52,383 nucleotides of DNA from Fibrobacter intestinalis (GTDB lineage: Bacteria > Fibrobacterota > Fibrobacteria > Fibrobacterales > Fibrobacteraceae). This document shows, piece by piece, positions 1-52,383 of the stretch. The notes beneath the pieces were generated by a model. The model worked only from the letters and a program-made list of their open reading frames with translations. It was not told the origin of the DNA and did not search any database. The position numbers were made by a program, and so were the translations under genes. Position 1 is the stretch's first letter. Each line of letters begins with the position of its first letter. Location of the stretch: the NCBI RefSeq assembly GCF_900167415.1, contig NZ_FUWU01000021.1:1-52383 (forward strand), in the 5' to 3' direction.

Positions 1-596
1 CCTTGCAATATTTTCACAGGGTAGAAATCAGTTTTTCCCAATAGTTATGCGGGCTGGGCGGGATTTTAAGGGAGGACTATATAATGTTTCATAAAAAACG
101 GCAAAATGCCACGACTCCAATCCGGAGAAAGTCGGCAAAAGGCAAAATGCCGAGAGGCAGGTGCTGAGAGTTGGGAGTTGGAAGTGGGAAGTTGGGTGCG
201 AAGTGAACGCCGTCATTGCCAGCCGCTTTGCGCTACTTTCCCGCGCAGGAATGGAGTTTTCCCTTTCCTTCGCAAGGAGGGACTGTCTCCTGACCGTCCG
301 GCAAAAGTCGGCAAAAGGCAAAACGCCGAGAGGCAGGAGTTGGGAGTTGATTTTGGCGGCGGAAAATCTAAACTCTAAGTTCTCCCTACTAAGCTCTAAT
401 TTCTCCAAGGCGGCATTCGGCAAAATGCCACGGGCCGGAATCGGTTAAAGTCAACGAATGGTAAAATGCCACGAGCCGAATTTGGGAATTTTGTGGGAGA
501 TTTTTGATGAAATGCCATATTCTCCCCAAAATCCTGAAATGCTGTATATGATTTCCTTAAAAATATTATACCTTTCTTAAGAGAATAGGAGCTTTT
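1..596. repeat. Gene-free repeat-rich DNA
   Basis: No convincing gene is seen. The stretch holds several copies of a short motif built on GGCAAAATGCC or GGCAAAAGTCGGCAAAAGG (near 101, 135, 300-325, 419 and 464). It also has two heptamer tracts of the AGTTGGG type (about 168-200 and 336-352) and a GGGACTGTCTCCTGACCGTCC element near 280. The same kinds of sequence recur between genes elsewhere in the window. Open frames here read through the repeats and show no protein-like composition. A good ribosome site (AGGAG) lies just before the gene that starts at 597. Confidence 0.6.
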
Positions 597-1046
597 ATGG
601 GAAAATTTCACGCCGTTTTAGCCATTTTGTTTTTGTCTGCGACACTTTCATACGCCGAGGGCGGCTGTTCGGGGAATGGGCAAATTTCGGGGATTCCCAT
701 TCAATCCTGCTACGAAAAACTTTCCTCGTTCTACATGGGAATCCAGGCCGACAACGGGATGTTTTTTATCGATCCGGGAAAGAGCGTCCAATATGGAGGC
801 AAGACTTACTGGCTGCGTTTCTTTGTCACATCGGCGAGCAGGGTGTATAATCAAATACAGGCCCTGGCGCAAACGGGCTATGCCACCCGCAGCTCGGTTG
901 AAATCATCTACCCCAATTACGCGACCACTACGGTCACCAATGCCAATGCCGGACTAAATGATGCCAACTGCAGCACGAATACGGACAATGCGGGCAATGC
1001 CGCCTATATGTATTGCCCTATTCAAGCACTCTCCATTCTTGAATAG
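597..1046 (+). CDS. Small secreted protein, function unknown
   Basis: This encodes a 149-residue protein whose first ~20 residues form a typical signal peptide (charged start, hydrophobic core, cut near SYA-EG). The mature part has four cysteines, which would suit disulfides in the periplasm or outside. An AGGAG ribosome site sits a few bases before the ATG. The next gene starts only 3 bases after the stop, so the two are surely co-transcribed with the large secreted protein and lipoproteins that follow. I do not recognise the family. An export role beside the large secreted protein is inferred from position only. Confidence 0.75.
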   Translation: MGKFHAVLAILFLSATLSYAEGGCSGNGQISGIPIQSCYEKLSSFYMGIQADNGMFFIDPGKSVQYGGKTYWLRFFVTSASRVYNQIQALAQTGYATRSSVEIIYPNYATTTVTNANAGLNDANCSTNTDNAGNAAYMYCPIQALSILE

Positions 1047-1049
1047 ATT

Positions 1050-4000
1050 ATGGTCCGGTTGTTTTCGCTCCTGTTGTCCTTTTTCCTCTTTGCTCCGCCC
1101 ATCTTTGCGGCGGTTCATGCCGTTCCCTACAATGTCCGGACGGTTCTCGATTTAAGCGACGGGGACACGCTTTCCCTGACGGGATTTCCGGTGGGGTGGG
1201 CGTATTCCCGCGTGGTCCTCGGCATCAACTCGACGCCATCCGTCCCGATGGCAGGGCATCTTGTCGTCAACAACTGCAAATACACTCTGGACTCCTATTA
1301 CCGGGAAATTGCCTTTGCGACAGAGATTAAAATTACGTATTCGGGAAATCCGCAACAGAGGATGCCCATACAATGGTGGGTTGATGCACAGACGAACTTT
1401 TCCCCCTGCGTATCCGAGTCGGAAATGTCCAGAGAAGATTCGCTTCAAGTCGCCTTAAAGAATTTTTCCGATTCTATATATACCAACAAGATTAAAAATT
1501 ATAGAAGTTTGGGTGAGTTGAATTCGGAAACCTTTTTTGAAGGTAGTTCGGGAAATTTTAAAATTGAAAAGCTCCCAAGTTGGTTCTACAATCGCATTTA
1601 CGTACAAATAGAATCTGTTGATGGTCGTGAACTGAATGGTAGCTCTTATGCGGGTGGGAAACGCGCTAAAATATCGGGACAAACCGCCACTTTTGCCGTT
1701 GTTCAAAAGAATAGGTATGCTCCAACATTTGAACTTGCTTTTCCTGAATATCGAAGGGTCAAGTTGAAATGGTGGGTGGAAGTTGGCGCACCAAAAGAAA
1801 GCGTTGTTGCTGCAGTAGAAGATAAGCTGAGCGAGGACTCCGTTCATGTCCTCTATTCCTTTGGGGAAAGTCCGTACACGAATGGGAAAATTAGTTTGAC
1901 ATTCGATAGACGTAATTTTACGGATGGCAAGATTCCTGTTGTAAAAAAGCTTTCTTTTGATCCGCAAGGAATTAGCCAATTAGGTGCTCTTGGAATACGT
2001 GGAAACATTTATGACTTTGAGGCTAATATAAATATCGGCGATAGTGTAACACTCGCCATTCCCCTTGATTTTGATTACAATCCAGAAACGGATTCCATAA
2101 CAATTGAGCATTTTATTGAAACTGAAAATCGTTGGATGGAAGAGCCTGTAGATAGTGTTGTTGGCAATGTTGCCTATTTTAAGGTTGGGCATTTTAGTTG
2201 GCTCCGTTCCTTTTGCCGAAAGGTGGCGAAAACTGCGGTTTCGGTAATGGTTCCGGCTTCAATCATATGTTCGCAGCTGTCAGAGACGTGTGCAAATGTT
2301 GTAGATGATATAGTCAATGGTGTTGCAGAAGTAGATGCGGATATTTTATCGATTCCAGGGAATTTGATTAGTGGTGCCGTTGAAGGTGTTGCTTGGATTT
2401 GGAACCTGCTGGAAAGTCTTTTGTGTTTGGATTTTAGCGAGTTGAAGAATATTTTTGGCTTGCCTAGAACACCTACTTGGGAGATTGAACAAGGGATTCT
2501 TCCTTTTGATGTTTTGCACGAACAAGGAACTATGCGCATAGATGATACAAGTCTTATTGGGGTATTGAAAGACTTACGAAAATCTAATTTCGTAAAGCTG
2601 GAAGACTCCAAAAATAGTGGTTGCTCTGATGATGATGAAATTTGCAAGTGGAAAACAACTCGAAATAATCTAGACATATTGTTGGCCGATGCCATTCTTG
2701 CGAAAATGGACCCTAAACTTGATACAGCAAATTATGGAAAGGCAACATATTCTTATTCAGGGGAGGATGCCGACAAAGTAATAGATTCTTCGGGTAAAGA
2801 GTTTCATTTTAAAGATTACTTTATGACAAATAGTGGCTTGATTGAAAATGCGGCTTGGTTTATTGAAGGTTTAAAATCCTGTTATGGGGTGCTTAATTAT
2901 GCTAGCGGCATAGCTCAAAATTATATTAATTTATATAAATTCATCAAAAAAACTTCTTATACAGGTTCATGTCGTGCGGTTCTTGATTTGATGGTATCCG
3001 ATAAAATAGACTTCGTTGATAATGGATTTAATTGTTCTGAATTTATTCCTCAAATAGTTTCAGACCATTCCATATTGAACAGCCATTCAGAAAAACTTAT
3101 CAAAATCTCAGAAGCGATGGTTCGCGTATCGCTGCTCGCTTGGCTCAACAAAGATGATTTTCGAGATTTTTCTCTTCTCGCTTATAAATCTGTTTATGAT
3201 GGGATTCGTTCTTGGTTGGAGCTTGCTGGGCCTTTCTTTGATTTCAACAATGTGGCCATCAAGGCTTATGGAAGTATTGCTTTATATGAATATATCCATT
3301 ACGGCACAGACAACAACTTTGCCATGGTTAATGGCGCCTTGAAACATCATTATGGTAGCCATGGCGGCTATTCGGAAGGAACGGGATATTCCCAGTATAT
3401 TTGGGATGATTTGACGTATGTTCTTGCTGCGATGAAGGTGGCTTATGCAAATAAAGGGGACACCCTTAAAATAGAGGAAAAGTTTCTAAAATCTCCGGAC
3501 TATATGTTCGAATTTTCTCGACCTGTAGCGAATGTGGGCCTTGTTCCCATAGAAATCGACGATGGTGTAACTTACAATCCAGATTATCGGGTTTGGGCGA
3601 AAATAAAGAACGATGCGAAATACATTGCCATGAGCAACGCCTACCCCCTAAAATGCGTCGATGGCAAGATAAATAGTCTTCTTCCTTTTGGATTTCCCAG
3701 CAAAGATTTATATCTTTCTAACGGGAATACTTTACCCGTTCGGGGAAAAATCTGGAGTAATTTTCAGGACGGCATAGGATTGATTTCCGTTGAAAATGTA
3801 AGTGGCGATACAGTGACGCTTTCGATGATAGCCGAAAGCGGTAATTTGTGGACTCGCGGGCAGGCGCATGACCAACAGGATAATTTGTCCATAACCCTTG
3901 CCAGTTCACGGAACGGCTTCATCCTTCAAGATAGAGGATATACTGGTTTTGGCGACAGAGCTGAAGACGATGCGTTCCATCGCTATAACAGCCATAATGT

Positions 4001-4973
4001 TTTGACCTATAATAAGGGAAATGGACAAGAAGATAATCGGATCATTGGATTTTCTGAACTGTGGCCCAGGATTAATGACTTTACCGGATCCTTTCCAGGT
4101 GCTTTGATATCAACGATTCTTGCTGGTGTAGAAATCTATTGGAACATTTTCGGGATTGACCATGAATTTCGCGTCGAAGGCGGTAATGAGGCGTCCGTTT
4201 TGGGAGAAGTCAAGGATTTTGCGAATAAGGCTGTCGGTTATACCGCGGAAACTAAGATCGATAAACCTGCTGCCGCCACGTCAGTGCCGGAAATTTACAA
4301 CAATCGGAGTATTTTGTATTTTGGTGGAAATTTCTGGGTAATCGACAGGCCTACTTCTACAGGGATGAAGTGGCTCGGGAACTCACCGGTAGCGGGGTGG
4401 GATGTTTTGAAGAGCTGCGGATTGAAAGTCTTTGGCTCGTCTCAAGCACCATTAGATGCGGATAGTTATTTGTATGCCCCTATAAAACAAAACGGAGCTA
4501 GAACCGATTTTCCGGGCGGCGAATTGTTAAACCATTCATTTTCCTTCTATGACAAGGATGCAGCAACCTATGTAATGACATACGCTGTCGATGATGAAAA
4601 TTTTGAAAAGACACTTTTGAATTGCCCCAAAGATTATCAATGTTTTGAAAATGCCTCCGCCAATAAACGCCTGATCGTTCCTCCTCGGAATTCAAAATTC
4701 AGAATTTGCAAGGCACTGCCTGCAAATGAATGCAGTGGTGAGGTAAAGTCGTCCGGCATAACCATGATGATCAAGAAATCATCCCATTCATGGACTGCGG
4801 ACTGGGTTCTTGACGGAAAATTGACGAAAAATGAAAATTCCGTGGAAACAGATATTGCTGGCGTAACGGTTTCACGAACAGGGTATGTAATCAGGAACCT
4901 GGATGGATCGACCCAAAACGGCAAATATGAAAGCCCCAATTTGCCGGCAATACCCCTTCTTCTCTTGAGGTAA
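1050..4973 (+). CDS. Large secreted protein with heparinase II/III-like region
   Basis: This encodes a 1307-residue protein with an N-terminal signal peptide (hydrophobic to about residue 20). Residues ~330-385 contain a beta-rich segment ending in a YFKVGHFSW-like motif. Residues ~770-783 carry GGYSEGTGYSQY, and ~937-990 carry a GQAHDQQDNLS block, then LQDRGYTGF and a SHNVLTY motif. This order resembles the toroid and beta-sheet halves of heparinase II/III-like polysaccharide lyases, where an EG..Y motif and an HxxDQ..S/HN pair are typical. The substrate is unknown and activity is not proven. The gene sits 3 bases after a small secreted protein and 2 bases before a lipoprotein gene. By eye, the first ~135 codons are GC-rich like their neighbours and the rest is clearly AT-richer, suggesting a mosaic origin. 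The heparinase call is made from motifs only. Confidence 0.7.
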   Translation: MVRLFSLLLSFFLFAPPIFAAVHAVPYNVRTVLDLSDGDTLSLTGFPVGWAYSRVVLGINSTPSVPMAGHLVVNNCKYTLDSYYREIAFATEIKITYSGNPQQRMPIQWWVDAQTNFSPCVSESEMSREDSLQVALKNFSDSIYTNKIKNYRSLGELNSETFFEGSSGNFKIEKLPSWFYNRIYVQIESVDGRELNGSSYAGGKRAKISGQTATFAVVQKNRYAPTFELAFPEYRRVKLKWWVEVGAPKESVVAAVEDKLSEDSVHVLYSFGESPYTNGKISLTFDRRNFTDGKIPVVKKLSFDPQGISQLGALGIRGNIYDFEANINIGDSVTLAIPLDFDYNPETDSITIEHFIETENRWMEEPVDSVVGNVAYFKVGHFSWLRSFCRKVAKTAVSVMVPASIICSQLSETCANVVDDIVNGVAEVDADILSIPGNLISGAVEGVAWIWNLLESLLCLDFSELKNIFGLPRTPTWEIEQGILPFDVLHEQGTMRIDDTSLIGVLKDLRKSNFVKLEDSKNSGCSDDDEICKWKTTRNNLDILLADAILAKMDPKLDTANYGKATYSYSGEDADKVIDSSGKEFHFKDYFMTNSGLIENAAWFIEGLKSCYGVLNYASGIAQNYINLYKFIKKTSYTGSCRAVLDLMVSDKIDFVDNGFNCSEFIPQIVSDHSILNSHSEKLIKISEAMVRVSLLAWLNKDDFRDFSLLAYKSVYDGIRSWLELAGPFFDFNNVAIKAYGSIALYEYIHYGTDNNFAMVNGALKHHYGSHGGYSEGTGYSQYIWDDLTYVLAAMKVAYANKGDTLKIEEKFLKSPDYMFEFSRPVANVGLVPIEIDDGVTYNPDYRVWAKIKNDAKYIAMSNAYPLKCVDGKINSLLPFGFPSKDLYLSNGNTLPVRGKIWSNFQDGIGLISVENVSGDTVTLSMIAESGNLWTRGQAHDQQDNLSITLASSRNGFILQDRGYTGFGDRAEDDAFHRYNSHNVLTYNKGNGQEDNRIIGFSELWPRINDFTGSFPGALISTILAGVEIYWNIFGIDHEFRVEGGNEASVLGEVKDFANKAVGYTAETKIDKPAAATSVPEIYNNRSILYFGGNFWVIDRPTSTGMKWLGNSPVAGWDVLKSCGLKVFGSSQAPLDADSYLYAPIKQNGARTDFPGGELLNHSFSFYDKDAATYVMTYAVDDENFEKTLLNCPKDYQCFENASANKRLIVPPRNSKFRICKALPANECSGEVKSSGITMMIKKSSHSWTADWVLDGKLTKNENSVETDIAGVTVSRTGYVIRNLDGSTQNGKYESPNLPAIPLLLLR

Positions 4974-4975
4974 GC

Positions 4976-5728
4976 ATGGTTAAAATTTTACTGTTCATCT
5001 GCCTGCTGTTACTGAATAGTTGTTCTTGCATTTATGGAGGCGACGATCAGCCTCCTCCGGAACCCTTTCACTATTCAGGAAATATAGAAACTAGAACGCA
5101 CAAGCCGTTGCTTTTTGAATTTGAATGGCAGGATGATTCTTTGGTAAAAGCTGGCGTTTTTGTAAAATACGTTGAAAGTGTGGAAAATTCTTCTAATTGC
5201 CCAAATTGTGAAGATTCTTTAGGTTGTAGTTGTTACGTAAAGGGTGCTCGCTATGCTTTGGAGTCCAAAGTGGTCGGCGAAGATTCTTTGTTTACTACCA
5301 GAGGATCCGAAATAGATTCTCTCGTGGTCAAGCTATTCCACTCTATCGATTCCACGCAGCATCTTAAATTCTCCTTGAAGGACTCGGCAAATGCTGTCAA
5401 ATCTTACAATCTGGATTTGACCCCTTTGATTTCTTATGCCAATAGTCCAATGCATTATGAAATTCGTGGTGATTCCATCGACATATTCCTTCCCGAAGGG
5501 AATTTTTACGTTTTGTATATCGGATCTTGTTATAATGGCATTGATGATTTTGATGAGTTTAATGACATGTGCTGGGTATATAAAACTTCTAAAGATTCAC
5601 AAACCATAACCTTGGAAGTAGCCGCTTTTACCCATTTGTTTTATGAGGTTCACTTTGATTTTGATGAAGAAAACAACACGGAAGGGGATTTCTTTACTTT
5701 TAAATGGAAATACTCCAATGTGTTTTAG
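4976..5728 (+). CDS. Lipoprotein, function unknown
   Basis: This encodes a 250-residue lipoprotein. The signal peptide ends in a lipobox LLNSC with C16 as the likely lipidated cysteine. A second cysteine follows two residues later, and a CPNCEDSLGCSC cluster sits near residue 70. The remainder is acidic and beta-rich by composition. It begins 2 bases after the large heparinase-like gene and its end overlaps the start of the next lipoprotein gene by 11 bases, so all belong to one operon. The family is not recognised. A surface partner of the large protein is plausible but inferred only from order. Confidence 0.75.
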   Translation: MVKILLFICLLLLNSCSCIYGGDDQPPPEPFHYSGNIETRTHKPLLFEFEWQDDSLVKAGVFVKYVESVENSSNCPNCEDSLGCSCYVKGARYALESKVVGEDSLFTTRGSEIDSLVVKLFHSIDSTQHLKFSLKDSANAVKSYNLDLTPLISYANSPMHYEIRGDSIDIFLPEGNFYVLYIGSCYNGIDDFDEFNDMCWVYKTSKDSQTITLEVAAFTHLFYEVHFDFDEENNTEGDFFTFKWKYSNVF

Positions 5729-6323
5729 AATTCTTTGTCTTTTCTGCCTGATATTTTTCGGTTGCTCCGATTTGCTGGAACTGCCTGATTCCCCTGATCC
5801 CAATGAGCAGGAACACCTTTTCGACGTGCGTCTTGCCGTTCATTGCGAACGGGATATGTCATGCCGCTCTAGCGTGTTCATTGGAAGAGGGCCTTTTCAA
5901 AATCGCTATTACGATCCATATTCGTACTTCATCGCTGGAAAAGACACCCTTCTTTATAGATCAGGTAAATTTATCGACGGTGCGGATACGTTGTCTTCTT
6001 GGAATCTCCCTGTGACGGATGGACATGTCTATTTTTCCTTTTTGTATAAAAGTAGGCGCAAGGATTACGACATCGATTTGGCACCTTGGCTGGGCGAAAT
6101 TTCGTCATCGCAGGATTCGGTTACCCTTACCAATTTTGAAATAGGTTCTGAAGTTTGTTTTCTCAAAGTTCGTGGAGAATCTTACTGCCAAACCATTCAA
6201 GAAAGAACGGAAAAAATCACGATTCCCAATGACTCCTCTTTTTATTCGTTTTTCAAAGTGCAGCATAATTGTCCCTTTGACGGTACGACTTTAAATATTG
6301 CGCTTACGGCTTATTGGCGGTAA
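5718..6323 (+). CDS. Lipoprotein, function unknown
   Basis: The ATG at 5718 is chosen because it places a short charged start before a hydrophobic stretch and a lipobox IFFGC (C16). The longer upstream frame only reads through the previous gene. The product is about 201 residues. It overlaps the preceding lipoprotein gene by 11 bases, which points to translational coupling. The mature part has scattered cysteines (CERDMSC and others) that could pair in the envelope. It resembles its neighbour in size and general make-up and may be a distant relative, but I cannot show that. No known family is recognised. Confidence 0.7.
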   Translation: MCFRILCLFCLIFFGCSDLLELPDSPDPNEQEHLFDVRLAVHCERDMSCRSSVFIGRGPFQNRYYDPYSYFIAGKDTLLYRSGKFIDGADTLSSWNLPVTDGHVYFSFLYKSRRKDYDIDLAPWLGEISSSQDSVTLTNFEIGSEVCFLKVRGESYCQTIQERTEKITIPNDSSFYSFFKVQHNCPFDGTTLNIALTAYWR

Positions 6324-6550
6324 ATGAGGCGCTATATGGGGAATTTCTGACGAAATGTCTTCAGGAGCCGGGGCCTGCCATTTTGAATCTGGCCGAGTGA
6401 AGAAGAAATCAAGAAAGGACATTCCAAGGAAAAACAGCCGCCTCCTTGAAATAATCTATATTTCATCCCGACATAGTTTGGGAATTTCCGCCCCCAGCGG
6501 GAATTTCTAAACGCCCGGAAAATTTCGAGATTCGTCTCTTATTCTTACGA
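6324..6550. other. Intergenic, no gene seen
   Basis: This stretch separates the lipoprotein operon from the structured RNA. No open frame with protein-like content was found on either strand, and no clear sigma-70 promoter could be placed in front of the RNA copy that starts at 6551. Confidence 0.5.
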
Positions 6551-6692
6551 CTGAAACTACCACTTTCAACTTCTACAAGAGTAAGACGAACGCTCACGTC
6601 CCTATGGGGCGTGGGTCGTTTTGCTTATCGTAGAAAAGGGTGTGGTAGCCCGCAGTCGTGATAAGCGAGTGAAACGACTCCACGCCTTTTTT
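6551..6692 (+). ncRNA. Structured leader RNA / attenuator, copy 1
   Basis: A nested fold can be drawn by hand. Outer stem: CTACCAC (6557-6563) with GTGGTAG (6642-6648). Second stem: TTCTAC (6571-6576) with GTAGAA (6630-6635). Third stem: AAGACGA (6583-6589) with TCGTTTT (6616-6622). Apical stem: CTCACGTCCC (6593-6602) with GGGGCGTGGG (6606-6615). An alternative fold uses the same central strand: GGCGTGG and GCTTATC (6608-6614, 6623-6629) with GATAAGC and CCACGCC (6660-6666, 6680-6686), followed by T6 at 6687-6692. That is an intrinsic terminator. The restriction-modification gene starts ~78 bases later. The second copy at 9485 preserves both folds with different bases. The family is not one I recognise. 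Confidence 0.7.
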
Positions 6693-6769
6693 GTTGCCCC
6701 GACATTTTGGCTTGAGTCGCAATCGCTTGAATAAGGGTGATTCTCTATCCCCTTTAACGCGGAGCGCAA

Positions 6770-9373
6770 ATGGCCAAAAGTATTGAAGAACAGGTAGAAG
6801 ATTGGTGCAAAAACCAATTGGAAAAATACTTCACCAAAACAGAAAGCATCAACTTCGAAATTGACGAAGCTCTCAAGAAAGCCCCCAGCAAAAAAGGGGG
6901 ATCCGGTCAAAATCTTCCCGACATCAAATGTTTTGTGTCCGTTGACTTTAGGAACATTCCCGTCATGGTGGAATGCAAGGGAACGAAAGGGGACTTTATA
7001 AAAACCGATGAAAACGGATTGGTTTCCAATACGAACAAAAAAGGGGAACCCGACTATGCCGCCATTGCCAAATACGCCGTCAATGGAGCAATCCACTATG
7101 CAAAATCCATTCTCAATTATACCGAAACCTATCAGGAAGCGATTGCCGTTGGGGTGAATGGTTATAAGCAGAATGATGATCTGAAAACTGAAATAGGCGT
7201 TTATTACCTATCGAAGGAAAACCTGGGCATACCCAAAGAAGTTGAAAAATTCACGGATTTGAGTTTTTTGAAAAAGAAAAATTGGAAGAATTTCTTCAAG
7301 ATGATTGATGAAATCCAATTGACATCAGAAGAACTGGAAAACCGGAAACTCGCCTTGGAAGATGAAATCGAATCCAAACTGAAACGATTGAACCAAACCC
7401 TGCATGACGATTTGGGAATCGCTGTTAAATCCAGAGTGATGCTCATTGTCGGGTTGATTATGGCAGGACTCGGTGTAGAAGAAGTTTCCGACGGATTGAA
7501 AGTCGAGGAATTGAAAGGTGAAACAGGGAAAAAATCCAACGACGGACAAAAGATTGTAGATAAAATAGAAGACTTTTTACGAGAGAAAAAACTGCCCGAA
7601 GAAAAACGGGAAGTTATCATGAACGAAGTGTCAAACGTCTTCAAAAACCAAGACCTCTATACTCCCCAAAACGGAGAAAGCAAACTCCGAAAAGTTTACA
7701 CCATCGTCCACAACGATATTCTGCCCTACCTCTCTTCCGAATTGCACAATATCGATTTTACAGGAAGACTTTTCAATGTCCTTAATGATTGGGTCGATGT
7801 CCCCGACGGTGCCGAAAACGATGTCGTTTTGACTCCAAGATACGTAACGGAAGTCATGGCGAGATTGGCATCCGTCAATAAGGACAGCTATGTTTGGGAT
7901 TACGCAACGGGATCGGCGGGCTTTCTGATTTCGGCGATGCATTTGATGATTGCCGATGCAACGCGTAAAATCAAGAGTCCCGACGAACTGCGCTCTAAAA
8001 TGGCAAAAATCAAGGCGGAACAGTTGCTCGGTATTGAAAAACTTCCCGAAATATACATTCTTGCCGTATTGAATATGATTTTGATGGGCGACGGCTCTTC
8101 GAATATTATTAATGGCAACTCTCTAACGCAATTCGATGGAAAATACCAGCAAGGGAAACTTCGCGACGAAAAATTCCCGGCCAATGTATTCTTGCTGAAT
8201 CCTCCCTATTCGGCGCCCGGCAAGGGAATGATTTTTGTGGAGAAGGCGCTTTCTCAAATGAGCGGGGGCAAAGCCGCTGTACTGATTCAAGAAAACGCCG
8301 GAAGTTCGCAAGGCGAAGGATTCACCCGGCGAATTTTGGAGCGCAATACACTTGTGGCCTCCATACACATGAGCACGGATTTGTTCATCGGGAAATCGAG
8401 CGTCCAAACGGCCATCTATGTGTTCGATGTGGGCGTTCCCCACGATACCGAAAAACTCGTAAAGTTCATCGATTTTTCAAATGACGGATACGCTCGGCAA
8501 AATCGCAAAAAATCAAGCCAATGCGTCAATCTAAAAGATGTGGACAACGCCAAGGAACGCTACGACGAAATTGTAAACCTTGTGGTTCGCGGCAAAGGCA
8601 AAGACGAAAAGAATTTGAATTATTACAAGGACTGTTACATTGAAGATTACATTTCATTGGAAGGCAACGACTGGACCTATAGCCAGCACAAGAAAATCGA
8701 TATAAAGCCAACCGAGGATGACTTCAAAAAAGTTGTCCAGGAATACATGGCTTGGCTAATCGGCGACTTGATTAAGAATGGAGACGACTGCCTGAGAGAA
8801 AATAGTATTGGGCTAGACGATTGCGAACTGACGAAGGAAGAAAAAGATTGCATAAATGGAAAAGACGTTGCTTTTGAAAAATTCACAATAGGCGATTTAT
8901 TTGACATTCATCCGACAAAAGCATATAAAGCAACAAATAAAGATTTATTTCATGCTGAAGGAAAAATACCTGTTGTCGCCAATTCCTCTGTAGATAATGG
9001 AATTGGTGGATGGAGTCATCTCAAAGCCACAGAAACAGGAAATAAAATCGTATTTAGCGACACGACAACATCGGATTCCATTTTTTATCAACCAAAAGCT
9101 TTTGTTGGATATCCTCATGTTCAAGGTTTGTATCCCTATTCCAACAAATGGCGTGAAAATAGTTTGCTTTACTTTGTTTCGTGTTTTAGAAAATGTGCTT
9201 TTGGAAAGTTTAACTATGGACTCAAATTTACCAGAGTCATTGCAAAACAAATGAATGTGATTTTACCTGCTAAACCCAACGGAGAAATCGACTATGATTT
9301 TATGGAAAACTTCATTTCTGCCCAAAAGAAACTTGTTGCTCAAAAAGTCATTCGTTGGCTAAAACAGCAATAA
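6770..9373 (+). CDS. Type IIG-like restriction-modification enzyme (R-M-S in one chain)
   Basis: This 867-residue protein combines the three parts of a restriction-modification system. Residues ~50-70 hold a PD-(D/E)xK-like nuclease core (PD at 50, VECKG near 67-71). Residues ~340-600 form an N6-adenine methyltransferase of the HsdM type, with motif I TGSAGF near 380 and motif IV NPPY at about 477. Residues ~703-865 form one HsdS-like target-recognition domain (FTIGDLFDIHPTKAYK...). Such fusions cut and methylate DNA as single proteins (type IIG/BcgI-like). The ATG has a GGAG just upstream. The same structured RNA lies on both sides. In frame after the TAA there are 22 further codons before another stop, perhaps a trimmed tail. 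The recognition sequence cannot be told from sequence. Confidence 0.85.
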   Translation: MAKSIEEQVEDWCKNQLEKYFTKTESINFEIDEALKKAPSKKGGSGQNLPDIKCFVSVDFRNIPVMVECKGTKGDFIKTDENGLVSNTNKKGEPDYAAIAKYAVNGAIHYAKSILNYTETYQEAIAVGVNGYKQNDDLKTEIGVYYLSKENLGIPKEVEKFTDLSFLKKKNWKNFFKMIDEIQLTSEELENRKLALEDEIESKLKRLNQTLHDDLGIAVKSRVMLIVGLIMAGLGVEEVSDGLKVEELKGETGKKSNDGQKIVDKIEDFLREKKLPEEKREVIMNEVSNVFKNQDLYTPQNGESKLRKVYTIVHNDILPYLSSELHNIDFTGRLFNVLNDWVDVPDGAENDVVLTPRYVTEVMARLASVNKDSYVWDYATGSAGFLISAMHLMIADATRKIKSPDELRSKMAKIKAEQLLGIEKLPEIYILAVLNMILMGDGSSNIINGNSLTQFDGKYQQGKLRDEKFPANVFLLNPPYSAPGKGMIFVEKALSQMSGGKAAVLIQENAGSSQGEGFTRRILERNTLVASIHMSTDLFIGKSSVQTAIYVFDVGVPHDTEKLVKFIDFSNDGYARQNRKKSSQCVNLKDVDNAKERYDEIVNLVVRGKGKDEKNLNYYKDCYIEDYISLEGNDWTYSQHKKIDIKPTEDDFKKVVQEYMAWLIGDLIKNGDDCLRENSIGLDDCELTKEEKDCINGKDVAFEKFTIGDLFDIHPTKAYKATNKDLFHAEGKIPVVANSSVDNGIGGWSHLKATETGNKIVFSDTTTSDSIFYQPKAFVGYPHVQGLYPYSNKWRENSLLYFVSCFRKCAFGKFNYGLKFTRVIAKQMNVILPAKPNGEIDYDFMENFISAQKKLVAQKVIRWLKQQ

Positions 9374-9484
9374 AGCAACGAAGACATTCTTGAAATGGAA
9401 AACAACTCCCATCATCTGAAGGAATATAAAACCGTCAAGTAATCCGATTTTGACATAGACTGAAAAGATTCTTGTTTCCCTACC
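9374..9484. other. Short gap with in-frame tail after the R-M stop
   Basis: After the TAA of the restriction-modification gene the same frame continues for 22 codons (SNEDILEMENNSHHLKEYKT...) to a second TAA at about 9440. This could be the original C-terminus cut short by a nonsense change, or chance. A TTGACA at 9450-9455 could be a -35 box for the second RNA copy, but no good -10 box is seen at the expected distance. Confidence 0.35.
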
Positions 9485-9629
9485 CTGAAACTACCACTTT
9501 CAAGGATTTTACACAAGAATCAAATGAATCTTCGCTCGCCATTTAGGGCGTGGGTCGTTTGTGCTTATTGTGTAAAAGGGTGTGGTAGCCCTCAGGATAG
9601 GTAAGCACATTCGACACCACGCCTTTTTT
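9485..9629 (+). ncRNA. Structured leader RNA / attenuator, copy 2
   Basis: This has the same architecture as the copy at 6551, with changes that keep pairing. Outer stem: CTACCAC (9491-9497) with GTGGTAG (9582-9588). Second stem: TTTTACACAA (9507-9516) with TTGTGTAAAA (9568-9577), 10 pairs with almost no sequence identity to copy 1. Third stem: CAAATGA (9521-9527) with TCGTTTG (9555-9561). The apical stem CTCGCC/GGCGTGG is weaker than in copy 1 and needs a bulge. The alternative terminator pairs GGCGTGG (9547-9553) and TGTGCTTA (9560-9567) with TAAGCACA (9602-9609) and CCACGCC (9617-9623), then T6. The extra TG in one arm is matched by CA in the other. The EndoU toxin gene begins ~236 bases downstream. 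Confidence 0.7.
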
Positions 9630-9865
9630 GTGTTTTCCCTACTTTAAAAATGGAAAGCGAAAACTTTTTCAGGAGATTTGCAAATAAGGCCGCTAAATAA
9701 GAATGGAACCTCAATCGGTCGCAGACCAAAGGAGTCCAGTATAAGACCATAGAGCGAATGACATCTAGTTCCAATCTGTTGTCGGGCGAACCGTCCGGCA
9801 GGTTAAGGATTGTTATCAAAAAATAATCCAAACATTTTTCAGCCGCGAGGCAAGGGAAAAATATT
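9630..9865. other. Gap between structured RNA and toxin gene
   Basis: No convincing coding region is seen. Short frames here are broken and may be worn-down coding DNA. The toxin gene that follows has only a weak ribosome site (AAGGGAAAAAT before the ATG). Confidence 0.4.
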
Positions 9866-10516
9866 ATGGGCCTAAAAGCCGCAACGCAACCAGGGGTTGC
9901 TTACAAACCGCCAGAACTTCCCAAGGAGCATCAACATTTGCTGCATGAACTCCCCCAGAAGTATATCCAAACAGAGCTTCTTCCCGAAGAAGGAAATGTT
10001 CCGCAGAAACGCCCGGAACTTTCCCGGACGGAGGAACCGAGCAATCCTCCCAAACGTTACCTCAAAGGCGATTTGGAAAGCCTAGAACAAACAGAACGCT
10101 TTGAAGCGAATCTGATAAAACATATATTTAATGGCGAAGTCAAGTCCGCTTCGGCGGGCAAAGGGAAAAGGCGGCTGGAAGCGACGGGTTACCACACCGA
10201 GGTAATCCAGAATGCCGAAGGCCAAATTATTCCAGGAACCAAGTCGGCTCCGGATGGCAAAGGAGTATATGAAGGAAAGGTTACCGTCAAGGGTGTTCGC
10301 AAACGTACCATGGGTGGAATGTCAACATTTTTCCCTGCGCACTGGTCGCCACAACATATCGTGAATGCGATAAACCAGGCGTATGAAAACAAGAGGGCTG
10401 TTGATCCTACAGGAAACATATTCGTAGGAAACTCCAGCGAAGGAGTGCAAATTAGAATGCGTATAAATCCGAATGGAAAAATGGCAAGTGTATACCCAGT
10501 TAAGGAGAAAATCTAA
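9866..10516 (+). CDS. EndoU-family nuclease toxin (orphan polymorphic toxin)
   Basis: The 216-residue protein ends in a bacterial EndoU nuclease domain (residues ~80-216). H86 in the HIFNGE motif and H110 in TGYHTE fit the family's two active-site histidines. The STFFPAHWSPQHI block (153-165) and a late tyrosine (Y210) are also characteristic. EndoU toxins cleave RNA and usually sit at the C-terminus of large secreted proteins. Here there is only a short proline-rich N-terminal part, with no signal peptide and no Rhs or CDI carrier, so this is an orphan module or the end of a lost carrier. The stop overlaps the next start (TAATG), a usual arrangement with an immunity gene. Residues from KVTVKG onward were duplicated downstream. 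Confidence 0.8.
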   Translation: MGLKAATQPGVAYKPPELPKEHQHLLHELPQKYIQTELLPEEGNVPQKRPELSRTEEPSNPPKRYLKGDLESLEQTERFEANLIKHIFNGEVKSASAGKGKRRLEATGYHTEVIQNAEGQIIPGTKSAPDGKGVYEGKVTVKGVRKRTMGGMSTFFPAHWSPQHIVNAINQAYENKRAVDPTGNIFVGNSSEGVQIRMRINPNGKMASVYPVKEKI

Positions 10517-10881
10517 TGAATTACAATTATGAACTTAAATGTATTGAATTGGAAAATAAAAGTAAATTTTATTACTTTGCCTTTGAGGAAAAAACAGGAC
10601 TTCTCACGAATTTCTTTTCGGGCGAAGTCATCAATTTTTGTAGCACAATCAAGGACCAAATTGAACAAGTTCTTTCCAAAAAGAAAAAGCATGTCGAGTG
10701 TTCCGGCAACGAATGCTACTGGAACATCGGTCCCCAGGAAACCCTTATCGTCGATAATTTCGCCAATGAGGGCGACCCTTCGGAAATCACGGTTGACACG
10801 CAGGAGCTTCGCCGTTTGATTGACGAATGGATTGCCGCCCGCGACAAGTTCAAGGAACAGAAAGCCCGGGGCGAAATCTAG
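10516..10881 (+). CDS. Candidate immunity protein for the EndoU toxin, copy 1
   Basis: This is a 121-residue acidic cytoplasmic protein that starts within the toxin stop codon (TAATG) with AAGGAG upstream. Position and size are those of an immunity protein that binds and blocks the preceding nuclease. The C-terminal ~60 residues, including VECSGNECYWNIG and the RRLIDEWIAARDKF helix, are nearly identical to the copy at 11298, while the first ~50 residues differ much more. I do not recognise the Pfam family. The immunity role is inferred from gene order. Confidence 0.7.
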   Translation: MNYNYELKCIELENKSKFYYFAFEEKTGLLTNFFSGEVINFCSTIKDQIEQVLSKKKKHVECSGNECYWNIGPQETLIVDNFANEGDPSEITVDTQELRRLIDEWIAARDKFKEQKARGEI

Positions 10882-10956
10882 GCGGATTCTGCATCACATT
10901 GCAAATTGCGGCATCACATTCAGATTCCGCGGTTTATGTTTTTCTATTGAGGAATG

Positions 10957-11298
10957 ATGAACGAAGAATATTCAAGTCCATTTGGAGTTTTGCACAAAGG
11001 CAAAGATTTTGACGAAAGAGAAATTCCTGCGCGGATTCAATCTTTTTCCTTGTCGTCAAAAGTTACTGTCAAGGGTGTTCGCAAACGTACCATGGGCGGA
11101 ATGTCAACATTTTTCCCTGCGCACTGGTCGCCGCAACATATCGTGAATGCGATAAACCAGGCGTATGAGGGCAAAAGCGAGATAAACCCTTCTGGTAAAG
11201 TATTTTACGGATATTCTAAAGAAGGTGTGAAAATAAAAATGCGAATTAATTCAAACGGGAAAATTTCAAGTGCGTTTCCGATTATGGAGGAAAACTAA
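10957..11298 (+). CDS. Chimeric DUF4417-start / EndoU-end gene, probably inactive
   Basis: The first ~33 residues (MNEEYSSPF...EIPARIQSFSLS) match the start of the DUF4417 gene at 11739. Everything after SSK matches the EndoU toxin from KVTVKG on. The fusion is the junction of a tandem duplication. Both predicted catalytic histidines of EndoU (H86 and H110 in the parent) are absent, so the ~113-residue product should lack nuclease activity. Its last ~40 residues differ from the parent toxin (GKVFYGYSKEGVKI and so on), matching a different specificity. The start at 10957 is used because it corresponds to the start of the intact homologue; an ATG one codon earlier is possible. It overlaps its own immunity gene by one base (TAATG). 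Confidence 0.7.
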   Translation: MNEEYSSPFGVLHKGKDFDEREIPARIQSFSLSSKVTVKGVRKRTMGGMSTFFPAHWSPQHIVNAINQAYEGKSEINPSGKVFYGYSKEGVKIKMRINSNGKISSAFPIMEEN

Positions 11299-11663
11299 TG
11301 AATTATAGTTACACAGTTAAGTACCTTGAATTTGAAGGGAAGAAAGATTTTCTGTATTTCTCGTTTGAAGAAGAAACGGGAATCCTTACGAACTTCTTTA
11401 CTGGAGAAGTTGTCAATTTTTACAAAACAATCAAGGATCAAATCGAGCAAGTCCTTTCCAAGAAGAAAAGACATGTTGAATGTTCCGGTAACGAATGCTA
11501 CTGGAACATCGGGTCCAAGGAAACCCTAATCGTCGACAACTTCGCGAACGAGGGCGAACCGTCGGAAATCACGGTCAATACGCAGGAGCTTCGCCGTTTG
11601 ATTGACGAATGGATTGCCGCCCGCGACAAGTTCCGGGAACAGAAAGCCCGGGGCGAAATCTAG
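11298..11663 (+). CDS. Candidate EndoU immunity protein, copy 2
   Basis: This 121-residue paralogue of the protein at 10516 keeps the full length and the one-base overlap with the chimeric toxin gene, with GGAGG ahead of the ATG. The C-terminal half is almost unchanged, whereas the N-terminal ~50 residues carry most of the differences (for example KYLEFEGKKDFLYFSF against the first copy). Because the partner toxin has lost its active-site part, this copy may act as spare immunity against related toxins from other strains. That role is inferred. Confidence 0.7.
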   Translation: MNYSYTVKYLEFEGKKDFLYFSFEEETGILTNFFTGEVVNFYKTIKDQIEQVLSKKKRHVECSGNECYWNIGSKETLIVDNFANEGEPSEITVNTQELRRLIDEWIAARDKFREQKARGEI

Positions 11664-11738
11664 GATGTTTCCGAGTCACATTGCAAATTGCGGTTCTCAT
11701 TCAAGTGCCGCAGCTTATGCGTTTCTCATTGAGGAAAG

Positions 11739-12359
11739 ATGAACGAAAAATATTCAAGTCCATTTGAAATTCTGTACAGGGGCAAGGGTTTTAATGAAAG
11801 AGAAATTCCCAAGCGGGTACAATCTTTTTCCATGTCCTTGAATTATCCGAATTACGGTGCGTGGCTCCACTACTACGAAAAAGAGGAACTCAGCAAGGCT
11901 TATACGGAAGGACTCTCGCCTTACATCCATCACATCAAAAAGTTCTCGGGTTCCCTCACTCTCGACAGAAGCATCGGTTGGTGTGATCCGTTGGATGTTC
12001 AAAAAGATGCCGACAAGTTGAACAAACACAGCCGAGAAGTGTTTGCCGCAAACGGAATCCCATATATAATCAATGTGCGCTTCGGCGATGAAAAATCCTA
12101 TCCGTTCTGTTTTCACGATATTCCCGAAAATTCAACGCTGTTTATCGGGAATCACGGGACGCAGCGCCATGCCGATTACAAAACAGTCCAATTCGCAGGA
12201 ACGATGGAATTGATAAAAAGAAAAAGCCCGCATACCTTGCTTGTTTACGGAGCTGTGGATAAAAGAATCTGGAACGAATGTGAGAAGCGGGGCGTTTCCC
12301 TTGTCCGTTATCCCAGCCAATGCGAGCTGGCACATAAATCTCAACAGCGGGCATTATAA
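11739..12359 (+). CDS. DUF4417 family protein
   Basis: This 206-residue protein fits the DUF4417 family: an aromatic-rich GAWLHYYEKEE start, a middle part with GSLTLDRSIGW, the INVRFGDEKSYPFCF motif and the ENSTLFIGNHG motif, then LLVYGAVDKRIW near the end. The family is found in mobile and phage-like DNA and has no settled function. Its first ~35 codons were copied into the chimeric gene upstream. The C-terminus runs out in a short out-of-character tail (AHKSQQRAL), and a toxin-like remnant continues in another frame from the same spot, so the end was probably altered by recombination or a frameshift. Confidence 0.7.
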   Translation: MNEKYSSPFEILYRGKGFNEREIPKRVQSFSMSLNYPNYGAWLHYYEKEELSKAYTEGLSPYIHHIKKFSGSLTLDRSIGWCDPLDVQKDADKLNKHSREVFAANGIPYIINVRFGDEKSYPFCFHDIPENSTLFIGNHGTQRHADYKTVQFAGTMELIKRKSPHTLLVYGAVDKRIWNECEKRGVSLVRYPSQCELAHKSQQRAL

Positions 12360-12590
12360 ACCTAATGAGAACAGGCCTTTAGCCGCAAATCCAAATGGAA
12401 AAAATAAAATGTCGTTAAAACATTGCTACGGTGAAATTTTAGATGCAGAAAGTATCTTGAAACCAATCCCCAAAGATGTTAATTCTCTCTTCCGGTTGGT
12501 GGTGCAGCAGTTTTATCGTAATCGAAGAAAATGGTGAACAGCCTATTCCAAGCGATGAGTTCTTTCAATTCCAACTCCCGGGGGATTAGA
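12315..12590 (+). pseudogene. Remnant of a toxin end and an immunity gene
   Basis: In the +1 frame relative to the DUF4417 gene, bases ~12327-12405 encode HINLNSGHYKPNENRPL and PNGKNK, a pattern like the SGHY(R/K)P stretch common near the end of polymorphic toxins. It lacks a start and is joined to foreign sequence. From the ATG at 12409 a frame reads MSLKHCYGEILDAESILKP, then appears to shift near 12490. The adjacent frame continues SFIVIEENGEQPIPSDEFF to a stop near 12590. Together this looks like a worn-out toxin tail plus its frameshifted immunity gene. The call rests on composition and motifs only. Confidence 0.45.
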
Positions 12591-12652
12591 ATGCATCTCA
12601 ATCAATGCATTCTTTTGGAAAACCCTGAAACGAATAACTATTTTTTTGAACG

Positions 12653-13648
12653 ATGAAACACATCGGATTAAAAATTGTCGCCTGTATTTTTGGAATTGCC
12701 CTGTGGTTCTACGTGGTTTCCGCGCGAACGACGACCATCGACATACAGGTTCCCCTGATATTTTCCCGGCTTCCGGAAAATCTGGCGATTGCTTCTAGAC
12801 CCGCCCAGCAAATCACCATTTCCGTGAGCGGAAAAACCATCGATTTAATCCGGTTGAAAAGCGCACACGAAAACGCCGCCCGTATCGTTGTCGATTTGCA
12901 CGATGCGGAACTCGGGTTAGAACGCGTCATCCTTTCGGAAGACAATTTTTTTGCCCCGGATTTTCCGCATGTCAAATTCGAAACCGCAAACCAGATTGCC
13001 GCACTGGAACTAGAAATCGACACGCGCATATCCCGAACCATTCCGGTTCACCTCAAAGGCTCGTTCAGTCCCAAAGAAGGCTACACCATTATCGGAACGC
13101 CCACGCCAGAGCCCGACACCATCACCATCTCGGGAGCCCGCGAAGCTCTGACTCGACTTTTTGAAATCCAGACGGAAGAAATCATCCAGTCCAATCTGGA
13201 TTCCAACGCCGAATTTTCCGTGCCCTTGGACTTTTCCAAATTTCCGCCTTACGTTCTCCCCAGCGACAGCATCGCCCGCATTCCGGTTTCCATTCAGCAA
13301 CTGGACAGGAAGTCTTTTAATAACATTCCCGTCCGGCTTATCGGCCAATACGACCACTCGCTTTACGAACTCCAACCCGCCAACGCCACCGTGGAAGTTT
13401 CCGGAGGCGTCGGCATTCTTTCCCAAATGGAAAAAAAAGACATTCTGCTGCTTATCGAATTTAACCGGTTTGCCATCGAAGATACCGACAGCCTGACGCC
13501 GACCGTCCGAATCGACAAAGAAATCAAAAGTTTCCAGATGCATCCCGAAAAATTCTATCTCAAAAAGAAAAACGTTTCTGCGGCACCAATTGAAACAACT
13601 GCACTCGGCGATTCCTCTGCGCACAAAAATGGAGAAAACAGAAAATGA
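12653..13648 (+). CDS. ybbR: YbbR/CdaR-like membrane-anchored protein
   Basis: This 331-residue protein has an N-terminal membrane helix (residues ~6-23) and then beta-rich YbbR-type repeats of about 80 residues across the outside part. YbbR/CdaR proteins are single-pass proteins that in Gram-positives regulate the cyclic-di-AMP synthase CdaA. No cyclase gene is next door here. Its stop overlaps the tsaD start (ATGA), so the two are translated together. No strong ribosome site is seen before the ATG. The repeat boundaries are judged by eye. The biological role in this organism is not known. Confidence 0.75.
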   Translation: MKHIGLKIVACIFGIALWFYVVSARTTTIDIQVPLIFSRLPENLAIASRPAQQITISVSGKTIDLIRLKSAHENAARIVVDLHDAELGLERVILSEDNFFAPDFPHVKFETANQIAALELEIDTRISRTIPVHLKGSFSPKEGYTIIGTPTPEPDTITISGAREALTRLFEIQTEEIIQSNLDSNAEFSVPLDFSKFPPYVLPSDSIARIPVSIQQLDRKSFNNIPVRLIGQYDHSLYELQPANATVEVSGGVGILSQMEKKDILLLIEFNRFAIEDTDSLTPTVRIDKEIKSFQMHPEKFYLKKKNVSAAPIETTALGDSSAHKNGENRK

Positions 13649-14655
13649 TTTGGCTAGGCATCGAATCCAGCTGTGACGAAACAGCCTGTGCGATTTTGCG
13701 CGACGATCCGCTAGAAATCCTTTCCAACCCGCTTTACAGCCAGATTCAAGAACACGCCCTTTACGGAGGAGTCGTTCCTGAAGTCGCCGCCCGCGCCCAT
13801 CTCGAAAAAATCACCGTCATTTGTCAAGAAGCCATTTCCCAAGCCAAAATTTCCCTTTCGGATATCGACGCCATCGCCTTTACACGCGGACCCGGACTGA
13901 TGGGACCGCTTCTGGTCGGAGCGAGTTTTGCTCGGGGATTGTCTAGGGATTTGAAAATTCCCGCTTACGGAATCAACCATCTGGAAGGACATCTGTCTGC
14001 GGCATGGCTTACCGAACCGGATTTGAAACCGCCCTACCTGACTCTGACCGTTTCCGGCGGGCACACGGAATTGGTTTTGGAAGAACCCGGATTCCAATAC
14101 ACCCTGCTTGGAAGAACAAGGGATGACGCCGCAGGAGAAGCGTTTGATAAAAGCGGAATCCTCATCGGATTGCAATATCCAGCGGGAGCCGCCATCGGAA
14201 AACTGGCCGTGGGAAAAAATCGAAAGTTCCACATTTTCCCGCGCGCCTTGAAGAACGAAGACAATGGAGAGTTTTCGTTCAGCGGATTGAAAACCGCCGT
14301 TCGGCGTTATGTCGAATCTCACTCGCCCGAATTTATACAAAATAATCTGGGCGATATCGCCGCTTCCATAGAAGACGCCATTGTCGATATTCTCGTTTCC
14401 AAAACCATCTGGGCACTCAAAAAAACCGGAATGAAAACCCTGATTGTAGGCGGCGGAGTTTCTGCCAACGGCCTTTTACGAGAACGCTTGAAAAGATATT
14501 GCGAAAATCACCGCATCCGTTTAGCATTCCCCACACTGTACAACAGCACGGACAACGGAGCGATGATCGCCGCCGCCGCCATTCGCCGGGCCCGAGCCGG
14601 AATGCTTTCCGAAACCTCCACCGAAGTCAAACCTTGGCTTCCACTCGCCTTATGA
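13645..14655 (+). CDS. tsaD: tRNA N6-threonylcarbamoyladenosine transferase TsaD
   Basis: TsaD transfers the threonylcarbamoyl group to A37 of ANN-decoding tRNAs, working in the cytoplasm with TsaB, TsaE and the TsaC product. The protein is 336 residues, the usual length. It starts with GIESSCDET, carries the metal-binding pair H112 and H116 in NHLEGH, the SGGHTEL nucleotide motif and the late VGGGVSANG and STDNGAMIA motifs. The gene overlaps ybbR by 4 bases at its start and a secreted-protein gene by 4 bases at its end (ATGA), so all three form one unit. No odd residues were noticed. Confidence 0.97.
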   Translation: MIWLGIESSCDETACAILRDDPLEILSNPLYSQIQEHALYGGVVPEVAARAHLEKITVICQEAISQAKISLSDIDAIAFTRGPGLMGPLLVGASFARGLSRDLKIPAYGINHLEGHLSAAWLTEPDLKPPYLTLTVSGGHTELVLEEPGFQYTLLGRTRDDAAGEAFDKSGILIGLQYPAGAAIGKLAVGKNRKFHIFPRALKNEDNGEFSFSGLKTAVRRYVESHSPEFIQNNLGDIAASIEDAIVDILVSKTIWALKKTGMKTLIVGGGVSANGLLRERLKRYCENHRIRLAFPTLYNSTDNGAMIAAAAIRRARAGMLSETSTEVKPWLPLAL

Positions 14656-15047
14656 AAAAAGCAGTCCTCCTTTTCGCCTTATTCCTGATTCTTTCTACGG
14701 CTTTTGCTGCGGAAAATCCTCTCGTTTTCAAACCGCAAAGAGCGGCACAAATTTCCAACATCGATTCCACAAACTCGCATTCCATCCAATTTGATGTCAG
14801 CATTTTTGGCGAAGGCGCCGTCGGCTCCATGTACATTCTTTGGGACGATATCGATCTTTCTGCCGAAGTCAAGGAATTGCTCACAAAGCATGAATTTCGG
14901 AACAACGAATATTATATGCAAAATATCGACCGCGAGCAATTTGAGCAAGAACGGATGCTGCAACTTTTTGAAGATAAAAAACGCGAATACTTCCGTATTT
15001 TCCCCAGCGAAATTCAAAAAGCCAAAGAAGACGAAGAGAACGAATAA
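14652..15047 (+). CDS. Small secreted protein, function unknown
   Basis: The ATG at 14652 overlaps the tsaD stop (ATGA) and gives a clean signal peptide (MKKAVLLFALFLILSTAFA), which the longer upstream frame would hide, so this start is preferred. The product has 131 residues. After cleavage it holds a short beta-rich part and a highly charged helical C-terminus rich in Glu, Lys and Arg. I do not recognise the family. Its place behind tsaD probably reflects co-transcription, not a shared function. Confidence 0.7.
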   Translation: MKKAVLLFALFLILSTAFAAENPLVFKPQRAAQISNIDSTNSHSIQFDVSIFGEGAVGSMYILWDDIDLSAEVKELLTKHEFRNNEYYMQNIDREQFEQERMLQLFEDKKREYFRIFPSEIQKAKEDEENE

Positions 15048-15260
15048 CCTAGCGGATTCTCTGAAAATGGCTTTGGTGAAGAAGTTGGGAGTTGGGGGTT
15101 TGAAGTAGGGAGTGAATAATATTTCGTTGCGAGGAAGGAACTGAATTCCGTTATTGCGAGGAGCGGTCGATCGCAATAACGCGAATGCGGACGTTCAGGG
15201 TGACAATGTAGAGCAATGCGTCGCCACCGATTTTTGAAAATGAATTTTTAGAAATCGCCG
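15048..15260. repeat. Intergenic DNA with dispersed repeats
   Basis: This gap between convergent genes carries an AGTTGGG-type heptamer tract (about 15081-15113) and a stretch with GTTATTGCGAGGAGCGGTCG, then GCAATAACGC, which can fold on itself. No gene is seen. No clean intrinsic terminator with a T-run was found. Confidence 0.5.
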
Positions 15261-15950
15261 TTAAAGAATATCGCGATTTTGCAGAATCCCATGGCTCAAT
15301 GTCAGTCTCCGGAACGGACTGTTCATATAAAAATCCGGATTGTGCGTAGCCATCAGAACCGTCGTTCCGCGAGCGTTGATTTCTTTAAAAATTTTAAAAA
15401 CCTCGTTCGCATTTTCCGGATCCAGATTTCCCGTCGGTTCATCCGCCAAAATCAAATACGGATTGTGCACCATAGCTCGGGCAATGGCGACCCGCTGCTG
15501 TTCGCCACCGGACAACGTATAAGGCATCGCTAAACGCTTTTGACTAATTCCCACAAGAGCTAGCGCGTCAAAAACTTTAGCGTTCAAAAGTTTCGTCGGC
15601 GTTCCCGTAATGCGAAGCGCCAGCGCCACATTTTCAAAAACATTGCGATCCGGAAGCAGTTTAAAATCCTGAAAAATAATCCCCATGTGACGCCGCAATT
15701 CCTGAACCTGATTTTCCGAAGCCGTTTTGGAATCGAATACCAGCTCCTTTGTAAATTGCAGCATTACCTCGCCGCCGTGAAAATCATCGGGACGCTCGTC
15801 CATATAAATCAATTTCAATAAAGTCGATTTTCCCGCTCCGCTATGCCCCGTCAAAAAAACGAATTCACCCTGATGAATGCGAAACGTCACATCGGAAAGA
15901 GCTTTCCAATTGTCTTCATAGGTTTTGGTGACGTGCAAAAATCGAATCAT
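15261..15950 (-). CDS. ftsE: Cell-division ABC ATPase FtsE
   Basis: FtsE is the ATPase that with the membrane protein FtsX controls cell-wall hydrolases at the division site. The 229-residue protein has the Walker A GHSGAGKST (35-43), the Q-loop FQDFKLLPDRNV, the signature LSGGEQQR, Walker B LILADEPTGNLD and the switch histidine in ATHN. FQDFKLLPDR is a good match to FtsE rather than to LolD-like ATPases. It starts 6 bases after the surA stop, with AAGGAA inside that gene's end, so it is last in a chaperone operon. No ftsX is adjacent on either side. Confidence 0.88.
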   Translation of the reverse strand: MIRFLHVTKTYEDNWKALSDVTFRIHQGEFVFLTGHSGAGKSTLLKLIYMDERPDDFHGGEVMLQFTKELVFDSKTASENQVQELRRHMGIIFQDFKLLPDRNVFENVALALRITGTPTKLLNAKVFDALALVGISQKRLAMPYTLSGGEQQRVAIARAMVHNPYLILADEPTGNLDPENANEVFKIFKEINARGTTVLMATHNPDFYMNSPFRRLTLSHGILQNRDIL

Positions 15951-15956
15951 CGAAAA

Positions 15957-17234
15957 TCATTCCTTCATGCGGATTTCAATATGCACTTCCTCTCGCCATT
16001 TTTTAATCAGCTCTCGCAATTTCTGGTCTTCCATATAATTGATGGCGAAGGTTTCCACTTTCATAAAGTCATCTTCCAACGTATAATCGCGAACCTGTTT
16101 CATATCTTCCAAGCGAAGCAGATGATAACCGTCCCCTGCCAAAAAAGGTTCAGAGACTTCTCCGACAGACAATTCCGAAACAATCGGTTGGAAAGTCGAA
16201 TCCACTTCTATTTTTTCCACCCAGCCCAGACTCCCGCCGTTAAAATTCGTCACCTTGTCCGAGCTGATTTTTTTTGCAGCTTCTTCAAAAAGCGAATCTG
16301 AAGAAAGCGCAGTCCGGAGCGAATCAGCAAGCTGCAAAACTCGAGCGGAATCCGCCGCCGTCGGAATCATCTGCAAAAGAATCATCGCCGTCCGAATACC
16401 GTCTTCCTTGCGCCCGATAACGCGGATGATATTCCAGCCCCGTTCCGTCAAAACCGGCTGAGGCGTGTAAGCTCCGTTATCCACCAATTTTACAGCACGC
16501 TCATAAGCCGGATCCAAAAGTCCCTTTTGAAAATACCCGATGTCGCCGCCCTTGTTCGCACTCGAATCCTGCGAATGCGCTTTGGCCAAAATTTCCCAGT
16601 TCATTCCATGATCCAGCGAATCGATTAGCAATTCCGCAAAACGACGAACAGAATCCACAACCGCCGAATCCGGGTGAATTTTCAAAGCGATATGCGCAAG
16701 TTTCATGCAGTTGTATTGGCGCGGGATGGAATCCTTATATTGCTCGTAAAAAGCGGCAACCTCTTTTCGGGTCGGCTTGATTCCACCGACGTAGCGCTGC
16801 CGAATGCGCCCGATGGTCATTTGTTCCCGAACTTGTTTCGCCAAATTTTCACGGTATTGAGCCATACTCATACCAAGCTGCGCACGGATCGCCCGCTCCA
16901 AAACAGCCATGCTGATATTTTGGCGAGCGGCCAGATTTTGCAAATGCTGCGTTACCCGCATTTCCACTTCGTCGTCGGAAATCTGGATGGAATCCCTGTC
17001 CACGCGAGAAAGCAAGACCTTGTCATCTATCAGCCTGTCTATCACAAAAGCGACCTGTTCTTTTTCAGAAAGCCCAGCCGCTTCAGCCGAATTCTGAAAC
17101 TGGTACAAATTCCCCATGACTTCGGAACGCATAATCGGCTTTCCATCGACAATGGCCGCAATCGATTCGAAAAGTTCCGGCGCGGCAAATGCTGTCGCAC
17201 ACAAAAAGAAAGGTACAATCCACTTGAATTTCAT
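15957..17234 (-). CDS. surA: Periplasmic chaperone / peptidyl-prolyl isomerase SurA-like
   Basis: SurA-type proteins escort outer-membrane barrels through the periplasm. This product has about 425 residues. The ATG at 17234 gives a signal peptide (MKFKWIVPFFLCATAFA) and has GGAGG upstream inside the end of the previous gene. The longer frame would add 26 positively charged residues before it and is not preferred. A SurA N-terminal domain (VDGKPIMRSEVM, then helices) precedes two parvulin/PpiC domains, at about residues 175-285 (with GGDIGYFQKG) and 290-390 (with GGSLGWVEK). It follows a PpiC-like lipoprotein gene by 7 bases and precedes ftsE by 6. Confidence 0.88.
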   Translation of the reverse strand: MKFKWIVPFFLCATAFAAPELFESIAAIVDGKPIMRSEVMGNLYQFQNSAEAAGLSEKEQVAFVIDRLIDDKVLLSRVDRDSIQISDDEVEMRVTQHLQNLAARQNISMAVLERAIRAQLGMSMAQYRENLAKQVREQMTIGRIRQRYVGGIKPTRKEVAAFYEQYKDSIPRQYNCMKLAHIALKIHPDSAVVDSVRRFAELLIDSLDHGMNWEILAKAHSQDSSANKGGDIGYFQKGLLDPAYERAVKLVDNGAYTPQPVLTERGWNIIRVIGRKEDGIRTAMILLQMIPTAADSARVLQLADSLRTALSSDSLFEEAAKKISSDKVTNFNGGSLGWVEKIEVDSTFQPIVSELSVGEVSEPFLAGDGYHLLRLEDMKQVRDYTLEDDFMKVETFAINYMEDQKLRELIKKWREEVHIEIRMKE

Positions 17235-17241
17235 AAAAGCC

Positions 17242-18057
17242 TCAATCCTCCGAAACGGTTTTGGCGATTTCTTCCGGATACACAAAAATAGCCTGCCGCT
17301 TTTTGATTTCATTTTTCAAAGAAGCAATGCTCTTTTTTCTTTTTTCATTGGCGGCAAGCGTCTGCGCCAGTTCCGCGACATCCGCAAACGGACGAACGCT
17401 TCCCGATGCGATTTTAGAAAGAACGATAACGCTCTTCAAATTTTTGCCGCAGGTCTTCGGCGGAGTAATTTTACCTACGGATAAAGTTTCCAAATCAACC
17501 CGCGGGCAATCCAATGGCAAAGTCTTGGTGGAATCAAAAATTTCCACATCCCGCAAAAGCCAATTTTTATGAGGAGCCTCTGCAATCGTCTTACGGGACG
17601 CGGGACCATAATACTGCCACGCGGTCTGTCCGCTCGCATAAGTGACCACTGCCAAATTGTAAATGCTGGAATCCAGCAGAAAATATTCCGGATTTTGCTC
17701 GTAAAAATCGATGGCCTCCGCTGTCGTCAGCGAAATCGTATCTACTGCCCTTGCAAAAAACGCATCCAAAACGATTTTCTTTTTCGCATCTTCTAGCAAA
17801 TTCTGTACTTCGGGCAATTTATCGACGCCCTCGGCCAAAGCCTGTTCATAAATCGACGCCCGCGAAAGCCAGCTTTCTACCCGAAGAAATTTTTCATCCT
17901 GCGAAAGCGAATCCCAAGTTTCATCCTTCCGCATTTCGGACAATTTCAATTCTGAATTTTCTACGCGCGCAAGCGTCGGATCCGAAGCGTCATCCGAGAC
18001 CTTACAGGCCGAAACGCTTAAAATCAAAGCCATCAAAATTAAAAAATAAAAACGCAT
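17242..18057 (-). CDS. SurA/PpiC-like lipoprotein
   Basis: This 271-residue lipoprotein has the lipobox SVSAC with C18 as the lipid site. The helical first part (LARVENSELKLSEM, then IYEQALAEGVD) resembles the N-terminal chaperone domain of SurA/PrsA proteins, including the typical YEQNPEYF segment. A complete parvulin active site is not evident, so it probably acts as a holdase and not as an isomerase. It is the first gene of a three-gene run with surA and ftsE, which supports a role in envelope protein folding. The family assignment is moderate. Confidence 0.7.
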   Translation of the reverse strand: MRFYFLILMALILSVSACKVSDDASDPTLARVENSELKLSEMRKDETWDSLSQDEKFLRVESWLSRASIYEQALAEGVDKLPEVQNLLEDAKKKIVLDAFFARAVDTISLTTAEAIDFYEQNPEYFLLDSSIYNLAVVTYASGQTAWQYYGPASRKTIAEAPHKNWLLRDVEIFDSTKTLPLDCPRVDLETLSVGKITPPKTCGKNLKSVIVLSKIASGSVRPFADVAELAQTLAANEKRKKSIASLKNEIKKRQAIFVYPEEIAKTVSED

Positions 18058-18083
18058 TTGCCTTAAATTAGAAAATTTATCCT

Positions 18084-21000
18084 TCAGCGATTTTTAAAGC
18101 GTTCCCGAAGTTTCAAAAGATCGGACATTTCCACCTTTTCTTCTGGGGCTTGCGCCAGAATGGATCGTTTAAAACGCAGAAGTTCAAAATTTTCCAACAG
18201 AATTTGCAAAGCAAGCGCCGATTCAAAGCGTTCGCTTTCCGTTCGAGTTTTTTCTGCACAGGCAAACGCTTCCCGCGCTTTTTTTAGTTCGTGTTCTTTC
18301 AAAAAGCGCCCTGAAAAATACGGAGAGAAACTTTCACGAAAACTCTTTGCCGACGGCAAAGGCAAAGCCATTTCTTCCCCGCTATTTTCCCGGAAAATTT
18401 CCCCTTGCAAAAACGCCGCAATGCGTCGAATCCGAAAATAGAGAGAATCTTCAGCGGAGAGTACAGAAGCCAAGCGCAACAAAGAATCCGAAACTTTTGC
18501 GCCCTTGCGAAAGCCGGCAAAGGCTTCCCGAAAAACGTCCCAAGCCTTCACAAAAGCCGAAACGCCGAGATACGCCGAATCCGAAACAAAGCGAAGCAGC
18601 CCTTCTCGAGACGCATTTTCCTCATTTGTCCGATGCGAAGAAATATCCGAAAAGGACCGCACTTTATGCGACCGGGCGAATTCAATTCCCGAAAAACGGG
18701 GAAGCGACAATTCCAATCTTTCGATTCCAAATTTTTCCTTTTCCTCTTTTGTCATCGCCAAAAGGGAGCGCAACGCAAAAGTCGATTCTTCTCGCCGGTT
18801 CAAAAAAACAAATCGAGATTCAAACAAGGATTTCAAAGGCGAATCTTCCACTCCAACGCCAGAAATTCTCCGGTAGAATTTCTGCCAGAACTCCGCTTCA
18901 GAAAGCGACATCGCCCGAACACCTTCAGGGCACCAAGCATACGCCACTCCGAGTACCGATAGCGAAAGGGCGCAAGGAGAAACGAGCGCGCGCACCGCAT
19001 CAAAAAAGGTGCAAACTCCCCATTCCGGTGAAAGTTCCAGCGAAAATTTTTCAGAATATGCCGACGAATAAATCGACAAATGCAGCCGCAAATGATGTTC
19101 GTTCTGCGGATTCAACACCGGCAAACTTCCCTCCGTTTCTCCCCAATTCCGATACGCTTCATAAAGGGAAATCAACGGGGATTTTTGCGGATTTCTTTCT
19201 AATGCATCCACAAAGCTATCGTCCAATTCCTCTTTTTTGGAGTCCAGCCTCTTACGTTCCGACTTGGGCAATTCACGCAAAAACGATTCCAATATCCAGA
19301 AACGCCATTTTAAAATTTCATGCGCTAAAATCGCCGGAGAAAGCTGCGGTAAAAAATCCGCGGGGATTTCCAAAGACAATCCGTCCCATGACTTGCTCGA
19401 ATCAAAAACCAGCTCCGCACGAATCTGACGGTTGAGAATTTTTTCAAATTCCACGACTCCGCCCAATTTGGCATTTTTTTTGTCTTCTAAAATCTGGGTG
19501 ATTTTTTTCCTATGTAGCGCGTCCATCACCGGATTATTGTGAAAAGCTTCAATATGCTCCACTCCCGCTTCTGAAGCGCTTATCCAATCCGCCTCGTTGT
19601 AACGTAAAGCCTTGTCCGAATTTTTTTCGATGAAATCCTTCAGCGTCTGCAACGAAAAAACGCCGGGAGCCCTATCCATCAAATAGTCCACCTGCAAATC
19701 TTCGGAAGGGCAAATTCCCCACCGCCGCTGCCTAGCTTCGGTCGCCCGAAGTGCCGAAAGTACGCGCTGATTATGCTCCATAAACGGAAACGGCGTCGGC
19801 ATATCGCCTTCTACAACCGCTTCTAAAAAGAAAATTCGCGCGGCCTCTTTAGCATCCACTCGCCCATAATCCACGCGGCGAGAACGGGAAAGCACCATGC
19901 CCCGAAAAGAAACCTCCTCCAATGCTTCCACAAAACCGCGCACCGAATTCCACTTGGGATCAAACCAACGATACGAGCAAAAATCCTTGGCGACTTTGAT
20001 AATCCATTCGGGTAAAATTTCCGCCGATTTATTCAAAAAGACGCGACTTGTTTCCCGAACTTCTGCAGACACCACAAACTCAGGAAACTTCCCGGCCAGA
20101 TCGCTACCCGGAAAAAGATAAGCGTCTTTTCCACCCACCAGCCGATAGCATCCATTATCCCGATCGCGCTGCGCGACGCCGCCTAAAAACCCAGAAAGAA
20201 GCGTAATGTGCAAACTGTCCCGATGAAAAGAATTGAAAGGACAAACATAGGATTCAAAATGCGTTTTTAAAATTCGGGAAAACTGTTCGTATAAATCCAT
20301 CCATTCCCGGCAACGCAAAAAATGCAGATAGTTCTTTTCGCAATACTTGCGCAGAGAATTCCAGCTGGTTCCATTCCACTCCCGGCAAAATGCGTTCCAT
20401 TCCGCCAAGTAGCAAAGGAAATCGCTTTTGTGTCCGCCCAGGGATTTATGTTTCCGGCGAGCCTTTTCCCGGCCTTCGTCATCCGAAGGATACAGCCGCG
20501 GGTCCTGAATGGAAAGTGCCGAACAGACAATTATCGCCGGCTGTAAAACGCCCAAACGCCTCGCCCGAAGCAAAACCGCCGAAAGCGTCGCGTCCATGGG
20601 CAAGTGAGACATTTCGATTCCCAGCGGCGTCACGCGGGCATCCCGCTCCACTCCCGAAAGCGCCCCCAGTTCAAACAGGGTTTTGTACGCCCCTCGAAAA
20701 GCGGAGCGCGGCGGCGGCTGAATAAAAGGAAAATCCTCCACAGAAAGCCCCAAACTGCGCAGCTGCAAAACCACATTCGAAAGATTGGAACGCCGGATTT
20801 CCGGCTCCGTAAATTCTTCCCTGCTTTCAAAATCCTCTTGCGTGTAAAGGCGAACACAGATACCGGGCTTTACACGTCCCGCCCTTCCCGTTCTTTGACG
20901 AGCGCTCGCCTGTGATATTTTTTCGACAGGCAACCCCTGAATCCGATTTTGCGGGCTGTAACGAGAAACCCGCGCCATGCCTGAATCTACGACATAAGCA

Positions 21001-21899
21001 ATGCCGGGAATCGTCAAAGATGTTTCGGCAATGTTTGTCGCTAGCACTATCCGGACCTTGCCCGAATTTTTGAAAACCCTTTTCTGTTCCTGCGGGCTCA
21101 TCCGACCGAACAGAGGAAGAATCTCGAATTTAGATTCGTCCATTTTCGAGAGCAGTTCCGCTTGCAAATCCTGGATGTCCCTTTCCGTCGGCAAAAAGCA
21201 GAGCAGATTATCCTTGCCAACCGTCTCCTCCAAAGCGATTATTGCATCGCGAGCTTCTTCGACCAAACCGGAATCTCCACGGCTTTTGGAATCATTTTGC
21301 TGCGGATCCGCAAAAACAACTTGCACCGGGAACATTCGTCCTTCCGCTTCAAGAACGGCGGAATTTTCATAGAATTTTTCAAACAGTTTCGCATCCAAAG
21401 TGGCACTGGCAATCACCAAACGAAAATCGGGCCGATTCCGGAGGACATCCTTGAAAATGCCAAGCAGAATGTCGATATTCAGCGAACGCTCGTGCGCCTC
21501 ATCGATTAAAATCGCCGAATACATTTGGAACAGCCTGTCCCGCCGAAACTCCTGCAACAGAATGCCATCCGTCATCACTTTAAGAGGCGCATCCTTCGGC
21601 CCCTCTTCCAAAAAACGGATTCGGGTCGAAACCAGCGATTCGTCCTTCAGCTCTTCCCGCAACCTGTCCGCAATGGACATCGCAGCCAGACGGCGAGGTT
21701 CCGTCACGCCGATTCTTCCCTTTTCCGCAAGTCCGCTTTCCAGCAGAAATTTAGGCACCTGCGTCGATTTGCCGGAACCGGTATCCGCCTTCACAATCAC
21801 CACCTGGTGATTTTTCAGTAATTCCAAAAACTCTTCCCGCTTTTTAACAACGGGAAGATCGGGATATTCAATGGGAGCTTTCAAAAAATCCAACGCCAT
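18084..21899 (-). CDS. hrpA: ATP-dependent RNA helicase HrpA (DEAH)
   Basis: HrpA is a DEAH-box helicase; in E. coli it acts on mRNA and on collided ribosomes. The protein is about 1271 residues, near the family's ~1300. Visible motifs are GSGKSTQ (motif I, ~41-47), DEAHER (II), SATLD (III), the TNIAETS region (V) and QRTGRAGR (VI). The helicase-associated part and the long C-terminal DUF3418-type region follow. The ATG at 21899 is chosen; a TTG four codons upstream would also be in frame, but neither has a strong ribosome site. A zinc-ribbon gene lies ~45 bases upstream on the same strand. Confidence 0.93.
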   Translation of the reverse strand: MALDFLKAPIEYPDLPVVKKREEFLELLKNHQVVIVKADTGSGKSTQVPKFLLESGLAEKGRIGVTEPRRLAAMSIADRLREELKDESLVSTRIRFLEEGPKDAPLKVMTDGILLQEFRRDRLFQMYSAILIDEAHERSLNIDILLGIFKDVLRNRPDFRLVIASATLDAKLFEKFYENSAVLEAEGRMFPVQVVFADPQQNDSKSRGDSGLVEEARDAIIALEETVGKDNLLCFLPTERDIQDLQAELLSKMDESKFEILPLFGRMSPQEQKRVFKNSGKVRIVLATNIAETSLTIPGIAYVVDSGMARVSRYSPQNRIQGLPVEKISQASARQRTGRAGRVKPGICVRLYTQEDFESREEFTEPEIRRSNLSNVVLQLRSLGLSVEDFPFIQPPPRSAFRGAYKTLFELGALSGVERDARVTPLGIEMSHLPMDATLSAVLLRARRLGVLQPAIIVCSALSIQDPRLYPSDDEGREKARRKHKSLGGHKSDFLCYLAEWNAFCREWNGTSWNSLRKYCEKNYLHFLRCREWMDLYEQFSRILKTHFESYVCPFNSFHRDSLHITLLSGFLGGVAQRDRDNGCYRLVGGKDAYLFPGSDLAGKFPEFVVSAEVRETSRVFLNKSAEILPEWIIKVAKDFCSYRWFDPKWNSVRGFVEALEEVSFRGMVLSRSRRVDYGRVDAKEAARIFFLEAVVEGDMPTPFPFMEHNQRVLSALRATEARQRRWGICPSEDLQVDYLMDRAPGVFSLQTLKDFIEKNSDKALRYNEADWISASEAGVEHIEAFHNNPVMDALHRKKITQILEDKKNAKLGGVVEFEKILNRQIRAELVFDSSKSWDGLSLEIPADFLPQLSPAILAHEILKWRFWILESFLRELPKSERKRLDSKKEELDDSFVDALERNPQKSPLISLYEAYRNWGETEGSLPVLNPQNEHHLRLHLSIYSSAYSEKFSLELSPEWGVCTFFDAVRALVSPCALSLSVLGVAYAWCPEGVRAMSLSEAEFWQKFYRRISGVGVEDSPLKSLFESRFVFLNRREESTFALRSLLAMTKEEKEKFGIERLELSLPRFSGIEFARSHKVRSFSDISSHRTNEENASREGLLRFVSDSAYLGVSAFVKAWDVFREAFAGFRKGAKVSDSLLRLASVLSAEDSLYFRIRRIAAFLQGEIFRENSGEEMALPLPSAKSFRESFSPYFSGRFLKEHELKKAREAFACAEKTRTESERFESALALQILLENFELLRFKRSILAQAPEEKVEMSDLLKLRERFKNR

Positions 21900-21944
21900 T
21901 TTAATAAACAAGGGCGCACAAGCACCCGACCAAAAAATTCCGGA

Positions 21945-22355
21945 TTACATTCTATCGATAAATTCGGAAACATCCTTGCAGGTTTCCAAATCGATTTGCA
22001 GATTGTCCACATCTTCCTGCGTGATTTTATCGGAACGAAGCGCAACATCTTCGGACGCAGGCACCTCCCGATTTTCCGACGGGATTGAATTTTGCAATTC
22101 CCGCAAGTGCTCCGTCAGCGAGAGCGTTTCTCGACGCAATTCGACACTTTCCCGCAAGACGTCCACGACGCGGCTCAAACGTTTCCGCAAAGACTGAAAC
22201 TCTTCTCGATCCAATTCAAAAACATCGCCGTCCATCATCATCAACGGAGCTTTGCAACGCCCGCAGACACAGAGCATCAGCGCGCTTTTCTTCCCGCAGA
22301 CAGAAACTTCCATTTCGTTTCCACAACAAGGGCACTTGATATGCATTTCTTCCAT
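21945..22355 (-). CDS. Zinc-ribbon protein, function unknown
   Basis: The 136-residue protein opens with a CPCC pair (C8, C10, C11) and a CVCGRC group (C29, C31, C34), which together should bind zinc as a ribbon. The rest is a charged helix, probably a coiled coil (residues ~55-90, with many Arg, Glu and Leu), and an acidic tail. Such proteins often bind nucleic acids or other proteins. It precedes hrpA by 45 bases on the same strand. A start at the ATG three codons downstream is also possible. No named family is recognised. Confidence 0.65.
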   Translation of the reverse strand: MEEMHIKCPCCGNEMEVSVCGKKSALMLCVCGRCKAPLMMMDGDVFELDREEFQSLRKRLSRVVDVLRESVELRRETLSLTEHLRELQNSIPSENREVPASEDVALRSDKITQEDVDNLQIDLETCKDVSEFIDRM

Positions 22356-22420
22356 ATTTCCCTAATATACTTATTTCCAGCGCGGTAAGTGCCGCCTCTT
22401 CAAAACAATTCCACTCCCTT

Positions 22421-22460
22421 TAAAAACAAAAACCGCAAAGGGAAAATTCCTCTTTGCGGC
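22421..22460 (-). terminator. Intrinsic terminator of the DUF3332 gene
   Basis: CCGCAAAG (22433-22440) pairs with CTTTGCGG (22452-22459). On the minus strand the hairpin is followed by TTTTTGTTTTT, which makes a textbook rho-independent terminator 20 bases after the stop codon. Confidence 0.9.
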
Positions 22461-22480
22461 CTGTTTCAAGTTCTTGTAAA

Positions 22481-22915
22481 TTACTTGACTTCGTACTGGG
22501 CGACAACCTGACCGTTGGCATCGAGAGCGCGGATGACGTCGGCATCACGTTCGAGAGTGAGGTTCGCCTTGTTGCCCTGGACGTCGGTGATTTCCATGGA
22601 GAGGGAACCGTCGGCGTTCTTCACAGCGGCGACCTGGTTGCCCTGAGCGTCTTTTTCATAATAGGTATCGCCCTGAGCAATCGGATTCGAACCGGTCCAG
22701 AATTCCACGGTGTTGAGGACGAGACCATCAACCAGACCAATGCAAATCGGATAAACCGGAATCACCCACATCAAGAAGTGGACGCAGGAATTGAGCCACT
22801 TGTTGCCCAAAGTGCCGTTCCAGTCATAGATTTTTTTGGTGAGCCCATAGCTACCGTAGCAAGCAGTCAAAGAAAATGCAGCGGCAAGACCGAGAGCAAT
22901 GAGACCTTTTTTCAT
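22481..22915 (-). CDS. DUF3332 family lipoprotein
   Basis: This 144-residue protein has the lipobox SLTAC with C19 and the family pattern GLTKKIYDWNGTLGNKWLNS, a hydrophobic segment (VHFLMWVIPVYPICIGLVDGL), then NTVEFWTGSNPIA. The role of the family is not known. The gene is single, with a strong terminator after it and a 267-base gap before it that is shared with the divergent sugar-binding-like gene. Codon use is regular (many preferred codons), which may mean high expression. Confidence 0.88.
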   Translation of the reverse strand: MKKGLIALGLAAAFSLTACYGSYGLTKKIYDWNGTLGNKWLNSCVHFLMWVIPVYPICIGLVDGLVLNTVEFWTGSNPIAQGDTYYEKDAQGNQVAAVKNADGSLSMEITDVQGNKANLTLERDADVIRALDANGQVVAQYEVK

Positions 22916-23019
22916 TTCGAACTCCTTAGTTTAAGTGATAGTTTTGCTGTAAATTATAGAAAAAAATCAAAAATTCTTATCCTTCTCCATTTTTTTGTTT
23001 CGCTACGGCCCCTATTCTA

Positions 23020-23033
23020 GTGACACGAGTCAC
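23020..23033. promoter_or_regulatory. Inverted repeat in a divergent promoter region
   Basis: GTGAC-ACGA-GTCAC is a perfect 5-bp inverted repeat between two divergent genes (22915 minus, 23183 plus). It could be an operator or a small hairpin. No partner site was found. Confidence 0.3.
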
Positions 23034-23182
23034 ATTTTTTGATTTTTCCTTTTTTCCAACTCCAAAAGCCATAAAATCCGGCTATAAAAACAATTTTTGC
23101 GATAATCAAAGCCTCTTTCATATATTAAATTAAATACATCCTGCCGAGTTCCTCTTTAGGATGTTTTAGGAGTTTATCGGAA

Positions 23183-24709
23183 ATGTTTTTAAAATTATTT
23201 GCGCATTCGTTCCTTTTTTTCACCCTGGCCTTCGGAACGCTTTTTGCGGCTCCTCTTGAAGTTTGGATTATGCCAAACGGAGCCAATCCACAAGGAATGC
23301 TGGAACAAAGACTTGCCCTTTTTGAAAAAGAAACCGGCTTGAAAACCAAGGTCGTCGTTTTGGACTGGGGCGAAGCGTGGAGCACCATCACCCACACCCT
23401 TGAAGGCAAAGCCGAAGCTCCCGCCGTTCTCCAACTTGGAACAACTTGGGTTTCCTACTTTGCATCCCGCGGGCAACTGGCGTCCCTCGATCCCATTTTG
23501 AATAAAATTCAACCGGAGCGTTTTGTCAAAGCCAGCTGGAATACAACAGGAACCGATGGAGATCCGTCCATCTATTCCGTCCCCTGGTTTATCGATGTCC
23601 GGGCGCTGCTCGCCAACAAAGCCATCTTAAAGCTAGCGGGCATTTCCGCAGAAGATGTCGCGACTTACGAAGGCTTTTGCAAATCCCTGAAAAAAATCAA
23701 CGATGCCAAAATTCTACGCAAGGATGGATCCAAAGTCAAAGCTTACGCATTTCCGGGCAAAAGCGACTGGAACATTCCCCATAATTTCGCCCCCTGGATC
23801 TGGTCCGCCGGCGGAAGCTTCGTCCTCAAAGACGAAAAGGGCAAATGGCATTCCAACTTGATGGATCCGCAAACCATCACGGGAATCGCTTCCTATCTGA
23901 ATTTTATTTTAGACTCTCTGGTCAATAAAACCAGCCTTCGCGACAATACCGCCCAAGTGGTTCAGCGTTTTAACAGCGGCGAAGTCGCCTTCATTCTGAA
24001 CACCACCGAGTTGGTTGCGCAAACCCGTTACAAGGCAGCGGAAGGCGGTCTCGCCTCTTCGCAAATCAGCGCCGATGGAATCGAAATGATGCAGGTCCCC
24101 ATGGGCAAGGCCGGCAGCATCTGCTTTATCGGGGGGAGCAATCTGGCGATTCCCCGTTCCAAGGCGAACGACCCTAACGCCGCCAAACTGCTTCGCTTCC
24201 TGCTACGCGACGACAATTTAGACGCCTATACCAAGCAAATCGGCTTTTTGCCTCCCGTCAAGGAAGTGCTTGAAGACTGGGCAAAAGATTCGGCATATCA
24301 AATCCTCATAAGCTTGCTGGACAACGGGAAAAATTACCCGAACATCCCGGAATGGACTTTAATCGAAGGCACTCTGGTCAATCTATTCAGCGACATCTGG
24401 AGTATGCTTGACATCGGCGGGCTCTATTCCGAAGAGGCCGTTTACAGTACTCTCCTTACCTACAATCAAAAAATCAACGATATTCTTCATGCTCCAACAG
24501 GAAGCAGCCCGCCCCTTCGCCTCGACGAATTTTTAAAAATTTGGAACGCCGCTACAGAGCTGCTTCCCACCCAAATCTCGTCCGGCGAAAATTCCAGCGC
24601 ATCCCCGGCAGAAGATTCGGGGAACTTCCATAAAATCGGCATCTCGATTTTCGTATTCCTCTTGGCGGTATTCTCGAGCTTCATCTTCACTTATATGAGA
24701 AAACGCTAA
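23183..24709 (+). CDS. Membrane-anchored sugar-binding-like protein
   Basis: This 508-residue protein has a signal peptide (to about residue 22), then a family 1 extracellular solute-binding fold (opening LEVWIMPNGANPQ and QRLALFEKETG, with PWFIDVRALLANK and WSAGGSF further on). Unlike transport proteins of this family, it ends in a membrane helix at ~485-504 followed by a short basic tail (YMRKR), so it should be tied to the inner membrane facing the periplasm. No ABC permease or ATPase is near. A diguanylate cyclase with a periplasmic sensor starts 22 bases later, so it probably senses a ligand and does not feed transport. That role is inferred. AGGAG lies upstream of the ATG. Confidence 0.8.
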   Translation: MFLKLFAHSFLFFTLAFGTLFAAPLEVWIMPNGANPQGMLEQRLALFEKETGLKTKVVVLDWGEAWSTITHTLEGKAEAPAVLQLGTTWVSYFASRGQLASLDPILNKIQPERFVKASWNTTGTDGDPSIYSVPWFIDVRALLANKAILKLAGISAEDVATYEGFCKSLKKINDAKILRKDGSKVKAYAFPGKSDWNIPHNFAPWIWSAGGSFVLKDEKGKWHSNLMDPQTITGIASYLNFILDSLVNKTSLRDNTAQVVQRFNSGEVAFILNTTELVAQTRYKAAEGGLASSQISADGIEMMQVPMGKAGSICFIGGSNLAIPRSKANDPNAAKLLRFLLRDDNLDAYTKQIGFLPPVKEVLEDWAKDSAYQILISLLDNGKNYPNIPEWTLIEGTLVNLFSDIWSMLDIGGLYSEEAVYSTLLTYNQKINDILHAPTGSSPPLRLDEFLKIWNAATELLPTQISSGENSSASPAEDSGNFHKIGISIFVFLLAVFSSFIFTYMRKR

Positions 24710-24731
24710 CCATTGTCCTCCGAAAAGTCCT

Positions 24732-26516
24732 ATGGAAACCGCAAATACAAAGCCCAACGACAAAATCCAAAGCAACATTCCGTTTGTCCATACGATCGCT
24801 TTCCGCAGCATGATTGTCTTTGCGATGGTATTCTTTATCATCCTAGCAGGCGGCGGCATTTTTCTAGTCTATGCGCAAATGAATTCCTTTCAAAAAAACG
24901 CCAGCAAAGAAAAGCAACTGGCCACCAAACAAGCTTTGGAGCAAATTTCGACGCAATGCAATATTTTCATCGGAAGGCTTTCCCTGCTAGCCACTTCGCC
25001 TTATCTATCGAATCAGGATCCCATTGAATCCAGCAGTTTTCTCAAAGGCTACAATGTTTCCCCGCTTTTTATTCCCGGCGAGCACGTCGTTCTGCACAAT
25101 TCCAATCACGAAAAGGTCAGCGACAATTCGATGGTCGGCATTTCCCAAATCAACGTTTCCTACCAGGAACTGAAAAATTTTCAAGCGGTCGAGCCGCAAA
25201 AGCCCTATATTTCCCCCTTGTTCTGGGAACAGCGCACCCCCAAAAAAATCATGGCGGTTCTTGTGGAAAACCGCGCCCGATCCGACGGCTATCTTTCGGC
25301 TTCATTCTCAATTCGACGTCTGTGGGAATTTTTTGAAAACTATTCCACCGGGAAAAAAGGTTTCTTCATTATCGTAGATGAGAGCGATGTCATTGTCTAT
25401 CACCCCCAAATTCAAGAATGGGCAAACGGCGAAAAGAAAGTTCAAGATTTGGGATTGAAAGATTTTGACGCGAAGACCTTTAAAGCCTCTCAAGATTTTT
25501 ACCGGCTGAACGACGGAAAAGATTACCTGATCAACTACGAATACGATCCCAAAACCAAATTTGGCGTTTTAGCGCTCCAGTCTAAAAGCGAAGTCATGGC
25601 TCCCGCTCAAGCGTATTTCCAAATTTTCATCTATATCGGCCTTGTGTTCCTTATCGCTACCCTGTGCATCACCCTTTGGCTATTCTTCAGCATAGAAAAG
25701 CCGCTGCAAAAACTGATCAAAAAAATGCTGATTATCGCCGACGGACATTATGAAGAATCCAGCGGCATTACGGGAGACAAGCAAAACGAAATCCATGTTC
25801 TGGCTCGCGTGTTCGACAAAATGCGTTTAACCATTCAAAAAGAAATCAACGCTCTCGCCGAGCATCAGGCGCACTTGGAACAAGAAGTTCTAAAGCGAAC
25901 CGAAGAGCTGCACAAAATGAACCAGCAGCTCCAAATTATTTCCCGAATCGACGAATTGACAAAACTCCCCAACCGGCGAGACATCCGCGAAAAAATTCAA
26001 AACGAAATTTATCGCTATGAACGAACCAATCGCAACTTCTCCATTCTCTTTGTTGATATCGACAAGTTCAAGGATTTCAACGACAAGTTCGGGCATATTT
26101 GCGGCGATCTGGTTCTTAAAACCGTTGCCGAAACCCTACGCGACCAGTTGCGCAAACAGGATGTCGTTTCCCGATGGGGCGGAGAAGAATTTCTGGCCAT
26201 GCTTCCAGAAACCCCGCTGCAAGGAGCCTCTCTCGTTGCAGAACGTCTGCGCCGCAGCATCGAAAATCGGAAAATTGAATTTGCTGGCCAGCAACAGCAC
26301 GTCACCATCACTCTTGGCGTTGCCGAATACGACAAGCGCCTCGGTATGGATCACAGCATCAATCTGGCAGACCGAGCCCTTTACAACGGCAAGCAAACCG
26401 GACGCAATAAAGTCGTCGTCTTTGACCCCAAGGACATCACGGAAGACGACTTGAAAGCCGCCCAGGAAGAGCTTCAATTTGCCGCACAAAATCCCGACAC
26501 CGAAGAAAAAACGTAG
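24732..26516 (+). CDS. Diguanylate cyclase with periplasmic sensor and HAMP
   Basis: The enzyme makes cyclic-di-GMP from two GTP. The 594-residue protein has a first membrane helix (~27-48), a periplasmic Cache-like sensor (~50-295), a second helix (~298-321), a HAMP linker (~320-375), a coiled coil and a GGDEF domain. The active-site motif is GGEEF (483-487), and the product-inhibition site RKQD (474-477) is intact, so the enzyme should be active and feedback-controlled. The gene is 22 bases after the anchored sugar-binding-like gene, which suggests that protein is its input partner. No effector domain is fused. Confidence 0.9.
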   Translation: METANTKPNDKIQSNIPFVHTIAFRSMIVFAMVFFIILAGGGIFLVYAQMNSFQKNASKEKQLATKQALEQISTQCNIFIGRLSLLATSPYLSNQDPIESSSFLKGYNVSPLFIPGEHVVLHNSNHEKVSDNSMVGISQINVSYQELKNFQAVEPQKPYISPLFWEQRTPKKIMAVLVENRARSDGYLSASFSIRRLWEFFENYSTGKKGFFIIVDESDVIVYHPQIQEWANGEKKVQDLGLKDFDAKTFKASQDFYRLNDGKDYLINYEYDPKTKFGVLALQSKSEVMAPAQAYFQIFIYIGLVFLIATLCITLWLFFSIEKPLQKLIKKMLIIADGHYEESSGITGDKQNEIHVLARVFDKMRLTIQKEINALAEHQAHLEQEVLKRTEELHKMNQQLQIISRIDELTKLPNRRDIREKIQNEIYRYERTNRNFSILFVDIDKFKDFNDKFGHICGDLVLKTVAETLRDQLRKQDVVSRWGGEEFLAMLPETPLQGASLVAERLRRSIENRKIEFAGQQQHVTITLGVAEYDKRLGMDHSINLADRALYNGKQTGRNKVVVFDPKDITEDDLKAAQEELQFAAQNPDTEEKT

Positions 26517-26579
26517 CGGAAATTCAACGCCAAATTTCAAGCGTTCAATTTTCCCATTTTTCATCCATAAGGGTACTCG

Positions 26580-27110
26580 ATGATTTCCGTTTGCATGGCA
26601 ACTTACAACGGCGCAAAATTTATTCGCGAACAATTGAAAGCATTTTGCTTCAGCTTTCTTTAGAAGACGAAGTTATCATTTCCGACGATTCTTCAACGGA
26701 CAATACCATCGAAATCATCAAATCATTTCACGATCATCGAATTCAATTATTTGAAAAAAACACCATTCATTCTCCCATTTATAATCTGGAAAACGCCTTA
26801 AAACACGCCCGAGGCGAATACATTTTTCTTTCCGACCAAGACGACAGATGAAAAGAGAATAAAATCGCCGTCTGCATGGAATCGCTAAAAACAAACAATC
26901 TTGTTGTCCACAATGCCGAAATCATCAATGGAGAAGGGAATTTACTTTTTCCATCATTCTATATTCTCAACCACACACAAAAATAGAACTGCAAAATTTT
27001 TCTAACACTATGCATTTTGGAAAATGGACTCGCATTTATTTTCTATTCAAGTACCATTTTTTACGGAAGGGCTTTTTTAGAAAATGGAGGGAATTTTTAG
27101 ATGCTTAAAA
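26580..27110 (+). pseudogene. Broken family 2 glycosyltransferase
   Basis: The start MISVCMATYNGAKFIREQ is a typical GT2 opening. One base appears to be missing near 26632 (CAATTGAA where CAAATTGAA would keep frame). The next frame continues IESILLQLSLEDEVIISDDS and SSTDN, then the FLSDQDD motif. A TGA at 26849-26851 then stands where GT2 enzymes usually have a Trp codon. The same frame reads on as KENKIAVCMESL and VVHNAEIINGEG before further decay. The gene carries at least one frameshift and several stops, so it is dead. It lies at the edge of a polysaccharide region. Confidence 0.8.
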
Positions 27111-27177
27111 TTTTCCTGGACCCTTTCGATTTTCGCAGATAAAGAATCTTTTGTAAACAATAAAGCTAAGCTAGAAA

Positions 27178-27210
27178 ATAAAAAAAGACCTGCCTTGAAG
27201 ACAGATCTTT
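27178..27210 (-). terminator. Intrinsic terminator
   Basis: AAGACCTGCC (27185-27194) pairs with GACAGATCTT (27200-27209), with wobble pairs. On the minus strand a T-run follows. It lies ~20 bases after the stop of the gene at 27229. Confidence 0.8.
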
Positions 27211-27228
27211 TGCAAGAATTTATCCGCT

Positions 27229-27693
27229 CTATTCTTCGGTTGCTTCTTCGTCGGAGTCCGGCATTAAAGCCGCGGCATTTCCCAAAAGCGCATCCACATT
27301 CACGCCCAGGAACTTATTCGACTTGTCAAAACGAGCGACGATATAATAATCGCTGTTCCAGGAGAGAGTGCGGAGTTTGCCGTTTCCATCCGGAGTTCCC
27401 GAAACCTTGGCAGAGAAGAGTGTACTGGCAAGCCGTTTTTCAATTGTCGCAAAATCCTTGGACGTTTTAGCCTGTTGATTGGCAGTGCAGGCGATGTTCC
27501 AAAGAACCGCATTGTTTTCGATAACAGAATTCTGCCCGTCCACAATGTTCAGCGCTTGCTTGTAATACGCTTCCGTTTTTTTCTGATAGGCTTCTTCGGC
27601 TTGCGAAACGTATGCGCCTTTCTGCATAAAAAGAAGCGCGAAAATGGCGAGGTTTAACGCCAACGATGCAATCATAATGTATTTGAGTTTCAT
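27229..27693 (-). CDS. Small membrane-anchored protein, paralogue of next gene
   Basis: The 154-residue protein has one N-terminal membrane helix (~5-24) and then a helical stretch (QAEEAYQKKTEAYYKQALN) and a compact C-terminal part. The layout KxIM.A...N.A and the Tyr/Ala-rich helix match the adjacent gene at 27703, so the two look like paralogues from a duplication. A terminator follows directly. It may form a complex with its partner in the inner membrane, but the function is unknown. Confidence 0.65.
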   Translation of the reverse strand: MKLKYIMIASLALNLAIFALLFMQKGAYVSQAEEAYQKKTEAYYKQALNIVDGQNSVIENNAVLWNIACTANQQAKTSKDFATIEKRLASTLFSAKVSGTPDGNGKLRTLSWNSDYYIVARFDKSNKFLGVNVDALLGNAAALMPDSDEEATEE

Positions 27694-27702
27694 AGAGCCT
27701 CC

Positions 27703-28170
27703 TTACTTGGCTTGAAAATCGAACGGGGCGGGTTTAGAAACAGAGAACGTTGCAGACGGAGAAACTGAAGACAGAGCCTTGTAATCGACCCCGGCAAAAT
27801 TTCCGCCTTTGAAAGTAAACTTGACAAGGCAATCGGTTCCACAAGAAAGCGCTGTTTCGTTTCCATTCGTCTGGGGATTCAGCACCTTCGCAGAGTCCAG
27901 TGCGGCGACCCGAGCGTCAAACGCCTCTTTAGAAAGATTTTGTGAAGTGGCTTCAAAAATCAGCTGCCACAGAAGATTGCCATTTTTGATAAACGCATTC
28001 TGCGCATTGACAACCTTGGAGACCTGATTCGTATAGGCAGTCGTTGCCGCTTTATAAGCCACTTGCGCCTGCTCCTTGTAGCCGTTTTTCAGCACAAGCA
28101 TAATCACAATCAAGGCGATATTGACCACGATGGAAACAGCTAAAATAAGCTTCATCTTTTTGGGATCCAT
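27703..28170 (-). CDS. Small membrane-anchored protein, paralogue
   Basis: The ATG at 28170 is used because AGGAGAAATT stands just before it and it gives MDPKKMKLILAVSIVVNIAL, a membrane helix at ~7-28. A longer upstream frame would read through the promoter region. The protein has about 155 residues, with the same plan as the gene 10 bases downstream: anchor, Ala/Tyr-rich helix, conserved NG.LLWQL-like stretch, then a C-terminal part with two cysteines (SCGTDC). A divergent gene begins 68 bases away. No family is recognised. Confidence 0.65.
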   Translation of the reverse strand: MDPKKMKLILAVSIVVNIALIVIMLVLKNGYKEQAQVAYKAATTAYTNQVSKVVNAQNAFIKNGNLLWQLIFEATSQNLSKEAFDARVAALDSAKVLNPQTNGNETALSCGTDCLVKFTFKGGNFAGVDYKALSSVSPSATFSVSKPAPFDFQAK

Positions 28171-28237
28171 AATTTCTCCTACAGTTGAACGAGTTTTGTA
28201 TAATGTATATTTTCTTGAAAAAAGAAAAGGTAAAAAA

Positions 28238-28726
28238 ATGCAAAAAAGACTCTCGGACGCGGTTTTTGAAAATTTGAAAGAACTGATTAAGGCGAAAAAT
28301 GCCGCCCACGAATCGATGTTCAAGTTCAGTTGGAAAAAACTTTGGCCATTTAGCCTTATCTGGCCTCAAGTGGACTATATCCGCATCCAGCGATTTATGG
28401 GAGAGGTCAAAGAAAAAGCGATTTTGCAAAAGCAATTCATCCAAGACAATCTGGGAAGTTCTTCCCCCGAAGAAAAGGAATTTTTAAACGCCATCCCCGC
28501 CTATGTAGATGCACTCGGCAATTCCTGCGATAAACTCGCCCGAGTCGCCGAATTTAAACAGAACATTCTCGAAAAAAAGCAAAAACGGGATCCCTTCGCC
28601 TTCAATCGGATTTTAAAAGATTATGAAGATGCACAAGCGACTCTTGTTCGCGCCGGAGCCTTCGTACAAGTCGCCTGGGGAAGCCTTGCCCCAAATCGCA
28701 GCAAATCCCAATATGCCGGAAATTAG
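28238..28726 (+). CDS. Hypothetical helical protein
   Basis: The ATG at 28238 follows a purine-rich stretch (AAAGGTAAAAAA) and starts MQKRLSDAVFENLKELIKAK. The upstream part of the frame overlaps the divergent gene and is not used. The product has ~162 residues, mostly charged helices with two short hydrophobic patches (KLWPFSLIW and AFVQVAWGSL), and no signal peptide. Its last 14 bases overlap the next gene, a glycosyltransferase, so the two are probably made together. No known family is recognised. Confidence 0.6.
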   Translation: MQKRLSDAVFENLKELIKAKNAAHESMFKFSWKKLWPFSLIWPQVDYIRIQRFMGEVKEKAILQKQFIQDNLGSSSPEEKEFLNAIPAYVDALGNSCDKLARVAEFKQNILEKKQKRDPFAFNRILKDYEDAQATLVRAGAFVQVAWGSLAPNRSKSQYAGN

Positions 28727-29672
28727 CGTCATCATTCCCATTTTCAATACGGAAAAGTTTCTCGCTCTCTGTTTAGAAAGCGTTTCGGCACAGACTTTTA
28801 AAAATTTTGAAGCGATTCTTATTGACGACGGCAGTACGGATAAAAGCCAATGGATAGCCGAAGAATTTGTTCGCCGCGATTCCCGATTTCATCTTATCTC
28901 TCAAAAGAACTCAGGCCTTTCGGAAGCCCGCAATACGGGAATTTTAGCAGCAAGCGGAAACTGGATTACCTTTGTTGATAGTGACGACATCTTGAACGTC
29001 CATTTTTTACAAATGCTATATTCCGCAGCTATACAAAGACATTCTTTGGTCGCCGTCTGCGGGAAAAAAAATTTTAGGGAAATTCCCAACAAAGACATTT
29101 TTAATCAGATCACAGATAGCCCAGAAAAAATTTCCAGCGAAGAGGCTCTTATAAGAGCATTTTACCAGAACCGCATTCCCGACCATTCCGCATGGAACAA
29201 GCTTTTTCATAAAAGCCTTTGGCAGAACCGAAAATTTCCCAAAGGAATTTTCTTTGAAGATATGGCTGTAATTCCCGCAATTCTTTGGGAAGCGCAAACA
29301 ATAGCCATCTGCAAAGCACCCCTTTATTTTTACAGAAAACACAAAGGAAGCATTTTATCGTCCGCTTACGATTTAAAAAAAGCGGAGCTACTTGCCATTG
29401 CTGAAAAGAATCTGAATTCTTTTCAGGACATTTCCATTCGGGTAAAAAAAGCCGCCGAAAGTCTTTTGTTGAGTGCCAGTTTCAGCATTTTGATGCGCAC
29501 ACCGGATTCCGCCGAATTTGCCAACGTCCGTTCCCGCGCTTTTGACTGGATTCGCCGTCTGCGAAAGCAATCCTTGTTAGACATCCACACTAGATGGCGG
29601 AATAAAGTCGCCGTCCTCTGTTCTTTTGGCGGTTTGCGTTTTTTGAATTTTATTTTGCAAAGGCTAAAATGA
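28713..29672 (+). CDS. Family 2 glycosyltransferase
   Basis: The enzyme transfers a sugar from a nucleotide donor to a growing cell-surface glycan on the cytoplasmic face. The 320-residue protein starts MPEISVIIPIFNTEKFL, with the GT-A nucleotide region (ESVSAQTFKNFEAILIDDGSTD), SGLSEARNTGI and the metal-binding VDSDD motif. The ATG at 28713 overlaps the previous gene by 14 bases. Its stop overlaps the next start (ATGA), which forms a two-enzyme unit with the GT32-type gene. Donor and acceptor are unknown. Confidence 0.9.
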   Translation: MPEISVIIPIFNTEKFLALCLESVSAQTFKNFEAILIDDGSTDKSQWIAEEFVRRDSRFHLISQKNSGLSEARNTGILAASGNWITFVDSDDILNVHFLQMLYSAAIQRHSLVAVCGKKNFREIPNKDIFNQITDSPEKISSEEALIRAFYQNRIPDHSAWNKLFHKSLWQNRKFPKGIFFEDMAVIPAILWEAQTIAICKAPLYFYRKHKGSILSSAYDLKKAELLAIAEKNLNSFQDISIRVKKAAESLLLSASFSILMRTPDSAEFANVRSRAFDWIRRLRKQSLLDIHTRWRNKVAVLCSFGGLRFLNFILQRLK

Positions 29673-30439
29673 TTCCGCATAAAATCCATTATTGCTGGTT
29701 TTCCAAAGAATCTTTTCCCGCATTGGTAAACACATGCATCCAAAGCTGGAAGCGCTTTATGCCGGAATACGAATTTATCCTTTGGGATTACGATAAAGCC
29801 CGCCAAATCCAAATGCCTTGGATAAACAAAGCTCTGGAAGAAAATCGCTGGGCTTTTGCTGCCGATGCCGTTCGTTTGTACGCCGTCTATTCCGAAGGAG
29901 GAATCTATTTGGATTCCGATGTAGAAGCCCTCCGTTCCTTTGATCCTTTGACGAATCAGCCTTATTTTTTTGGGTACGAGAATGGTTCGCACCGCATTGA
30001 AGCAGCGACGTTCGGCGCAGAAGCGCACTTTCCCGCTGTTGAAAAAGCATTGCAATTTTACCAGACGCATTTTTTTGAATACAAAGAAAGCGATGTGGAT
30101 TTTTTAGTCATTCCAAACATTCTTGCTGAAACTTTTCAAAATATGCAACTTGAAATTTTTTCAGAAGATTATTTTTCTCCAAAAAATTTTACCAATGGGC
30201 AAATTTGCATTTCGCCAAACACTTTCAGCATCCACCACTTCTCAAGCAGCTGGCGTCCCTCTGTTTTGCAAAAAAGCATTCGCTGTCGCCAATGGATTTA
30301 CAAGCATTTCCCTCAAAAAATCGCCAAGATTCTCCATGCGCCGCTTTCCATTCTAACCAATTTTTATAATTTGGGATGGCGTAAAACCCTGCAAAAAATC
30401 GTTCGCCGTTTTAATGTTTCAAAAGACAGCGCGGAATAA
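29669..30439 (+). CDS. GT32-type glycosyltransferase (capsule/LPS type)
   Basis: This 256-residue protein matches the GT32-like sugar-binding DXD family: IPHKIHYCWFSKE at the start, SWKRFMPEYEFILWD, AADAVRLYAVYSEGGIYLDSD with the DXD motif, and a late HHFSSSW. Members add hexoses to surface polysaccharides. The gene overlaps the GT2 gene by 4 bases. Its 3' end overlaps the 3' end of the opposing GT2 gene by 29 bases (30411-30439), so the two transcripts are partly antisense. Confidence 0.88.
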   Translation: MIPHKIHYCWFSKESFPALVNTCIQSWKRFMPEYEFILWDYDKARQIQMPWINKALEENRWAFAADAVRLYAVYSEGGIYLDSDVEALRSFDPLTNQPYFFGYENGSHRIEAATFGAEAHFPAVEKALQFYQTHFFEYKESDVDFLVIPNILAETFQNMQLEIFSEDYFSPKNFTNGQICISPNTFSIHHFSSSWRPSVLQKSIRCRQWIYKHFPQKIAKILHAPLSILTNFYNLGWRKTLQKIVRRFNVSKDSAE

Positions 30440-31283
30440 AAAGTTTCGGAAAGCGTTTTAAAAAAGGCAAAGAAAACGAAGCCAGTTCCGGCAACCGGCG
30501 AAACGCCTCTACTTTATTGTGATACGCCAAATTGGAAAAGCAGTGGGATTTCCAAATCCTAACGGCCTTTTTATACAAAGGAATATCTCGATAATCTTCA
30601 AGAACTTTTAAAAACGTCCCATACATCAGATGCCCATCCGAAGACATATTTTTCCCATGAATGCGATAATAAGTACAAATATGCGACAATACTGCCTGCG
30701 GGCCATTCGCCTTCAAAATTTTTAGCCACAACGGAAAATCTTCAAAGGGAAAACGCTCGTCATAGCCTCCCATTTTTTTTAACTCTTCCAATCGCAACAT
30801 CTCCGTACAACCATTCAATTCCTTTTTTCCCAAAAAAAACTCTTCAAAAGAAACCTGCGGAACTGAACGAAGGTAACGGGAATCCGGATTCGGATTGATT
30901 TTTTCATCGGCATCCATCAACTGAATCAGACCGAAGCACGCTATTTTTTCCGGATGCGATTCCAAATAAGCGCTTTGAACGGCAAGACGCCCCAGAGCCA
31001 TCCGATCGTCCGAAGAAAACGAACAAAAATATTTTCCATTCGCCAAAGAAAGCAATTCGTTCAGAGTGCGAACAAGGCCGCGATTTTCCCTGTGAATATA
31101 GCGAAATCCCAATTCCTTTTGCAAAGCTTCAAGAATCTGCGGAGAATCGTCCGTGCTGCCGTCATCGATGACTATCAATTCAAAAGAAACGCCCTGCTGT
31201 TCCATCACGGAGCGCACCGCGCTTTCCACAAAGCGGGCATGATTGTAGCTGGGCAGCAGAACAGAAACTAGAGGTTTTTCCAT
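30411..31283 (-). CDS. Family 2 glycosyltransferase
   Basis: This 290-residue GT2 enzyme has VSVLLPSYNHARFVESAV, ELIVIDDGSTDDSP, ENRGLVRTLNELL and the SSDDR metal motif. The ATG at 31283, with GGAG six bases before it, is chosen over one 13 codons upstream. It is the last gene of the minus-strand sugar operon and lies just behind the flippase, whose end it overlaps by 16 bases. It probably adds one residue of the repeat unit that the flippase moves. Confidence 0.88.
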   Translation of the reverse strand: MEKPLVSVLLPSYNHARFVESAVRSVMEQQGVSFELIVIDDGSTDDSPQILEALQKELGFRYIHRENRGLVRTLNELLSLANGKYFCSFSSDDRMALGRLAVQSAYLESHPEKIACFGLIQLMDADEKINPNPDSRYLRSVPQVSFEEFFLGKKELNGCTEMLRLEELKKMGGYDERFPFEDFPLWLKILKANGPQAVLSHICTYYRIHGKNMSSDGHLMYGTFLKVLEDYRDIPLYKKAVRIWKSHCFSNLAYHNKVEAFRRLPELASFSLPFLKRFPKLFIPRCLLKH

Positions 31284-32533
31284 GAGAGACTCCGCGTCAT
31301 GACAAGAAGCAACACAAAGCAAATCGCATTTTCAAGCGCATAAGCAAAAAACGGAGAACGATACCCGAACCAGGTCGTTCCTAAAACCGTGAATGCGACA
31401 AAAAGCAGATCCGAAACAATTTCCACCGTTAAAAAAGAAACCGTTTCTTTACGGGCGACAAGCGCAAGTCCCAAGCACCAGCAACCCGACTTGAAAAAAT
31501 CGCCGACAATTTGCCACGGCAAGAGCGAAGAAAGCGGCAAGAAATGGTCGGAAAGCGCAAACAGAATGACATAATCCCGAAGAATAAAAAGAAGTCCGCA
31601 CAAAGCCAAAGCAATAAGCATCACCCGGACAAGTAGCGAGAATAGCGTCTGACGAAATGCAATCTGTTCCTTTGCAGTCGATAAACGCGGCAGCAGAACG
31701 ACCCCTAGGACCGATGAAAAACCGACGTTAAAAAAATCTGAAATACGGAGCGCGCCTTGCCAAAAGCCCGCCGCATCCCAACCAAAACGATTTCCCAAAA
31801 AAGAACGCATAAACATATACAAAGCCGGAGTTAAAATCATCGGGATCAGCCCCATTAACGCATAGCTGCGCCAAATGCCGTAATTCGCAGTAATTCCCGC
31901 GCGAAATCGTTTGTATGTAAATCCGCCACGGAGAGCAACGATCAAAGCGAATATGGCAGAGACAATCGACTGCGTCGCAACGGCGGAAAGAATGGAAAGA
32001 ATTTGAAAGTGGATGAATAAAATCACCCAGAGAGCATTTAAAATAGCAGAACCCGCAATAATTATCGACCAACGCCGATAATCCGAAAAACCATTCATCA
32101 CCGAAGAGCAAACCGAAACGAGAGTCAATGCAATCATGCCAGGAACAGCAAAGAGAATCGCCGCCTGCATATAGCGTTCAGGAACTCCTGGGAAAAACGC
32201 CGATAGCGGGGCTAAAAAAGCAAACAGCACAAAGAAAATCGCTGTAGCCATCGATGCGTAAACACAAATCCGAAATCCGCCTCGCCATATCGAATTTAAA
32301 CGAGATTCATCGTCTCGGTGCCGAGCCGTTAAACTGACCCAGCCATTTTGCATTGCAAGCGAAGAAGTCCCTTGCCCGATGTTGATAAGATTCTGCAATT
32401 GTCCCACAATGGCAAAGCCCACAGGACCTGCAACTACCGCTAAAAATTTATTGACCGCAAATGCGCACGCCATCCGAATGAAAGTCGCCATTCCCGAACG
32501 GGCCGACTGTTTCCAAAAAATATCCATTTTCAT
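31268..32533 (-). CDS. Wzx-type polysaccharide flippase
   Basis: The 421-residue protein is highly hydrophobic, with about 12 membrane helices, and begins FWKQSARSGMATFIRM, followed by VAGPVGFAIVGQLQN, as in WzxE/O-antigen translocases of the MATE-like superfamily. It should flip lipid-linked oligosaccharides across the inner membrane. It overlaps the preceding gene (ATGA at 32530-32533) and the following glycosyltransferase gene. No Wzy polymerase or chain-length regulator is seen in this window. Confidence 0.88.
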   Translation of the reverse strand: MKMDIFWKQSARSGMATFIRMACAFAVNKFLAVVAGPVGFAIVGQLQNLINIGQGTSSLAMQNGWVSLTARHRDDESRLNSIWRGGFRICVYASMATAIFFVLFAFLAPLSAFFPGVPERYMQAAILFAVPGMIALTLVSVCSSVMNGFSDYRRWSIIIAGSAILNALWVILFIHFQILSILSAVATQSIVSAIFALIVALRGGFTYKRFRAGITANYGIWRSYALMGLIPMILTPALYMFMRSFLGNRFGWDAAGFWQGALRISDFFNVGFSSVLGVVLLPRLSTAKEQIAFRQTLFSLLVRVMLIALALCGLLFILRDYVILFALSDHFLPLSSLLPWQIVGDFFKSGCWCLGLALVARKETVSFLTVEIVSDLLFVAFTVLGTTWFGYRSPFFAYALENAICFVLLLVMTRSLSWKNL

Positions 32534-33468
32534 AGTGCATACTCGTAAATGTCAAAAGCTACGCCACGCCCCGCATAAGTTTCCTTTTGATGGGAAAGCC
32601 CCGCATTCAAAACGCGTCCCTGTTCCTCGTTCGATGTTCCCCAATCAAAAAAGCGCTGCTCCGGAAAATAATTGATTTCATTCAACATCAAAAAATCCAT
32701 CGCATGCAAAGAACGCCCCTTTGCAGAACTTGCCAGATATTGGGAATGCGCAACGCGGTTAGAAACGTAAACAACGCTCCCCGCAAGCAATTCGCCATCT
32801 TTTTTTACCACAAGCAACTTGATATTCTGGGGAAAGCGGGACGCAAGCATTTCCAATTCCGCTTTAGAATGAACGGGGTGTACTCCATGCCCCTGCTGCA
32901 AACAAGAATCGAGCAAGTCCCAGAAGGCAGAAAAATCCGAAGATTCCGAAAAAACCAGTCCCGATCGTTCACCTTTGCGCAAATAATATTTTTTCTTGGA
33001 CGACGGCTGCATTTCCTTGGGTTCTAGCGCGCTCGAAATCAGCCTGGCTCGCAAAATGGCATTCTTGCGAAAGAGCCAATACAAATCTTCTTGCGAAGGC
33101 CGAGTCGCAAAAATCCAAGGAATCGGTTTGTACACGACCTTTACCGCATTCAATCGGCGCAACTCGGCATCCAAAAGGGAAAATAAAATTTCCACATCCG
33201 CAATCCCCATAGAATTATCCAAAATAAAACCGCCAAAAGTAAGACCGGCATGAGAACTGAATACGCCATCCGAAGAAAGCGTCCCCGGCAGAACTGCGCA
33301 CCATTCTTCGCCTCGGCAAAAAACAAAGGAACAGTCCGGAAAACGATCGGCGTGATAATCCATATAACCGCGTTCAAATAGAAAATTTCCATTCCGCGAT
33401 TCACGTATAAATCGATTCCAGCGTTCCGCATCGCTTGGCGCATAAAGGCGAATGGAAATTTCAGACAT
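32530..33468 (-). CDS. FemAB/GNAT-like acyltransferase
   Basis: The start at 33468 (MSEISIRLY) has GGAG eight bases upstream; an in-frame ATG four codons earlier is less likely. The ~312-residue protein has two related halves as in FemAB/BioF2-like GNAT proteins: a first half ending with a VYKPIPWIF stretch and a second with KKKYYLRKGERSG, then VVKKDGELLAGSVVYVS and FFDWGTSNEEQG. In sugar operons these enzymes usually acylate or aminoacylate an amino sugar. The start overlaps the hexapeptide acyltransferase end by 8 bases. The substrate is not known. Confidence 0.78.
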   Translation of the reverse strand: MSEISIRLYAPSDAERWNRFIRESRNGNFLFERGYMDYHADRFPDCSFVFCRGEEWCAVLPGTLSSDGVFSSHAGLTFGGFILDNSMGIADVEILFSLLDAELRRLNAVKVVYKPIPWIFATRPSQEDLYWLFRKNAILRARLISSALEPKEMQPSSKKKYYLRKGERSGLVFSESSDFSAFWDLLDSCLQQGHGVHPVHSKAELEMLASRFPQNIKLLVVKKDGELLAGSVVYVSNRVAHSQYLASSAKGRSLHAMDFLMLNEINYFPEQRFFDWGTSNEEQGRVLNAGLSHQKETYAGRGVAFDIYEYAL

Positions 33469-34036
33469 GGACTTCTCCAATTATTTTTGCAGGAACTCCG
33501 CCCAAAATCACATTCGCAGGAAATTTTCCAGAGACGACCGCACCGGCAGCAACAACGCTGTTTTCACCGATTTCCGTTCCCTTAAGAATAGTTGCGTTAT
33601 TCCCTATCCAAACGCGATTGCCGATTTTCACGGCAGCCTTTTTGGGCTTTGAAACCAGCCGACTTTCCGTATGCACCGCATGAAAATCCGAGTCGTAAAT
33701 TTCTACATGAGTGCCTATCAAAACATTCTTGCCAATGAAAATTCCCGGGCCTTCCGAAATGGCGACAAAATGATTTCCCACCCACGATTCTTCCCCGAAA
33801 GCGATTTTGGATTCCGATGTCCGGGGATTCAAAAAAATGTAAGAAGTCCAAAAATCCGTATCGTTAGCAAGGCCAATGTGAACATCCTTTTCAAAAATAA
33901 CCGTTCCCAATCCTTGCGTCAAAAGAGGTGCCGCACAAATCGGCGAGCCTTTCACTTTGGCATCCGAAATGAAACGGTAAAAAGCCCGCCGGCAATATGC
34001 CCAAAATTTTTTGAAAACTCTACGCACCAAACGCAT
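33461..34036 (-). CDS. Hexapeptide-repeat acyltransferase (FdtC- or WbbJ-like)
   Basis: The ~191-residue protein has left-handed beta-helix hexapeptide repeats ([48 protein letters not shown]) and the active-site-like DSDFHAVH. The start at 34036 has GAGG upstream and overlaps the aminotransferase stop by 17 bases. Its place behind an FdtB-type aminotransferase suggests 3-N-acetylation of a dTDP-amino sugar (FdtC role). The HAVH motif is also typical of O-acetyltransferases such as WbbJ, so the acceptor is uncertain. Confidence 0.78.
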
Positions 34037-35129
34037 TGACGGCCTCAATAATTTGGGAAATTTCTTCGGAAGAAAGCTGCGGATAAAGCGGGATGCTGAG
34101 TTCCGTATTGGCAATACTTTCGGTTATAGGAAACGAAAGAGAATTCCATTCCGCATAGGCTTTTTGCTTGTGCGGCGGAACCGGGTAATGCACCAAAGTG
34201 TCAATTCCCCATTTTTTTAAATGCTCCTGAAGCGCATGGCGTTTTTCGGAACGCACCGCAAAAATATGCCAAACGTGCTCTCCTGCTGCACCCGGACTTG
34301 GAAGTTTCACCAGAGGATTCCGAATTTCCCGAAGATAGCGTTCCGCAATTTGCGAACGGATTAAATTGTCCGCATCCAGCCGTGTTAATTTGCATGAAAG
34401 AATCGCCGCCTGCATTTCATCAAGCCGGGAATTTAATCCCTTAACAGAATTAACATATTTTTTTTCGCTACCATAATTCGATAACACGCGAATCATCCGA
34501 GCGAGTTCTTCGTCGGAGGTGGTGACAGCACCGCCGTCCCCCAAGGCCCCCAGATTTTTCCCCGGATAAAAACTGAAAGCGGCGGCATCTCCGAACGCTC
34601 CTGCGCAAATTCCTTTTTGCCTTGCGCCGTGCCCCTGTGCAGCATCTTCCACCAAAAGCAAATGATGCGACTCTGCAAATTCCGCAAGTTCTTCGCCCGG
34701 AATCACTCGGCCATACAAATGCACCGCTAAAATTGCCTGGATGCGGGAATTTTGCGAATAGGCGCGTTCACAATTTTCTAAAGAAAGATTAAAAGTTTCT
34801 TCGTCTGGTTCGACAAGCACGGGATGCAATCCGTTTTCCGTGAGTGCCAGAATCGTTGCTATATAAGTGTTTGCAGGGACGATAACGGAATCACCCGCAC
34901 GCAATTTTCCCAAAGCGATATACGCCCGAAAAATGAGAATCAGCGCTTCCAATCCATTTGCAACGCCAACACAAAACGCCGTTCCGCAAAACGCTTTAAA
35001 ATTTTCTTCAAATTTTTCGCACTCTTTCCCGCGAATATACCACCCGCTTTCCGTCACCCGCCGAATCACCGAAGAAAGTTCCGGTTCAAAGGATTCCGTT
35101 ACCCGTTTCAAATCCAGATAATCAATCAT
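34020..35129 (-). CDS. DegT/DnrJ/EryC1 sugar aminotransferase (FdtB/QdtB-like)
   Basis: This PLP enzyme should add an amino group to a dTDP-3-keto-6-deoxyhexose. It has 369 residues, as usual. Visible are [26 protein letters not shown], the PLP lysine in [16 protein letters not shown], and [12 protein letters not shown]. Strong GGAGG precedes the ATG. It follows two FdtA/QdtA-like ketoisomerase genes directly and precedes an acyltransferase, the set needed for dTDP-Fuc3NAc or dTDP-Qui3NAc. The genes for dTDP-4-keto-6-deoxyglucose (rmlA, rmlB) are not in the window. Confidence 0.9.
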
Positions 35130-35551
35130 CCTCGCCTCCGCTCCGCCGCATATTTTGTAAACAGCGCATAATCGCGAATATAATCGGATTCTTCATAAGG
35201 ATGCGATGCGAAAACAAGGCAAATCGACCCCGAAGAAAAATTCAATTCTTCGGCCCAAATGCCAGGCGGCACATAAATCCCGTAAAAGGGCCTATCCAAA
35301 TGTACGATTTGCGAATGAACGCCATCATCTATTTTAGCATCAAAAGAACCGGAAGCCGCCACCAAAATCTGGTGGCAAAGTTTATGCGCATGACCGCCAC
35401 GATTTTCTCCGCTAGGAATATCATAAAGGTAAAACACGCGCCGGATTTCAAACGGGATCCCTTTAAAATTTTCCAAAGGTGTCAAAGAGCCCGAACGTTC
35501 CACCGAACGAGGAAATTCCAGAAGACGACAACCTCCGATTAAATTTCGCAT
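35126..35551 (-). CDS. dTDP-4-keto-6-deoxyhexose 3,4-ketoisomerase (FdtA/QdtA family)
   Basis: The 141-residue cupin protein carries the family motif [12 protein letters not shown] with both histidines of the HxH active site, and [12 protein letters not shown]. It should convert dTDP-4-keto-6-deoxyglucose to a 3-keto sugar, the substrate for the aminotransferase that follows it with a 4-base overlap. Whether the product has galacto (FdtA) or gluco (QdtA) configuration cannot be decided by eye. Its start overlaps the end of a second family member by 13 bases. Confidence 0.88.
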
Positions 35552-35955
35552 AAAGCCGCCTTTTTAAATTCTTCAAAATCCCAAATGTAATCCTTTGGGT
35601 CGTAGCATTCCGAACTCAAAACTAAAGCCACCGAATTGGTCGAAAAATTATCCAACGTGCGAAAATGCAAAGGCGGCACATACAAGCCAAAATACGAGCG
35701 TCGCAGAGAGTAACGGCTTTCTTTTTTTCCGTCGTGCAAAAGAACGTCAAAGCTGCCAGAAAGAGCGATAATCAATTCGTGCTGTTTTTGAAAAGCATGG
35801 CTTCCGCGGATTTGCCCGCCCGGAACATCGTAAATCCAATAGCAACGTTTCACCCGAAAGGGAATATGGCGTTCCGACTCGATAAAGCTCAAATTTCCAC
35901 GGTCATCTAAAATCTTGGGAAGCGATAGCAGTTGGGAGCAGGAAGTCGAAAGCAT
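35539..35955 (-). CDS. Second FdtA/QdtA-like cupin, altered active site
   Basis: The 138-residue protein belongs to the same WxcM/FdtA cupin family (FRVKRCYWIYDVPGG, RGSHAFQKQHELI, FGLYVPPLHFRT). In place of the HAH of the neighbouring paralogue it has HAF, so one of the two conserved histidines is missing. It may be inactive, act as a partner, or work on a different sugar. It is the first gene of the minus-strand operon and overlaps the next start by 13 bases. Confidence 0.82.
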   Translation of the reverse strand: MLSTSCSQLLSLPKILDDRGNLSFIESERHIPFRVKRCYWIYDVPGGQIRGSHAFQKQHELIIALSGSFDVLLHDGKKESRYSLRRSYFGLYVPPLHFRTLDNFSTNSVALVLSSECYDPKDYIWDFEEFKKAALCEI

Positions 35956-36358
35956 ACGAAGCTAAAATATAAAAAATCCCATTTGGCAAACCTATCAAAA
36001 AAAGGAATTATACGCAACACTCCACCCCAAAGATTTATCCGTAGAAATTTGAGCTATTTCGTATTTTGTAGAACGCAAGCGGTATGAAAAGAACTTGCCG
36101 TTTGATACAGGAGAAGCGGCGTTCCGCCGCTTTAAATCTGGCTGCGCAAGGAAGGACGGCCAGCCGGCAGTCAGGAAGGTCTCCCGACCGTCCGAGAATC
36201 TGGAGGTTTACGAAAGCATTTCTCGCCAGTTCCGAAACTTCAACCCCGCACGTCATAGAGAGAAGCGATCTTTGTTTGCGTCAAGATTGTTTCACCAAAG
36301 CCATTTCTGCTTGGCCCAATTTTATATTTTGGAGCAAACCCCTTTCCAAGGAAATCCG
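35956..36358. repeat. Intergenic DNA with a GGACGG-type repeat
   Basis: This gap between divergent genes contains AAGGACGGCCAGCCGGCAGT and GGTCTCCCGACCGTCC (about 36150-36203), related to copies near 280 and 51990. It also has GCGGCGTTCCGCCGC (36117-36131), a short perfect hairpin. No gene was found. Promoters for both flanking genes must lie here, but none is clear. Confidence 0.5.
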
Positions 36359-36955
36359 ATGAACCCATCCGAAAAAATGCCAGAAGAAATTCTCCGCCGC
36401 ATCTATGGCGTGCATTTTAGCTCCCAAAGCGAAGAAGCCCTTCAAAAAAGACTGCGCACCCAGCAACTTGTCCAGCAGTTGAACCTCTCCTTTCCGGAAG
36501 AATACGAAAAACGGGAAAAAATTTTTCAGAATTTGTTCGGGCACTTTGGAAAGGACGCCCACTTGGAACCGCCATTTCATTGCGATTGCGGGGAAAATAT
36601 TTTTATCGGGGACAAAACTTTTCTCAATTTCAACGTGACCATCCTGGACAGCGCGGAAGTGCGAATCGGAAACAACTGCTGGATTGCTCCCAACGTCCAG
36701 ATTTATGCGGCCACCCATCCTACCGACTATTTGGAACGGCGTAAAATCTGCCTGGCCAAGCCAATCACCATCGGAAACGACGTGTGGATTGGCGGAGGTT
36801 CCATTATTTTGCCCGGCGTCCAAATCGGAGATGGCGCTGTAATCGGGGCAGGAAGCGTGGTCACCCATGACATTCCGGCATTCTGCATCGCCTTCGGCAA
36901 TCCCTGCAAAGTCCATCGGCATTTGGAAAACAAAGTGGACAAGGAAAATTCTTGA
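36359..36955 (+). CDS. Maltose/galactoside O-acetyltransferase-like protein
   Basis: The ~198-residue protein matches the Maa/LacA type: an N-terminal helical maltose-acetyltransferase part (RIYGVHFSSQSEEALQKRL), PPFHCDCGENIFIGDKTFLN, the catalytic region with the active-site histidine in YAATHPTDYLERR, and hexapeptide repeats (TIGNDVWIGGGSIILPGV, GDGAVIGAGSVV). The start at 36359 is the family start; the longer frame reads through a repeat. It should acetylate a sugar with acetyl-CoA. It stands alone on plus, divergent from the amino-sugar operon. Confidence 0.9.
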   Translation: MNPSEKMPEEILRRIYGVHFSSQSEEALQKRLRTQQLVQQLNLSFPEEYEKREKIFQNLFGHFGKDAHLEPPFHCDCGENIFIGDKTFLNFNVTILDSAEVRIGNNCWIAPNVQIYAATHPTDYLERRKICLAKPITIGNDVWIGGGSIILPGVQIGDGAVIGAGSVVTHDIPAFCIAFGNPCKVHRHLENKVDKENS

Positions 36956-37277
36956 AAGGAATAAGCCGCCACCATCGGATAATTCAAAAAGTGGACCGCC
37001 CCATTTTTTAGCGGAAACTTTTCAGCGGAAACATTCTTTTTTTTGGGGAGGGGGCGTTTCCTGCCGTTGGCAGGCCGCGCCTTCGCGTTATCGGCGAGAA
37101 AAAGCAAAAATAAACGCCATCACCCGCCGTCCGTTCAGCCTTGCCTTCGGCCAGTCCGAACCCATCCGGGCTTCAGTCGCTAACGCAAAAAAGAAGGTCG
37201 CATTTTAGCGGGTGACTCAACGCAATTCTACTTCATTTGTACGAAAAAGACCGTTCCTTCCAAAATTTTGAATAGAA
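36956..37277. other. Gene-free stretch
   Basis: No protein-like frame or clear structured RNA was found. Two copies of AGCGGAAAC (near 37011 and 37024) and a GC-rich patch with CTTGCCTTCGGCC-like inverted pieces occur here. Confidence 0.4.
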
Positions 37278-37300
37278 AGAGCGGCTGGATGCCGCTTCTC
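37278..37300 (-). terminator. Possible purL terminator
   Basis: AGCGGC and GCCGCT form a hairpin around 37280-37297. On the minus strand it is followed by CTTTCTATT, a weak T-rich tail. It lies ~30 bases after the purL stop. Confidence 0.55.
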
Positions 37301-37327
37301 CTATCATTCGATTGAGGAAATCTTCAG

Positions 37328-40300
37328 CTATCCCACAAACTCGCGAGCATTGCGGAAGAGTTTCATCCAAGGACCGTCTTCGCCCCAATCCGCTGGATGC
37401 CAGCTGTATTGAACCGTGCGGAAAACGCGTTCCGGATGCGGCATCATAATCAGTGCGCGACCGTCCTTGCTCGTAAGCCCCGTAATCCCAAAAGGCGAAC
37501 CATTCGGATTCAGCGGATAGCGTTCCGTGTAAGCGTGGTTGCCATCGACATAACGAAGACTGACAAGTCCCGAAGCAAGGCAGGCTTCCGCATCCTGGCG
37601 ACAGGCAAATTCCGCCCGCCCTTCACCGTGGGCAACGGCAATCGGCAACACAGAGCCCACCATTCCCTTGAGCAATACAGATGGCGAATCTTCAACTTTT
37701 AGACTGACAAAGCGGGCTTCAAAACGCTCCGAAAGGTTCTGTACAAAACGCGGCCAATGTTCCGCGCCCGGGATCAGATCCTTCAAGTTCGAAACCATCT
37801 GGCAGCCGTTGCATACGCCCAGAGTAAACGTATTCTGGCGATGGAAGAAGTTTTCAAATTCCTTGCGGGCCTTTTCGTTAAAGAGAATGCTCTTTGCCCA
37901 GCCTTCGCCTGCACCGAGAACGTCGCCATAGCTAAATCCACCGCAAGCGACCAGCCCTTGGAAGTCCGCCAAAGAAACGCGTCCGGAAAGGATGTCCGTC
38001 ATGTGAACGTCGATGGATTCAAATCCGGCACGATCAAACGCCGCCGCCATTTCCACTTCGCCATTCACCCCCTGTTCGCGGAGCACTGCCATTTTCGGGC
38101 GGCTGGCATAATCCTTTTTCATCTGCATATCGAAAGTGACTTTCGGCGTAATGCCCGGGTCGTCCTTTTCGAGCTTCAGCTGGTATTCGCTTTCGGCGCA
38201 AGCCGGATTATCGCGGAGAGCGGCAATGCGATGTGTCGTGTCGCTCCAAATAGCGCGAAGTTCCGAAATGCCGACCTTGTAATCGCCGACGATGAATTCG
38301 TAAGAATCGTTCAGCGTACCGATGTCCGAGACGCACTCGCCAAGTCCCGCAGCAGCAAACGCCGCCTTGACCTCTTCGACATTTTCTTCGGCAACTTGCA
38401 GAACCGCACCGAGTTCCTCGTTAAAAAGGATTTCCACAGCGTTGCCGCAAAGCGCCGAAATATCCAGAGTGACGCCGGTATGTCCCGCAAACGCCATTTC
38501 CAGAGCAGTCACGAAAAGTCCGCCATCGCTCTTATCGTGGTAAGCGAGAATCTTTCCGTTCTTATTCAAATTCTGGATGGTTTCAAAGAATGCGCGAAGT
38601 TCCTTGGCATTTTCCACATCGGGAGCGGCATTGCCCAATTCGCAGAAGACCTGCGCAGCAATGGACGCGCCCATACGATTTTTACCGCGAGCAAGATCCA
38701 CCAACAGCAAGCGGGACGGACGTTTCAAAAGGACCGGCGTCAGCGTTATGCGGGCGTCAGCAACGGGAGCAAACGCACTGATGACCACCGAAATCGGAGC
38801 CGTCACGTTGTGCTTTCCACTTTCGTTTTCCCAAACCGTGCTCATGCTCATCGAATCCTTGCCGACGGGAATCGTAATGCCTAATTCCGGACAAAGTTCC
38901 ATGCCAATCGCCTTGACCGCTTCGTAAAGATCCGCACCGTCGCCCTCGTAATTCGGGGAAGCCATCCAGTTTGCGGACAAATTGATGCGACCCATGTCGG
39001 CAATGCTTGCGGCAGCCATATTCGTTATCGCTTCCGCTACCGCCATCCGCGCGCTCGCTGCCGGAGAAATCAATGCCAGCGGGGCGCGTTCGCCAATGCT
39101 CATCGCTTCGCCTTCATAAGAATCCAGAGTCGCCGTCGTCACGGCCACATCGGCAACGGGAACCTGCCACGGGCCTACCATCTGATCCCGAGCAATCATG
39201 CCCGTAACGGAGCGGTCGCCAATCGTAATCAGGAATGTCTTGTCAGCAACGCTCGGATTCGCCAGCACCCGTTCGGCAATTTCTTTTACCGAACGATTCT
39301 TCAGCACCGGCTCCGACGAAAGCGGACGCTTGACCGAATGATTGTCGCGAATCATGCGCGGCGGCTTTCCAAGAAGCACGTTGAGCGGCATATCCACCGG
39401 CGTGTTTCCAAAATGCGAATCGGAAAGAGTCAAGTGGTTCTCTTCCACGGCAGTTCCCACCACGGAATATGGGCAGCGCTCGCGCTTGCAGATTTCGTCA
39501 AAAATCGGGAGCTTGTCCTGCGGAACGGCAATCACATAACGTTCCTGCGATTCGTTACTCCAAATTTCATACGGGCTCATGCCCGGCTCGTCATTGGGAA
39601 CTTTGCGCAGTTCAAATTTGCCGCCCACATTGCCATCATGAACAAGCTCCGGGAAAGCGTTGGAAAGTCCACCCGCGCCCACATCGTGAATAAAGGCAAT
39701 CGGATTTTCTTTTTCCAGTGCCCAGCAACGATCGATGACTTCCTGGCAACGCCGCTGCATTTCGGGGTTTCCGCGCTGCACGCTCGCAAAATCCAAATCC
39801 TCGTTGCCGCTCCCGCTCGTCACGGAACTCGCCGCACCGCCGCCAAGACCAATCAACATGGCAGGGCCGCCCAAAGCAATCAGAGCGTCGCCCGGCTGGA
39901 TGCGTCCTTTCGCAATAAATTCCTGCTTGATATTCCCAAGCCCGCCAGCCAGCATAATCGGCTTGTGGTAGCCGCGCACCTCTTTGCCCTTTGCCGATGG
40001 CACTTCCTCTTCGAACGTGCGGAAGTAACCCAGAATATTCGGACGGCCAAATTCATTGTTGAACGCAGCACCACCCAGAGGCCCTTCAATCATAATGTCC
40101 AGCGGAGACGCTATGCGGGAAGGCTTTCCAAAATCCTTTTCCCACGGCTGCACATATCCCGGAATTTTCAAATTTGAAACGCTGTAGCCCGTAAGACCCG
40201 CCTTCGGCTTAGATCCGCGCCCTGTCGCGCCTTCGTCCCGAATTTCGCCGCCACTTCCCGTGGCCGCTCCCGGAAACGGAGAAATCGCCGTCGGGTGGTT

Positions 40301-41191
40301 ATGCGTTTCCACTTTCATCAGCACGGGAATCGGTTCTTCGTGCCACTCGTACTTGTTCGTCTTGGGGTTCGCATAATAGCGGCCCGCTTTCGCGGCACCA
40401 TCCATCACCGCCGCATTGTCCTTATAGGCCGAAAGGATATTCGTCGAATGCAGCTTGTAGGTATTCTGAATCATCTGGAAGAGCGAAAGATCCTTCTTTT
40501 CGCCATCAATCGTCCACTCCGCCCCGAAAACCTTGTGGCGGCAATGTTCGGAATTCATCTCGGCGAACATGTAAAGCTCCACATCCGTCGGATTGCGATG
40601 GAGAGCCTTGAAGCTGCTTATCAGATAATCCTTTTCCGGTTCCGAAAGGGCGAGCCCCATTTCCTTGTCCGCGCGAGCGAGAGCTTCCCTGCCTTCTGTA
40701 AGAATCGGAATTTCCACCAGCTTCTTGGGTTCCTCGTGCATAAAGAGGACTCCCAACTGGTCGAAGGAAGCGAACACTTTCTGCGTCATGCGGTCGTGAA
40801 TCGCCGTTTTCACCTTTTGAGAAACTTCCGCCGTGACTCCGCCATTAAAATCGATGTAATAAGCGATCGCGCGTTCAATGCGCTTGACCTCCGCAAGGCC
40901 GCAAATGTGGGCGATATCCGTCGCCTTGGAACTCCACGGGCTAATCGTTCCTGGACGGGGAGCCACCACAAAAAGAGTGCCCTCCGGATTCCGGGCTTCC
41001 ATCGACGGACCGTAAGTCAGGATTTTTTCAAGGGTTTCCTTTTTTTCGGCGGAAAGTTCCTTTTCCAAATCGACGACATGGATAAATTCCGCATAGATTC
41101 CCTTGACAGGAAGAGCGTCCTGCTGAAAATCGGAAAAAAGCTTTTGAATGCGGAAGGCCGAAAGGGCCGGAGAACCACGAAGAATCATCAT
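37328..41191 (-). CDS. purL: Phosphoribosylformylglycinamidine synthase PurL (large type)
   Basis: This catalyses the ATP- and glutamine-dependent fourth step of purine synthesis (FGAR to FGAM). At 1287 residues it is the long single-chain form found in proteobacteria (about 1295). The ATG at 41191 gives [18 protein letters not shown], matching the known family start, so the longer frame is rejected. It contains the N-terminal domain, two AIRS-type halves ([20 protein letters not shown] in the first) and a C-terminal class I glutaminase with the nucleophile in GVCNGCQM and the HGEGRAEF and MPHPERVF motifs. AAGG stands before the start. It is monocistronic. Confidence 0.97.
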
Positions 41192-41420
41192 AAAAATACC
41201 TTGCGCTAAAGGTGAATTCCGGAATCCAAAAATAGAAATTTTAGACAAGAGAGCTAGCGAGTACTCACAAAAAGCAAGGTCTCTCTAAAAATGGCTTAGG
41301 CAAATGCTTCGACAAACTCAGCAGCCACTTGTCGAACTAGTCGAAGGGCGGCAAAATGCAGCTTTTCCATTTTTATTATTTTTGTTCCCGTTATTTTTTA
41401 TCCGTTTCGCAGAGATTTTT
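41192..41420. repeat. Gap with a CTTCGACA...CTCAG repeat
   Basis: Around 41308-41350 the sequence reads CTTCGACAAACTCAGCAGCC, then CTTGTCGAACTAGTCGAAGG. It is an imperfect inverted repeat related to elements near 47568 and 52053. No gene is assigned; the frame through it into the EamA gene is not believed. Confidence 0.55.
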
Positions 41421-41834
41421 ATGTGGCTACTCTATGCAATTCTTTCCGCTGTTTTTGCGGCTCTGACTTCCATCCTGGCAAAAATTGGCATTGAAAATGT
41501 CAATTCCCATTTGGCAACCGCCATCCGGACCACCATTGTGCTATTCCTTTCCTGGGGAATCGTCTTTTTGACACGCGCGCATTCCGGAATTTCCAGCATT
41601 TCCTACCGTAGTTTCCTTTTTCTCATCCTCTCGGGACTAGCTACAGGCGCATCCTGGTTATTCTTCTATAAAGCGCTCCAACTGGGAGAGGTTTCCAAAG
41701 TTGTTCCCATCGATAAAGCGAGCATCATCCTGTCCGTTTTGTTTGCTTTCTTTTTTCTGGGGGAACCGCTGAACGCCCGCGCCGTTTGTGGGCTCGTGCT
41801 ACTTGGAGCCGGAACATTCCTGATGATTCTTTAA
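41421..41834 (+). CDS. Half-size EamA/DMT-type membrane protein
   Basis: The 137-residue protein has about five membrane helices and a single EamA domain (MWLLYAILSAVFAALTSILA at the start, then FFYKALQLGEVSKVVPIDKAS and a last GLVLLGAGTFLMIL). Full EamA exporters have two such domains; single-domain forms are thought to work as dimers. The start at 41421 is chosen because the longer frame reads through an intergenic repeat. Substrate unknown. A two-way terminator follows. Confidence 0.82.
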   Translation: MWLLYAILSAVFAALTSILAKIGIENVNSHLATAIRTTIVLFLSWGIVFLTRAHSGISSISYRSFLFLILSGLATGASWLFFYKALQLGEVSKVVPIDKASIILSVLFAFFFLGEPLNARAVCGLVLLGAGTFLMIL

Positions 41835-41866
41835 CATTTTGCCTCCGCATTCACCTCAGGAAGTAC

Positions 41867-41899
41867 AAAAAAAATGAAGGCGCAAAACCTTCATTTTTT
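41867..41899. terminator. Bidirectional intrinsic terminator
   Basis: AAAATGAAGG (41871-41880) pairs with CCTTCATTTT (41888-41897) around a 7-base loop, with T-rich tails on both strands. It serves the convergent EamA and DUF3078 genes. Confidence 0.85.
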
Positions 41900-41919
41900 G
41901 AATCCATCTATTCCGTTTC

Positions 41920-42780
41920 TTAGAACCAGCGCCATGTAATGCCAAGGGTCACCGCATCGCGATATTGCGTATCTTCATCAATGTCCTTGTCATAAGCCAC
42001 ATCCACGCCAACGCTCAAAACGATAAGCGGAGCAATCGTTACGTCCAAACGGTTTTCCCATTTGCCATCGATTTCATCAACACCCTTGAAATTCACGAAA
42101 GCCCACAGGCGAGTTTTGAAAGAAGCCAAAGAGGAAAGGGCGACTTTGTATTCCGTCACGCTTTCCAAACCCGGTTCGTCCTTGAAAGTTTCAATCTTTT
42201 TCGTATCGGCATCGTCGGCCCAGCCGTAACCGTCCGAAATGGTCATCCGATTCGCAAAGGCGATACTCTGTCTAAAGTTGTCATTCGGGGCAAACGAAAC
42301 ACCCAACATCTGCGTAAAGTAGCCCGGATCCATAAAGCAGGAAATTGGCGTTTTTGTCGAATCCGTATAGGTGTAGCTCTTGGCGAACTGGGATTCAAAA
42401 CGAAGGCCCGCATAAGGTTCAAACGGTTTAAAATCGTTCTCAGCGACCGTCGTTTCAATAAAAATCTTGTCGTTGGACTTGCGGGTTCCCAAGCCTTTCA
42501 TATAGGTCTGTCCCCATTCCAGTTTCACCACGGAACGCCAGTCGAAATGCGAAAAATGGCCGATTACGTCGGCATCGTATTTCAGGATCCAGACGTTCGT
42601 ATTCACCCCGTCGGCCCCATTGTTCCAGTTGCTGTAATGTTGGCGCGTAAACTGTGCAGAAGCGAGCACATCTGCATTCCAGTTTTTAGGAAGCGCGCCA
42701 GAAAACATACCGTCTTCCGCAAAAGAAGATGCGGCAAAAAGAGTTGCGGCAAGTGCCAAAAATTTTGTCGTTTTCATCAT
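41920..42780 (-). CDS. DUF3078 outer-membrane beta-barrel protein
   Basis: The 286-residue protein has a signal peptide (cut near SSFA-ED) and alternating beta-strand composition ending in ITWRWF. The final aromatic residue is the usual BAM recognition end. The early part (NWNADVLASAQFTRQHYSNW, NTNVWILKYDADV) is the DUF3078 signature. It should form a barrel in the outer membrane; the function is unknown. AGGAG lies ahead of the start. It is ~70 bases downstream of ffh on the same strand and may be separately expressed. Confidence 0.85.
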   Translation of the reverse strand: MMKTTKFLALAATLFAASSFAEDGMFSGALPKNWNADVLASAQFTRQHYSNWNNGADGVNTNVWILKYDADVIGHFSHFDWRSVVKLEWGQTYMKGLGTRKSNDKIFIETTVAENDFKPFEPYAGLRFESQFAKSYTYTDSTKTPISCFMDPGYFTQMLGVSFAPNDNFRQSIAFANRMTISDGYGWADDADTKKIETFKDEPGLESVTEYKVALSSLASFKTRLWAFVNFKGVDEIDGKWENRLDVTIAPLIVLSVGVDVAYDKDIDEDTQYRDAVTLGITWRWF

Positions 42781-42851
42781 ATTTCCAAAATTAACTCCTA
42801 TCCTGTTTTCCGTAAAGAGAAAAAAATTTCTGAATGTGACCTAGTTCAAAT

Positions 42852-44213
42852 TCAACGCTTCTTTTTTTTCTTTTTCGGCGGGGTATAATTCGACCCGACC
42901 GGATTGCCGCCATTCTGCTTTTTGGCAAACGCTCCGATTTTTTTGAACATTTCCTTCATTTCTTCAAACTGGCGCAGCACCTGATTGACCCGGGCAGCTT
43001 CCGTTCCCGAGCCTTTGGCGATACGCGCTTTGCGGCTGCCATTGATAATATTCGGGTGTTTTCTTTCCTTTTCCGTCATCGAACTGAGAACCGCCTCGAC
43101 ATAGACCATTTCCTTTTCATTGATCTTGTCCAGCGGGAGCTTGTTCAATCCCGGAATCAGCCCCAGAATATCCTTGATGCGACCCAATTTTTTAATCGTG
43201 CGCAGCTGGCGCAAAAAATCGTCCAAGTCGAAAGTGTTGTTCAGGATCTTCTTTTTCAAATCCTTCGCGTCCCGTTCGTCAATCACCGACTGCGCTTTTT
43301 CCACTAGGGAAACGACGTCGCCCATGCCGAGAATCCGACTCGCCATGCGATCCGGATGGAACAGGTCTATTTCGTTCGGTTTTTCGCCCACACCGATAAA
43401 GCAAATCGGAACTCCCGTACTTCTTTTAATCGAAAGAGCCGCACCGCCCCGAGCATCGCCGTCCATCTTGGAAAGGCAGACCCCGGTAAAATTCAACCGG
43501 TCAAAGAATGTCTGTGCGACGTTCACCGCTTCCTGACCGATCATCGCATCGGCTACGAACAGGATTTCTTCCGGGTGCACCGCTTCACGCGCCTGTTCCA
43601 GCTCCTGCATCAACTTCTCGTCGATTTGCAAACGGCCCGCCGTATCGTAAATCACCACGTCAAAGCCGTTCTGTTCGGCGTATTCGTAACCGTGCTTGAT
43701 AATTTCGACCGGATTGCCTTCGCCCTCGTCGTAAACGGGAATGCCAATGGATTTTCCGAGAACCTGCAACTGCTTGATGGCAGCCGGGCGGTAAACGTCG
43801 GCGGCGACCAGGAGCGGTTTCTTTTTGCGCTTGCTTCGCAAGTAGAGCGAAATTTTGGCGGCGAAGGTCGTCTTTCCCGAACCTTGCAGACCGACCATCA
43901 TAATGCCCACGGGCGGTTTTCCCGAAAGCGCGAGTTCCCGCGTTTCGCCGCCCATCACCTGCACCAGCTCATCGTGGATGATTTTCACAATCTGCTGCCC
44001 CGGCGTCACCGAAGTCAGCACTTCCCTGCCCATCGCCTTTTCTTTGACCGCTTTTACAAAATCGCGGGTCACATTGAAGCTCACGTCCGCTTCCAAAAAT
44101 GCCCGACGGACTTCCCGCAGCGAATCCGCCACGTTTTCTTCGGAAAGAGTGCCCTGCCCACGCAGGTTCTTAAGGGTCGATTCCAGAGATTCTGTCAATT
44201 GCGAAAACATCAT
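42852..44213 (-). CDS. ffh: Signal recognition particle protein Ffh
   Basis: Ffh binds 4.5S RNA and signal sequences and delivers nascent membrane proteins to FtsY. The 453-residue protein has the N domain, the G domain (GLQGSGKTT, DTAGRLQ, SKMDGDARGG) and the methionine-rich M domain beginning after LGMGDVVSLVEKAQ, with the GSRKARIAKGSG RNA-binding region. The end is a basic tail of consecutive lysines (KKKKKKR). It is otherwise a normal family member. No ffs or ftsY is seen nearby. Confidence 0.97.
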   Translation of the reverse strand: MMFSQLTESLESTLKNLRGQGTLSEENVADSLREVRRAFLEADVSFNVTRDFVKAVKEKAMGREVLTSVTPGQQIVKIIHDELVQVMGGETRELALSGKPPVGIMMVGLQGSGKTTFAAKISLYLRSKRKKKPLLVAADVYRPAAIKQLQVLGKSIGIPVYDEGEGNPVEIIKHGYEYAEQNGFDVVIYDTAGRLQIDEKLMQELEQAREAVHPEEILFVADAMIGQEAVNVAQTFFDRLNFTGVCLSKMDGDARGGAALSIKRSTGVPICFIGVGEKPNEIDLFHPDRMASRILGMGDVVSLVEKAQSVIDERDAKDLKKKILNNTFDLDDFLRQLRTIKKLGRIKDILGLIPGLNKLPLDKINEKEMVYVEAVLSSMTEKERKHPNIINGSRKARIAKGSGTEAARVNQVLRQFEEMKEMFKKIGAFAKKQNGGNPVGSNYTPPKKKKKKR

Positions 44214-44309
44214 AGTGGGCGAAAATATAGGAAATTTCGGCTCATTTTTAGAAATGAGAAGTCAGGAGTTGGAAGTTGAGAGTTGTAAATGGGAACTGCT
44301 TGCAGCCCG
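44214..44309. repeat. Short gap with a heptamer repeat
   Basis: The sequence near 44262-44290 has GAAGTCAGGAGTTGGAAGTT, then GAGAGTTG. It belongs to the same AGTTGGG-like heptamer family seen near 170, 340, 15090, 47630 and 51895. Confidence 0.55.
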
Positions 44310-45167
44310 TCAATACAAATACCATTCCCATTTTACCGTGCAGTCGGAATTCTGGTAATCGCTCTGCTCTTGCTCGTCATAGTCTTTCAGATAGCCGATA
44401 CTGAAAACGCTGTAACACTTTCTCGAACTGTAATTGTCGTCGCCGTCGGAAGACACGTCTTCATCTATGACTGTTGGACATACTTTTATCGTTTGGGTCA
44501 AAGCGGGGATTGTTTTTGTCGTACAAGAATTTCCGCTCCAAAATTTCGTATTATCTTTATCCAGCAACTTTCCCGTATAAATCGTCGTGGATTGCCCGGC
44601 AGAAGTTATGGCGTAAATGGTAAAGGAAATTTCCGGGTCGCCAACGCCCAAGCCATCCCAATTGTTTTCGGTTTCAAAATATGTCAGGCAGAACTTCATA
44701 CTTTTTGACGATTCCAGATAACTTTTGCACTGATAGCCGTAAGTGGAGCAGCAATAGGAATCCGAATAAGCGGAAGTACCGAGTCTGCATTTTTCCGATT
44801 CGCTCTGGTAGCTGGAACTGGAAGAAGAATAGCCGTAATAGCTGGAACTCGACGAGGAATAGCACTTGATTCCGTAATAAGAGCAACATTCTTGTTCGGA
44901 ATAATGCGGATACTCACTGTATGCGCAATCTTGCTCACAGAGCAAATTGTATTTAGAGCAACAGGATGAGTAGTCCAAATAGCCTTCGCTACACCGCATC
45001 CTTTCGTAAGCTTCTTCTTCCCGTTCGGCGGCATATCTATTGTCCCTGCTCTGCTCGCCAATTTTCTCATCGACATCCGCAATCGCATCCATTTCTTCTC
45101 CGCAACAAGCGAGCAGCAGGGCGACAAATAGTAAAAAACTCCACTTAAGCAAAGCTATTTTTTTCAT
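44310..45167 (-). CDS. Cys-rich lipoprotein with poly-Ser/Tyr linkers
   Basis: The start at 45167 (MKKIALLKW) is chosen, with AGAGGA upstream. The lipobox is LLLAC (C21). Three cysteine modules follow: C59...C69-C70...C77, C81...C94-C95...C102 and C127...C139-C140...C147. Each has the pattern C-x(9-12)-CCSxYx(4)C. Between the second and third are runs of serine with tyrosine, like the linkers known from Fibrobacter envelope proteins. The last ~130 residues form a separate beta-rich part. No family name is known to me. It is followed by no gene on this strand; a Cys-rich barrel gene lies 12 bases upstream. Confidence 0.75.
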   Translation of the reverse strand: MKKIALLKWSFLLFVALLLACCGEEMDAIADVDEKIGEQSRDNRYAAEREEEAYERMRCSEGYLDYSSCCSKYNLLCEQDCAYSEYPHYSEQECCSYYGIKCYSSSSSSYYGYSSSSSSYQSESEKCRLGTSAYSDSYCCSTYGYQCKSYLESSKSMKFCLTYFETENNWDGLGVGDPEISFTIYAITSAGQSTTIYTGKLLDKDNTKFWSGNSCTTKTIPALTQTIKVCPTVIDEDVSSDGDDNYSSRKCYSVFSIGYLKDYDEQEQSDYQNSDCTVKWEWYLY

Positions 45168-45179
45168 AAACAAAGTCCT

Positions 45180-46631
45180 CTAGAAAATCAAATCCATCTT
45201 GATTCGCCAAGTGCCTATCGTTTCGGGAGATTCCGAAAAACTATGCCTCCTATAAGTTTCCTCGGAATAAAGCAGGCGTTGAAACGCTACAGAAAGACGA
45301 TGGAAAAATTCCACGCCAACCCCCACAAATCCCAAAAATTCAAAGCTCCCCATTTCATACCCATATCCACTGGGCATCCAGTCGTCGTAAGAATCCGCAT
45401 CAGCATAAGTACCGCTATAACCATCCATCGTCAAATGATACCAGACGCAAATCGGCTTGCGAATGTACATCGTATAACTCAAGAACGGACCGATTTTTCG
45501 AGGAATCCGGAGGCGAAACTCCAACGGCACTTCGGCAAGAATTTTATGATAGCGCAAAACGGGATCTGAATATGGATATGAATATGAATTTTCTTCCACA
45601 TCGAGATGAGAAAATTGATAAACGGCGTTCAGCCCCAACAGAAAAGAACCGTATTTGAAAAAATCCCATCGCATCAAAAAGCCGCCTCCCGCAGAAAAGC
45701 CTTGATCACAATCCAGGTACAAGTCGCCATTGTGGTCCCCATAAGCTTCTGTGTCCTTGTCCACAAGCCGACCGGCAAAAAGAGACAGCCCCATATAAAA
45801 AATCCGCTTGTCTTTTTTAGGGGTTGAATCCATTTGAAGCGTATCCAAATCCGCAACGGCACTTTCCGTCAAAACCTGAAGGGACTTGGGCGCACTATCC
45901 TGAAGAGCGACAATCGCCCGACTCGTCACCGTATCTTGCGGCGGTTTCAGGGAGGAAATTTCGGTTTTACGAATGTCCAAAATTTGAAAATCCTTGGTCG
46001 CAAACGTTACCATAAAAAGAGAGTCGCCGCTTTCCTTTTGAAATTTCAGGACGGAATCCGCCGCAGCCCTCAAATTCTGTTTTCGCGCAATCCATTCTTC
46101 CATTTTCTGAAGGCTATCCGCTTTGACCTTTTGAGCAAGGCGTTCCGTTTGTTCAGCAAATGCCTGGCAACCGCAGATGTTTTCAATCTGGACGCAATTC
46201 GAATCATTCCGCTTTTCTTCCGGGCAAATAGCACAAAAGTTACGGCATTCCTCGGTCTGCGTCAAAAGCGGTTCCTCGATTTTTGTAGAGTCGTTGTGCG
46301 CCTTGGATTTTATGCGCAGCGGGGTCTGTGCTTTTTTCACTTCTGCAAGGGAGTCTCCATGAAATTTCAATTCCAAAGAACAGAATTTTCGGGGACAAAG
46401 AGATTCGATTTCTTTGGAAAGTGTCGCCACTGCGGATTCTTGCGCTTTGGCCTTTTGAATTTCCACTTGTTGAATGCTGTCGAGAACCTTGCTGCAATAG
46501 CACAAAGAATCTATTCCGCTGCATATCGAATCCGTCGGATTTGTAGTACAGGTCGTGCAAAGGGTGGCACACATTTCACCGGCAAGCAATGGTGCTGCAA
46601 AAAAAATTGGAATGCAAAATCGAAAATTCAT
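45180..46631 (-). CDS. Outer-membrane barrel with duplicated Cys module
   Basis: The 483-residue protein has a signal peptide (to about residue 18). Two six-cysteine modules follow, at C21, 25, 28, 37, 44, 46 and C129, 133, 136, 146, 153, 155. Both read CxxxCxxC, then C, then CxC. The middle is a charged helical stretch, and from ~280 on the sequence is beta-barrel-like, ending in MDLIF. This combination of a periplasmic or surface Cys head and a barrel is unusual. The next gene, a Cys-rich lipoprotein, starts 12 bases downstream, so they are likely co-expressed partners. Confidence 0.72.
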   Translation of the reverse strand: MNFRFCIPIFFAAPLLAGEMCATLCTTCTTNPTDSICSGIDSLCYCSKVLDSIQQVEIQKAKAQESAVATLSKEIESLCPRKFCSLELKFHGDSLAEVKKAQTPLRIKSKAHNDSTKIEEPLLTQTEECRNFCAICPEEKRNDSNCVQIENICGCQAFAEQTERLAQKVKADSLQKMEEWIARKQNLRAAADSVLKFQKESGDSLFMVTFATKDFQILDIRKTEISSLKPPQDTVTSRAIVALQDSAPKSLQVLTESAVADLDTLQMDSTPKKDKRIFYMGLSLFAGRLVDKDTEAYGDHNGDLYLDCDQGFSAGGGFLMRWDFFKYGSFLLGLNAVYQFSHLDVEENSYSYPYSDPVLRYHKILAEVPLEFRLRIPRKIGPFLSYTMYIRKPICVWYHLTMDGYSGTYADADSYDDWMPSGYGYEMGSFEFLGFVGVGVEFFHRLSVAFQRLLYSEETYRRHSFSESPETIGTWRIKMDLIF

Positions 46632-46681
46632 AAATCTACTTCTAAAAAACTTTTAATACGAAAAATCAAATGAACCGCCCG

Positions 46682-47182
46682 CTAATTGTTCGCAAACAAA
46701 ATAATGAAAACCGTCGCTGCGACCGAGGCAATTCCAGCCCATACATACGGCCAAATCGTAGCCTCCACTTTTTGCTCTTTTCCTGTACCCTTATCCTTCA
46801 CAAACAAAGCAGAATCCCCGATATCATGCCATTTGGCAGCTTCTTCAACACTTAAGGTTTCATAGCTTACAGCAAGGCCGGAATATTTGCAACGTATCGA
46901 TCGGGTTGTCGTATTTTTGCTCTCTTCCATCACAATATTAATAATATCGTCAATATCTGGATTTCTCGAAATGGCGAACGCCAAAAACGAAATTTTGGAA
47001 CACTTCGCATTCTCTTCCCATAAAACGGGGCCAATGATTTCGGCGTGTTCCGCTCCGTAATTCACAATATTTGTTCGATTATGGTAGGTGATGTCACGCT
47101 CGCTGCTGTCCGTCCGGACTGTTGCACACGAGGCGAACATCAGCATTGCACAAAAGAAAACGAGTTGAAAAGCCTTGTTCAT
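46682..47182 (-). CDS. Lipoprotein with a C-terminal membrane helix
   Basis: The start at 47182 (MNKAFQLVFF) has GGGAG at a better distance than the ATG two codons upstream. The lipobox is MFASC (C19). A C-terminal hydrophobic helix (WAGIASVAATVFIILFA) ends the ~166-residue protein, so it could span two membranes or sit in one with both ends fixed. The family is not recognised. It lies between the Cys-rich barrel gene and a tiny lipoprotein gene on the same strand. Confidence 0.7.
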   Translation of the reverse strand: MNKAFQLVFFCAMLMFASCATVRTDSSERDITYHNRTNIVNYGAEHAEIIGPVLWEENAKCSKISFLAFAISRNPDIDDIINIVMEESKNTTTRSIRCKYSGLAVSYETLSVEEAAKWHDIGDSALFVKDKGTGKEQKVEATIWPYVWAGIASVAATVFIILFANN

Positions 47183-47217
47183 TTCCATCTCCCGACAATA
47201 TTTTTAGTGCTAAAAAA

Positions 47218-47424
47218 TCAATACCATCGAAAACCCTGACGCTTCATGCAATTGGAAACAAAGTCGCCGCGTTCTACGTGATCTTTGCCCGCTTCGTATT
47301 CGCACTGGGCAAGGGCGTTTTCGGTTTCATACTCGCTGACGCCCTGTTTATGCCAGCCGACGGCACAGCCCGAAAGCACAAGGCAAGCCACAATACAAAG
47401 GACGAGAAAGGAAAATTTTTTCAT
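47218..47424 (-). CDS. Small lipoprotein
   Basis: The start at 47424 has AGGAG at a good distance; upstream ATG-like frames are ignored. The 68-residue product has the lipobox LVLSGC (C20) and a short charged mature part with three further residues of interest: C41, C59 and a final GFRWY. It is tiny but has all lipoprotein hallmarks. It is first in line before the lipoprotein gene at 46682, 35 bases away. Function unknown. Confidence 0.75.
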   Translation of the reverse strand: MKKFSFLVLCIVACLVLSGCAVGWHKQGVSEYETENALAQCEYEAGKDHVERGDFVSNCMKRQGFRWY

Positions 47425-47469
47425 GAGAATCTCCTGCATTTTCGCTTTCTTCAATGTAAAAAAAAACAT

Positions 47470-48308
47470 ACATTGTCAAGTGTTTTTTGCCATATTGTGA
47501 ACTTTGACCGGAAAATTTGGGCTTTATATATAAAATTCCACCTCGATTTGCTTGGTTGGTGTGCTTCGACAGGCTCAGCAACCGGTTGTTGAACCATGGT
47601 TAGCGACTAGTGAGCAGGAGGAGGTAGTTGGGAGTTGGGAGTTGGGAGTCGGAACTGATAACTGATAACCGAGTTTCCCCTCTCGCGACGTAACACATCT
47701 TATTCCACCCCACAAAACCAAAACTTCCCACCGCCAAGCGTGGCGGGGGATAGGGTGAAGGGAAAAGGGGCTGCCCACGAGTCTTAAGAGTTTTACTCTT
47801 TTAGACGAATTGTCCCTGGAAGGGTGCCTTCGCAAAAGCGTGCAAGGCGAATGTTGCGCCGCAAGCTTGCTTGCTGGCATTACTGAGCCGCAGCCGCGGA
47901 CGCAACGCGTCAACTCTGAAGCCCCCTTATCCCTTCCGCCCGCTGCGCAAGCGAGCTCCTCGCAGTCTGCGAGAAGAAATTTTCCTTGTGAAAAAGAAAT
48001 TCCTGTATTGAAAAAAAAGAGTTCCACTTTGCGAAAAAGATATTCACACTTTGAAAAAATTTTTAATTGAGAGTATTTGGTGGAAGATCGTATATAATTC
48101 CCGAAAATTTTCAAATCGATGCCTTTGCGAGTGGCAAAAAGTCAGTCGTCAGTGGTCAGTTTTCGCGCAAAAGACTTCTACATGACCGGACGAAATTTTC
48201 TTTTTGCGTTTCCATTTCGCCAAAAATTCCACCTTTTTCGATAAAGCAAATACACGCATTCACACACGAGCCGACTCCCCCGCGCATTTCCCCTCAATCC
48301 ATTGCTTT
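47470..48308. repeat. Large gene-free stretch with several repeat families
   Basis: This ~840-base gap carries CTTCGACAGGCTCAGCAACC (about 47566), then a GGTTAGCGACTAGTGAGC piece, a (GTTGGGA)n tract (47626-47652), and AACTGATAACTGATAACC. A later block has CTTGCTTGCTGGCATTACTG and a GTCAGTCGTCAGTGGTCAG tract (about 48139-48160). No frame on either strand looks like a real protein. Confidence 0.6.
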
Positions 48309-49274
48309 TTACTTCATCGCCCTTTCCATTTTCAGGCGGACGACCATTTCATTGTACAAATCCTGCAGGCAGTCTTCAATCGTAATCATCGGTTTCCAGC
48401 CCAAATCCATAATTTTTTGGGGGTCGCCAATCAAAAGAGGAATATCCAAAGAGCGTTCCTTTGCCGGATCAAAACAAAAATCCACATCGACATCGGCAAT
48501 TTCGAGCAACGTTTCTGTCAATTCCCGGAATGTGTAGGATTTTCCAGAACAGATATTGTAAATCTCCCCCGCCTTGCCCGCTTGCAGCACCTGAATCAAA
48601 CCGCGAGCCACGTCCCGCACGTCCAAGACATCTCGGCTCACATCCAGACTGCCCGAATAAATAATCGGTTCGGCCCCATATTTTTTGATTTTCACCAACT
48701 GGCTCGCAATCGACGGAATCAAAAACCGACGGCTATGATGCGGTCCCGTAAAATAAAACGGGCGAATCATTACAATGTGCATTCCATAAGCATTGGCGAA
48801 CTGATTCCCCAAAAGTTCCATGCAAGCCTTGGATGTCGCATAAGAAGTCAGCGGATTCGGGCGATCGGACTCCTTGTGCAAAGTCGTCAGAAGTGTTTCC
48901 GAAGAACGCCCATAAACTTCGCTGGAACTCAAAAGCAGTATTTTGGCTTCCGGCACAATCTGCCGTGCGGCTTCCAGCAAATTCTGCGTCCCCAGCAAAT
49001 TCGTGCTGAGGGTTTCGTAAGGCTTCTTGTAAGAAAGCCCCACGCTGGACTGGCTCGCCAAATGGTAAATCGCCCGCGGATTCGCTTCTTTGATGACCGA
49101 AGCCAAATCCTTGTAATTCAGCAAATCTCCCGTCCGGTAATTCACATCGGAAACTTTTTGCCACGGCTGCGGCTGCTCGTCGCTAAAGCTGTAAAGTTTT
49201 TCGCCGTTTCTCGTGACCGACGTCAGAATGTGAAATCCCAAAGCGCCCGTTCCGCCCGTGACCAAAATACTCAT
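48309..49274 (-). CDS. NAD-dependent epimerase/dehydratase (GDP-sugar type SDR)
   Basis: The 321-residue protein is an extended SDR: nucleotide motif TGGTGALG at the start, then HLASQSSVGLSYKKP, the SSSEVYG motif and the catalytic YATSK. The overall pattern, including RPFYFTGPHHSRRF, is closest to GDP-4-keto-6-deoxy-mannose reductases and GDP-mannose 4,6-dehydratases, so a role in nucleotide-sugar synthesis is likely. The start overlaps the aroKB stop (ATGA) with GGAGG before it, so it is the last gene of the shikimate operon. The exact substrate is not certain. Confidence 0.85.
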   Translation of the reverse strand: MSILVTGGTGALGFHILTSVTRNGEKLYSFSDEQPQPWQKVSDVNYRTGDLLNYKDLASVIKEANPRAIYHLASQSSVGLSYKKPYETLSTNLLGTQNLLEAARQIVPEAKILLLSSSEVYGRSSETLLTTLHKESDRPNPLTSYATSKACMELLGNQFANAYGMHIVMIRPFYFTGPHHSRRFLIPSIASQLVKIKKYGAEPIIYSGSLDVSRDVLDVRDVARGLIQVLQAGKAGEIYNICSGKSYTFRELTETLLEIADVDVDFCFDPAKERSLDIPLLIGDPQKIMDLGWKPMITIEDCLQDLYNEMVVRLKMERAMK

Positions 49275-50902
49275 CCGCTAACCTCCGGCAATACCGCTTT
49301 CCAAGCTTCTTTCACCAGCGATTCTTCGACATTGGCAACTTTTTTCACCTCGCCGATTTTCACCGGGAGAATATACACCCGATTGTTCTTTTCGACTTTC
49401 TTATCGATGGCCATCGCATTCCAGGCCGCATCCGCCTGAACGCCTTCCACCGTTTTGGGAAATCCAAAAGCATCCAAAAGAGCCGTCTGCCGATCCTCTT
49501 CCTCTTTGGAAATCATACGGCGCAAAACAGCGAGACGTGCCGCCACCCGCATACCCAAGCTCACGCCGATTCCATGCGAAAATTCATAGTGGTGCAAGTT
49601 TTCAATCGCGTGTCCAAAGGTGTGCCCGTAATTGAGAATCGCCCGAAGTCCTTGTTCCTTTTCGTCAATGCCGACGACTTCCGCCTTGATTTCGCAGCTG
49701 CGCCGCACAATATGCGTCAAGGCTTCGGAATCCCGCGCAAGAATTTTCTGCACATTTTCTTCGAGATAGGCGAAGAATTTCTCGTCGTAAATAACGCCGT
49801 ATTTGAGTACTTCGGCAAGCCCCGCCAGATATTCCGAAGGCGGAAGGGTCTGGAGAACGTCCAGGTCGCACACGACCGCTTTGGGCTGGTAAAACGCGCC
49901 GATCATATTTTTGCCTTCGGGGTGGTTCACCGCCACCTTGCCGCCGACAGAGCTATCGACCATCGAGAGCAGCGTGGTCGGGATTTGCACAAAATCGATT
50001 CCGCGTTGATAAGTCGCCGCGGCAAAACCCGCCATATCGCCGACGACGCCGCCCGAGAACTGGAGCAAGCACGACTTGCGGCTATAACGGCGACGCAGCA
50101 TAAACGTGTAGAGCTGATTCAGGCTGGATAAATTCTTGAAAATCTCGCCTGCCCGAAACTTGAACGCCGGGCAATCCCCCGCTTCGTGCTTCAGCATCCC
50201 CAAATTGCGGGACTGCGCCTTGGCAATCGTCGTATCCGTACAAACCAGAAAGGAATCCTTCGAAGACAAACGCAATCCGGAAAGGAGAGTCGAAAACTGC
50301 GAAATCAGCCGGTGGCCAATAAAAATCGGATAATGCGAACCGCCGGAAGGTTCTACATAAACGGCTCGCGTTCCCCAGAATTTCAGTCCGCGAAGAACGG
50401 CGGCAATCACCACTTCCTCGGAATCGTTCGTACTTTCCACGCTAAAATCGGCCAAGGCATAATGCGGTTCCCTTTCCGCAAGCATCTTCTTGATTTTTTC
50501 CAGGCGTTCTTCGGGAGAAAGCCCCGACATCAGCGGACGCGTGTCCTTGCGCCCAATCCGTTCCGAAAGGACTTCCGGCTTCGCCCACAGCCGCACAATC
50601 AGGCCTGTCTGACGAATCAGGGAAACAACGGATGGCTGCGTCAGCGTGCCGCCTCCCAACGCCACAACTTTCGGCGTCATATCTTCGGCGATTTCTCGAA
50701 TGACCTGCAATTCCATTTTTCGGAAAGCCGCTTCGCCCTCTTCTTCAAAAATTTCTGAAATGCTTTTCCCTTGACGTTCAACAATCATCGCGTCCGTATC
50801 CACAAAAGTCGCATGCAAGCGTTCGGCAATGCTCCTGCCAATGCGGCTTTTTCCGCTCGCCATAAAACCGGTAAAATAAATCGTTTTCTTCAAAGCAAAC
50901 AT
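49271..50902 (-). CDS. aroKB: Bifunctional shikimate kinase / 3-dehydroquinate synthase
   Basis: The 543-residue protein joins two enzymes of aromatic amino-acid synthesis. Residues ~5-170 are shikimate kinase (Walker A GFMASGKS at 12-19, VDTDAMI, ALGGG, RPLMSG lid). Residues ~190-543 are 3-dehydroquinate synthase (SGGVVGDMAGF, QIPTTLLSMVDSSVGGK, LAEVLKYGVI and NYGHTFGHAIE with metal ligands). The two catalyse the second and fifth steps of the pathway. The start at 50902 overlaps the aroE stop by one base, and the stop overlaps the next gene (ATGA). The order kinase-then-synthase in one chain is less common than separate genes. Confidence 0.93.
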   Translation of the reverse strand: MFALKKTIYFTGFMASGKSRIGRSIAERLHATFVDTDAMIVERQGKSISEIFEEEGEAAFRKMELQVIREIAEDMTPKVVALGGGTLTQPSVVSLIRQTGLIVRLWAKPEVLSERIGRKDTRPLMSGLSPEERLEKIKKMLAEREPHYALADFSVESTNDSEEVVIAAVLRGLKFWGTRAVYVEPSGGSHYPIFIGHRLISQFSTLLSGLRLSSKDSFLVCTDTTIAKAQSRNLGMLKHEAGDCPAFKFRAGEIFKNLSSLNQLYTFMLRRRYSRKSCLLQFSGGVVGDMAGFAAATYQRGIDFVQIPTTLLSMVDSSVGGKVAVNHPEGKNMIGAFYQPKAVVCDLDVLQTLPPSEYLAGLAEVLKYGVIYDEKFFAYLEENVQKILARDSEALTHIVRRSCEIKAEVVGIDEKEQGLRAILNYGHTFGHAIENLHHYEFSHGIGVSLGMRVAARLAVLRRMISKEEEDRQTALLDAFGFPKTVEGVQADAAWNAMAIDKKVEKNNRVYILPVKIGEVKKVANVEESLVKEAWKAVLPEVSG

Positions 50903-51774
50903 CACATTTCCTCCACAAAATCCACAGCCGCTTTCATCGTTTTTACGTCGGCCTTTTTCCCCGGAAACCAGAATTCGAAACTTTTCGCGCCCTGATACAC
51001 CAGCATGGCACTGCCTCCGATTGTTTTGCAACCCGCCGCTTTCGCTTCCCGCAAAAGCCGAGTTTCTTTCGGATTATAAACGATGTCGCACACTGCGAAG
51101 CGGGGGGAAAGCATTTCTTTCGCCAGCGGAGAAAGCCCCTCGTTCGGAACCATGCCTACGCTCGTCGCGTTCAGCACCAAATCCACGTCTTCACGAATCT
51201 TTCCAAACTCGCCAAATAAAATATGCCCGACCGCTTTTTGCGGAAATGCGGAAGAAAGCGCATCGGCAAGTTCCGCACCACGTTCTTTGCTTCGGGCGAC
51301 GATTGTCAAACCGGCAACGCCTTCCGAAAGCATGGCGAACGCAATCGCCCGAGCCGCACCGCCATTTCCAAGAATCGCCACACGCAGACCTTTCAAATGG
51401 ATTCCGTGTTCTTCCAAATCGCAAAGCGCCCCGTAAGGATCCGTCGTCGTGCCCAAAAGCCTGCCGCCGACAATTCCATTTTCCCAATAAAGCGTGTTCA
51501 CGCTCCCCGTAAACCGGGAAATTTCCGAAACGCCGTCCAAAAAAGTTCCGACCTTTTCTTTAAAGGGAATCGTTACGTTGGCGCCCAAAAACTTCATGGC
51601 GCGGAAACCTTGAATGGCCAATCCTAACTCGGAAGGCTCCGGAGAAAGCGGTACATACGCCGCATTGATGCCCAGCTTTTCAAAAACCGCATTATGCATA
51701 CAAGGCGACTTGCTATGACCGACAGGGTTTCCGAAGATGGCGAGCAGTTGAGTACGTCCATCTATTTTTTTCAC
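50902..51774 (-). CDS. aroE: Shikimate dehydrogenase AroE
   Basis: AroE reduces 3-dehydroshikimate to shikimate with NADPH. The 290-residue protein has GNPVGHSKSPCMHN, the catalytic lysine in NVTIPFKE, VNTLYW, the nucleotide motif GNGGAARA, NATSVGM, and DIVYNPKET. The start codon is GTG (51774), with no ATG nearby. The next gene overlaps by one base, so it leads a three-gene shikimate/sugar operon. The family's final Q in GGSAMLVYQGA is present. Confidence 0.95.
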   Translation of the reverse strand: MKKIDGRTQLLAIFGNPVGHSKSPCMHNAVFEKLGINAAYVPLSPEPSELGLAIQGFRAMKFLGANVTIPFKEKVGTFLDGVSEISRFTGSVNTLYWENGIVGGRLLGTTTDPYGALCDLEEHGIHLKGLRVAILGNGGAARAIAFAMLSEGVAGLTIVARSKERGAELADALSSAFPQKAVGHILFGEFGKIREDVDLVLNATSVGMVPNEGLSPLAKEMLSPRFAVCDIVYNPKETRLLREAKAAGCKTIGGSAMLVYQGAKSFEFWFPGKKADVKTMKAAVDFVEEM

Positions 51775-52334
51775 ATTTTAAATATAATTGAAAAAATGTC
51801 CGATGAACACGAAAATAGGAATCGAAAATGGGGACGCTTCAAAATACGGCGCAATAATCCTAAATAATAATTTGTGGTCAAAGGTCAGCGGGGAGTTGAG
51901 AGTTGAAGTAGATATAAGGAAAGCGGATTCTAGCCGCTTTACATTAACACATAAAACCAAACGAAATAGGCGAAAAAGGTCTTGGAGAGAACAAAGAGGG
52001 ACGGCGGTCTCCTGAGCCTCCGTGATTCGAGAAGTTAGCAAAGCAGCTGCTGCCCTTCGGCAAGCTCAGGGACCAGTTGTCAAAGCAAACCTGTTTTAGC
52101 ACATTTTCATATAAAAATTGCCAGCCGCAGAAAGTTTTAGGGAGTTTTCACATGAAAATCGCAAAAAGTTTTTCGTTCTCATTGCAATAACCCAATGAAA
52201 ATACTAAACGACAACCCACAACAACTAGCAACTCTCGTGCATCTGTCTTTTTGAAAAGGATTTTTAGAAGAACCCTGAACTTTGAGCCTACCTTAATTTT
52301 TCGCTTGGCAGTCTTCAGAGCCCGCCATCCGAAA
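51775..52334. repeat. Gene-free stretch with dispersed repeats
   Basis: It contains a heptamer-type piece (GGAGTTGAGAGTTGAAG, ~51892-51908), GAGGGACGGCGGTCTCCTGA (~51989-52010) and CTTCGGCAAGCTCAGGGACC (~52054-52073). All three are related to elements elsewhere in this window. No gene is seen. Confidence 0.55.
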
Positions 52335-52383
52335 CTAGAGCGTTCTCTTGAGCGCTTCGATTTCCGCAAGGGATAGGCCGAAA
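52335..52383 (-). CDS. C-terminal end of a gene that runs off the window
   Basis: Read on the minus strand from the edge, the frame gives FGLSLAEIEALKRTL and a TAG stop (52335-52337). The ending GLS..EIEAL is typical of PD-(D/E)XK (Rpn-type) transposase-like nucleases, which often end this way. Only 15 residues are visible, so this is tentative. Confidence 0.4.
   Translation of the reverse strand, partial: FGLSLAEIEALKRTL

Follow-up and report, generated by a model that had tools for sequence, protein, structure and literature searches.

A lipoprotein with a predicted C2-fold domain and its neighbouring outer-membrane barrel protein form a conserved gene pair in Fibrobacterales

Two adjacent genes in a 52,383-nucleotide stretch of Fibrobacter intestinalis DNA (hereafter the window; it is contig C74 in a genome of 3.29 Mb) encode a lipoprotein and a barrel protein that form a conserved two-gene unit of Fibrobacterales, and the constant domain of the lipoprotein is predicted to fold as a C2 domain, with acidic loops of the C2 kind. 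These features suggest that the pair may tether the cell to a surface or membrane in a calcium-dependent way not described before. A sequence-only reading of the same DNA had proposed a disulfide-rich surface complex on the basis of two different cysteine modules in the neighbouring proteins; it overlooked what we consider the main feature, the C2-fold domain with its conserved acidic loops.

Both open reading frames were found on the minus strand, with the barrel gene first and the lipoprotein gene directly after it (Table 1), and the distance of 12 bases given for them in the sequence-only reading was confirmed. The spacer is bounded by the stop codon of the barrel gene (TAG, 45180-45182) and by the probable ATG of the lipoprotein gene, which is a likelier start codon than the TTG at 45173. 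A second barrel/lipoprotein pair is present in the same genome on another contig (C19); its lipoprotein shows 60% identity to the window protein over residues 117-287 of the latter, and its barrel protein shows 42% identity over the aligned part.

Table 1. Features of the barrel and lipoprotein genes (positions in the window; residue numbers refer to the respective protein)
Feature	Position	Strand	Basis or remark
Lipoprotein ORF	44310..45173	-	287 aa from TTG 45173; 285 aa from ATG 45167
Predicted C2-fold domain, residues ~154-287	44313..44714	-	AlphaFold2, Foldseek, VIA-align, conservation
Lipoprotein 4-Cys module 3, C129-C149	44727..44789	-	C129-x11-CC; module profile E 2.4e-11
Ser/Tyr-rich linker of lipoprotein	44790..44861	-	Sequence
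Lipoprotein 4-Cys module 2, C83-C104	44862..44927	-	Pattern scan; C83-x12-CC
Lipoprotein 4-Cys module 1, C61-C79	44937..44993	-	Pattern scan; C61-x9-CC
Putative lipid-anchor cysteines C23/C24	45102..45107	-	Sequence LLACC
Intergenic spacer, 12 bp	45168..45179	-	AGGA ribosome-binding site (sequence)
Barrel protein ORF	45180..46631	-	483 aa; N terminus hydrophobic, resembling a signal peptide on visual inspection
Predicted outer-membrane barrel, residues 277-483	45183..45803	-	AlphaFold2; structural matches
Barrel 6-Cys module 2, C129-C155	46167..46247	-	Sequence; alignment
C79-x4-C84, start of the beta-hairpin closing repeat 1	46380..46397	-	Sequence; model hairpin 83-91/94-101
Barrel 6-Cys module 1, C21-C46	46494..46571	-	Invariant in 17/17 aligned barrels

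The C-terminal domain of the lipoprotein was used as a profile to search 100 genomes, including that of the window, and matched at 42 places in 30 genomes. All 42 places were examined; 33 presented a barrel-family ORF directly upstream of the domain, i.e., same-strand stop-to-stop frames with anything from a 163-base overlap to a 17-base gap. The other nine comprise seven orphans without a barrel, one locus at a contig end (L094), and one locus with a different barrel-like gene (L112), where a putative outer-membrane barrel gene of another kind (3336-4607) is followed immediately by the gene for a C2-like lipoprotein (4611-5309). A named collection, which overlaps the 42 places, contained 19 lipoprotein loci, 16 of them paired with the barrel gene; 18 of these 19 relatives are titled as Fibrobacter or Fibrobacteraceae MAGs and one is labelled Bacteroidales. 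The latter (L049) bears a Fibrobacter-type pair and is perhaps a mislabelled or contaminated bin. The barrel query matched in 23 of the 100 genomes (window's included), and 14 of 20 hand-picked barrel loci were paired with a lipoprotein; the unpaired loci are five long lone barrels without a lipoprotein (L036, L039-L042) and L037, which has two barrel genes beside a contig end. The linkage of the two genes in relatives, on which the sequence-only reading depended, is thus found both when counting from the lipoprotein (33/42 and 16/19) and when counting from the barrel (14/20). Further counts below refer to 55 lipoproteins and 44 non-redundant pairs, after removal of six duplicate rows; because this set mixes loci found via the barrel with loci found via the lipoprotein, 44/55 overstates the linkage, and 33/42 and 16/19 are the fairer figures.

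The pair has been duplicated jointly, both in the C19 pair and in a divergent subfamily whose domain and barrel have diverged to the same degree. Flanking genes vary between loci while the pair persists, and of the other gene families none accompanies more than 10 of the 44 pairs. Distance matrices of the two partners were correlated across 43 pairs (r = 0.66), within the 32 pairs of the main family (r = 0.44), and within the 11 pairs of the subfamily (r = 0.96), and none of 2000 permutations gave a correlation as high; these correlations show co-inheritance, not contact. Across the phylum, the domain was found in 59 of 167 genomes, and the sole matches outside the window's order were weak ones in one genome (G102; best E 4e-8). 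This genome presents C2-like lipoproteins interleaved with other putative barrel genes (L127:1907-7355), the neighbouring genes looking CsgG-like and barrel-like by sequence; a search for a barrel-family member at this locus found none. A distant C2-like lipoprotein at L128:2004-2744 likewise belongs, as in L127, to another family of the phylum.

Several other genes occur around the pair. In the window, a gene upstream of the barrel gene (47218-47469) encodes a small lipoprotein (..NCMKRQGFRWY) with look-alikes, likewise upstream of the barrel, in L027, L032, and L034, and the downstream gene (41920-42780) has a DUF3078 match (E 3.5e-10). Members of a large lipoprotein family are encoded near the pair on the same strand at 10 loci (L024:7859-9352, L030:6023-7573, and eight others), and the two longest of them end in RKYGIxPNDIP. 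Ten loci of the divergent subfamily (L095-L102, L105, and L108) have a very large protein encoded upstream on the opposite strand, with the motif VWKGNIEAPxKQTIGGKEYYVIEKAAHLAWFSDSVN...

The constant part of the lipoprotein family is its C-terminal domain of about 135 residues. AlphaFold2, run with a 20-sequence alignment, modelled residues 154-287 with 10-residue mean pLDDT values of 77-97. When this model was compared with the PDB using Foldseek, the best match was the C2 domain of cytosolic phospholipase A2 (cPLA2; E 1e-6, probability 1.00, target-normalised TM 0.66), with a loose superposition (rmsd 5.6); there were 56 matches at E ≤ 1e-3, and of the 50 listed, titles or known content identify 49 as C2 proteins, the exception being a Cry23/Cry37 complex. 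VIA-align, run on the C2 region of the lipoprotein, ranked E-Syt1 C2A first (Z 12.1; 120 residues superposed with rmsd 2.6) and gave Z values of 10-12; again all but one of the 50 matches listed could be assigned to C2 proteins from their titles or known content, the odd one out being 9nw3_3A (ciliary tip), whose title does not identify it as C2. The predicted model is an antiparallel beta-sandwich of about 130 residues like those of solved C2 domains. Pfam searches returned chance matches only for this domain, C2 not among them, and PDB sequence searches returned no C2 chain and no known domain; the C2 profile PF00168 gave no match in 60 genomes, but the 14 controls gave none either, so that this absence carries no information. 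As none of these sequence comparisons connects the domain with C2, homology to eukaryotic C2 domains is unproven. An aromatic C-terminal motif, WEWYL, is invariant in all 20 aligned rows and is not kept in divergent members.

Acidic residues of this domain are placed as in C2 domains: D173 and D179 belong to loop 1, position 208 to loop 2, and D237, D239, and D246 to loop 3 or its edge. In the model, the acids map to the loops joining strands 1-2 and 5-6 or to the margins of these loops, and position 208, which is N in the window protein and D in most relatives, falls between strands 3-4. Loops 1 and 3 are where C2 domains usually bind calcium. Among 33 paired members of the main family, D179 is present in all 33, D237 and D239 in 32 each, and D246 in 29, while position 173 is D in 27 and E in 5; by alignment, acids that may serve as Ca2+ ligands are therefore present in loops 1 and 3 of the main family. 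Eleven unpaired members have D or E at position 173 in all cases and D (seven) or E (four) at position 237. The divergent subfamily (11 members) has no acidic residue at position 173 and has D in one and N in six members at position 239; it keeps some acids (179 is D in seven, 237 is D in six, and 246 is E in ten). With its altered acidic site, this subfamily may, at a guess, be Ca2+-independent. Of the 55 members, 47 have both of the domain's cysteines C232 and C253, seven have neither, and a single member has only one of them; this joint presence or absence suggests a C232-C253 disulfide as likely.

The barrel protein was modelled by AlphaFold2 with a barrel of eight long strands in residues 277-483. 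The mean pLDDT of the model is 69, and its 10-residue means reach 96 in the strands and fall to 33 in the loops. Structural matches of residues ~275-483 include OprF (Z 14.1), OmpA (Z 13.1), and OmpW (Z 12.2), and the predicted model, with loops of low confidence, is an eight-stranded transmembrane beta-barrel of the OmpA/OprF type. The peptidoglycan-binding domain of OmpA (PF00691) was absent among the Pfam matches, and the protein ends with the barrel. The N-terminal part comprises, in the model, two repeats of a cysteine module, a long helix, and a beta-hairpin. Even-stranded outer-membrane barrels have both ends in the periplasm, and these repeats are therefore expected to be periplasmic. 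A barrel of eight strands offers no lumen through which a domain could be exported, so that the protein more probably serves as an anchor or partner than as a channel.

The cysteine modules noticed in the sequence-only reading are genuine but optional. The lipoprotein contains three four-cysteine modules and a serine linker as described there, and each module ends in CCSxYx(3)C, not with the x(4) spacing that had been given. The two CxxxCxxC..C..CxC modules ascribed to the barrel protein were likewise found. Cysteines C21, C25, C28, C37, C44, and C46 are invariant among 17 aligned barrels, which exceeds chance; in a second set of 17 barrels, five (L050, L055, L058, L059, and L062) gave no match to the module pattern. 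A pattern scan of family lipoproteins found 37 copies (33 distinct) of the four-cysteine module, including the three of the window, and all four cysteines are kept in 21 equal-length, hand-picked copies. A profile of this module searched against 60 genomes gave eight strong matches (E < 1e-9), all in this lipoprotein family; it missed the divergent modules 1 and 2 of the window lipoprotein and may likewise overlook further divergent copies. Pfam searches matched neither cysteine pattern beyond chance; a match to a known domain would have spoken against the sequence-only reading. The CCSxYGxxC string of the small lipoprotein module resembles the hevein-type chitin-binding domain; however, hevein-type domains have eight cysteines in about 40 residues and the Fibrobacter module has four in about 22, and a hevein/chitin-binding identity was rejected as Pfam gave no match to PF00187.

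Module counts vary from 0 to 3 per lipoprotein and from 0 to 2 six-cysteine modules per paired barrel. Both module types occur together in 18 of the 44 non-redundant pairs, that of the barrel alone in seven, that of the lipoprotein alone in one, and neither in the remaining 18. Cysteine modules were therefore rejected as the defining feature of the pair, contrary to the proposal that the two modules define the complex. The raw association between module types across pairs, with kinship ignored, has a Fisher p of 8e-6 and a Spearman coefficient of 0.71; in a tree-aware test, on a tree built without L111 (a barrel fragment at a contig start), there were three (or two) independent pairs on well-supported branches and six on all branches. 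Because independent pairs on supported branches are few, the association may reflect inheritance. The barrel-type module also occurs outside the barrel protein, in a small upstream gene (L035:6319-6783) encoding one six-cysteine module and a C-terminal hydrophobic segment; small genes matched by the barrel profile are also found upstream in L033, L044, L045, L114, and L117. The window's genome encodes a DsbA-like (Thioredoxin_4) protein, and profiles for DsbB and VKOR gave no match in this genome, though controls matched. A DsbA oxidoreductase has been reported in the envelope proteome of F. succinogenes (PMC4619616).

The computed evidence thus consists of linkage, joint duplication, predicted C2 and barrel folds, and conservation of the acidic loops and the cysteine pair; from it we infer Ca2+ binding, disulfides, contact between lipoprotein and barrel, the side of the membrane, and a ligand. 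The reading that we prefer, and regard as reasonably probable, is that this outer-membrane pair displays a C2 domain that acts Ca2+-dependently and is carried on a Ser-rich stalk stiffened by disulfides. The barrel protein would be held in the outer membrane by its eight-stranded OmpA/OprF-type barrel, with its two N-terminal repeats (six-cysteine helical module, helix, and hairpin) facing the periplasm. The lipoprotein would be lipid-anchored, probably in the same membrane; one of C23/C24 is presumably lipid-modified, and C24 aligns with the lipobox cysteine of relatives, a lipobox-like motif having been picked automatically in 53 of the 55 family members with at least five picks misplaced. 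Its four-cysteine modules and Ser-rich linkers (an SSSS run is present in 45 of the 55 members) would form the stalk, with the C2-fold domain at the tip. In the main family, this domain may bind Ca2+ through the Asp residues of its loops 1 and 3 and, in a Ca2+-dependent manner, may dock on an anionic surface, such as membrane lipid, LPS, or an acidic glycan; the altered site of the divergent subfamily may not require Ca2+.

The outside face is favoured for the C2-fold domain because of the Ser-rich stalk and the variable module numbers. A C-x-[DE][DE] start resembling surface-export signals described in Bacteroidota (PMC5080379) was scored in 22 of the 55 lipoproteins only; with some picks misplaced, this signal is matched in part and is no firm guide to the membrane side. 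An inward orientation, in which the C2-fold domain would span the periplasm to the inner membrane or to the inner leaflet of the outer membrane, similar to the C2 tethers of extended synaptotagmins (E-Syt), with the cysteine repeats of the barrel protein as a periplasmic partner, appears rather unlikely. The C2 domains of E-Syt rank among the top structural matches, barrel topology should place the repeats in the periplasm, some loci have a neighbouring gene bearing the barrel-type cysteine module and a hydrophobic C-terminal segment (e.g., L035), and C2 domains have been described as typically binding anionic membranes (PMC8507603); however, Ser-rich linkers with 0-3 modules look more like a surface stalk, and the extra cysteine-module gene is found in only a few loci.

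Still less probable, in our judgement, is that a Ca2+-stabilised C2-like sandwich holds plant cell-wall polymers, with the barrel as its anchor, which is the reading nearest to the adhesion role suggested by the sequence-only reading. While Fibrobacter outer-membrane complexes have been proposed to act in cellulose adhesion (PMC6851124) and WEWYL would offer invariant aromatic residues in the 20 aligned rows, this motif is lost in divergent members, the structural matches listed are C2 proteins and not carbohydrate-binding modules, and Pfam gave no carbohydrate-module match. It is quite improbable that two fast-evolving envelope proteins merely share operons, with the cysteine modules as unrelated disulfide stiffeners, for although seven of 42 lipoproteins are orphans, five barrels stand alone, and the association of module types may follow phylogeny, the pair stays together while neighbouring genes change, has been duplicated jointly and co-diverged, and at L112 a copy of the domain without a family barrel sits behind another barrel-like gene.

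The predicted Fibrobacter domain shares with the C2 domains of cPLA2 and E-Syt the antiparallel sandwich of about 130 residues and acidic positions in the loops joining strands 1-2, 3-4, and 5-6, and differs from them in being bacterial, exported, lipid-anchored, and without a sequence-profile match, with a probable disulfide. Extracellular C2 domains, such as those of perforin and Jagged/Serrate, are also among the structural matches and likewise have the C2 fold outside the cytosol; in Fibrobacter, however, the carrier is a lipoprotein with no MACPF or EGF domain beside it according to Pfam. The barrel protein shares the eight-stranded barrel fold with OmpA/OprF, but its barrel is C-terminal and preceded by cysteine-rich repeats, and Pfam detects no peptidoglycan-binding domain.

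Calcium-binding C2 domains are known mainly from animals and plants. Our searches of open-access literature listed no bacterial C2 outer-membrane lipoprotein, nor one tied to a barrel. C2 domains are usually treated as eukaryotic membrane-targeting domains (PMC5660162, PMC8507603). The C2 fold itself is known, and the outer-membrane setting and the two-gene module look new. Tentatively, and with somewhat less than even expectation, we suggest that Fibrobacterota may display a genuine Ca2+-binding C2 domain on the outer membrane via this dedicated lipoprotein/barrel pair, as a counterpart of eukaryotic C2 tethers, and that in the gut it would attach to anionic membranes or matrix in a Ca2+-dependent way. 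If this is true, a bacterial C2-like family outside Pfam recognition would bear on the origin of the fold, and cellulose degraders of the rumen would gain a Ca2+-dependent surface or tethering module.
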